Under the pieces are notes generated by a model that was not told where the DNA came from, ran no database searches, and saw only the letters and a list, made by a program, of their open reading frames with translations. This document shows positions 1-38,809 of a stretch of 38,809 bases of DNA, piece after piece. The DNA lies in NCBI GenBank assembly GCA_009379825.1, contig WHTA01000056.1, positions 1 to 38,809 of the forward strand, given 5' to 3'. A program made the position numbers and the translations under genes. The stretch comes from Streptosporangiales bacterium (GTDB lineage Bacteria; Actinomycetota; Actinomycetes; Streptosporangiales; WHST01). The number at the start of each line of letters is the position of its first letter. Position 1 is the first letter of the stretch.

Positions 1-219
1 GCGCCCGCTGCGACCACCTGGTCGACCACCTCGCGGTCCGACGACACGACCACCACGCCGGCACAGGTCAGGCCCGGCCAACCGCTCGACCAGCAGCCGC
101 GCAGACGCCGCATCCGCGCCCGCTGCGACCACCTGGTCGACGACCTCGCGGTCCGAGGACACGACCACCACGCCGGCACAGGTCAGGCCCGGCCAACCGC
201 TCGACCAGCAGCCGCGCAG
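1..219. repeat. Two near-identical tandem copies of the NYN gene 3' end
   Basis: Positions 1-104 and 116-219 match base for base except at two places (offsets 27 and 42), giving a 115-bp period. The first 56 bases of each also match 298-353 inside the 3' end of the adjacent NYN-domain gene with one or two differences. Beyond that the resemblance falls to roughly 70 percent but still translates on the minus strand to a similar C-terminus (SSDREVVDQ... LLVERL versus LLVDRL). The period is not a multiple of three, so the copies cannot form one continuous reading frame. They lie just downstream of the functional stop. I read them as duplicated gene-tail remnants; an assembly artefact at a contig edge is also possible because the window begins inside a copy. 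No other gene is seen in 1-248. Confidence 0.8.
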
Positions 220-248
220 CTGCTGGCCACCACCCCGCCGGGCGCAGG

Positions 249-1567
249 TCAGGTCCAGGTCAGGCGGTCGACGAGTAGCTGGGCGGGCACCGCGTCCGCG
301 CCCGCTGCGACCGCCTGGTCGACGACCTCGCGGTCCGACGACACGACCACCACCGGTCGGCCCGCTGGCTCTGCGCGTACCAGCTCGATGATGACGTCGT
401 CCGCGCTGTCTGTTGCGGGGCTGAAGATCGCGCGGACGCCGCGTACCTGCGGGGCCGGCACCCGGCCGCCGACGTCCGCGCCGTCGAACACGCAGGTGAC
501 CTCGCCGCGGAACTGGCTGGCCAGGGTGCCGAGCCCGCCGAGCAGCCGGGACCGCTGGTGCTGCAGCGTCAGCTGCGGCCACGCGGTCTTCGTGACGTTG
601 TAGCCGTCCACCACGAGGTGCGCCTGTGGCGCCGCAAGCAACCGGTCGAGCAGGTCCGGGCCGGCACTGGCGGCCGCGGACGCGGTGCCGCTCGCGGCCG
701 CGTACTGCTCGGCCACGGCGTCGGCCGGCCGCCGGACGGCGGTGGGCAGCGCCAACTCCCTGCGCAGCCCGTTCGCGGCCTCGAGCAGCGCGTCCACGAG
801 CACGGCCAGCCTGGCCTGGCCGCCGACCGGTCCGCCCTCGTCGCCCGCCGGTCGGCGGCCAGCTGGGCGGTCAGCTCGGTGACCTGGGCGCGCAGCTTGC
901 GGACGTCGGCCGCCTGCCGGTCCGCCGCCGCGGCGGCGGCCGCGTTCGCCTGCTCTGCCGCGGCCTCGGCGTCGTCGGCACGCCGTTCCGCCGTCTTCGT
1001 CCGCTGCCGCTCCTCGTGCACCCGGCGGCGCAGCAGCCGCACCTCCGACCTCGCCTCGGTGAGCTGCGCCGTCACCTTGGCGACCGCCTTGTCCGCCTCG
1101 TTGCGCACGGCGTCCAGCTGCTCGCGCAGCCGCGCCACCTCGGCGTCCTCGCCCCGGTCGGCGGCCGCCTGCGCGACCGCGGTAGCTGCGGCGGCGAGCA
1201 GCTCCGGCCAGCCGTCCGGACGCAGCAGGTACGCGGCGACCGCGACGTCCACCGGGTCGGCCGCCGCCGGCAGCTCGCCGGCCGCGACGGCCGCGGCGAG
1301 CTCCGGCCGGTCCTGCCGCAGCGTCTCCGCCACCCGGTCGCGGAACGACTCGTCCGCGTCCAGTGCGGCCGCGATCTGGCTGCCCGCAAGCCGCGCGCGG
1401 CGGCGCGGCTCGAACCTCGCGACCCGCCGCAGCGGCTGCGGAATCTCGGCCGGCTCGAGGCTGCCGAGGCACTGCGCCGCCCGGTCGAGCAGCCGTACGC
1501 GCGCAGCCTCCGGCAGCGCCACCGGCTCAGGCGGCGCGGTGTCGGCTCGCCGGTCACCGGCGGACAC
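249..1567 (-). pseudogene. NYN/PIN-domain putative RNase, frameshifted
   Basis: This is the actinobacterial NYN (YacP-like PIN-fold) protein, a predicted metal-dependent RNA-cleaving or RNA-binding enzyme. The GTG start at 1567 follows AGGA and lies 8 nt after the stop of the zinc-ribbon gene. The N-terminal part is helical and Ala/Arg/Glu-rich, with a long coiled coil (about residues 130-240). The C-terminal NYN domain shows the acidic motifs DGYN, FDGAD, SADDV and VSSDRE. The N-terminal frame runs to about 820, but the C-terminal domain is read in another frame. The switch lies near 824-832, where coiled-coil ATRADRS should continue into GGQARLAVLVDALLEA, and corresponds to one missing base (or two extra). 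It is either a broken gene or a sequence error; the NYN domain itself is intact. Extra copies of its tail lie downstream. Confidence 0.75.
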
Positions 1568-1575
1568 GGTCGGTC

Positions 1576-1863
1576 CTAGTCCGACTCGACGGGACGTCCT
1601 GCAGCCGGCAGGGACTCGTCCACGGCGTCCGGCCGCGGCACCAGCTCCACCTGGTCGGCCGAGCCGCACCAGCGACAGACGACCCGCTCCAGCGTCTCGG
1701 TGAGCACGCGCCGCTCCTCCACGGTCGGCTCACCGGCGAGGTCGGCGTGCACGAACTCCTCGGTCCTTGCCGTCCTGGTGACGTCGAACCTGGTCAGGTT
1801 GCCGCACTGGGCACAACGCCACCTGGTGTCGGCCGTAGGCCAGCTGCTCACCACGGGAGTCAC
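1576..1863 (-). CDS. Zinc-ribbon protein conserved in actinobacteria
   Basis: A 95-residue cytoplasmic protein with two Cys-x-x-Cys pairs (CAQC near residue 17 and CRWC near residue 63), the layout of a treble-clef or zinc-ribbon metal site. The central segment (NLTRFDVTRTARTEEFVH) is typical of a small actinobacterial family of unknown function usually found beside the NYN-domain gene. The GTG start at 1863 is preceded by AAGGAG at good spacing. It is probably co-transcribed with the NYN gene, whose start is 8 nt downstream, and is divergent from the DEDDh nuclease. Nucleic-acid binding is a guess from the ribbon and its neighbours. No function is established from the sequence. Confidence 0.8.
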   Translation of the reverse strand: MTPVVSSWPTADTRWRCAQCGNLTRFDVTRTARTEEFVHADLAGEPTVEERRVLTETLERVVCRWCGSADQVELVPRPDAVDESLPAAGRPVESD

Positions 1864-1986
1864 ACCTCTCCTTCGGTCCCCTCGAGCCTACGGCGCCGCG
1901 CGGTTGCCCGGCGCGGCGGACCGGACGCTGTCGGTAGCGGCACATAGCGTCCGAAGTCGCGAGGACGGCGACCGGCGAGGTGACCA

Positions 1987-3783
1987 TTGCGCGACGATCG
2001 CGGCGGCGGACCAAGGCAGGCCGCCCGCCAGACCACCTTCGACGAGCTCGGCACCCCGTTGCGCGACGTCCCGTTCGTGGTGGTGGACCTGGAGACCACC
2101 GGCGGCGCACCCGCCGACGCCGGTATCACGGAGATCGGCGCAGTGAAGGTCCGCGGCGGCGAGGTGCTCGGCGAGTTCGAGTCGCTGGTCGACCCGCACA
2201 CCGGCATCCCCCCGTTCATCCAGCTGCTCACCGGGATCACCAACGGCATGGTGGCCGGGGCGCCGACACTGTCCGCCGTGCTGCCCTCGTTCCTCGAGTT
2301 CGCCCGCGGGTGCGTGCTCGTCGCGCACAATGCGCCGTACGACGTCGGGTTCCTGAAGGCCGCCTGCGCGAAGACCGGCCGGCCGTGGCCGGCGTGCACC
2401 ACCGTCGACACCGCGCGCCTGGCGCACGGGCTGATGACCCGCGACGAGGTACCCAACTGCAAGCTCGGCACGCTGGCCGGCTACTTCCACGCCACCACCA
2501 CGCCGTGCCACCGGGCGCTCGCCGACGCGCGCGCCACCGTCGAGGTGCTGCACGCGCTGCTCGAACGGCTCGGCCCGCTCGGTGTGCAGTCGCTCGAGGA
2601 GCTGACCACGTTCTCCGCCCGGGTCACCCAGGAGCAGCGCCGCAAGCGCTACCTGGCCGAGCCGTTGCCGTCCGCGCCCGGCGTGTACGTGTTCAGCGAC
2701 GTCAGGGGCGCGACGCTCTACGTCGGCAAGAGCCGCAACGTACGCACCAGGGTGCGGCAGTACTTCACCGCCGGCGAGATGCGCAAGCGGATGCGCGAGA
2801 TGGTGGCCCTCACCGACGAGGTCACGGCTATCGAGTGCGCTACCACTCTGGAGGCCGAGGTGCGCGAGCTGCGGCTGATCGCGGAACGCAAGCCGCCGTA
2901 CAACCGCCGCTCCAGGTTCCCGGAGAAGGCACTGTGGCTGAAGCTCACCGCGGAGCCGTTCCCGCGGCTGTCGATCGTGCGCAAGGTCGGCGCGGACAGG
3001 GCCACCTACCTCGGCCCGTACGGCTCCAGGCGTACGGCGGACCTGGTGATGTCTGCCCTGCACGAGGCGTTCCCGCTGCGGCAGTGCACACCGCGGATCA
3101 CCCCGAAGCGGCCGACGAACGCGTGCGTGCTTGCCGAGATGGGCCGCTGCGGCGCGCCGTGCGAGGGGCGGCAGACCGCCACGGAGTACGCGGTCGTCGC
3201 CGACGCCGTCCGGCACGCGATGCTCGACGACGTACGGGCCGCCGAGGGCGCGCTGCGCCGCCGCATCGACGCGCTTGCGGCCGCCGGCCGGTACGAGGAC
3301 GCCGCAGTGCAGCGCGACCGGCTGGCCGCGTACGCGCGGTCGGCGGCGCGTACGCAGCGGCTGTCCGCGCTCACCGGGTGCGCGCAGCTCGTCGCCGCGC
3401 GGCCGACCGAGGCCGGCGGCTGGGAGCTGACGGTGGTCAGGTACGGCAGGCTCGTCGCCGCCGGCGTCGCACCACCGCGGGCGCACCCGCGGCCGTACGT
3501 CGACGCGCTCGTGGCGGCGGCGGAGGCGGTGTCGCAGGGCGTCGGCCCCACCCCGGCGGCGAGCGCCGAGGAGACCGAGTGCATCCTGCGCTGGCTGGAG
3601 AAACCGGGCACGAGGATCGTGGACGTGGACGGCACCTGGGCACTCCCCGCGCACGGTGCGGGCCGCGTCCTCGCGGCGCTCGACGCCGCGGCACAGGGCG
3701 CCACGCAGTACGATCTCGGCGAACGCAGCCCGCTGCACACGGTGCACCAACCGCCAGGGACACTAGGAGTCCTCGCCCGCTGA
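1987..3783 (+). CDS. DEDDh 3'-5' exonuclease fused to GIY-YIG (UvrC/Cho-type) nuclease
   Basis: A 598-residue two-nuclease protein. Residues 28-195 form a DnaQ/epsilon-type exonuclease with the full DEDDh set: D34 and E36 (VVDLETTG), D119 (HNAPYDVGF), H175 and D180 (CHRALAD). Residues 227-310 form a GIY-YIG domain (GVYVF, LYVGKSRNVRTRVRQYF, PPYNRR) as in the N-terminal half of UvrC and in Cho. A UvrC-like middle segment follows, with LGPYGS, a CxxxxxRCGAPC-type cysteine cluster and a UVR-like helix pair near residue 430. The RNase-H-like 5' endonuclease half of UvrC is missing. The fusion is known from mycobacteria and other actinobacteria and is inferred to act in DNA repair. Start TTG 1987 is chosen because GAGG precedes it by 6 nt. 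The promoter region is shared with the divergent zinc-ribbon gene. Confidence 0.88.
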   Translation: MRDDRGGGPRQAARQTTFDELGTPLRDVPFVVVDLETTGGAPADAGITEIGAVKVRGGEVLGEFESLVDPHTGIPPFIQLLTGITNGMVAGAPTLSAVLPSFLEFARGCVLVAHNAPYDVGFLKAACAKTGRPWPACTTVDTARLAHGLMTRDEVPNCKLGTLAGYFHATTTPCHRALADARATVEVLHALLERLGPLGVQSLEELTTFSARVTQEQRRKRYLAEPLPSAPGVYVFSDVRGATLYVGKSRNVRTRVRQYFTAGEMRKRMREMVALTDEVTAIECATTLEAEVRELRLIAERKPPYNRRSRFPEKALWLKLTAEPFPRLSIVRKVGADRATYLGPYGSRRTADLVMSALHEAFPLRQCTPRITPKRPTNACVLAEMGRCGAPCEGRQTATEYAVVADAVRHAMLDDVRAAEGALRRRIDALAAAGRYEDAAVQRDRLAAYARSAARTQRLSALTGCAQLVAARPTEAGGWELTVVRYGRLVAAGVAPPRAHPRPYVDALVAAAEAVSQGVGPTPAASAEETECILRWLEKPGTRIVDVDGTWALPAHGAGRVLAALDAAAQGATQYDLGERSPLHTVHQPPGTLGVLAR

Positions 3784-3795
3784 AGAGGAGGCCGT

Positions 3796-4083
3796 GTGAT
3801 CACCGCCATCGTGCTCGTCCGTGCTGACGTCGCCGGCATCCCCGAGGTCGCCGAGCGCATCGCCGAGCTGCCCGACGTCAGCGAGGTCTACTCGGTGACG
3901 GGCGAGTTCGACCTCGTCGCGATGGTCCGGGTGCGCGAGCACCAGGACCTCGCCGAGGCCATCCCCGGCCGGCTGAACAAGGTGGACGGCGTCACGCACA
4001 CCGAGACGCACGTGGCGTTCCGCACGTACTCCAGGCACGACCTGGACGCCGCCTTCGCCCTGGGTTTCGACGCGACCTCCTGA
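3796..4083 (+). CDS. Stand-alone Lrp/AsnC ligand-binding (RAM) domain protein
   Basis: A 95-residue protein that is only the ligand-binding/oligomerisation domain of Lrp/AsnC regulators (beta-alpha-beta-beta-alpha-beta; FDLVAMVRV and HTETHVAFRTYSRHDLDAAF are recognisable). It has no helix-turn-helix and cannot bind DNA by itself. Such proteins form rings that bind amino acids and may modulate full-length Lrp proteins. GTG start at 3796 with GAGGAGG just upstream and only 12 nt after the nuclease stop, so the two genes are probably co-transcribed. It converges on trpD, and a role in sensing amino-acid supply is an inference from that setting. Confidence 0.85.
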   Translation: MITAIVLVRADVAGIPEVAERIAELPDVSEVYSVTGEFDLVAMVRVREHQDLAEAIPGRLNKVDGVTHTETHVAFRTYSRHDLDAAFALGFDATS

Positions 4084-4104
4084 CTACCGCCGCGGCGGTA
4101 GTCA
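4081..4104. terminator. Perfect 12-bp-arm palindrome shared by two convergent stop codons
   Basis: The arms TGACTACCGCCG and CGGCGGTAGTCA are perfect complements with no spacer. The first three bases are the TGA of the Lrp-like gene, and the last three read as TGA for trpD on the other strand. Transcripts from either side would fold the same hairpin at their 3' ends, which suggests a bidirectional terminator or end-stabiliser. There is no T-tract. Confidence 0.6.
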
Positions 4105-5157
4105 GGAGGCGGCTGCCGCGCGGGTCGCCGCCGCCCAGCGGTCCAGTAGGTCCGACGCGGCGCCGGAGTCGATGGCCTCAGCCGCGGCCGCGACGCCGGA
4201 CCGCAGCCGCTCCACCAGCGACGCCTCGCTCGGCGTGGCCACGGCAAGTGCAGCCGCGGCGTTGAGCAGCACGGTGTCGCGCACCGGCCCGCCCTTGCCG
4301 CTGAAGATGTCGCGCGCCACGCCGGCGTTGTACGCGGGGTCGCCGCCGGTGAGGTCGCTCACCTGCGACCTGGCGAAGCCGAGGTCGGCCGGGTCGAACG
4401 TGGTCTTCGCCACCTCGCCGCCGTGCACCACGTAGACGGTGGAGGTCGTCGTGGTGGTGAGCTCGTCCAGGCCGTCGTCGCCGCGGAAGACCAGCGCCTC
4501 GCAGCCGCGGTCGGCGAACACGCCGGCGACGATCGGCGCCATCCGGGCGTCGGAGACGCCGGCGGCGTTCGCCCGCACGTCCGCCGGGTTGGTGATCGGG
4601 CCGAGGAAGTTGAAGACCGTGGGAGTGCCGAGCTCGCGACGGGGAACGGCGGCGTGCCTGAACCCCGGGTGGTACAGCGGCGCGAAGCAGAACGCGATGC
4701 CGAGCTCCGCGGCGATCCGTGCGTTCTCCTCGGGTGGCGGGTCGATGACCACGCCGAGCTGCTCCAACAGGTCGGCCGCGCCGCAGGCGGACGACGCCGC
4801 CCGGTTGCCGTGCTTCACCACCGGCGCGCCGGCGGCGGCCGCCACCACGGCACCCATGGTGGAGAGGTTCACGGTGTTACGTCGGTCACCGCCGGTGCCG
4901 ACCAGGTCCACCAGCGGGCCGGCAACCTCGAGCTTGGTCGCGTGGTCGAGCATGGCGGCCGCGAACCCGGCGAGCTCGTCGACGGTCTCGCCCTTCGCCC
5001 GCAACGCCACCACGAGACCGGCGATCTGCACCGCGGTGGCTTCGCCGGTCATCGTCTGGTCCATCGCCCAGCGGGTGTCCTCGGCGCTCAGCGACTCCCC
5101 CGCGATGAGCTGACCGATGAGGTTCGCCCACTGCCGTGGCGCGGGTTGCGTCGCCAT
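4102..5157 (-). CDS. trpD: Anthranilate phosphoribosyltransferase TrpD
   Basis: A 351-residue enzyme that transfers phosphoribose from PRPP to anthranilate, the second step of tryptophan synthesis from chorismate. An all-alpha N-terminal domain is followed by the diagnostic PRPP/Mg motif GTGGD (residues 87-91), NTVNLST, the anthranilate-site KHGNRAASS, and later GPITNP and RGDDGLDE. Length matches the family. The ATG at 5157 is used because it starts 2 nt after the TGA of the receiver-like gene; longer versions in this frame would run into that gene. It is not in a trp operon here. Linkage to the receiver-like gene and ctaE is common in actinobacteria. Confidence 0.95.
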
Positions 5158-5159
5158 GA

Positions 5160-5618
5160 TCAGCCCGGGCTCGTGATCGCGTCGCCGGTGGTGGTCAGCT
5201 CCTGCCGGCCGCGCAGCAGCTTGGCCGCCGCGGCCGCCAGGCTCACCGGCTCGAGCGGGTACATCACCACGCCGTCGGCCTGGGACCACTTCGCCAGCCA
5301 CGCGTCCTGCGCCCGCGCGATCAGCGCGAGCACCGGCGGGCAGCGGAAGACCTCGTTCTTCGCCGCACGGCAGATACCGAGGCCGCCGGCCGGGGTCGCC
5401 TCGCCGTCCACGATGGCCAGGTCGACGGTGCCGGAGTCGAGCGCCTTCCGGCACGCCGGCTCGGTGGCGGTCTCCAGGTACTCCACCCGCGGCAGGTCGG
5501 CCGCGGGACGGCGGCCAAGCGCGAGCTTGACCCGTTCCCTGATGCTCGCGTCGTCGCTGTAGACGAGCACCGTCACGGTCGACTCGGGAGCCGACGCCGG
5601 CTGCTCTGACTCGCTCAT
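5160..5618 (-). CDS. Receiver-like protein lacking the conserved lysine
   Basis: A 152-residue single-domain protein with the fold pattern of a response-regulator receiver: acidic pair D22/D23 after the first strand (VLVYSDD) and a candidate phospho-acceptor D71 ([18 protein letters not shown]). The switch Thr/Ser region reads ALIARAQ, and the lysine expected before a cis-proline is replaced (MYPLEP, Y120). There is no output domain and no neighbouring kinase. I infer an atypical or phosphorylation-independent receiver. It is translationally linked to trpD (2 nt between stop and ATG) and divergent from ctaE, so it could link tryptophan synthesis and respiration, but nothing in the sequence shows what it controls. 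Confidence 0.75.
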
Positions 5619-5789
5619 CCCGCTGCTACCTCGCCGTCTCGGATCCGTTCTGGCACGGTCGTCGCGGAACCGCTGGCCCGCTCTCCTGGGGATGGTATCC
5701 GGACGAGATCAGTACCAGATGAACCGGTGCCGCCGACGTGACCAGTCTCCCACGGCTTCACCCGGGGGGTCGGCAGAACAGACGGGGGG

Positions 5790-5819
5790 TTGACCGCAAT
5801 AATGCCTGACGTGGCTTAT
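5790..5819 (+). promoter_or_regulatory. Candidate ctaE promoter
   Basis: TTGACC at 5790-5795 and GCTTAT at 5814-5819 are separated by 18 nt, within the 290-bp region between the divergent receiver-like gene and ctaE. The -35 match is good and the -10 is weak. The rest of 5619-5908 shows no gene. Confidence 0.35.
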
Positions 5820-5908
5820 GCAGCGCAGGAGCTCGGCATGCAGACATGCCCTTGCGGCCGCGACACGGCGAGCACCTCCGGTCCAAGCGCCAGGGAAGGC
5901 ACACGCGT

Positions 5909-6538
5909 ATGACGGTTTCAGCGGCACGTCGAGTACCGGCGCACTCGTCGCACCGGCCCAACCCGGTGAGTGTCGGCGTGATCGTGTGGCTCGCGTCGGA
6001 GCTGATGTTCTTCGCGGCCCTGTTCGCGATGTACTTCACCATTCGCTCGGTCAACGTCACCCAGGGCAACGAGTGGCCCCCGGTCCACCTCGACCTGCCC
6101 TACGCGGCGGTCAACACGTTGATCCTCGTCCTCTCCTCGGTCACCTGCCAGGCGGGCGTGTTCGCCGCGGAAAAGGGCAACGTGCGCGGGCTGCGGTTCT
6201 GGTTCCTCGCCACCCTGGTCATGGGCTCCGTATTCGACGCCGGCCAGATCTACGAGTACACGAACCTGATCCGTGAGGGCGGGCTCACCTTCAACGCGGC
6301 CGACCCGGTCGTGAGCGCCTACGCCTCGGTCTTCTACCTGACGACCGGGTTCCACGGGCTGCACGTGTTCGGCGGTCTGGTCGCCTTCGTCTTCATGCTC
6401 GGCCGAACATATGCCGCCAAGCGGTTCACCCATGAGCAAGCCGTCAGCGCCATCGTGGTGTCGTACTACTGGCACTTCGTCGACGTGGTGTGGATCGGCC
6501 TGTTCGCGACGATCTACCTACTCCCCCTGATCCAGTGA
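5909..6538 (+). CDS. ctaE: Cytochrome c oxidase subunit III (aa3-type)
   Basis: A 209-residue integral membrane subunit of the aa3 terminal oxidase with about five transmembrane helices. Recognisable subunit III segments are [44 protein letters not shown] and [16 protein letters not shown]. It carries no redox centre and stabilises subunit I. The frame opens upstream, but ATG 5909 is the likely start because GGGAAGG (5893-5899) precedes it and the homologous N-terminus begins there. It leads the ctaE-qcrCAB operon, with qcrC 14 nt downstream, an order conserved in actinobacteria in which oxidase and bc1 form one supercomplex. Confidence 0.95.
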
Positions 6539-6552
6539 CGAGGAGGCGCTCG

Positions 6553-7350
6553 GTGAGAAGTAGAACCGCATGGCGGCGGCGGCCGTTCTCGCGCTACGTC
6601 CTGCTGCTGCTGGCGCTCGTCGCCGTCGGCGGCTTCTACGCCGGTGTGGACGACAACGCCCCGCGCGCCGAGGCGGCCAACACACCGAGCAAGCAACAGA
6701 TCGCAGAGGGTAAGCGGCTCTTCGAGACCAACTGCGCGACCTGCCACGGCATGTCGGGTCAGGGCACGAAGACCGGCCCGAACCTCTACGGCTCAGGCGC
6801 CGCGGCGGTCGACTTCCAGGTCGGCACCGGCCGGATGCCGCTCGCGCAGCCAGGCGCGCAGGCGCCGCGCAAGGAGCCGAAGTTCACCCAGAAGCAGATC
6901 GACGCGATGGCCGCGTACGTCGCGTCGCTGTCCGCCGGTCCCGAGGTCCCGAAGAACGTCGAGGGCGACTACAAGGACGCCGACCTCGCGCTCGGCGGCG
7001 AGCTGTTCCGGGCGAACTGTGCGCAGTGTCACAACTTCGCCGGCTCCGGTGGCGCACTGACCAACGGCAAGTACGCGCCCGAGCTGACGGGTGTGCAGTC
7101 GAAGCACATCTACGAGGCGATGGAGACCGGCCCGGAGAACATGCCGGTCTTCGGTGAGCGCACCCTCACTCGCGACGAGAAGCTCGCGGTCATCCGCTAC
7201 ATAAAGACGATCGAGGAAGAGCCCAACCCCGGTGGCGCCGGCCTCGGCCGGGTCGGCCCGGTCAGCGAGGGCCTGGTCGTCTGGCTCGTCGGCATCGGGT
7301 TGTGTGTCGTGGCCGCGATGTGGATCACCGCGAAGAAGAAGACGGACTGA
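6553..7350 (+). CDS. qcrC: Di-haem cytochrome c subunit of the bc1 complex
   Basis: A 265-residue membrane-anchored cytochrome cc. It has an N-terminal signal/anchor (residues 11-31), then two c-type domains with haem-attachment motifs CATCH (61-65) and CAQCH (156-160). Probable axial methionines are M95 (GRMPL) and M197 (ENMPVF). A C-terminal transmembrane helix (about 240-260) ends in KKKTD. The two haems pass electrons directly from the Rieske centre to the oxidase CuA, replacing a soluble cytochrome c. GTG 6553 is chosen because AGGAGG lies 6 nt upstream; the open frame extends further into ctaE without support. Confidence 0.95.
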   Translation: MRSRTAWRRRPFSRYVLLLLALVAVGGFYAGVDDNAPRAEAANTPSKQQIAEGKRLFETNCATCHGMSGQGTKTGPNLYGSGAAAVDFQVGTGRMPLAQPGAQAPRKEPKFTQKQIDAMAAYVASLSAGPEVPKNVEGDYKDADLALGGELFRANCAQCHNFAGSGGALTNGKYAPELTGVQSKHIYEAMETGPENMPVFGERTLTRDEKLAVIRYIKTIEEEPNPGGAGLGRVGPVSEGLVVWLVGIGLCVVAAMWITAKKKTD

Positions 7351-7357
7351 GACGCGC

Positions 7358-8473
7358 ATGAGCACTGACAGCGAGAACGGACAGGCGACGGGCGACGGCT
7401 CGACCGCGCGCAGGCGCAGCGGCGGCACGCCCACGTCGGCGGAGGTCGCCGAGTCCCTTGCGGCCCGCCGCAAGGCCGAACGCGGTGAGCGGCCCCGCTC
7501 CCCCGAGGCACCACCGGAGCGTGAGATCAGCGACGAGGAGGCCAAGCGCGGCGAGCGGCTGGTCGCTACCTGGTTCGTCGTCGCGTTCCTCGCGGGCGTG
7601 GCGTTCCTGGTGTTCTACGTGATCCAGCCGGCGGACGACTCGTACACCGCGGGTGTGTCGAACAAGCTGCTCGGCGGCTCGCTGACCGTCGCGCTCTTCG
7701 CGCTCGCGATCGGCATCGTCTTGTGGGTCAGGAAGCTGATGCCCAACAAGGAGATGGTCGACGAGCGGCACGAGCTGCGTTCCTCGGAGGAGGACCGCAA
7801 GAAGTTCGGCGAGTACTTCATGGACACCCTGGAGAGCACGCAGGTCACCAAGCGGCCGCTGCTGCGGCGCACGCTGCTGCTCGCCGCCGTGCCGCTCGGG
7901 CTCGCCCCGCTGTGGCTGCTGCGCGACATGGGGCCGCTGCCGAAGAGGGACCTGTTCGAGCAGCCCTGGCGCAAGGGCATGCGGATGGTCGTCGCCGGTA
8001 CGGAGGAGTCGGAGAACCCGCGGCTGCTGAAGCTCGCCGACGTCACCGACTACGGTGTCGCGCTGAGCACGCTGCCCGAGGGCATCCACGAGTTCAAGGA
8101 GACCGCCAAGGCCGCCCTCCTGATCATCAGGCTGCGGCCCGGCGAGATCCGGGAGGACACCAAGCGCGGCCGGGTGCAGGAGAAGTACGCCGTCGACGGC
8201 GTCTGCGCGTTCTCCAAGATCTGCACGCACGCGGGCTGCCCGATCAGCCTCTACGAGCGGGAGACCAAACACCTGTTCTGCCCGTGCCACCAGTCCACCT
8301 TCGACATGGTGGACGGCGCGAACGTGATCTTCGGCCCGGCGGTCAGGGCGCTGCCCCAGCTGCCGGTGAACGTCGACTCCGACGGTTACCTGGTCGCCGA
8401 CGCCGACCACTTCATCAACGGCCCGGTCGGACCGAGCTTCTGGGAACGCGGCTCGAACAGGAACACCGAATGA
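7358..8473 (+). CDS. qcrA: Rieske iron-sulfur subunit of the bc1 complex
   Basis: A 371-residue subunit with a polar cytoplasmic N-terminus (about 65 residues) and three transmembrane helices (about 68-90, 105-125 and 170-190), the actinobacterial arrangement instead of the single helix of classic Rieske proteins. The C-terminal cluster domain has CTHAGC (ligands C289 and H291) and CPCH (ligands C308 and H311), with C294 and C310 placed for the disulfide. It takes electrons from menaquinol at the QcrB Qo site and passes them to QcrC. ATG 7358 is 7 nt after the qcrC stop; the ribosome site is weak, so coupling to qcrC translation is likely. Confidence 0.94.
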   Translation: MSTDSENGQATGDGSTARRRSGGTPTSAEVAESLAARRKAERGERPRSPEAPPEREISDEEAKRGERLVATWFVVAFLAGVAFLVFYVIQPADDSYTAGVSNKLLGGSLTVALFALAIGIVLWVRKLMPNKEMVDERHELRSSEEDRKKFGEYFMDTLESTQVTKRPLLRRTLLLAAVPLGLAPLWLLRDMGPLPKRDLFEQPWRKGMRMVVAGTEESENPRLLKLADVTDYGVALSTLPEGIHEFKETAKAALLIIRLRPGEIREDTKRGRVQEKYAVDGVCAFSKICTHAGCPISLYERETKHLFCPCHQSTFDMVDGANVIFGPAVRALPQLPVNVDSDGYLVADADHFINGPVGPSFWERGSNRNTE

Positions 8474-8546
8474 TTCCCCACGACGCCAGGCGTTACCTGG
8501 GCGTACGCTGGAATGGTCGGGGACGGCACACGGATGGGGAGGCCTG

Positions 8547-10211
8547 ATGCAGGACTCCACGACGAAGGTCCTAGCGGGTACCGGTAAGGCGCTGGACGAC
8601 AGGTTCGGCGGTGCGGGCGGTCTGCGCAAGCAGATGAAGAAGCTCTTCCCCGACCACTGGTCGTTCATGCTCGGCGAGATCGCGCTCTACTCGTTCGTGG
8701 TCCTGCTGCTCACCGGGATCTTCCTTACCTTCTTCTACCAGCCGAGCCTGGAGCACACGGTCTACGAGGGCTCGTACGAGAAGCTGCGCGGCATCCCGAT
8801 GAGCGAGGCGTACGAGTCCACCATCTACCTCTCGCTCGAGGTCCGCGGCGGGCTGCTGATGCGGCAGATCCACCACTGGGCGGCGCTGCTGTTCGTCGCC
8901 GCGATCATGGTGCACATGTTCCGGGTGTTCTTCACCGGAGCGTTCCGCAAGCCGCGCGAGATCAACTGGCTGATCGGCATCACGCTGTTCACGCTCGCGA
9001 TGCTCGAGGGCTTCGCCGGCTACACGCTGCCAGACGACCTGCTCTCCGGTGTGGGCCTGCGGATCTTCGTCTCCGTGGTCTTCCTTTCGATCCCCGTGGT
9101 CGGCACCTACCTGATGTACTTCGCCTTCGGCGGTGGTTTCCCCGAGGGGCTCGCCGGCGAGTTCATCCCACGGCTCTACGTCGTACACATCCTGCTGGTG
9201 CCCGGCATCCTGCTCGCGCTGATCGGCGCGCACATGTTGATCATGTGGCACCAGAAGCACACCGTGTGGGCGAGCAAGAAGCAGACCAACCACAACACCG
9301 TCGGGGTGCCGTTCTTCCCGCACTTCATGGCGAAGACCGGCGCGTTCTTCATGTTCGTGTTCGGCGCGCTCTCACTGCTCAGCGCGTTCGTGCAGATCAA
9401 CCCGGTCTGGATGTACGGGCCGTACAACCCCGTGCACGTCACCGCAGGTGCTCAGCCGGACTGGTACATCGGCATCCTCGAAGGTGGCCTGCGCATCATG
9501 CCTGGTGCGGAGACCGTGCTCTTCGGTGAGTGGACGATCATCTGGAGCACCTTGGTGCCCGCGTTGATCGTGCCTGGTGTGCTCTTTACCCTCTTGGCGG
9601 TGTACCCGTTCATCGAGAAATGGATCACCAAGGACAACACTGAACACCACGTGCTCAACCGCCCGCGCGACGTCCCGGTGCGTACGGCGATCGGTGCCGC
9701 CTGGATCAGCGTCTACCTGGTGCTGTGGATCGCCGGTGGCAACGACATCATCGCGGACAAGTTCAGCCTGTCGGTCAACACGCTGACCTGGATCTTCCGG
9801 GTCATGATCTTCGCGGCCCCGGTGATCGTCTTCATGATGACCAAGCGGATCTGCATCGGTCTGCAGCGCAAGGACGCGCACCTGCTGCACGAGGGCGTGG
9901 AGACCGGCGTCATCAGGCGGCTCCCTTCCGGTGCTTACGAGGAAGTCACCCGCACGCCGTCGGACGAGATGCTCGGCAAGATCGAGTCCACCGAGCCGGC
10001 CCAGCCGGAGGCGCTGCCCGAGCTCGCCGACGGCCACGGCGTCGAGGCGAAGCACGCACTCCTGCAACGGCTGCGGCTGTCCGCGCAGCGCTGGTACACG
10101 CAGGACAACGTGGCGCGCGACGGGTACGGCAACGGCCACGGCTACGGGCACGGCGGTGCCGACGAGGTCGAGCAGGGCGACCGTAAGGAACTTTCCGGCC
10201 GCACCGAATAG
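8547..10211 (+). CDS. qcrB: Cytochrome b subunit of the bc1 complex
   Basis: A 554-residue multi-helix membrane protein holding the two b haems and the menaquinol sites. Histidine ligand pairs lie in the second helix (QIHHWAALLFVAAIMVHMF) and the fourth (VVHILLVPG and GAHMLIMWH). The Qo-loop PEWY motif appears as PDWY (AGAQPDWYIG), the common actinobacterial form. The C-terminus has a long polar extension ending in a Gly/His/Tyr-rich run (NGHGYGHGG). ATG 8547 follows GGGGAGG. A 73-nt gap from qcrA contains an imperfect hairpin (8484-8503). It is the last gene of ctaE-qcrCAB and is followed by a strong terminator-like hairpin. Confidence 0.95.
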   Translation: MQDSTTKVLAGTGKALDDRFGGAGGLRKQMKKLFPDHWSFMLGEIALYSFVVLLLTGIFLTFFYQPSLEHTVYEGSYEKLRGIPMSEAYESTIYLSLEVRGGLLMRQIHHWAALLFVAAIMVHMFRVFFTGAFRKPREINWLIGITLFTLAMLEGFAGYTLPDDLLSGVGLRIFVSVVFLSIPVVGTYLMYFAFGGGFPEGLAGEFIPRLYVVHILLVPGILLALIGAHMLIMWHQKHTVWASKKQTNHNTVGVPFFPHFMAKTGAFFMFVFGALSLLSAFVQINPVWMYGPYNPVHVTAGAQPDWYIGILEGGLRIMPGAETVLFGEWTIIWSTLVPALIVPGVLFTLLAVYPFIEKWITKDNTEHHVLNRPRDVPVRTAIGAAWISVYLVLWIAGGNDIIADKFSLSVNTLTWIFRVMIFAAPVIVFMMTKRICIGLQRKDAHLLHEGVETGVIRRLPSGAYEEVTRTPSDEMLGKIESTEPAQPEALPELADGHGVEAKHALLQRLRLSAQRWYTQDNVARDGYGNGHGYGHGGADEVEQGDRKELSGRTE

Positions 10212-10227
10212 CCGGAGATCACGGCCA

Positions 10228-10276
10228 GCACGAAGGCCACCAGCTCGGTTCGTCAACCGGCTGGTGGCCTTCGTGC
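10228..10276 (+). terminator. Strong hairpin after qcrB
   Basis: A 17-bp perfect stem (10228-10244 pairing with 10260-10276) continues, past a single bulged T, into five more pairs (10246-10250 with 10255-10259) around a 4-nt loop. It starts 16 nt after the qcrB stop. No T-tract follows, as is usual in high-GC actinobacteria. It should end the ctaE-qcrCAB transcript. Confidence 0.8.
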
Positions 10277-10398
10277 ACGCAGGTACGTATACGCACGGTG
10301 AGTTCCATACGGTCCGTCGTCATCTCCGTCGTTTGGGTCGAATGGACCAGCGCATCCGTCGCAGACTAGCTAGGTCGCCCTCACCCCCTAGAGGACCT

Positions 10399-11757
10399 AT
10401 GCTCGATGCCCTTATCCGTCGAGAGCTCGGCACCGTGCCCGAGTTCTCGACCTTCGCCACCGTTGACGAGCTGATCGCGGAGTTCGAACGGCTCGCCGAC
10501 ACCTACCCCTCGGTCTGCACGATGCGCAGGGTAGGTCGGTCGCGCCTCGGTGAGCCACTGCACTGCCTGACGATCAGCGGCGGCGACCGCCACGCGCTCG
10601 CCTACGCGATGCCGCACCCGCACGAGCTGGTCGGCGGGCTCACCGCCGTGCACCTGGCGCGGCGGCTGTGTGCCGACCCGAGCCTGCGGGAGCGACTGGG
10701 CCTCACCTGGCACATCGTGCCGTGCGCCGATCCGGACGGCACCAGACTGAACGAGCAGTGGCTGCGCGGGCCGTTCACCCGGTCCAGGTATGCGCGGCAC
10801 TTCTACCGACCGGCGCCGGACGAGCAGGTGGACTGGACGTTCCCCCGTTCCGGCATGCGGATCCACGACGACCGGGTGCTGCCGGAGACCAGCGCACTGA
10901 TGCGGCTGATCGACGAGACCCGCCCGATGTTCCTCTCCTCGCTGCACAACGCCGAGGCAGGCGGTGTCTACTACTACCTCTCGCACGACGAACCCGAGCT
11001 CTACCCGATGCTGCACGGCATCCCCGCTGAGCTCGGGCTACCGCTGGACGCCGGCGAGCCGGAACAGCCGAACGTCGAGCTGCTCAGCGCGGCCGTGTTC
11101 CGTACCAGCAACCCGCGACACGCGGCCGACCACGCCGAGCAGTACGGGCTGGCGCCCGCGCACAGCGGCGCAGGGGCGTCCAGCGCCGACTACGCGCTGC
11201 GGTACGGCACCGTCACGCTGATCAGCGAGGTGCCGTACTGGACGCACGGCGACTTCAGCGACGCCTCCCCGACCGACACCAGGTACGCAGACGCGCTGCG
11301 GGAGCAGAGCAAGGCGCTCGGCGACTTCGCCGACCTGCTCGGCGACATCCTGCGGCTCGTCGCCCCCGACCTGGCGTACGAGTCGCCGTTCTTCCGTGCG
11401 ACCCGCGCGTTCACCGCGGACAGTGCCAGGCGACGGCACGACATCGAGCGGCGCGCCGAGCTGCCAGGAGCCGCCAGAGCCGCCACAGTGGCCGAACTGC
11501 TCGCCCTGCGCGACACCGTCCACACCTTCCGGCTGCGGTACTCAGGGATGCTCCTGCGGGCTCTGGACGGCGAGCTGGCAGTCGGCAACGGCACCGCGGT
11601 GATCAGGGCGCAGCGGCGTACCGTCGCCGAGCTGCACGACGAGTGGTGCGCGGTCGCGGAAGCGGAGAGCCGGCTCACCACGGCACCGATCGGCGACCTG
11701 GTAGCCGTGCAGTACGCCGCCATCCTGGCCGCCGCACGCCACACCAACCGCTACTGA
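10399..11757 (+). CDS. M14-type zinc carboxypeptidase
   Basis: A 452-residue protein of the M14 metallocarboxypeptidase family. Zinc ligands are readable as HPHE (H73, E76) and H183 (SLHNAEAGG). DPDGTRLN and GPFTRSR correspond to the substrate-carboxylate Arg region, and E277 in LISEVPYW fits the catalytic Glu. There is no signal peptide, so it is probably cytoplasmic. The substrate is unknown; peptides or amide/ester conjugates are both possible in this family. A 120-residue helical C-terminal segment follows the catalytic domain. ATG 10399 is selected for the AGAGGA 5 nt before it. It lies alone between the two respiratory operons, bounded by hairpins, so no functional link to respiration is implied. 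Confidence 0.8.
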   Translation: MLDALIRRELGTVPEFSTFATVDELIAEFERLADTYPSVCTMRRVGRSRLGEPLHCLTISGGDRHALAYAMPHPHELVGGLTAVHLARRLCADPSLRERLGLTWHIVPCADPDGTRLNEQWLRGPFTRSRYARHFYRPAPDEQVDWTFPRSGMRIHDDRVLPETSALMRLIDETRPMFLSSLHNAEAGGVYYYLSHDEPELYPMLHGIPAELGLPLDAGEPEQPNVELLSAAVFRTSNPRHAADHAEQYGLAPAHSGAGASSADYALRYGTVTLISEVPYWTHGDFSDASPTDTRYADALREQSKALGDFADLLGDILRLVAPDLAYESPFFRATRAFTADSARRRHDIERRAELPGAARAATVAELLALRDTVHTFRLRYSGMLLRALDGELAVGNGTAVIRAQRRTVAELHDEWCAVAEAESRLTTAPIGDLVAVQYAAILAAARHTNRY

Positions 11758-11793
11758 CCGAGCAGCGACCCGGTCAGTGGATCGCCGGGTCGC
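11754..11793. terminator. Overlapping hairpins between convergent carboxypeptidase and ctaF
   Basis: CTGACCG (11754-11760) pairs with CGGTCAG (11771-11777). The alternative stem GCGACCCGG (11765-11773) pairs with CCGGGTCGC (11785-11793). They share 11771-11773, so only one can form at a time. The pair sits 3' of both convergent genes and probably ends transcription from either side. Confidence 0.5.
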
Positions 11794-11801
11794 GGGTCGG
11801 G

Positions 11802-12203
11802 TCAGTGCTTGTACTCGCCGCGGTAGTACTCGTAGACCCAGCCGACGGTCGAGAGCATGGTCAGCATGCCGCCGATGATCACCAGCCACCAGCCGATCGG
11901 CAGCCCGATGAACGCGACAGCGCACGAGCCGGCCAGCGCGAGCGGCCACCAGCTGTGCGGGCTGTAGAAGCCGATCTCCCCCGCGCCGTCGACGATCTCG
12001 CCCTCTTTGTCGTCCTCGTACAGCTCCTGCTTGGGCACCCTGCGGTGCGTGTACAGCAGGTAGTAGCCGATGAGCAACGCCATCGCCACGGCCAGGGCGA
12101 GCGCCGTGGTGCCCGTCGGGTCCTTGGAGAAGATCCAGTAGATCACGTCCGCGACCGCGAAGCAGAACGCGATCCCGATGAACATGACACCTTGAACCCT
12201 CAC
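11802..12203 (-). CDS. ctaF: Actinobacterial cytochrome c oxidase subunit IV
   Basis: A 133-residue membrane protein with about four hydrophobic helices (residues 4-24, 32-50, 85-105 and 106-122). It is the small extra subunit of the aa3 oxidase found only in actinobacteria. [10 protein letters not shown], the [11 protein letters not shown] acidic loop, and the [11 protein letters not shown] and [14 protein letters not shown] ends are typical. It has no redox centre. GTG at 12203 overlaps the ctaD TGA by four bases (GTGA), so translation is coupled. It is the last gene of ctaC-ctaD-ctaF. Confidence 0.93.
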
Positions 12204-13876
12204 GGCTTGGTCCCTTCAACGTCCGCGAGCGGTCGTCTGGTCGGCGCGTGGTGCAGGTCGAACGCCGGCCGGTCGGACCTGATCCGCGGCAGCGACGTGA
12301 AGTTGTGCCGCGGCGGCGGGCACGAGGTGGCCCACTCCAGGCCACCGCCGTACCCCCACGGGTCGTCGACCTGGACCTTGGCGCCGCGCTTCGCCGTACG
12401 CCACAGGTTGTAGAAGAACGGCAGCATCGAGATGCCGAGCAGGAACGCGCCCGCGGTGGAGATCTGGTTCTCCAGGGTGAACCCGTCGGCCGCGCCGTAA
12501 TCCGCGTACCGCCTCGGCATGCCGATCACGCCGACGTAGTGCTGGATGAGGAACGTCAGGTGGAAGCCGAAGAACAGCAACCAGAAGTGCAGCTTGCCCC
12601 ACCGCTCGTCGAGCATCTTCCCCGTCCACTTCGGCCACCAGAAGTAGAAGCCGGAGAACATCGAGAAGACCACCGTGCCGAACAACACGTAGTGGAAGTG
12701 CGCCACCACGAAGTACGAGTCGGAGACGGCGAAGTCCAGCGGCGGCGACGCCAGGATGATGCCGGTGAGGCCGCCGAACAGGAACGTGGTGAGGAAGCCG
12801 ACGGCGAACAGCATCGGCGTGTCGAACGTGATCTGGCCGCGCCACATGGTGCCGACCCAGTTGAAGAACTTCACCCCGGTCGGCACGGCGATCAGGAACG
12901 TCATGAACGAGAAGAACGGCAGCAGCACCGCACCCGTCACGAACATGTGGTGCGCCCAGACGGTGGTGGACAGACCGGCGATCGCGATCGTAGCCCCGAC
13001 CATGCCGGTGTAGCCGAACAGCGGCTTGCGGCTGAACACCGGGATGACCTCGGTGATGATGCCGAAGAACGGCAGCGCGACGATGTAGACCTCGGGGTGC
13101 CCGAAGAACCAGAACAGGTGCTGCCACAGGATGGCACCGCCGTTGGCCGGGTCGAAGATCTCCGCGCCGAGGATCCGGTCCGCCGCCAGGCCGAACAGCG
13201 CCGCGGCGAGCACCGGGAACGCCAGCAGCACCAGCACGCTGGTCAGCAGGATGTTCCAGGTGAAGATCGGCATCCGGAACATGGTCATGCCGGGCGCGCG
13301 CATGGTGAGGATCGTGGTGATGAAGTTCACCGCGCCGAGGATGGTGCCCAAACCGGCCAGCGCCAGGCCGACGATCCACAGGTCACCGCCGAGGCCGGGC
13401 GAGTACTGGGCGTCCGACAGCGGCGTATACGCGAACCAGCCGAAGCCCGCCGCCCCACCGGGCGTCAGGAACCCGGCGACGACGATTAGCCCGCCGAACG
13501 AGAACAACCAGTAGCTGAGCATGTTCAGCCGCGGGAACGCCACGTCCGGCGAACCGATCTGCAGCGGCATGATCTCGTTCGCGAACCCGGCGAACAGCGG
13601 CGTCGCGAACAGCAGCAGCATGATCGTGCCGTGCATGGTGAACGCCTGGTTGAACTGCTCGTTCGACACCATCTGCAGGCCGGGCTCGGCGAGCTCGGCG
13701 CGGATCACCAGCGCGAGCACACCGCCGACGAGGAAGAACCCGAACGAGGTGATCAGGTACAGGTGACCGATCTTCTTGTGGTCGGTCGTGGTGAGCCAGT
13801 CGACGAGGATCGTGCCGATCGGCTTGCGCGGTGCCTCCACCTGCGCGGACGACGTATCGCTGACGGTGGCGCTCAC
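12200..13876 (-). CDS. ctaD: Cytochrome c oxidase subunit I (aa3-type)
   Basis: A 558-residue catalytic subunit with about twelve transmembrane helices. It holds haem a and the haem a3-CuB centre where oxygen is reduced to water, with proton pumping. Visible signatures: FTMHGTIM (haem a ligand), [10 protein letters not shown] (CuB His and the cross-linked Tyr), WAHHMF (two CuB His), and AHFHYV (a3 and second haem a ligands). The C-terminus ends in a cytosolic tail with [23 protein letters not shown], normal for the family. GTG 13876 overlaps the ctaC TGA by four bases. Confidence 0.97.
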
Positions 13877-14745
13877 GACCCGGCACCCCCTTGCGCGCTC
13901 GCTTGTGCCGACTTCTGGTCGTCGACGTACTGCTGGTACTCGGACCAGCTGACGACCTTCACGGTGAACAACATCTTGCTGTGGTCGGTGCCGCAGAGCT
14001 CTGCGCAGCGGCCGGCGAAGGTGCCCTGCCGGTTCGGCTGGATCTGGAACTTGGTGTTCCAGTTGGGCTTGTCCTCCTTGCCCATCTGCCAGAACTCTTT
14101 GCCGTCCGGCGGTTGCTTGTACGGGTTGGCGTCCTGCTTGAACAGGAACGCGGGGATCCAGAACGAGTGGATGACGTCCTGGCTGTACAGGTTGAACTGC
14201 ACCCGGCGTCCCTCGGGGATCACCAGCGTCGGCTTCTCCCCGGCCCGGCCGACGACCGTGATGCCGTCCTCCAGGTCACGGCCGTTGATGCCGTCGTCCT
14301 CGTAGTAGAACTTCCAGCTCCACTGGTACGCGACGACGTCGACCGTGACGTCCGCCGGCTTGCTGGTGTCGATCAGCACCGCCTCGTCGCGAGCGGTGAA
14401 GAAGAACAGCACCGCGACCATGATCAGCGGCGTGATGGTGAACAGTGCCTCGATCGGCGAGTTCTCGCGCACCTGCGGCGGCAACCGGTCGTGCTTCTTG
14501 CGGTGGAAGATCGCCGCCCAGATGATCAGGCCCCAGACCAGGACACCGACGGCGAGCGCCGCGATCCACGACCCCTGCCACAGCGAGAGGATGCGCTTGG
14601 CCTCTTCGGTGGCCGGCACCGGCATGCCGAACCGCTCCACCTCGGCCCTGCTACAAGCGGTCAGCACGATCAGGGCAAGCAGCGACATCGCGACGGCGGT
14701 GTGCGTCTTACGCCGCCGTGCTGCCGAACGACGCGGGAGGATCAC
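13873..14745 (-). CDS. ctaC: Cytochrome c oxidase subunit II, CuA-bearing lipoprotein
   Basis: A 290-residue subunit that accepts electrons from QcrC. An Arg-rich N-terminus and hydrophobic stretch end in a lipobox (LTAC, Cys near residue 31), so it is a lipid-anchored precursor. Two transmembrane helices follow (about 56-78 and 105-123). The periplasmic cupredoxin domain has YQWSWKF, the CuA-site histidine (DVIHSFWIP) and [12 protein letters not shown] with both bridging Cys, His and Met. A family-specific insert around [14 protein letters not shown] is present. GTG 14745 is selected because GGAAGG lies 6 nt before it; an earlier ATG at 14781 has no good ribosome site. First gene of ctaC-ctaD-ctaF. 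Confidence 0.94.
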
Positions 14746-14785
14746 AACTGGCCTTCCAAGCTCGTACCCAGCAGGGCCCATGGAC

Positions 14786-14791
14786 ACATTA
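14786..14791 (-). promoter_or_regulatory. Candidate -10 element for ctaC
   Basis: On the minus strand 14791-14786 reads TAATGT, a TANNNT-type -10 about 40 nt upstream of the ctaC GTG, inside the 106-bp gap after aat. No convincing -35 is seen. Confidence 0.3.
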
Positions 14792-14851
14792 CTGGTCGCG
14801 CAACGCTCACTCTGCACGGGCCGGCCGGTGGCGAAACGCGTGTTGCGCAGG

Positions 14852-15517
14852 TCACTGGAAAACCGGCGGCAACGGCAGTGTCAGCGCGGCTTTCAGCCTG
14901 GTCAGGTACTCGTCCCTCGGGATCTCCACACACCCGAGCGACGCCAGGTGCGGGGTGAGCCACTGCGTGTCGAGCAGCCGCTGCGCGACGTCGGTCACAC
15001 CGTCGGTGAGCAGCTGTACCAAGCCGACGAGCGCGACCTTGGACGCGTCCGTCTCGCGGAAGAACATCGACTCCCCGGCGAACAGACCGCCCACGGCGAC
15101 GCCGTACAGCCCGCCGGCCAGCTCGCCTGCGGGGTTCCACGCCTCCACGCTGTGCACCCAGCCGAGGTCGTACAGCCGGCGGTACGCCGCGGTGATCTCC
15201 GGTGTGATCCAGGTGTCACCGCGCTCGGCGCAGCCGGCGACCACCTCGTCGAACGCCGTGTCGACGCGGATCTCGAAGTGCCGGCACGACCGGCGCAGCG
15301 ACCGCGACACCCGCAGCCCGTCGAGCGGGATGACGCCGCGCCGGACCGGTGACCACCAACCGATCCGGCGTCGCAACGGCATGGGGAACAGCCCGGTGCG
15401 GTAGGCGGCGAGCAGCGTGCCCGGCTCGAGGTCGGCGCCCACGCCGATCAGCCCCTGCGGATGGTCTCCGTCGGGACTGGGCAGCTGCCAGGTGGTCGGT
15501 GGCGGCTCGACCGGCAC
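14852..15517 (-). CDS. aat: Leucyl/phenylalanyl-tRNA-protein transferase
   Basis: A 221-residue cytoplasmic enzyme that adds Leu or Phe from charged tRNA to proteins with N-terminal Arg or Lys, marking them for ClpS/ClpAP-type degradation (N-end rule). Family landmarks: GLIGVGADLEPGTLLAAYRTGLFPM, WWSPVRRGVIP, WITPEITAAYRRLYDLGWVHSVEAWNPAGELAGGLYGVAVGGLFAGESMF and LLDTQWLTPHLASLG. Length fits the family. GTG 15517 is picked because GGGGGAG precedes it at 5 nt; the frame is open further but enters the adenosine-kinase gene. It lies 25 nt after that gene and is co-directional with ctaC. No clpS is seen in this window. Confidence 0.93.
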   Translation of the reverse strand: MPVEPPPTTWQLPSPDGDHPQGLIGVGADLEPGTLLAAYRTGLFPMPLRRRIGWWSPVRRGVIPLDGLRVSRSLRRSCRHFEIRVDTAFDEVVAGCAERGDTWITPEITAAYRRLYDLGWVHSVEAWNPAGELAGGLYGVAVGGLFAGESMFFRETDASKVALVGLVQLLTDGVTDVAQRLLDTQWLTPHLASLGCVEIPRDEYLTRLKAALTLPLPPVFQ

Positions 15518-15542
15518 CCGTACTCCCCCGAACCGGCTCGGC

Positions 15543-16517
15543 TCAGCGCAGGTGCGGCTCGACGTCGGCCGCCGCCGTCGCACCGAAGGTCTCGGTGAAG
15601 CGCTGCAGGAACTTGCCGGAGTCGAACGCGTACTCCTGCGGCCCGTCGACCTCGAGCACGTACGCGGCGAGCACGGACCCGAGCTGGGCGCAGCGCTCGT
15701 GCGGCAGCCCCCAGGCGAGGCCGGAGAGGAAGCCGGCACGGAACCCGTCCCCGCTGCCTGTCGGGTCGGCGATCTGGCCCACGGCCGCCGCCTTCACCTG
15801 GACGGTCGACTCACCCCGCTGCTCGATCCGCACCCCGTCGGCGCCCAGCGTGGTCACCCTGGTGCCGACCCGGTCCAGGATCTCCTCCGGGCTCCAGCCG
15901 GTCTTCTGCTCGGTGAGGGTCGCCTCGTACTCGTTGGTGAACAGGTAGCGCGCACCGTCGACGAGGGCGCGGATGCCGTCGCCGTCCATGAACGCGAGCT
16001 GCTGGCTGCAGTCGGCCAGGAACGGGATGCCGTGCGTGCGGCACTCCTCGGTGTGCCGCAGCATCCCGTCCGGGTCGCTGGCGCCGATGACCACCAGGTC
16101 GAGGCCGCCGTACTGGTCGGCCACCTGCTTCAGCGAGATCTCGCCGGTCTCCGCCATGGCGCCGGAGTAGAAGGTGGCGATCTGCGCCGTGGCCCGGTCG
16201 GTGGTGCAGACGAACCGCGCCGTGTGTCGGGTGTCCGAGACCCACACCGGGCTGGTGTCCACGCCGTGGTCCTCCAGCCACGTCCGGTACTCAGCGAAGT
16301 CCTTGCCGACCGCGCCGACGAGCAACGGCCGCAGGCCCAGGCTCCCCATGCCGAACGAGATGTTGCCCGCTACCCCGCCTCTTCGCACATCGAGATCGTC
16401 CACCAGGAAGGACAACGAGATCTTGTCCAGCTGCTCGACGACGAGGGAGTCGGAGAACTGCCCGTCGAACTGCATCAGGTGGTCGGTAGCGATGGATCCA
16501 GACACTGCTATCTGCAC
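15543..16517 (-). CDS. adoK: PfkB-family adenosine kinase
   Basis: A 324-residue ribokinase-fold enzyme closely resembling the mycobacterial adenosine kinase by recalled sequence features: AVSGSIATDHLM at the N-terminus, KISLSFLVDDLDVRRGGVAGN, HTARFVCTTD, YLFTNEYE and the anion-hole/catalytic motif DPTGSGDGFRAGF with the base at D257. It would phosphorylate adenosine to AMP (purine salvage) with ATP. The motif carries GSGD where GAGD/GVGD is usual, a conservative change. GTG 16517 is used because GAGGAG lies just upstream. Location beside the ctaC-ctaD-ctaF genes parallels mycobacteria, where asnB lies between; here aat takes that place. Another sugar kinase specificity cannot be excluded. 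Confidence 0.85.
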   Translation of the reverse strand: MQIAVSGSIATDHLMQFDGQFSDSLVVEQLDKISLSFLVDDLDVRRGGVAGNISFGMGSLGLRPLLVGAVGKDFAEYRTWLEDHGVDTSPVWVSDTRHTARFVCTTDRATAQIATFYSGAMAETGEISLKQVADQYGGLDLVVIGASDPDGMLRHTEECRTHGIPFLADCSQQLAFMDGDGIRALVDGARYLFTNEYEATLTEQKTGWSPEEILDRVGTRVTTLGADGVRIEQRGESTVQVKAAAVGQIADPTGSGDGFRAGFLSGLAWGLPHERCAQLGSVLAAYVLEVDGPQEYAFDSGKFLQRFTETFGATAAADVEPHLR

Positions 16518-16744
16518 AACTGCTCCTCGGCAGGGGTCAAGGACATTCGAGTCTTTCAAACTTCGCCGCTCCGACCAACCGCCAGCGCTCACTGGCGGTG
16601 TCCGGCGGGCTCCAGTGCGCGGCTGGCTACCTGCACGGGATGCCGGTCGGCGGCACGTCGTGGCATTGGTCACGTCGACACCCAGCCGGGCGTGTTCTAC
16701 CCGGAATGTCCTGTATACCGTGATTGTCGCACTCCGGACGCGAA
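16518..16744. other. Gene-poor spacer between adoK and the Fe-S carrier gene
   Basis: No coding sequence with a credible start is seen here. The stretch holds a small hairpin (8-bp arms, 16578-16585 with 16592-16599) and presumably the adoK promoter reading leftwards, but I find no convincing -35/-10 pair. Confidence 0.5.
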
Positions 16745-16775
16745 GATGCCCAGGGTGGCAGCCACCCTGGGCATC
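16745..16775 (-). terminator. Terminator hairpin after the Fe-S carrier gene
   Basis: Perfect 15-bp arms (16745-16759 and 16761-16775) are separated by one base, 16 nt after the stop of the minus-strand Fe-S carrier gene. A very stable hairpin, no T-tract. Confidence 0.75.
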
Positions 16776-16791
16776 CGACCGTCCTGACGTG

Positions 16792-17166
16792 CTAGTGGAA
16801 CGAGTCGCCGCAGGCGCACGACCCGGTCGCGTTCGGGTTCTCGATGGTGAACCCCTGCTTCTGGATCGTGTCGGTGAAGTCGATGACCCCGCCCTTGATG
16901 AACGGGACGCTCTTCCGGTCGACGACGACATTGACGCCGCCGTACTCGGTGATGTCGTCACCTTCGCGCTGCTCGTCGTCGAAGTAGAGCTGGTAGCGCA
17001 GGCCAGAGCAGCCGCCAGGGTGGACTTCGACGCGCAGCGAGAGGTCGAGACGGCCTTCCTGCTCGAGCAGGCTCTTGACCTTCGACGCGGCGACGTCGGT
17101 GAGAACCACGGGGCCGCCGGCCGCCGTCTCGGTCGTGGCAGTGAGACCGTCGTGCTGGACCGTCAT
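16792..17166 (-). CDS. erpA: A-type iron-sulfur cluster carrier (ErpA/IscA-like)
   Basis: A 124-residue HesB/IscA-fold protein that carries Fe-S clusters to apo-enzymes. The three conserved cysteines are present: C53 (GGCSGLRY) and C117/C119 (GSCACGDSF). VVVDRKSVPFIKGGVIDFTD is family-typical. The N-terminal 20 residues are a variable extension. ATG 17166 follows CGGGAG at about 10 nt. It is monocistronic, with a terminator downstream and a 7-bp palindrome in the upstream region. The nearby Rieske subunit and Fe-S dehydrogenase are possible clients, but there is no direct evidence. IscA versus ErpA cannot be separated by motif alone. Confidence 0.88.
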   Translation of the reverse strand: MTVQHDGLTATTETAAGGPVVLTDVAASKVKSLLEQEGRLDLSLRVEVHPGGCSGLRYQLYFDDEQREGDDITEYGGVNVVVDRKSVPFIKGGVIDFTDTIQKQGFTIENPNATGSCACGDSFH

Positions 17167-17210
17167 GAGTATTCGCTCCCGGAGATCCGGTTGTCGGTAC
17201 GTCTCGAACA

Positions 17211-17229
17211 ACAGGGGTGCGCCCCCTGT
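17211..17229. promoter_or_regulatory. Palindrome upstream of the Fe-S carrier gene
   Basis: ACAGGGG and CCCCTGT (7-bp perfect arms, 5-nt spacer) lie 44 nt upstream of the ATG. This could be a regulator-binding site or a 5' leader hairpin. No known Fe-S regulator motif is recognised. Confidence 0.4.
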
Positions 17230-17277
17230 GCATTCCCATCGTCGCACAGTGCGCGCCGATCCGGCGCCCACCCGGCG

Positions 17278-17487
17278 TCAGCCGAGGACGGTGACCACCA
17301 CGGCGGCGATCACGACCGGCAGCGTCAGCGCCACGATGCCCAGCCGCGTGTTCCGCCGCTTCTTGGTGACCTCCGCGGCCGAGAGTCCCTGCGCGAGGCC
17401 GTGCTGCGCGAGCGACTTCTCGATGAAGAAGTCGGCCACTCCCGCCACGGCGACGGCCAGTACCACCACGAGGACGGTGAACCCCAC
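17278..17487 (-). CDS. Small two-helix membrane protein
   Basis: A 69-residue hydrophobic protein: transmembrane helix at residues 3-18 (FTVLVVVLAVAVAGVADFF), a basic linker with TKKRRNTRLG, and a second helix at 50-68 ending in VVVTVLG. The linker and helix pattern predict a hairpin with a loop on the cytoplasmic side. GTG 17487 is chosen for GGAGG 6 nt before it; the frame is open to 17565, so a longer form is possible. It follows pspAB on the same strand and may belong to the envelope-stress operon. The family is not recognised and no function is assigned. Confidence 0.55.
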   Translation of the reverse strand: MGFTVLVVVLAVAVAGVADFFIEKSLAQHGLAQGLSAAEVTKKRRNTRLGIVALTLPVVIAAVVVTVLG

Positions 17488-17548
17488 CCACGACCTCCAG
17501 CTCGGCGACGAACGAGGAGGGTGTGCGATCACCCCCGCACGACCGAGG

Positions 17549-18118
17549 CTACAGGCCGGGTGCACCCCAAACGGGGAACCACCTGCTGGTGTCCTTCTCC
17601 ACCCGCAGGTCGTTCTCCACCTGGCTGCGCACCTGCAGCTCGAGCACGGAGTTGCGCTGCTGCGCGCCGCTGGGCGCGAACGGGTAGAACGAGCCCTGCT
17701 TGTACAGGTACACCAACCCGAGGGTGCGACCGTCGCCGTGCTCGAAGCCGACCAGCGAGCACAGCAGCGCCGGCCCGAAGCCGTTCGCCTCCAGCTCGGT
17801 GTTGACCGCGTGCAGGTCGGTGACGAGCCCGCTGACGTCCTGCGGGTCGTGCCGGCAGACCAGCCAGGTGTAGCCGTGCTCGTCCTTCGTCTTCTCGACC
17901 TTCGGCCCCTGGTCGGCGTCGAGCAGCTCGGTGACGTCCGACTGGGTCTGGTAGAAGGCCTGGCCCTCCATCTCCCGGTAGCACACCGAGCCCACGCCGG
18001 TCGGCTCGAAGCCCATCGCCACCTGCAGCGTCATCGCGGCGTTCGGCAGCCCGAACAGCTGGTCCAGGTTGGGCTTCGCCGGCTTCGAGCGACCGAGCAG
18101 CGCGTCCAGGAAGCCCAT
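17549..18118 (-). CDS. pspAB: PspA-associated protein PspAB
   Basis: A 189-residue soluble protein of the actinobacterial PspAB family, found only with PspA/HtpX. MGFLDALLGRSKP at the N-terminus, GVGSVCYREMEGQAFYQTQ and KQGSFYPFAP are recognisable; no catalytic motif is seen. It is presumed to act with PspA in membrane-stress response, mechanism unknown. ATG 18118 abuts the htpX stop codon with no gap (TAG then ATG), so translation is coupled. Confidence 0.85.
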   Translation of the reverse strand: MGFLDALLGRSKPAKPNLDQLFGLPNAAMTLQVAMGFEPTGVGSVCYREMEGQAFYQTQSDVTELLDADQGPKVEKTKDEHGYTWLVCRHDPQDVSGLVTDLHAVNTELEANGFGPALLCSLVGFEHGDGRTLGLVYLYKQGSFYPFAPSGAQQRNSVLELQVRSQVENDLRVEKDTSRWFPVWGAPGL

Positions 18119-19171
18119 CTACCGCATCCCGTGCGGCGGCTGGCCCTGGCCGCGCTGGTCCTGCTGGCCGGGCAGCTGCGGGTTCGCCGGCGGCTGCTGG
18201 ATCCCCGGGATCTCGTCGTACGACGGCCCCGGCATCCGCTGCTGGCCGGGCGCCACCTCGCCGAGCTGGGTGGAGATCTCGGCGAGCTGCTCGAGCCTGC
18301 GCTCGAGCGGCGGGTGCGTGGCGAACAGCGTGGAGAAGCTGAAGCCCTTGCTCTTCAGCGGCGCGAAGAAGAACGCGTTGTACGCCTCGGCCTTGCGCAG
18401 GTCCTTGGTCGGGATGTGCGCCATGCTGCCGGACACCTTCTGCAGTGCGGACGCCAGCGCCGACGGCTTGCCGGTGAGCAGCACGCCGGACCGGTCCGCG
18501 CACAGCTCCCGGTACCTGGACAGCGTGCGGATCAGGACGAAGCTGATGGCGTACACGAGCGCGCTCACCACGATCACGCCCAGCATGATCAAGGCAGCGG
18601 CCGCGCCGTTCTGGTCTTTGTTGCCGCCGCCGAGCGCCATGCCCCACAAGCCCATCCTCGCCAGCGTGCCGGCCAGAATGCCGATGAAGGAAGCGATGGT
18701 CATCACGGCGACGTCGCGGTGCGCGACGTGCGACAGCTCGTGCGCGAGCACGGCCTCCAGCTCCTCGGTTTCCAGCTGGCGCATGATGCCCGTGCTGGCG
18801 CAGACCACCGACTTCTTCGGGCTACGGCCGATCGCGAACGCGTTCGGGATGTGACTGTCGGCGATGGCGACCTTGGGCTTCGGCATGTCCGCCATCGCGC
18901 AGAGCCGGTCGATCATCGCGTGCAGCTGCGGCGCCTGCTCGGGCGTGACCACGTGACCGCGCATCGCCGCGAGCGCGATCTTGTCCGAGAAGAGGAACTG
19001 GACGGCGAGGAAGCCGCCGGCGATGAGGAGCACCCATACCCAGCCGCCCCCCTTCCAGAACGCCGCGATCAGGCCCGCGATGAACACCGTGTAGACGAGT
19101 CCGAGCAGGAACATCGTCAGGCCCATCCGCGCGGTGAGGCCTTTGTCTGGAGCGAAACGCGTCTTGGCCAT
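18119..19171 (-). CDS. htpX: HtpX-type membrane zinc metalloprotease (M48)
   Basis: A 350-residue protease with N-terminal hydrophobic helices (about 15-35 and 42-60), the zinc-binding HELSH (H144, E145, H148) followed by AHRD, another membrane segment pair (about 155-215), and the third zinc ligand Glu in SRYRELCADRSG. The C-terminal 50 residues are Pro/Gln/Gly-rich and disordered. It degrades misfolded membrane proteins. ATG 19171 gives the usual MAKTRF N-terminus; a GTG at 19183 is possible but overlaps the only G-rich ribosome site. It sits between pspAA and pspAB in a four-gene stress operon. Confidence 0.92.
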   Translation of the reverse strand: MAKTRFAPDKGLTARMGLTMFLLGLVYTVFIAGLIAAFWKGGGWVWVLLIAGGFLAVQFLFSDKIALAAMRGHVVTPEQAPQLHAMIDRLCAMADMPKPKVAIADSHIPNAFAIGRSPKKSVVCASTGIMRQLETEELEAVLAHELSHVAHRDVAVMTIASFIGILAGTLARMGLWGMALGGGNKDQNGAAAALIMLGVIVVSALVYAISFVLIRTLSRYRELCADRSGVLLTGKPSALASALQKVSGSMAHIPTKDLRKAEAYNAFFFAPLKSKGFSFSTLFATHPPLERRLEQLAEISTQLGEVAPGQQRMPGPSYDEIPGIQQPPANPQLPGQQDQRGQGQPPHGMR

Positions 19172-19189
19172 AGTTAGTTGCACCCCCGG

Positions 19190-19468
19190 TCAACCAGGGA
19201 TAAGTCCTTCCTCGTTCAGCGTCTCCGCCACCTCTGCCAGGTCGGCATCCTCGGCGGGTAGGACCACGTCTGAACTGACCAACGCGTCGACGGGCAGTTT
19301 AGTGCCCACCTCACGCACGCGGTCGAGTAGCGCGGTGAGGGCCTCCCTGAAGGCGGCTTCGTCACCGGCGTCGACCGCCGCTTGCAACGCGTCGTCCAGC
19401 TCGTTCAGGTGCTCGAACTCGGTGTCGGCGATCTCGTACTGATCGTCGTGGGAGATCCGTACGATCAT
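19190..19468 (-). CDS. pspAA: PspA-associated protein PspAA
   Basis: A 92-residue acidic protein beginning MIVRISHDDQYEI, the family signature, with a helical middle (LNELDDALQAAVDAGDEAAF) and a C-terminal EDADLAEVAETLNEEGLIPG. It is a dedicated partner of PspA in actinobacteria; its biochemical role is not settled. Its ATG overlaps the pspA TGA by four bases (ATGA), so the two are made in fixed ratio. Confidence 0.9.
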   Translation of the reverse strand: MIVRISHDDQYEIADTEFEHLNELDDALQAAVDAGDEAAFREALTALLDRVREVGTKLPVDALVSSDVVLPAEDADLAEVAETLNEEGLIPG

Positions 19469-20271
19469 GCCGACTCCCCCGGCCGCGCCTGCTGCTGCGG
19501 CGCTTCCTGGGCCGCCTCGGCCTGCTCCGGCGCGGGCTGCGCAGCGTCGAGCTCCTTCGTCGCCTCGCCGGCGGTGATCTCGTTACGCAACTGTTGCATT
19601 TCGTGCTCGACCTGCGAGTCGCTACCGAGCTGGTCGAGCTCGCGCTGGATGTCGTCCTGCCGGCCGGTACTGCTCACGTCCTCGATCGCACCGGACTCGA
19701 TGAGCTCGTCGAGCGCGCCAGCGCGCGCCTGCATCTCGCTCGTCTTGTCCTCGGCGCGCTGGATGGCCATGCCGACGTCGCCCATCTCCTCGGAGATGCC
19801 GGAGAAGGCCTCGTTGATCTTCGTCTGGGCCTCGGCCGCGCTGTAGGTCGCCTTGACCGTCTCCTTGCGGGTGCGGAACGAGTCGACCTTGGCCTGCAGC
19901 CGTTGCGACGCCAGGGTCAGCTTCTCCTCCTCGCCCTGCAGCTGCGCGTGCTGCTGCTGCAGGTCGGTGAACTGCTGTTGGACGCCGGACCGACGGGTGA
20001 GCGCCTCACGCGCCAGGTCCTCCCGCCCTTGGCTCATCGCCTGCTTGGCCTGGTTGGCCAGCTTCTCCGAAGACTGGTTGATCTGGTTCATCTGCAGCTC
20101 GAGCCGCTTCCGCGACGTCGCGACGTCGGCGACGCCCCGTCGCACCTTCTGCAGGAGCTCGAGCTGTTTCTGGTACGAGTAGTCCAGCGTCTCGCGGGGG
20201 TCCTCCGCCTTGTCCATCGCCTTGTTGGCCTTCGCGCGGAAGATCATGGTGAACCGCTTCAGCACGCTCAT
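19465..20271 (-). CDS. pspA: Phage-shock protein A / IM30 family
   Basis: A 268-residue almost wholly helical ESCRT-III-like protein that coats and stabilises damaged membrane. It opens MSVLKRFTMIFRAKANKAMDKAEDP (amphipathic helix then helix 1) and continues in long coiled coils (about 25-190). A Pro/Gln/Ala-rich tail (about 230-268) ends PGESA. ATG 20271 is the standard PspA start; a GAGGGGG lies about 11 nt before it. First gene of pspA-pspAA-htpX-pspAB. The 180-nt divergent gap to DUF3043 holds a TCGGATCCGA palindrome (20313-20322) but no clear pspF-type or other operator. Confidence 0.93.
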   Translation of the reverse strand: MSVLKRFTMIFRAKANKAMDKAEDPRETLDYSYQKQLELLQKVRRGVADVATSRKRLELQMNQINQSSEKLANQAKQAMSQGREDLAREALTRRSGVQQQFTDLQQQHAQLQGEEEKLTLASQRLQAKVDSFRTRKETVKATYSAAEAQTKINEAFSGISEEMGDVGMAIQRAEDKTSEMQARAGALDELIESGAIEDVSSTGRQDDIQRELDQLGSDSQVEHEMQQLRNEITAGEATKELDAAQPAPEQAEAAQEAPQQQARPGESA

Positions 20272-20414
20272 TTGCCGTGTAGCCCCCTCAGTGTCTGGCG
20301 CCAGCAGCATCGATTCGGATCCGAGTAGACCTCAAGCCTAGGCCAGTTGGCCGCTCAGCGGCGAGCCGCGGGCCAGGGGAAGTACCTCGCCGGCGAACAG
20401 GTAGGCAGCCGCCC

Positions 20415-20445
20415 TTGGCCCGGCGGTACCCGACCCGACTACCCT
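20415..20445 (+). promoter_or_regulatory. Leaderless-type promoter for the DUF3043 gene
   Basis: TACCCT (20440-20445) is a TANNNT -10 element followed by exactly 6 nt and then the GTG start at 20452, so transcription would begin at the start codon. TTGGCC (20415-20420) is a loose -35 with a 19-nt spacer. The GAGGG directly before the GTG is too close to act as a ribosome site. Confidence 0.6.
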
Positions 20446-20451
20446 GAGGGC

Positions 20452-21138
20452 GTGTTCCGACGTCGCACCGCGGCCGCTGCGGCCGAAAAGAACGGGTCAG
20501 CGGACGGGTCCAACGGGCCCGCCGAGGACGAGAACGCCCCTGCCACCGGCAAGGGGCGGCCCACGCCCAAGCGCCGTGAGGCCGAACGGCGCCGCCGCAC
20601 CTACGTGCAGGCGCCCAAGGACCGCAAGGAGGCTGCCCGGATGCTGCGCGAGCGGCAGAAGAAGGGCGAGACCACCGCGGGCGCGAAGACCACCCAGGAC
20701 GTCCGGCGCGAGCAGTCCAAGGCGCTGCGCAGCGGCGACGAGAGCAAGCTGGGTCCCCGCGACGCCGGTCCCATCCGGCGGCTGGTGCGCGACGTGGTGG
20801 ACACCCGCCGCGGCCTAGGCGGCTACTTCCTGTTCATCACCCTCGGTGTGCTGCTGTTCCAGATCTTGCTCTCCGTGGCCACCGGTCAACAGGTGATCAC
20901 TGCGGCGATGTCCACGCAGATCCAGACGTACCTGATGTACGGCTGGTACGGCCTGATCATGCTGGTCGCCTTCGACTCGTTCGTCATGGTCCGCAACATG
21001 AAGCGGATCGTGCGCGACCGCTTCCCCGACCACACGGAACGCGGCCTGAACATGTACGCGGTCATGCGGTCGCTGCAGATCAGGAAGCTGCGGCTCCCGC
21101 CGCCGAAGGTCAAGCCGGGCGACGCCGTACGCGACTGA
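20452..21138 (+). CDS. DUF3043 membrane protein
   Basis: A 228-residue actinobacterial protein. The N-terminal 110 residues are polar and strongly basic (PKRREAERRRRTYVQAPKDRKEAARMLRERQKKGE). Two transmembrane helices follow (about 121-140 and 155-176), then a basic C-terminal tail (RSLQIRKLRLPPPKVKPG). Function is unknown. The family usually starts VFRRR/MFRRR, which fits GTG 20452. Divergent from pspA. The 90-nt gap to the next gene may hold its own start signal. Confidence 0.88.
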   Translation: MFRRRTAAAAAEKNGSADGSNGPAEDENAPATGKGRPTPKRREAERRRRTYVQAPKDRKEAARMLRERQKKGETTAGAKTTQDVRREQSKALRSGDESKLGPRDAGPIRRLVRDVVDTRRGLGGYFLFITLGVLLFQILLSVATGQQVITAAMSTQIQTYLMYGWYGLIMLVAFDSFVMVRNMKRIVRDRFPDHTERGLNMYAVMRSLQIRKLRLPPPKVKPGDAVRD

Positions 21139-21228
21139 CGGCACGTCCGACGACTCATCCGGATCCGGCGGGGGAACCACTCGGGGCGCGCGAGGCGACC
21201 CCGCGGCAGGGAAGGGAGTCCCACGGAC

Positions 21229-22011
21229 GTGGCGGTTCCAAGCTCGTTCGAACCAGGAGCGGCCCGCTGGCTCACCAACATGGACAAGGTGCGCCAGGTG
21301 GTCAGGCAGGAGCTGGTGGCCAGCCAGCTGACGGCACACGTGCCCGCGGCGCCGGCCCGGATACTCGACGTCGGGTGCGGGCAGGGCAGCCAGACCATCC
21401 GGCTGGCCCGCAGCGGTCACCAGGTCACCGGGCTGGACGCCAGCGAGCGGATGCTGGATGCCTGCCGCAGCGCGCTGGCCGGCGAGGACGAGGCAACCAG
21501 GCAGCGGGTGCGCCTGGTCACAGGTGACGGCCACGCCGCCGTGGAGACCTTCGGCGCCGACGCGTTCGACGTGGTGCTCTGCCACGGCGTGCTCATGTAC
21601 CTCCCCGACCCGACGCCGCTGCTGCGCGCGCTGATCGGGACGGTGACCCCGGGCGGCATGCTGTCGGTGCTCGCCCGCAACGGCGACGCGCTCGCGCTGC
21701 GGCCCGCGCTGCTCGGCAACTGGACGCAGGCGAAGGACGCGCTCACCGCGCCCGCCACGTACGTGAACAGGCTCGGCATAGAGGCGCGCGCGGACCGCTT
21801 CGACGACATGGTGGCGAACCTGCAGTCGGTCGGCGTGGACGTGGAGCAGTGGTACGGCGTGCGGGCGCTCACCGACGCGCTGCCCGACGGCGCTCCCCCG
21901 GCGGACATGGAGCTGATCCTGACCTGCGAGGAGCTCGCAGGGCGCACCGACCCGTACCGCAGGATCGCGGCCCTGCTGCACTTCATCGGCCGGGTCGGCA
22001 GCGCCCGATGA
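21229..22011 (+). CDS. SAM-dependent methyltransferase, CmoM/SmtA-like
   Basis: A 260-residue class I methyltransferase with the SAM motif ILDVGCGQGSQ, acidic ribose-binding GLDAS and post-motifs VLCHGVLMYLPDP and VTPGGMLSVLARN. The region after the core (LLGNWTQAKDAL, YGVRALTDALP, CEELAGRTDPYRRIAALLHFIGR) resembles E. coli CmoM, which methylates tRNA wobble uridine-oxyacetate, but I compare from memory only. GTG 21229 has GGGAG upstream. Its stop overlaps the next gene's ATG (ATGA), so it is translated together with the dehydrogenase. The actual substrate here is unknown. Confidence 0.78.
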   Translation: MAVPSSFEPGAARWLTNMDKVRQVVRQELVASQLTAHVPAAPARILDVGCGQGSQTIRLARSGHQVTGLDASERMLDACRSALAGEDEATRQRVRLVTGDGHAAVETFGADAFDVVLCHGVLMYLPDPTPLLRALIGTVTPGGMLSVLARNGDALALRPALLGNWTQAKDALTAPATYVNRLGIEARADRFDDMVANLQSVGVDVEQWYGVRALTDALPDGAPPADMELILTCEELAGRTDPYRRIAALLHFIGRVGSAR

Positions 22012-24821
22012 CCGCCGCGTTCGCCAGGGCGCTGGCCAGCCAGCTGCCGGCCACCACACGCGTCGACCCGATGACCCGCGGCGCGTACGCGGGTGACGCG
22101 TCGCTGTACCGCGCGGTACCCGCCGCCGTGCTCTTCCCGCGCGACGTCGAGGACGTGGTCCGGGCGGTGCGGCTCGCGCGCGAGCACGGGGTGCCGGTGA
22201 CCTCACGCGGCGGCGGCACCTCGATCGCAGGGAACTCGCTCGGCCCCGGGCTGCTCGTCGACTTCTCCCGCTACATGAACCGGGTGCGCGAGGTGGACCC
22301 CGAGGCCGCGACGGTGGTCGCGCAGCCGGGCGCCATCTGCGACGACCTCACCGCCGCGGGCGCGCCTTACGGCCTCGCGTTCCCGCCCGACCCTTCCACC
22401 CATGCGCGCTGCACCATCGGCGGCATGGTGGGCAACAACTCCTGCGGCGCGCACTCGGCCGCCTGGGGCACGACCGCCGACCACGTCCGTGAGCTCGAGG
22501 TGCTGCTCGCCGACGGCCGCATCGTGCGGTTGCGCCCAGGCGGCAGCGGTGACGCCACCCTCGATGACCGGCTCACGGCGATCCGCGACCGGCACCTGGA
22601 GCTGCTGCGTACGGAGCTCGGCAGGTTCCGCCGGCAGGTGTCCGGGTACGGCCTGCACCGGCTGCTGCCCGAGCATGGCTTCGACACCGCGCGCGCGTTC
22701 GTCGGCAGCGAGGGCACGTGCGGCATCGTGCTCTCCGCCACCGTCGGGCTCGTGCCCACGCCGGCGGCGAAGGCGTTGCTCGTGCTGGGTTTCCCCGACG
22801 TCATCGCGGCGGCCGAGGCCGCGCCCGCGCTGCCGGCGCTCGGCGCGCTGACCGCCGAGGGGCTCGACGGCGAGCTGGTCGACGCCGTGCGGCGGCGGCC
22901 GGGCCGCGGACACGTCGGCGACGAGCTGCCGCCGGGGCGCGGCTGGCTGATGTGCGAGGTCGGCGGGGCGACCCCGGAGGAGGCGCTCGACGTCGCGAAC
23001 CGCATCATCGCCGCGGTGCCGCACGCGACGCACAGGGTCACCGACGACCCGGTCACCACCAGGTCGCTGTGGCGGGTGCGCGAGGACGGCTCCGGCATCG
23101 CGACCAGGGCGGCGGACGGCACCGAGGCCTGGGCCGGCTGGGAGGACGCCGCCGTACCGCCGGAGAACTTCGCCGCGTACCTCGGCGACTTCCGCACCCT
23201 GCTGGCCAAGCACGGCCGCAGCGGCATCCTGTACGGCCACTTCGGCGAGGGCTGCGCGCACGTCAGGATCGACTGGCCGCTGCATGAGCCAGGCGGCATC
23301 GCCGGGTATCGCAGCTTCGTCGAGGACGCCGCCGACCTGGTCGCCGCGCACGGCGGCACCGTCTCAGGCGAGCACGGTGACGGCCGGGCGCGGTCCGAGC
23401 TGCTGCCGCGGATGTACTCCGCCGAGGCGATGGCGGCGTTCGGCGCGTTCAAGCACGCGTTCGACCCCGACGGGGTGCTCAACCCGGGCGTCATCGTCGA
23501 CCCTGCGCCGCTGGACGCGGAGATGCGCTTCGGCCCGCCGAAGCGGCCGCACGCGTTCGTCTCCGTCCAGGCGCTGCACGCCGACGGCGGCTCGTTCAGC
23601 AACGCCGTGCGCCGCTGTGTCGGCGTGGGTAAGTGCCGGGTGCCGCACGGCACGGCCATGTGCCCGTCGTACCAGGCGACCAGGGACGAGGTGCACTCCA
23701 CCCGCGGCCGTGCGCGGCTGCTCGCCGAGATGCTCGAAGGCGACGTGGTCACCGACGGCTGGCGGTCCACGGAGGTACGCGACGCGCTCGACCTCTGCCT
23801 CAGCTGCAAGGCGTGCAAGAGCGACTGCCCGGTGGACGTCGACATGGCGACGTACAAGGCGGAGTTCCTGCACCACCACTACGAGGGGCGGCTGCGGCCG
23901 CGTACGCACTACAGCCTCGGCTGGCTGCCGCTGTGGCTGCGGCTCGCGCAGCTGGCGCCCGCCCTGGCCGGTCCGGTGGGGCGCACGCCGTCGCTGGCGA
24001 AGCTGGCGAAGACCGCCGCCGGGGTGGACCAGCACCGCGACCTACCGCCGCTGCCGGGCACCACGCTGCAGCGCGCGTTCCGCCGGCGCGGCTCGCGCGG
24101 TAGCGGCAGTGCCGGCACGGTCGTGCTGTGGCCGGACAGCTTCACCAACCTGCTCGAGCCCAGGATCGGCACCGCCGCCGTCGAGGTGCTCGAGGCGCTC
24201 GGCTACCGCGTCGTGATGCCGAAGAGTCCCGTGTGTTGCGGTCTCACCTGGTACTCGACCGGACAGCTCGGCGTGGCCCGCAGGGTCGTCGGCAACTCGG
24301 TCAAGGCGATCGCGCCGTACCTGGCCGCCGGTTACCCGGTGCTCGGGCTCGAGCCTTCGTGCGCCTCCGCGCTGCGCGACGAGGCACGCGAGCTGCTGCC
24401 CGACGACCCGCTGGTGGCGCGGCTGTCGCGGCAGCTGACCACGCTGCCCGAGCTGCTGGCGCCGCACGAGAGCAACTGGCCGTTCGGGTCGCTCGACATC
24501 GACGCGGTCGTGCAGGTGCACTGCCACCAGACGTCCACCAAGGGCGCGGCAGGCGACCTCGACCTGCTGCGGCGGATCGGCGTCCGGCCGGACCAGGCCG
24601 GGCCCGGCTGCTGCGGCCTGGCCGGCGACTTCGGGTTCGCCGCGGGGCACTACGAGGTGTCGCAGGCGTGCGCGGAGCAGTCGCTCTACCCGAAGGTGCG
24701 CGGCGCAGATACGGGCACGGTGGTCGTCGCCGACGGCCTTTCGTGCCGTACCCAGGTCACCCAGGGCACCGGGCGTACGGCCGTGCACACCGCCGAGCTG
24801 CTGCGTCGCGCCCTGCGGTGA
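22008..24821 (+). CDS. FAD/Fe-S D-2-hydroxyacid dehydrogenase (YdiJ/Dld-like)
   Basis: A 937-residue fused flavoprotein. Order: FAD-binding type 4 domain (about 35-210; SRGGGTSIAGNSLGPG, GNNSCGAHS), FAD-oxidase C-terminal domain (about 250-510; YGHFGEGCAHVRI, SGEHGDGRARSELLPRMY), ferredoxin-like segment with cysteine clusters near residues 537 and 598 (CVGVGKC, CLSCKACKSDCP), and two CCG heterodisulfide-reductase-type motifs near 743 and 867. This layout matches D-2-hydroxyglutarate/D-lactate dehydrogenases of the YdiJ type that pass electrons from FAD through Fe-S to quinone or another acceptor. Exact substrate not determined. ATG overlaps the upstream methyltransferase stop; the next gene's GTG overlaps its own stop. 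Confidence 0.88.
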   Translation: MTAAFARALASQLPATTRVDPMTRGAYAGDASLYRAVPAAVLFPRDVEDVVRAVRLAREHGVPVTSRGGGTSIAGNSLGPGLLVDFSRYMNRVREVDPEAATVVAQPGAICDDLTAAGAPYGLAFPPDPSTHARCTIGGMVGNNSCGAHSAAWGTTADHVRELEVLLADGRIVRLRPGGSGDATLDDRLTAIRDRHLELLRTELGRFRRQVSGYGLHRLLPEHGFDTARAFVGSEGTCGIVLSATVGLVPTPAAKALLVLGFPDVIAAAEAAPALPALGALTAEGLDGELVDAVRRRPGRGHVGDELPPGRGWLMCEVGGATPEEALDVANRIIAAVPHATHRVTDDPVTTRSLWRVREDGSGIATRAADGTEAWAGWEDAAVPPENFAAYLGDFRTLLAKHGRSGILYGHFGEGCAHVRIDWPLHEPGGIAGYRSFVEDAADLVAAHGGTVSGEHGDGRARSELLPRMYSAEAMAAFGAFKHAFDPDGVLNPGVIVDPAPLDAEMRFGPPKRPHAFVSVQALHADGGSFSNAVRRCVGVGKCRVPHGTAMCPSYQATRDEVHSTRGRARLLAEMLEGDVVTDGWRSTEVRDALDLCLSCKACKSDCPVDVDMATYKAEFLHHHYEGRLRPRTHYSLGWLPLWLRLAQLAPALAGPVGRTPSLAKLAKTAAGVDQHRDLPPLPGTTLQRAFRRRGSRGSGSAGTVVLWPDSFTNLLEPRIGTAAVEVLEALGYRVVMPKSPVCCGLTWYSTGQLGVARRVVGNSVKAIAPYLAAGYPVLGLEPSCASALRDEARELLPDDPLVARLSRQLTTLPELLAPHESNWPFGSLDIDAVVQVHCHQTSTKGAAGDLDLLRRIGVRPDQAGPGCCGLAGDFGFAAGHYEVSQACAEQSLYPKVRGADTGTVVVADGLSCRTQVTQGTGRTAVHTAELLRRALR

Positions 24822-25565
24822 GTGCGTCGTTCGAGGAGCTGCTCGACGAGGGGGCGGCCGGGCCGGTCGCCGGCTGGGACTTCTCCTGGTTCGCCGGCCG
24901 CGCCACCGAGCAGCGGCCGTCCTGGGGCTACGCCAGGCTGATGGGCGAACGGATGGCCGCCGCCACGTCCGCGCTCGACCTGCAGACCGGCGGCGGCGAG
25001 GTGCTGGCCGGGATCCCGCAGCCGCCGCCGCGACTGGTGGCGACGGAGGCGTGGCCGCCGAACGTCGCACTGGCGACCGAGCGGCTCGCGCCGCTCGGCG
25101 CGTCGGTCGTCGAGGTGGCCGAGGATGCGGCGCTGCCGTTCGCCGACGGGTCGTTCGACCTGGTGGTCAGCCGGCACCCGGTGGTCACCGACTGGCCGGA
25201 GGTCGCGCGGGTGCTCGCTCCCGGCGGTACGTACTTCTCGCAACAGGTCGCCGCGGGCTCGGTGCACGAGCTGACCGAGGCGATGCTCGGACCGCTCGAG
25301 CCGAGCCAGGCGCGCGACCCGCAGCGGATCTGCGCGGCAGCGGAGGCGGCGGGCCTACGGGTACGCGACCTGCGACGAGTGGCTGCGGATGGAGTTCTTC
25401 GACATTGCCGCCGTGGTGGTCTTCCTGCGCAAGGTGATCTGGACGGTCCCCGGCTTCGACGTGGACAGCTACCGGCTCGCCGAGGTGCACGAGCGGATCG
25501 TCGCCGAAGGCAGCTTCGTCGCGCACTCCAGGCGCTTCCTGCTGGACGCCGGCAAACCGGCCTGA
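24818..25565 (+). pseudogene. Second SAM-dependent methyltransferase, frameshifted
   Basis: GTG 24818 overlaps the dehydrogenase TGA by four bases. About 185 residues read as a class I methyltransferase (LDLQTGGGEVLAGIP, AEDAALPFADGSFDLVVSRHPV, VARVLAPGGTYFSQQVA). At about 25370-25375 the frame must shift by +1 (one extra or two missing bases) to continue into the expected family C-terminus RMEFFDIAAVVVFLRKVIWTVPGF and to end at TGA 25563-25565. Without the shift the protein loses that end and gains nonsense. The reading-frame break may be a sequencing error or a real loss; all other domain segments look normal. Substrate unknown. Confidence 0.75.
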
Positions 25566-26471
25566 CCCGCGGTCACCGGTCGCGCTCCCTCGCCGTACCT
25601 GCGGGCGGTGTCGCGGAACGCGGCGAGCCTGGAAGAGCGCGCGAGGTCGGTCGACCTGGCCGGCGCCCGCGACGCCTCCACCGCGGATGACGGCACGATG
25701 CCCTTCGCCGCCGCCGCCGCGAGCACGGCAGGCAGCAGTGCCTGGACCGCGGCCGCGTAGCCCCTGGCCGAAGGGTGGTAACGGTCCGGCCCGAACATCC
25801 CGGCCGGGTCCGCGTTGAACGCCGGGGCGAGCTCGCCGAGCGCGGCGACGTGGGCACCCGCCCCGACGGCCCCCGTTCCTGGCGGGCCGCGTAGCTCGTG
25901 CTCACCTTCGCGGCGAGGCCCCGCAGCGGCTGCCAGATCGGCTCCACCGTGCCGACGTCGGGACAGGTGCCGACGACGACCTGGCTGCCGGCTCCGCGCA
26001 GCCGCTCCACCGCACCGGCGAGCAGCTCCGGACCGTGCGCCAGCCAGCGCTGGTGCGTGACGTCGTTCGCACCGACGATCAGCAGGCCGATGTCCGGCGG
26101 CTGGCCGGCCGCGAGACCGGCGTCGAGCTGCCCGGCCAGGTCCGTCGACCGCGCACTCACTTCGCGACGTTCGCCACGTCGACCGGCCGGTGCGCCCGCC
26201 GCGCCAGCTCGGTCGCGACCCCGGCGGCTATCGTCTCCTCCCGCTGCACGCCGTACCCGGCGGCGAGCGAGTCGCCGGCGACCAGCAGCCGCACCGGCGC
26301 GCCCCGCCCCTTGCCGTACCTCCCGTCGGTGTGCGGCGGCTGGGCGGTGGGGCGCCCGATCACCTGCCGCGCCCGCCACGCCTCGAACCCGAGCAACACG
26401 CCGAAGCCCACGCCGGTGACCGCCGCCCCGCCCAGCCCGTAGGCGAAACCCCTGGCGCTGCCAGCCGGCAC
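25469..26471 (-). pseudogene. SGNH/GDSL hydrolase, frameshifted twice
   Basis: Three frames together give one SGNH-family esterase/lipase. The first (GTG 26471, GGAGGG 5 nt upstream) encodes a single membrane helix (GLGGAAVTGVGFGVLLGFEAW) and the nucleophile block VAGDSLAAGYG, then stops at 26157. The second carries block III (LLIVGANDVTHQ, residues GxND) and continues to about 25872. The third supplies the catalytic DxxH (DRYHPSARGYAAAV). Breaks near 26160 and in a C5 run at 25870-25874 each fit one missing base. The last frame runs to 25469, overlapping the methyltransferase tail on the other strand, so the true 3' end is uncertain. Either two indel errors or a decayed gene. Confidence 0.7.
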
Positions 26472-26484
26472 CCGCACCCTCCGT

Positions 26485-26913
26485 TCAGTACCGCTGCTCG
26501 ACGAACTCCGCGACGGCGGCCACGCACGACTCCACGGGGTGAGTGTCGAGGAGCCGGTCGAGCAGCGCATGGTCGACGTCGACCTGCTGCCGCACGAGGT
26601 CGTCCCGCAGCTGCGCGGCCCCGCCCATCGCGGTGGCCACCGGCTCGGGCAGCACGCCGCGCACACCGAGCAGCTCGAAGGCGGCACCGTCGTCCGCCGG
26701 CGGCCCCCACTGCTCGACGGCGCAGAGGTGCTGTGCCACGTCGGCACACGACCCGACCGCCGTGACGAACGCGTAGCTCACCCCGCGCAGCCAGATCGGG
26801 TCGCTGCGGCGCTCCTTGGCTGCCCCCGCCTCCTCGCGCAGCAGCGCGATGTCGTGCGTGACGCTACGCAGCCGCCACAGCACCCGGATCTCGTCGATCG
26901 GCTCGCCAGGCAC
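26485..26913 (-). CDS. HepT-like (DUF86) HEPN protein with degenerate active site
   Basis: A 142-residue helical protein of the DUF86/HepT family, the HEPN RNase toxin half of type VII toxin-antitoxin pairs. Family segments are WLRGVSYAFVTAVGSCADVAQHLCA, WGPPADDGAAFELLG and the active-site helix. There the usual R-x4-H-x-Y (RNVLVHEY in relatives) reads RDDLVRQQ (R103 to Q110): the catalytic His is Arg and the AMPylated Tyr is Gln. No nucleotidyltransferase (MntA-type) partner is beside it. RNase activity is therefore doubtful. GTG 26913 is 4 nt after the marR stop with a weak ribosome site; it overlaps nothing and is followed by the SGNH gene 13 nt later. Confidence 0.75.
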   Translation of the reverse strand: MPGEPIDEIRVLWRLRSVTHDIALLREEAGAAKERRSDPIWLRGVSYAFVTAVGSCADVAQHLCAVEQWGPPADDGAAFELLGVRGVLPEPVATAMGGAAQLRDDLVRQQVDVDHALLDRLLDTHPVESCVAAVAEFVEQRY

Positions 26914-26917
26914 GGCG

Positions 26918-27361
26918 TCAGTGATCGTCCGGTGCAGCGGCGACCACTCGGGTCAGCGCGTCGGCCAGGTGGGCGCGGTCGGCGGCCGAGAGGTCGGCGG
27001 CGAGCTCGTCCAGCCGCGCGGCGACCGAGGCGTGCGCCCGGTCGGCGAGCCGGCTGCCCTCGTCGGTCAGCTGCACCCGGCAGGCGCGCCGGTCGTCCTC
27101 GTCCCTGGCCCGCGCCACCAATCCGCGGCGCTGCACCCGGTCGACGAGCCCGGTGACGCTCGACTTCTCCAGGTGGAGCAGCCGGCAGAGCTCGGACATG
27201 CCGAGCGGCCGCTCGGTCAGCAGGCAGAGCAGCTGCGCATGCTGCGGTGTCATGTCGTGCCGCCTGCTGGCGTCGGCGAACACGTGCTGGACGAGGTGCG
27301 TCAGCCGTACCAACGCATCCGCCAGCTGCGCCGGGGACCGCACCGGCGTGGACGTGGTCAT
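26918..27361 (-). CDS. MarR-family transcriptional regulator
   Basis: A 147-residue dimeric winged-helix regulator. The core reads TPQHAQLLCLLTERPLGMSELCRLLHLEKSSVTGLVDRVQRRGLVARARDEDDRRACRVQLTDEG, with the recognition helix around KSSVTGLVDR and the wing DEDDRRA. No cysteine of the OhrR redox type is in the N-terminal part. ATG 27361 has GGGAGG upstream. It is divergent from the F420-enzyme genes across a region with several TAGTT/AACTA half-sites and likely represses both directions until a small molecule binds. Confidence 0.92.
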   Translation of the reverse strand: MTTSTPVRSPAQLADALVRLTHLVQHVFADASRRHDMTPQHAQLLCLLTERPLGMSELCRLLHLEKSSVTGLVDRVQRRGLVARARDEDDRRACRVQLTDEGSRLADRAHASVAARLDELAADLSAADRAHLADALTRVVAAAPDDH

Positions 27362-27385
27362 GGCAGCACCTCCCGCGCAGAAGTC

Positions 27386-27436
27386 TAGTTGACGGTCGTT
27401 CGTGACGCGAACTATTTTAGTTGGTATTGCGAACTA
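27386..27436. promoter_or_regulatory. MarR-type operator array
   Basis: Half-sites alternate: TAGTT at 27386, AACTA at 27410, TAGTT at 27418, AACTA at 27432. They form TAGTTGGTATTGCGAACTA (27418-27436) and AACTATTTTAGTT (27410-27422). GCGAACTA recurs at 27407 and 27429, 22 bp apart, two helical turns. This is the intergenic region between marR and the PPOX gene. Confidence 0.65.
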
Positions 27437-27458
27437 CATCGGAGGGACAGGGTTCCTG

Positions 27459-27860
27459 ATGGACGTGTTCACCGCCGCCGAGCTCGAGTACCTGCGCGGC
27501 AACCAGCTGCTCGCACGGCTGGCCACCGTCGGGCGCGACGGCATGCCGCACCTGTCCCCCGTCGGCTGGTCGCTGCGGCCGGACGGCCGCACCATAGAGA
27601 TCGGCGGCCACAACTTCGGCGGCTCGAAGAAGTTCCGCGATGTGCAGCGCACCGGCCTGGCCGCGCTCGTCGTCGACGACGTGCTGCCGCCGTGGCGGCC
27701 GCGCGGCGTGGAGATCCGCGGCCGCGCCGAGGCGGTCAGCGGCGGGCGCGTCGTCATCCGCATCCACCCGCAGCGGATCGTCAGCTGGGGCCTCACCCCG
27801 GCCGACACCGTCGAGGCCAGCTACCACGCCCGCGACGTCGAGGAGACCACCAATGCCTGA
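27459..27860 (+). CDS. PPOX-class (split beta-barrel) F420/FMN oxidoreductase
   Basis: A 133-residue protein of the pyridoxamine-5'-phosphate-oxidase-like split-barrel family. LRGNQLLARLATVGRDGMPHLSPVGW is the typical first strand pair and cofactor region, and IEIGGHNFGGSKKFRDVQ is consistent with F420-binding members. It would reduce an unknown substrate using F420H2 or FMN. ATG 27459 is preceded by GGAGGG, though about 13 nt away. Its last 8 bases overlap the next gene's start, so it is coupled to the LLM enzyme. First gene downstream of the MarR operator. Confidence 0.8.
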   Translation: MDVFTAAELEYLRGNQLLARLATVGRDGMPHLSPVGWSLRPDGRTIEIGGHNFGGSKKFRDVQRTGLAALVVDDVLPPWRPRGVEIRGRAEAVSGGRVVIRIHPQRIVSWGLTPADTVEASYHARDVEETTNA

Positions 27861-28707
27861 CTACGGACACGACCTGCGCTTCGGCATCAACCTGGTGCCC
27901 GCGGCGGCGGACCCAGGCCGCACCGCTGCGCTCGCCCAGCTCGCCGAGCGCAGCGGCGCCGACCTGGTCACGTTCCAGGACCACCCGTACCAGCCCGCGT
28001 ACCTCGACACCTGGACGCTGCTGAGCTACCTCGCCGCCGCCACCGACACCGTGCACCTGGCCGGCAACGTGCACCCGGTGCCGCTGCGCCAGCCCGCGGT
28101 GCTCGCGCGCAGTGCCGCCAGCCTGGACCTGCTCAGCGGCGGCCGGTTCGAGCTCGGCCTCGGCACCGGCGCGTTCTGGGACGCGATCGAGGCGATGGGC
28201 GGGCCGCGCCGCTCCCCCGGCGAGGCGATCGAGGCGCTCGACGAGGCCGTCCAGATCATCCGCGCCAGCTGGGACACCGACAGCCGCGGCAGCGTGCGCG
28301 TCGACGGCAAGCACTACCGGATGCACGGCGCGAAGCGCGGCCCGCGGCCGGCACACGACATCGGCATCTGGCTCGGCGCGTACCGGCCGCGGATGCTGCG
28401 CCTGACCGGGCGACTGGCCGACGGCTGGCTGCCGTCGCTGCCGTACCTCGAGCACCCGGACCGGCTGGCGGACGGCAACGCCGTCATCGACGAGGCCGCC
28501 GCGGCTGCCGGGCGGGAGCCGCGGGACGTCCTGCGACTGCTCAACCTCGGCGACGAGCTGGCGCCCGAGCAGCTCGCGGACCTGGCGCTGCTCTACGGCA
28601 CGAGCACGTTCCTGTTGCTCACCGACGACGAGACGGCCGTCCGTAGGTTCGCGGGTGACACCGCGGCCAGGGTCAGGGAGCTGGTCGCCAAAGAGCGCTC
28701 CGGTTAA
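27853..28707 (+). CDS. LLM-class F420-dependent oxidoreductase
   Basis: A 284-residue TIM-barrel luciferase-like monooxygenase-family enzyme. Typical strings: RFGINLVPAA, AERSGADLVTFQDHPY, LAGNVHPVPLRQPAVLARSAASLDLLSGGRFELGLGTGAFWDAIEAMGG and IWLGAYRPRMLRLTGRLADGWLPSL. This form (no flavin clamp, short length) is common among F420-dependent reductases and dehydrogenases. The exact reaction is unknown. ATG 27853 overlaps the PPOX gene by 8 nt. With two F420-type enzymes in a row, a hydride transfer on one compound class is likely. Confidence 0.85.
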   Translation: MPDYGHDLRFGINLVPAAADPGRTAALAQLAERSGADLVTFQDHPYQPAYLDTWTLLSYLAAATDTVHLAGNVHPVPLRQPAVLARSAASLDLLSGGRFELGLGTGAFWDAIEAMGGPRRSPGEAIEALDEAVQIIRASWDTDSRGSVRVDGKHYRMHGAKRGPRPAHDIGIWLGAYRPRMLRLTGRLADGWLPSLPYLEHPDRLADGNAVIDEAAAAAGREPRDVLRLLNLGDELAPEQLADLALLYGTSTFLLLTDDETAVRRFAGDTAARVRELVAKERSG

Positions 28708-28742
28708 GGTCGACCGGAGAATCCTTCGAAGGGACGGGCCGG

Positions 28743-29780
28743 ATGCAGCCGTGGTCGGCGCAGTGGGCGGGCACGCTCCACGAGCACGTCGTCAGCAGCG
28801 ACGTGCTGCGCAGCAACCCGCTCGGCGACCCGCACGAACGGCCGCTGTGGGTGTACACGCCACCCGGCTACGCGGACCGGCCCGACCGGCACTACCCGAG
28901 CGTCTACGTGCTCCAGGGCTACACCGGGTTCCTCACCTCGTGGACCAACCGCAAGGCGTTCCGCAAGCCGTTCCCCGAACTGGTCGACGAGCTGTTCGCC
29001 GACGGCGACACACCGCCGGTGGTCGTCGTCTACGTGGACGCGTGGACCGCGTACGGCGGCAGCCAGTTCGTCGACTCCCCAGGCACCGGCAGGTACCACA
29101 CGTACCTCTGCGACGAGATCGTGCCTTACATCGACGTGCACTACCGCACCCTGGACGCCGCGACGCACCGCGGCATCATGGGCAAGTCGTCCGGCGGCTT
29201 CGGCGCCATGATCACGCCGATGCTGCGCCCTGACCTGTTCGGCGGCCTCGCCACGCACGCAGGCGACGCGCTGTACGAGTACCTCTACCTGCCCGAGTTC
29301 TCCAGGTGCGTGCGGCTGCTGCGTGACTACGACGGCGACATCGACCGGTGGTGGAAGGACTTCAACCAGCGGGTCGCGTTCACCAAGGACGGCGACGAGA
29401 CACTGCTGATGACCCTCGGGTGCACCGCGGCGTTCTCCGCAGGCGCGGACGGCCGACCGCAGTTGCCGTTCCACCCCCGCACCGGCGTGCTCGACCAGGA
29501 GCTGTGGCAGCGCTGGCTCGACTGGGACCCGGTGCGCATGGTGCCGCGGTACGCGGAGGCGCTGCGCTCGCTCCGCGCGTTCTGGGTCGACGGCGGCACC
29601 GAGGACGAGTGGAACCTCGACATCGGCGCCGAGGCGTTCCGGCAGGCGCTGCTCGACATCGGCGTCCCCGACGACCGCATCGCCTTCGAGCTGTTCGACG
29701 CCGGCCACGGCGGCATCGAGTACCGCTACCCGCTCTCCCTGCGCCACCTCGCCAACGCACTGTCACCGAAAGGGTCTTGA
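28743..29780 (+). CDS. Alpha/beta-hydrolase esterase (esterase D-like)
   Basis: A 345-residue cytoplasmic hydrolase. The nucleophile elbow GKSSG (S149) sits after HRGIMGKSSGGFGAM; D/H of the triad are plausibly in the C-terminal DDRIAFELFDAGHGGIEYRYP. YPSVYVLQGYTG gives the oxyanion region. It resembles Esterase_phd/feruloyl-esterase-type proteins and would cleave a carboxylic ester; the substrate is unknown. ATG 28743 is 35 nt after the LLM gene with GAAGGGAC upstream. Its TGA overlaps the next ATG by one base (TGATG), so it is coupled to the nitrilase-type gene. Confidence 0.8.
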   Translation: MQPWSAQWAGTLHEHVVSSDVLRSNPLGDPHERPLWVYTPPGYADRPDRHYPSVYVLQGYTGFLTSWTNRKAFRKPFPELVDELFADGDTPPVVVVYVDAWTAYGGSQFVDSPGTGRYHTYLCDEIVPYIDVHYRTLDAATHRGIMGKSSGGFGAMITPMLRPDLFGGLATHAGDALYEYLYLPEFSRCVRLLRDYDGDIDRWWKDFNQRVAFTKDGDETLLMTLGCTAAFSAGADGRPQLPFHPRTGVLDQELWQRWLDWDPVRMVPRYAEALRSLRAFWVDGGTEDEWNLDIGAEAFRQALLDIGVPDDRIAFELFDAGHGGIEYRYPLSLRHLANALSPKGS

Positions 29781-30610
29781 TGAGTACCAGCCAGACGAAG
29801 GTCGCCGTCATGCAGTTCGCCGCCGGCTCCGACAAGGACGAGAACCTCGCGACGGTCCAGCGGCTGTTCGACCAGCTGCGCACGACCCTCGGCTCCGACT
29901 CGGCGCCGGCCATGGTCGTGCTGCCCGAGGCGGCGATGCGCGAGTTCGGCCCCGCAGGTGACCAGCTGGCACCGCACGCCGAGCCGCTCGACGGCCCGTT
30001 CGTCCAGGAGCTCGCCAAGCTCGCCAAGGACCACGCCACGACCGTCGTCGCAGGGGTGTTCGAGAGCGGCGACGGCGACCGCGTCTACAACACGCTGGTC
30101 GCGCTCGACCCGGCCGGCGACCTGGTCGGCGCGTACCGCAAAGTGCACCTGTACGACGCGTTCGCGTTCCGCGAGTCCGACCGGCTGATCGCCGGCACCG
30201 AGGAGCCACCGGTGCTGACCGGTGTGCTGCCCGGGCTGACCGTAGGGCTCCAGACCTGCTACGACCTGAGGTTCCCCGAGACGAGCCGGTCGCTCATCGA
30301 CCGCGGCACCGACGTCATCGTGCTGCCCGCCGCCTGGGTGCGCGGCCCGCTGAAGGAGGACCACTGGGCCACGCTGGTGAAGGCACGCGCAATCGAGAAC
30401 ACCTCGTACGTGGTGGCGTCCGGGCAGTGCGGACAGGTGTGCGCGGGCAACAGCATGGTGGTCGACCCGCACGGCGTCACCGTCGGCTCGCTGGGCGAGC
30501 AGGAGGGCGTGTTCACCGCACTCCTCGACCCGGCGCGTATCGCGGAGGTACGTAAGGTCAACCCGTCGCTGACCAACAGGCGCTATCCGGTGACGACCCT
30601 GGGCGGTTGA
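29780..30610 (+). CDS. Carbon-nitrogen hydrolase (Nit/omega-amidase-like)
   Basis: A 276-residue nitrilase-superfamily enzyme with the complete Glu-Lys-Cys triad: E50 (VVLPEAA), K121 (AYRKVHLYD) and C160 (QTCYDLRFPE). The layout is like the Nit1/Nit2 or ramA-type amidases that cleave a carboxamide to acid and ammonia. It directly follows the esterase (one-base overlap), so the pair could deacylate and deamidate the same compound. It is probably the last gene of the MarR-linked operon. True substrate unknown. Confidence 0.85.
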   Translation: MSTSQTKVAVMQFAAGSDKDENLATVQRLFDQLRTTLGSDSAPAMVVLPEAAMREFGPAGDQLAPHAEPLDGPFVQELAKLAKDHATTVVAGVFESGDGDRVYNTLVALDPAGDLVGAYRKVHLYDAFAFRESDRLIAGTEEPPVLTGVLPGLTVGLQTCYDLRFPETSRSLIDRGTDVIVLPAAWVRGPLKEDHWATLVKARAIENTSYVVASGQCGQVCAGNSMVVDPHGVTVGSLGEQEGVFTALLDPARIAEVRKVNPSLTNRRYPVTTLGG

Positions 30611-30650
30611 CCGCGTTCCGCGGCCACGGCCCGGGCCGTCGTCGCACCTC

Positions 30651-30679
30651 TTGTAGACCTCGCCACGGGGGCGTAGCGT
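30651..30679 (+). promoter_or_regulatory. Candidate fdhA promoter
   Basis: TTGTAG (30651-30656) and TAGCGT (30674-30679) are 17 nt apart, in the 160-nt gap before fdhA. This suggests its transcription can start separately from the upstream operon. Confidence 0.4.
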
Positions 30680-30770
30680 CGCCTGCAGGCCGACGGTCGA
30701 GCACCCGTTGGCGTCTCGTCCGTCGCGCCGATTCGAGCACGACGCGCTCCATCGGCGAAGCGAGGCGACC

Positions 30771-31991
30771 ATGGCGAGCAACAAGGCAGTGCAGTACGTC
30801 AGTCCGGGCAATGTCGAGGTACAGGCCATCGACTACCCGACCTTCCAGCTGAGCGACGGGCCGGGCGTCAACCCGGCCAACGTCGGGCGGCAGGTGCACC
30901 ACGGTGCCATCCTCAAAGTGGTGGCCACCAACATCTGCGGCTCCGACCAGCACATGGTGCGCGGCCGCACCACCGCGCCAGCCGGGCTCGTGCTCGGGCA
31001 CGAGATCACCGGCGAGGTCGTCGAGACCGGCCGCGACGTCGAGTTCATCAAGACCGGCGACCTGTGCTCGGTGCCGTTCAACATCGCATGCGGCCGCTGC
31101 CGCAACTGCAAGGAACGGCACACCGGCGTGTGCCTGAACGTGAACCCGGAACGCCCCGGCTCGGCGTACGGGTACGTGGACATGGGCGGCTGGGTCGGCG
31201 GCCAGGCCGAGTACGTGCTCGTGCCGTACGCGGACTGGAACCTGCTGGCGTTCCCCGACAAGGACCAGGCGATGGAGAAGATCCTCGACCTGACCATGCT
31301 CTCGGACATCTTCCCCACCGGGTACCACGGCTGCTACTCGGCGGGCGTCACCACCGGGTCCACGGTGTACGTCGCGGGCGCGGGGCCGGTCGGGCTGGCG
31401 GCGGCGCACTCGGCGCAGCTGCTGGGCGCGGCCGTGGTGGTCGTCGGTGACATGAACACCCAGCGGCTGGAGCAGGCCCGCAGCTTCGGCTGCGAGACGG
31501 TCGACCTGTCCGCCGACGCCTCGCTGCCGGACCAGCTCGAGCAGGTCCTCGGCGTCCCCGAGGTCGACGCCGCGGTGGACGCCGTCGGCTTCGAGGCGCG
31601 CGGCCACGGCCAGGACGCCGCGCACGAGGCACCGGCGACGGTGCTGAACTCGGTGATGGAGGTCACCAAGGCCGCGGGGCAGCTCGGCATCCCCGGCCTG
31701 TACGTGACCGGCGACCCAGGCGGCGTCGACGATGCGGCGAAGGTCGGCAGCCTGTCCGTCCGGATCGGCCTCGGCTGGGCGAAGTCGCACTCGTTCACCA
31801 CCGGCCAGTGCCCGGTGATGAAGTACCACCGCGGCCTGATGATGTCGATCCTGCACGGCAAGGCACAGATCGCCAAGGCGGTGAACGCCACCGTGCTCCC
31901 GCTCGACCAGGCCCCGCGCGGCTACCAGGAGTTCGACAAGGGCGCGGCGAACAAGTACGTCCTCGACCCGCACGGCCTGATCGCCGCCTGA
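30771..31991 (+). CDS. fdhA: Glutathione-independent formaldehyde dehydrogenase
   Basis: A 406-residue zinc- and NAD-dependent medium-chain dehydrogenase that oxidises formaldehyde without glutathione (a dismutase activity occurs in close relatives). Catalytic zinc ligands C56 (NICGSDQHM) and H77 E78 (GHE), structural-zinc cysteines C107, C110, C113 and C121, and the Rossmann GAGPVG are all present. The insert GSAYGYVDMGGWVGGQAEYV and the LSDIFPTGYHG string are diagnostic of FdhA. ATG 30771 has GAGG 6 nt upstream. Placed after the F420/esterase/amidase genes it could remove formaldehyde released by demethylation, an inference. Confidence 0.9.
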   Translation: MASNKAVQYVSPGNVEVQAIDYPTFQLSDGPGVNPANVGRQVHHGAILKVVATNICGSDQHMVRGRTTAPAGLVLGHEITGEVVETGRDVEFIKTGDLCSVPFNIACGRCRNCKERHTGVCLNVNPERPGSAYGYVDMGGWVGGQAEYVLVPYADWNLLAFPDKDQAMEKILDLTMLSDIFPTGYHGCYSAGVTTGSTVYVAGAGPVGLAAAHSAQLLGAAVVVVGDMNTQRLEQARSFGCETVDLSADASLPDQLEQVLGVPEVDAAVDAVGFEARGHGQDAAHEAPATVLNSVMEVTKAAGQLGIPGLYVTGDPGGVDDAAKVGSLSVRIGLGWAKSHSFTTGQCPVMKYHRGLMMSILHGKAQIAKAVNATVLPLDQAPRGYQEFDKGAANKYVLDPHGLIAA

Positions 31992-32010
31992 CCGTACGGT
32001 CCAAGGCGCT

Positions 32011-32041
32011 GCCGGCGTCCCGCGGTCTACGGGGCGCCGGC
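32011..32041. terminator. Hairpin between convergent fdhA and the 69-aa gene
   Basis: GCCGGCG (32011-32017) pairs with CGCCGGC (32035-32041), with a possible inner CCC/GGG. It serves the 3' ends of both convergent genes. Confidence 0.5.
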
Positions 32042-32047
32042 TACGCG

Positions 32048-32257
32048 TCAGGCCTGCAGGGACATCGGCCCGTACACCTCGCGGCCGTCCTCGAGGAGGG
32101 TGACCTGTTGCACGCCCTGCTCGAGGAGGTCGCGCCAGTTCTCGCCCAGCCAGGTCTCGGCGTCGGACTGCGAGGGGAAGCGCTCGACGACGTCCGAGCC
32201 GTCGCCGAGTTTCGTGACGGCGCCGGTCTCGTCTTCGTACCGCCATTGCCAGGACAT
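32048..32257 (-). CDS. Small conserved-type protein, leaderless
   Basis: A 69-residue acidic protein rich in Trp, Glu and Asp (MSWQWRYEDETGAV ... ETWLGENWRDLLEQGVQQVTLLEDG). It looks like a compact alpha/beta domain with no membrane segment, of unknown function. ATG 32257 is favoured: TACCCT, a TANNNT -10, precedes it by exactly 6 nt on the minus strand and there is no ribosome-binding sequence, so the mRNA is probably leaderless. A longer in-frame reading upstream would cross the start region of the divergent secreted gene and is not supported. Confidence 0.7.
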   Translation of the reverse strand: MSWQWRYEDETGAVTKLGDGSDVVERFPSQSDAETWLGENWRDLLEQGVQQVTLLEDGREVYGPMSLQA

Positions 32258-32361
32258 CCGGAAAGGGTAACGAACCTGCCGACCGCTCGCGCCGCTGTCC
32301 GCCCGGGCTGCTTGGATAACCCTGGCAACACGCTGTCGGGCAGCACGAGCGAAAGGGAGCA

Positions 32362-33618
32362 ATGTCGCGCATCGGCCAGTTTCGGTTGCGGAGTCTGACG
32401 GTGGCTCGCGGAGCGCTGGTGACGGCGGTCGCTCTGCCCGTCCTGCTCGCGGGTACACCCGCGTACGCAGCCGACGACGGTGGGCTCTACGGCAGCCAGG
32501 ACCCCGGCTTCGACGGCACCTTCAGGCAGAGCCTCGCCATCCTGGCGCTCCAGTCCGCGGGCGAGCCGGTTCCGCCGCGGGCCATCGAGTGGCTGGCCGA
32601 CCAGCAGTGCGCCGACGGCGGGTGGGCCCCGTACCGCGCCGACACGACCACCAAGTGTGCGGCGAAGAAGGAGGACAGTAACTCCACCGCGCTGGCCGTG
32701 CAGGCGCTGGCCGGCGTCGGCGGGTTCTCCGCCGAGGTCGACCAGGGCCTCGGCTGGCTGCGCGACCAGCAGAACGAGGACGGCGGCGTCGGGTACGACC
32801 CCGGCGGCGCGACCGACGCGAACTCCACGGCGCTGTTCGTCCAGGCGCTCGCGGCCGCCGAGGTCGACCCGACCGGCGAGACCGTGGCAGAGAACTCACC
32901 GGTCGACGCGCTGCTCGACCTGCAGCTGGGGTGCGACGCACCGCGGCGTACCCGCGGCGCGTTCGCGTACCAGGCGGCCAAGGGCGGCGGCGAGGAGCCG
33001 GCGGCCAACGACATCGCCACGGTCGCCGCGCTGTTCGCGCTCAGCGGGCAGGTGCACCCGGTGACCGAGCCGGGCAGCGGCGAACCGCAGCCGCTGTCGT
33101 GCGGCTCGGCCGTGGCCGACCCTGAGGTGCCGGACGCGGCCGCGGCCGCCGCCGACTACCTCGGCGGCGTGCTGGCGAGCAACTCCGACACGGTGCCCGC
33201 CCTGCAGGGCGACGGCCCGGACCTGGGTACCACGGCGAGCGCCGTGGTGGCGCTCAGCGCGTTCGGCGCGGCGGACGAGTCCGAGCAGGCGATGGCGGCG
33301 CTGACCAAGAAGGCGAGCAGGTACGCGAAGGGTCCGGACGGCGAGGACGCGCCGGCCAGCCTCGCCAACCTGGTACTTGCCGCCTCGGCCGCGGGCACCG
33401 ACCCCACGGACGTCGCCGGCGACGCCGTGACCAGGCTCGCGGAGACCGGGCCCGAGGCGCCACAGACCACCGTGGCGCCGAAGAAGCGGGCGACCGAGGA
33501 GCGGGAGACGACTCCGGCGACGAGCGGCAGCTGGACCGCCGCCGTGGTGATCGGCGCCGTGGTGGCGCTCGGCGTGCTCGTCCTGCTCCGCCGACGCGGG
33601 GAGCAGGGCGATCAGTAG
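32362..33618 (+). CDS. Secreted, membrane-anchored alpha/alpha-toroid protein (squalene-cyclase/prenyltransferase repeats)
   Basis: A 418-residue protein with an N-terminal signal (residues 1-36, cleaved after AYA) and a C-terminal anchor (about 388-408, AAVVIGAVVALGVLVLL, then RRR). Between them lie repeats of the terpene-cyclase/prenyltransferase alpha-toroid type: AIEWLADQQCADGGWAPYR, GLGWLRDQQNEDGGVGYDP and STALFVQALAAAEV recur. No DxDD or Zn motif of an active cyclase/transferase is seen. It is displayed outside the cell, so ligand or polymer binding is more likely than cyclisation. ATG 32362 follows AAAGGGAG. It forms a pair with the next gene. Confidence 0.82.
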   Translation: MSRIGQFRLRSLTVARGALVTAVALPVLLAGTPAYAADDGGLYGSQDPGFDGTFRQSLAILALQSAGEPVPPRAIEWLADQQCADGGWAPYRADTTTKCAAKKEDSNSTALAVQALAGVGGFSAEVDQGLGWLRDQQNEDGGVGYDPGGATDANSTALFVQALAAAEVDPTGETVAENSPVDALLDLQLGCDAPRRTRGAFAYQAAKGGGEEPAANDIATVAALFALSGQVHPVTEPGSGEPQPLSCGSAVADPEVPDAAAAAADYLGGVLASNSDTVPALQGDGPDLGTTASAVVALSAFGAADESEQAMAALTKKASRYAKGPDGEDAPASLANLVLAASAAGTDPTDVAGDAVTRLAETGPEAPQTTVAPKKRATEERETTPATSGSWTAAVVIGAVVALGVLVLLRRRGEQGDQ

Positions 33619-33631
33619 GTTCCTCCGCGGG

Positions 33632-34294
33632 GTGCGCCGCTGCCGGCGAGGTCTGCTCGCGGTCGCGGCGGCGGTGGCGATGTGTCTCACCCTGCCGAGC
33701 GCGGCGTACGGCGCCGGCTACCGGTACTGGTCGTACTGGCGGCTGGCCGACGACGGCTGGGCGTACGCGACGAGCGGCCCGGCCAGCCACCGGCCGGACG
33801 ATGGCTCGGTGGACGGCTGGCGGTTCACCGCGAGCAGCGAGCAGGACGCGGCGGAACCGCGCCGCACGCCGAGCTTCGACCGGGTCTGCGCGGGCACCAG
33901 GATCAAGGACGGCTACAAGCGGGTCGCGCTGGTGCTCGACTACGGCACCGGCAACGACACGCCACCCGGTGAGTCCGCACCGAAGAGCCGACCGGTCACG
34001 AGCTGCGTCGTCGTCGCCGAGGACGCGACGTCGCTCGACGTGCTGAACCGCGAGACGCGTACCAGGACCGCGAGCAACGGGCTGCTGTGCTCCATCAACG
34101 GCTACCCGGAGCGCGGCTGTGCGGAGTCGGCGACGAAGACCGCGACGCCGTCGGCGGCGAGCTCGACCAACGGCGCGGACGACACCGGCGGCAGCGGCGG
34201 GTCGAGCACCGCAGTCGCCGTGCTCGTCGGGCTGGCGATCGGGGGCGGCCTGATCGTCGCGATGACCGCGCGCCGCCGCAGGGAGAACCGCTAG
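33632..34294 (+). CDS. Secreted membrane-anchored companion protein
   Basis: A 220-residue protein: signal peptide (1-27, AYG), a mature domain with YRYWSYWRLADDGWAYATSGPASHRPDDGSVDGWRF and four cysteines (SFDRVCAG, TSCVVV, LLCSI, RGCAE) that could form two disulfides, a Ser/Thr/Gly-rich linker, and a C-terminal helix (about 193-212) then RRRRENR. It is recognisable as a streptomycete-type secreted family found next to the toroid protein (from memory); function unknown. GTG 33632 starts 13 nt after the upstream stop; there is no clear ribosome site, so coupling is likely. Its stop shares CTAG with the MFS stop on the other strand. Confidence 0.72.
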   Translation: MRRCRRGLLAVAAAVAMCLTLPSAAYGAGYRYWSYWRLADDGWAYATSGPASHRPDDGSVDGWRFTASSEQDAAEPRRTPSFDRVCAGTRIKDGYKRVALVLDYGTGNDTPPGESAPKSRPVTSCVVVAEDATSLDVLNRETRTRTASNGLLCSINGYPERGCAESATKTATPSAASSTNGADDTGGSGGSSTAVAVLVGLAIGGGLIVAMTARRRRENR

Positions 34295-35586
34295 CGCCGG
34301 TACGTACCGTCCGTCGAAGAGTTCGCCGGCAACGCTTCAGCTGGTGACAAGTCGCGGATACGGTCCCGGTCCATCAGCCGCCAGGCCGGCTGCACGAACG
34401 GCAGCACCGTCGCAAGCAGGTACGCGCCGCCGATGGCGAGCAGCGCCGTGGTGAGGCCAAGCGTGGACACCAGCCAGCCGGCAACCAGCCCGCCGACGGG
34501 GATGCCGGCCCACGCCAGCGCGCCGACGGCGCCGAGCACGCGGGCGCGCAGGTGCTCGGGGATCCGCTCGAACTCCGCCGCGCCGAGCAACGGGGTGATC
34601 GCGCCCGCGGTGAACCCGCTCACCGCGGAGATCACGAGCACCGCAGGCAACCCGTCGGTGGCGGCGAGCACGAAGTACGACGGCGAACCGGCGACCAGGA
34701 AGCAACAGGCGTAGGTGATCCGGCGCGGTAGCCGATGTGCCACCGCGCTGAACAGCGCGTTGCCGAGCACCGCGCCGACGCCGAACGCCCCGCCGATCAG
34801 CCCGACACCGGTCGCCGACCCCACGGCGTCCTTCACCCAGACCGGGATGAACACGGCCATCCGCGCCTGGTCGAACAGGTTCGTGGCGAGCACCATCAGC
34901 GCGATGGCCCGCAGCAGCGGGTCGCGCACGGTGTACGCCAGACCGGCGCGCAGGTCGTGCAGGTAGCCGCGTACGCGCGCCGGCCGTGCCGCGTCAGCGT
35001 CCCCAGCCGGGCGGCGGCGGACGAACCACTGCACCAGCACGGCCGCGACGACGAAGCTGGCCGCGTCCATGTACAGGGCGTTGACCGCACCGACGGTGGC
35101 GGCGAGCACGCCACCGAGCGGCGTGCCGACCAGGCTGCCGACCCTACTGACCCCGTCGAGCAGGCCGGCGCCGCGCTCCATCGGCACCCGCGCCTCGACG
35201 ACCGTCTCCGGCACCAGCACGTGCTTGGCGTTCTCCCCCGGCCCGCGGAACGCACCGAGCACCGCCACCAGCACGCACAGTCCCCAGAACGGCAGCCGGT
35301 CGGTGCTGTACAGCAGGGGCACCGCGACCAGGATCGCCGCGCTCGCGGCGTCGCACAGCACGCTCACCCTGCGGCCGCCGAACCGGTCGACGAACGGCGC
35401 GGCGAACGCCTGCAGCACGACGAACGGCAGCATCTCCGCGAACACGACCAGGCCGGTCTGTACGGCGCTGCCGGTGGTTACCAGCACCAGCCAGGGGATC
35501 GCGACCACGGACACCTTGCTGCCGGTGGCCGAGATGCCGGCCACCGGCAGCAGACCGGCGAGGCCCGCACGGCGGCGGACGGGCAT
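34291..35586 (-). CDS. MFS efflux transporter
   Basis: A 431-residue permease with about twelve hydrophobic helices of the major facilitator superfamily (MFS-1/DHA3-like). The loop motif after helix 2 reads DRFGGRRVSVLCD, and the central region has RRRPAGDADAARP. It exports an unknown compound by proton antiport. ATG 35586 is 2 nt after the ArsR-type regulator's stop, so the pair is one operon and the pump is probably controlled by that regulator. The stop overlaps the secreted companion's stop on the other strand. Confidence 0.88.
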   Translation of the reverse strand: MPVRRRAGLAGLLPVAGISATGSKVSVVAIPWLVLVTTGSAVQTGLVVFAEMLPFVVLQAFAAPFVDRFGGRRVSVLCDAASAAILVAVPLLYSTDRLPFWGLCVLVAVLGAFRGPGENAKHVLVPETVVEARVPMERGAGLLDGVSRVGSLVGTPLGGVLAATVGAVNALYMDAASFVVAAVLVQWFVRRRPAGDADAARPARVRGYLHDLRAGLAYTVRDPLLRAIALMVLATNLFDQARMAVFIPVWVKDAVGSATGVGLIGGAFGVGAVLGNALFSAVAHRLPRRITYACCFLVAGSPSYFVLAATDGLPAVLVISAVSGFTAGAITPLLGAAEFERIPEHLRARVLGAVGALAWAGIPVGGLVAGWLVSTLGLTTALLAIGGAYLLATVLPFVQPAWRLMDRDRIRDLSPAEALPANSSTDGTYRR

Positions 35587-35588
35587 CG

Positions 35589-36272
35589 CTACTCGGCGCC
35601 GTCGTCGGCGGAATCGCCGGCCGGCTGGTCGCCGGGGAAGAAATGCGGGAAGACCTGGAACTGCGCGGCCACCAGTCGCGCACCCTCCGGGCGCTCACCG
35701 CTGCTCGCGTTGCGGTACCTGTCCACGAGCTGCTTCATCTCGTGGTGCAGCTGTTCGGCCTCGGCCGGGGTCAGCCGCAGCATGCTGTCGGACATGGTGC
35801 TCGCGTCCTGCCACTCGTCCGGCAACGCGTCGCGGTGGTCGAGCCACCGTTTGATCTTCTGGGCGTAGAGATCGGCTGAGGCGTACAGGTAGTCGTGGGC
35901 GAGCACGTCCGTCTCGCCGGCGTCAGGATCCTCGGTGTCGCCGCGCTGCACCACCATGCGCGGGTCGAACCAGGTGCGCTGGTGCTTCGCCTTCCACCAC
36001 CGTTCCCTGGTCGTGCCGCGGCCCTCGTCCTCCTCGATGAAGCCGTACGCGGCGAGCTGCCGCAGGTGGTAGCTGGTCGCCGCCGAGCTGAGCCCGAGGC
36101 GGTCTGCGATCTTCGTCGCGGTGGACGGCCCGTCCGCCCGCAGCAGGCCGAGGATCTGCGGCCGCAGCGGGTGGGCCATCCCCCGCAGCGACTTCGCGTC
36201 GAGCAGGGTGTCGTGCTCGGGGTCGAAGCCCTTCGGCAGCTTCTGCGGCTGCTCCTCGGGTGGGTCCACCAT
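35589..36272 (-). CDS. ArsR-type winged-helix regulator
   Basis: A 227-residue regulator. The winged helix lies at about 30-100 (MAHPLRPQILGLLRADGPSTATKIADRLGLSSAATSYHLRQLAAYGFIEED; wing GRGTTRERWWKA). No metal-binding CxC motif is seen, so it likely senses an organic ligand through the C-terminal helical domain (about 120-205). ATG 36272 has GGAAGG upstream. The downstream MFS gene is 2 nt away. It is probably autoregulated through the four 14-bp repeats at 36501-36548. Confidence 0.85.
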   Translation of the reverse strand: MVDPPEEQPQKLPKGFDPEHDTLLDAKSLRGMAHPLRPQILGLLRADGPSTATKIADRLGLSSAATSYHLRQLAAYGFIEEDEGRGTTRERWWKAKHQRTWFDPRMVVQRGDTEDPDAGETDVLAHDYLYASADLYAQKIKRWLDHRDALPDEWQDASTMSDSMLRLTPAEAEQLHHEMKQLVDRYRNASSGERPEGARLVAAQFQVFPHFFPGDQPAGDSADDGAE

Positions 36273-36302
36273 CGGTGTCGCCCTTCCTCTCCGCGTGCCC
36301 GG

Positions 36303-36470
36303 TCAGCCCGCGTACGACGCGTGCACGCGTACGGCGACGAGCCGCCTCTTGGCCTTCCGGTACCTGCGCTCGGCCCGCCGCACCGCCTGCGCCTGGCGTA
36401 CTGCCCGGTTCGCCGCCGCCTCCGCACGCAGCTCCTCGGCGCGCACCTGGACCAGTTCGTCGTACCGCAT
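36303..36470 (-). CDS. 55-residue basic coiled-coil protein
   Basis: A 55-residue reading frame, short but well supported: ATG 36470 is preceded by GGGAGGTGG, and the frame has a TGA stop at 36303. The protein is nearly all helix with many Arg/Ala/Glu (MRYDELVQVRAEELRAEAAANRAV, RRAERRYRKAKRRLVAVRVHASYAG), so a nucleic-acid- or membrane-associated short helix is likely. It is first in the operon, 30 nt before the regulator. No family recognised. Confidence 0.6.
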   Translation of the reverse strand: MRYDELVQVRAEELRAEAAANRAVRQAQAVRRAERRYRKAKRRLVAVRVHASYAG

Positions 36471-36494
36471 CAGCGCCACCTCCCGTCGACGCCA

Positions 36495-36523
36495 AGACTA
36501 CTTTGCAAAGATCTCTTTGCCAA
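36495..36523 (-). promoter_or_regulatory. Promoter of the 55-aa/ArsR/MFS operon
   Basis: Reading leftwards, TTGGCA (36523-36518) and TAGTCT (36500-36495) are 17 nt apart, a near-consensus pair placed 25 nt upstream of the small ORF's ATG. Both boxes overlap or abut the 14-bp repeats, so a bound regulator would block it. Confidence 0.7.
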
Positions 36524-36556
36524 GCTTTCTTTGCATGGGTTTCTTGGCACCCCACG
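36501..36556. repeat. Four 14-bp direct repeats (probable operator)
   Basis: CTTTGC recurs at 36501, 36515 and 36529, and a variant CTTGGC at 36543, each exactly 14 bp apart. The first is the perfect palindrome CTTTGCAAAG. They cover the -35 and spacer of the promoter on the minus strand. I infer binding by the ArsR-type protein encoded next to it. Nothing else of note is in 36471-36594. Confidence 0.75.
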
Positions 36557-36594
36557 GACGCCGCCCTACCAGGGCAGCGAACCGGCGAGCGCGG

Positions 36595-37701
36595 CTAGCG
36601 GGTGGCGGGGGTGACGAACGGCGGCTTGACGACCTGGCACCTGGCGGCGCGGCCGCGTACGTCCACGGTCACCTCGTCGCCGACGGACACCTCGCGGTCG
36701 AGCAGCGCCAGCGCGATGCCGACCTTCTTCGTCGGCGAGAACGTGCCGCTGGTGACCGTGCCGACGGGCGCGCCGTCGCGGGAGACGGTCATCTCCGGGC
36801 GCGGGATCGCGCGGTCGACCGCCTCCAGGCCGCGGACCGACCGGCGGGCGCCGTCCGCGCGCTCCTTGCTGAGCACGTCCCTGCCCCAGAACGCCGGCTT
36901 CTGCCAGCCGACCGCCCAGCCGGCCCGCGCCTGCACCGGCGTGATCTCCTGGGAGAGCTCGTGGCCGTGCAGCGGGTAGCCCATCTCGGTACGCAGGGTG
37001 TCGCGCGCGCCCAGGCCGGCGGCCTGCACCCCGTGCTCCGCGCCGGCGCCGAGCAGCGCGTCCCACAGCCGCGCGGCATCCGCGTACGCGGGCAGCAGCT
37101 CGTAACCCTGCTCGCCGGTGTAACCCGTGCGGCACACCACGACCTGGCTGCCCTGCCACTCCGCGTCCACGAACGACATGTAGTCGTGCTCGTGCGGCAG
37201 GCCGACGGCACGCAGCACGTCGGCGCTGCGCGGGCCCTGCACGGCCAGCACGCCGTACGACTCGTGCTGGTCGGTCACCGTGACGCCGGCGGGCGCCTCG
37301 GCCTGCAGCCGACGCACCACCTCGGCCGTGTTCGCGGCGTTGGGCACCAACAGCACCTCGTCGGCGCCGCGCAGATACGCGATGAGGTCGTCGATCACTC
37401 CCCCGGTCGGGTCGTCGCAGCACAGCGTGTACTGCGCCTGGCCGGGCGCGATCTTGCCGAGGTCGTTCGCGAGTGTCCCGTTGACGTAGTCGGCGGCCCC
37501 GCTGCCGCGGACGACCGCCTTGCCCAGGTGGCTGACGTCGAAGATGCCGACCGCCTCACGGACGGCGGTGTGCTCCTTCACCACGCCGCCACCGGCGTAC
37601 TCCAGTGGCATCTCCCAGCCGCCGAACTCGGCGAACTTCGCGCCGTTCGCCGCGTGCCAGTCGTGCAGGGGTGAGTGCTTAAGGTCGGCTCGATCGCTCA
37701 T
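36595..37701 (-). CDS. gcvT: Aminomethyltransferase (glycine cleavage T protein)
   Basis: A 368-residue tetrahydrofolate-dependent T protein that releases ammonia from the aminomethyl-H-protein and makes 5,10-methylene-THF. Landmarks: [68 protein letters not shown] and [14 protein letters not shown] 37701 starts [19 protein letters not shown], the usual N-terminus; no good ribosome site is visible, and TACGGT 7 nt upstream could be a -10 of a leaderless transcript. gcvH/gcvP are not in this window. Confidence 0.95.
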
Positions 37702-37735
37702 GCCGTCGACCGTACCAAGAGCCGCAGGCCCCACC

Positions 37736-37770
37736 CGGCGCTCACGGGGCCACGTTCCCCGCGAGCGCCG
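37736..37770 (-). terminator. Hairpin after the ABC permease
   Basis: An 8-bp stem (37736-37743 with 37763-37770) plus five inner pairs (37745-37749 with 37757-37761) around a 7-nt loop. It lies 10 nt after the permease stop and before gcvT. Confidence 0.6.
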
Positions 37771-37780
37771 AGCAGGTGTC

Positions 37781-38665
37781 CTACTTCACACCACCAGTGG
37801 TGAGACCGGCGATGATACGCCGCTGGAAGACCAGTACGGCCACCACCAACGGCACGGTGACCACCACACCGGCGGCCATCTGCGTACCGAACGGCTGGTC
37901 GAAGCCGGTCGACCCGGTGAACGTCGCGATGGCGACGGTCGCCGTCTTCATGGAGTTCTCGTTCACCATCGACAGCGCGATGATGAACTCGTTCCACGCC
38001 ATGATGAACGTGATGATGGCCGTCGTGAACACGCCGGGCGCGGCGAGCGGGATGATGATCTTCCTGAACGCCTGGCCGGGTGTGCACCCGTCCACCATCG
38101 CTGCTTGCTCCAGGTCGAACGGCAACGTTCGGAAGAACGCGGTGAGGTTGAACACCGCGAGCGGCAGCGCGAACGACAGGGTCGGCAGGATCATCGCCTG
38201 GTAGGTGTTGATCCACCCCAGGGTGTTGGTGAACAGCTTCAGCAGCGGCACGATCAGCGAGATGGTCGGGAACATCGAGGTCGCCACGATGATGGCGAGC
38301 ACGAGGTTCTTGAACCTGAAGTCCAACCGTGCCAGCGCGTACGCGGTGGTGATCCCGATGATCAGGGTCAGCAGCGTCGTCGTGCCGGCCACGATCAAGC
38401 TGTTCAGCAACGCCCGCCAGAAACCGACCGACGGGCTGAACACCGCGAAGAGGTTCTCCATCGAGATCGGCCACGCGATGGGAGCGTTGCTGAACTGGTC
38501 GCCCGGTCGCCTGAAGGCGGAGACGACCATCCAGTAGAACGGAATCAGGCAGTACAGCACGATCACGGCGATGCCGAGATTCGCGAGCACGTGCCGTTCC
38601 TTCTTCGGCTGCGCCGGCGCAGGTGCCTCGCTGGCCGCCGGCGCCCGCTCAGTCGTCGCGGTCAT
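37781..38665 (-). CDS. Carbohydrate ABC transporter permease (MalG-like)
   Basis: A 294-residue inner-membrane permease with six predicted helices (MalG/UgpE type). The polar N-terminus is Pro/Ala-rich; the EAA loop [26 protein letters not shown] contacts the ATPase, and [28 protein letters not shown] is the canonical C-terminus. It imports a sugar or oligosaccharide; the exact one cannot be read. ATG 38665 follows AGAAAGG and overlaps (ATGA) the end of an upstream frame. Confidence 0.93.
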
Positions 38666-38809
38666 GCCGCCCTACCTTTCTGGTGTGCCTCCGGTCGTCC
38701 GGAATGATCGGGGTGTGCAGGCAGGGCCGGTATGGCTTTCATGCTGGCTGCCCTCGATGGCTCTGGTGGCTTGGCCGCTGGCCCCGCCACCTTGTTCCGA
38801 CCGCTGATA
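38662..38809 (-). CDS. Partial C-terminal end of the upstream gene, probably the partner permease
   Basis: Of the three minus-strand frames at the window edge, one has no internal stop and ends in a TGA that overlaps the MalG-like ATG as ATGA, a typical coupling between the two permeases of a sugar ABC operon. The 48 residues seen (ending [13 protein letters not shown]) are Pro/Ala-rich and hydrophilic, with none of the expected last helix, so it could be only a cytosolic tail. The assignment rests on position. Confidence 0.4.
   Translation of the reverse strand, partial: ISGRNKVAGPAAKPPEPSRAASMKAIPALPAHPDHSGRPEAHQKGRAA

Follow-up and report, generated by a model that had tools for sequence, protein, structure and literature searches.

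A predicted operator array of overlapping 16-bp dyads at the promoter of a winged-helix regulator and MFS transporter operon in a Streptosporangiales bacterium

The regulator-transporter operon and its upstream array

The window analysed here, a stretch of 38,809 nucleotides from a Streptosporangiales bacterium (GenBank assembly GCA_009379825.1, contig WHTA01000056.1), carries on its minus strand, in this order, gcvT, an intergenic array of repeats, a gene for a 55-aa protein, the regulator gene P0001 and the transporter gene P0002 (Table 1), with regulator and transporter co-oriented behind one promoter. P0001 is a member of the HTH_20 family (PF12840; 46.8 bits against a cut-off of 27, residues 32-81) and matches the arsR HTH_5 model less well. 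The AlphaFold2 model of P0001 (pLDDT 89.5) contains a winged helix-turn-helix with a recognition helix at residues 63-75, followed by long C-terminal helices. Profile search related P0001 to ArsR/SmtB-type winged-helix proteins and matched solved structures, where phmmer found no match; the nearest full-length solved folds are Kfla_6221 (4g6q) and PH1932 (1uly, 2cwe), both partial matches with a TM score of about 0.4-0.5. No relatives were returned when the genome contigs were searched with the single P0001 sequence. The earlier note on this DNA had called the regulator ArsR-type, a name that does not hold in its metal-sensing meaning: P0001 scores 40.1 bits against HTH_metalloreg (NF033788), under the cut-off of 55, and it has no cysteine, as is true of most homologues, and metal-thiolate sensing was rejected on these two grounds, the cysteine test covering cysteine-based sites only.

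P0002 falls under the cut-offs of the named MFS models, and as an efflux-type MFS gene downstream of the regulator it agrees with the efflux context that had been claimed for the locus. The product of the 55-aa gene is arginine-rich and found no family match in Pfam and NCBIfam profile searches. Its ORF homologues in the congeners G004 and G002 gave local alignment scores of 96-121 relative to shuffled maxima of 52-73; at the other loci array and regulator lie too close together to leave room for such a gene.

Table 1. Features of the locus, with positions in the window and the basis of each assignment
Feature	Positions	Strand	Basis or remark
gcvT	36595-37734	-	Neighbour on the other side of the array
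Predicted operator array, four overlapping 16-bp dyads at 14-bp pitch	36491..36548		Sequence, repeat family D1, shuffles, template scan of homologous loci
Dyad 1, GCCAAGACTACTTTGC	36491..36506		5/6 pairs; over the -10; sequence
Dyad 2, GCAAAGATCTCTTTGC	36505..36520		6/6 pairs, perfect; sequence
Dyad 3, GCCAAGCTTTCTTTGC	36519..36534		5/6 pairs; over most of the -35; sequence
Dyad 4, GCATGGGTTTCTTGGC	36533..36548		3/6 pairs; left arm degenerate; sequence
Predicted -35, TTGGCA	36518..36523	-	Register kept in relatives
Predicted -10, TAGTCT	36495..36500	-	Register kept in relatives; weak consensus match
Gene for 55-aa basic small protein, operon gene 1	36303..36470	-	Homologous ORF at the same place in both congeners
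P0001, HTH_20 winged-helix regulator, presumed repressor binding the array	35589..36272	-	Pfam, model, co-occurrence
P0002, MFS transporter, presumed efflux pump under control	34291..35586	-	PF07690 and PF05977

On the plus strand, CTTTGC begins at 36501, 36515 and 36529 and CTTGGC at 36543, a spacing of exactly 14 bp that had already been seen in the earlier note and is confirmed here (repeat family D1). Each of these four hexamers forms the right arm of a 16-bp dyad, GCnAAG-N4-CTTnGC, and adjoining dyads overlap by one GC, the last GC of one 16-mer being the first of the next. Scored over the intergenic region 36471-36594, the four-copy repeat reached 23/24 and the four dyads 19/24, and each score was equalled in none of 1,000 dinucleotide shuffles; given these shuffles, the array is not a product of chance. 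The earlier reading had overlooked both the dyads and the 55-aa gene, so that its repeats stand while its unit and extent (14-bp repeats over 36495-36556) give way to a 16-bp dyad and the limits of Table 1.

A search of the window's own genome found no second array with these half-sites, as expected if control is local. Repeats before other efflux operons, which had been proposed as a check, were thus absent from this genome in this form and present before homologous operons across Actinobacteria. A paralogue of P0001 in the same genome (L039/L099, contig C13) has its own 14-bp array, with half-sites of the TTTCGAAA type, and two such predicted switches would therefore coexist in one genome; a P0002-like transporter was looked for beside the paralogue gene and was not found.

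Recurrence of the array at homologous loci

Homologues of P0001 were found in 276 of the 297 genomes of the order at E ≤ 0.001, a count whose weak matches may be other winged-helix genes. At the DNA level, the exact two-dyad pattern matched in 18 of the 297 genomes of the order and in 5 of 396 genomes of the phylum (22 in total, the window's genome being in both sets); each match lies directly upstream of a P0001 homologue, and the reversed control gave 0. Due to a generic palindrome-only array finder missing or misplacing several arrays, homologous loci were examined with a template scan in which a dyad was counted when 7 of the 10 specified bases of GCnAAG-N4-CTTnGC were present. Upstream of the regulator, 85 of 95 distinct loci had two or more dyads with a pitch of exactly 14 bp, relative to a mean of 1.7 loci for shuffled sequences and 0 for stretches inside genes, and 66 had at least three. 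At pitches of 10-13, 15, 16, 18 and 22 bp no locus had two or more dyads, and at a pitch of 20 bp six loci did.

The template had been derived from sequences of this first set, and seven of the 95 loci (L102, L103, L104, L106, L111, L121 and L123) had entered through the array pattern itself, so the check was made on a second set, 73 additional actinobacterial homologues that had been retrieved by protein search only (six-row alignment). The array was present in 71 of these 73 loci, with at least three dyads in 60; the hosts include Streptomyces, Kitasatospora, Micromonospora and Plantactinospora. Pitch and dyads are kept at regulators that are just 31-55% identical. An MFS gene lies downstream of and co-oriented with the regulator in 69 of the 95 loci of the first set, as in the window, and in 21 of the 95 a P0002-like transporter is absent within the stretch examined.

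By the template, about 10 of the 95 loci lack an array, and most of these belong to a distant clade with another layout. In this clade (L080, L083, L084, L087, L088 and L097) the half-sites are CTTCAT/ATGAAG and the repeat is about 22 bp rather than 14; in five of the six loci a transporter-like gene lies upstream and divergent. In the second set, the regulator of L134 (Streptomyces caniscabiei) is preceded by eight consecutive dyads at 14-bp pitch, several of them near-identical (AAAGAGATATTCGC), which suggests that this array grew by slippage or duplication.

Binding unit, promoter register and half-site classes

Arrays start with GCnAAG and finish with CTTnGC, with a whole wide dyad at either end. 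For a narrow CTTnGCnAAG palindrome the outer flank would have to supply CTT, and it had all three of these bases in none of 83 arrays, compared with 112 of 146 interior junctions. As the completing flank is missing at the ends and present inside, the dimer site is most likely the wide 16-bp dyad, its half-sites 10 bp apart, or about one helical turn. The same distribution bears on an alternative that we regard as unlikely, in which P0001 would bind as head-to-tail monomers on 14-bp direct repeats, or through the narrow palindrome CTTTGCAAAG, and form a filament along the promoter. Such a filament would account for a direct repetition that is as striking as the dyads, and for interior junctions that are perfect narrow palindromes in many loci, but it would not explain array ends that complete wide dyads, and by established helix-turn-helix geometry two recognition helices in successive major grooves could not be fitted to half-sites as close as the narrow ones. 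With 10.5 bp per turn, the 14-bp pitch of the wide dyads corresponds to 1.33 turns; successive dyads are then rotated by about 120 degrees and three dyads close four turns, in agreement with the earlier proposal that the copies face different sides of the helix.

The predicted promoter, TTGGCA-N17-TAGTCT on the minus strand, lies within the array and does share bases with the repeats as had been reported: dyad 1 contains the -10, the spacer runs through dyads 1 and 2, and the -35 spans the junction of dyads 2 and 3. The description of this promoter as near-consensus was too generous, since the -35 matches at 5 of 6 positions and the -10 at 3 of 6 (relative to TATAAT), and the total of 8/12 against the sigma-70 consensus is under the 9/12 threshold of the promoter scan, which did not report it. 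A simple promoter expression recognised both elements in only 45 of the 95 loci; in these 45, to which the spacer figure applies, the -35 is formed by the CTTnGC core, and a 17-nt spacer follows it in 40. Relative to the array, the promoter of the window keeps the register seen in its relatives, with one further dyad, over the -10.

At L015, L017, L026 and many other loci of relatives the likely start codon of the regulator lies about 6-8 nt past the predicted -10, and the regulator mRNA of those relatives may therefore be leaderless, with the array outside the transcript. The window differs from these in having a leader and the small gene between promoter and regulator.

Half-sites were grouped into the classes CTTTGC/CTTCGC, CTTGGC, CTCTGC/CTATGC, CTTCAT and TTTCGA-like; in the window's genus CTTTGC and CTTGGC are mixed. 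Mapped on the regulator tree, these classes can be explained by 7 changes, where 6 is the minimum and shuffling gives a mean of 31.6, and half-site class tracks regulator clade while the pitch mostly stays. The recognition-helix residues that differ by class are 64 (G, A or S), 68 (Y, with W in the CTCTGC class) and 72 (Q/R/K, H, M or T), a link that is imperfect in that L016 and L094 have A at residue 64 and yet CTTTGC-type sites. As each large class corresponds to one clade and the events are few, these data support co-evolution of regulator and half-site and do not prove the contacts.

Proposed mode of control and comparison with known systems

The array is most likely the switch by which the pump operon's own repressor shuts the operon off. 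More fully, with a probability of roughly 0.8, it would be the operator of an autoregulated efflux operon, bound by P0001 dimers side by side and repressed until an effector releases them. One P0001 dimer would sit on each 16-bp GCnAAG-N4-CTTnGC dyad, with both recognition helices on the same face of the DNA and separated by one helical turn, and neighbouring dimers would be offset by 14 bp and about 120 degrees round the helix. Three or four dimers would in this way surround the promoter, covering the -35, the spacer and the -10 and keeping RNA polymerase off, until the effector, which is probably transported by the MFS pump, frees them from the array and allows the small protein, P0001 and the pump to be made. 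We infer binding, dimerisation, cooperativity and repression by P0001, and induction of the operon, from comparison of loci: P0001 is taken as the binder due to strict co-occurrence and clade-linked half-sites, repression is read from the geometry of dyads over a promoter and cooperativity from the fixed pitch, and the frequent co-oriented MFS gene downstream points to a transported compound as the effector. The comparative evidence thus favours the earlier suggestion of a regulator array over the promoter, with the operon's own ArsR-like protein as its likely binder.

It is improbable that P0001 or another protein instead activates from the array, or both activates and represses, for example as an effector-dependent activator; some winged-helix regulators of the broad superfamily are named activators (HlyU entries in the profile search) and the array does reach upstream of the -35, but dyads over the -35 and spacer in the recognised loci, and over the -10 in the window, form a layout that would occlude polymerase. 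That the repeats are no P0001 site at all, and represent replication iterons, a chance tandem duplication or an RNA element of the transcript, is hardly credible: slippage can make tandem repeats, and L134 has eight near-identical dyads, but pitch and dyads persist at widely diverged regulators, an RNA leader was rejected because the array would be untranscribed in the many relatives with a start codon close behind the -10, and the term iteron-like was abandoned because no replication gene adjoins the array in the stretch examined, its neighbours being gcvT, the small gene and the HTH_20 and MFS genes, and because the dyad array recurs before homologous regulators rather than at a replication origin.

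Repression by P0001 from such an array would have parallels in two established groups. Repressors of the ArsR/SmtB type (SmtB, CzrA, NmtR, NolR and SrnR) bind, as a family, to dyads that overlie the promoters of transporter operons, typically as one or two 12-2-12 sites. P0001 resembles them in its winged helix-turn-helix, by sequence profile and by fold, and differs in being about twice as long, with C-terminal helices, cysteine-free and under the metalloregulator cut-off, and in having a predicted operator of two to eight dyads that overlap in a strict array. TetR-type efflux autorepressors such as QacR are encoded beside the pump gene and have overlapping dimer sites on the promoter. The present locus is alike in its regulator beside a pump, its overlapping predicted dimer sites and its presumed release by the pump substrate, whereas the regulator is of another family and the array is longer, with a pitch fixed at 14 bp. 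The titles of the nearest structures, Kfla_6221 and PH1932, both HTH_20 proteins, name no operator, and Kfla_6221 is titled as functionally unknown. Efflux operons that are autoregulated through a dyad operator are a known kind, of which the strict, extendable array is a variant.

No published description of the operator or the regulator family was found in the open literature, searched by family words and operator sequence; the search reached few subscription papers, and this negative is weak evidence of absence. Two kinds of match from the search were set aside, SCO7424 because the paper concerns a MarR-family regulator, and the matches to operator sequence words because they were, judged by their titles, unrelated work. 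We see about even odds that the loci represent a widespread and apparently undescribed family of actinobacterial repressors that form a helical sheath of dimers round their own efflux promoter, with a fixed 14-bp pitch, two to eight dyads and a half-site that has changed several times. If this sheath reading is true, the pitch would be imposed by contacts between neighbouring dimers, and the strictness of the pitch predicts that such contacts between adjacent dimers are specific. The more than 150 loci checked form a large natural set of regulator-operator pairs in which the half-site varies at constant pitch, and through which the specificity of a little-characterised winged-helix family can be read and tested. 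To judge from the neighbouring MFS genes, such control may extend to many export pumps of actinobacteria. A natural pitch variant was also seen: upstream of the regulator of L036, the first step between CTTTGC copies is 12 bp and the next 14 bp, which looks like the loss of two bases from one spacer and offers a useful natural test of the pitch.
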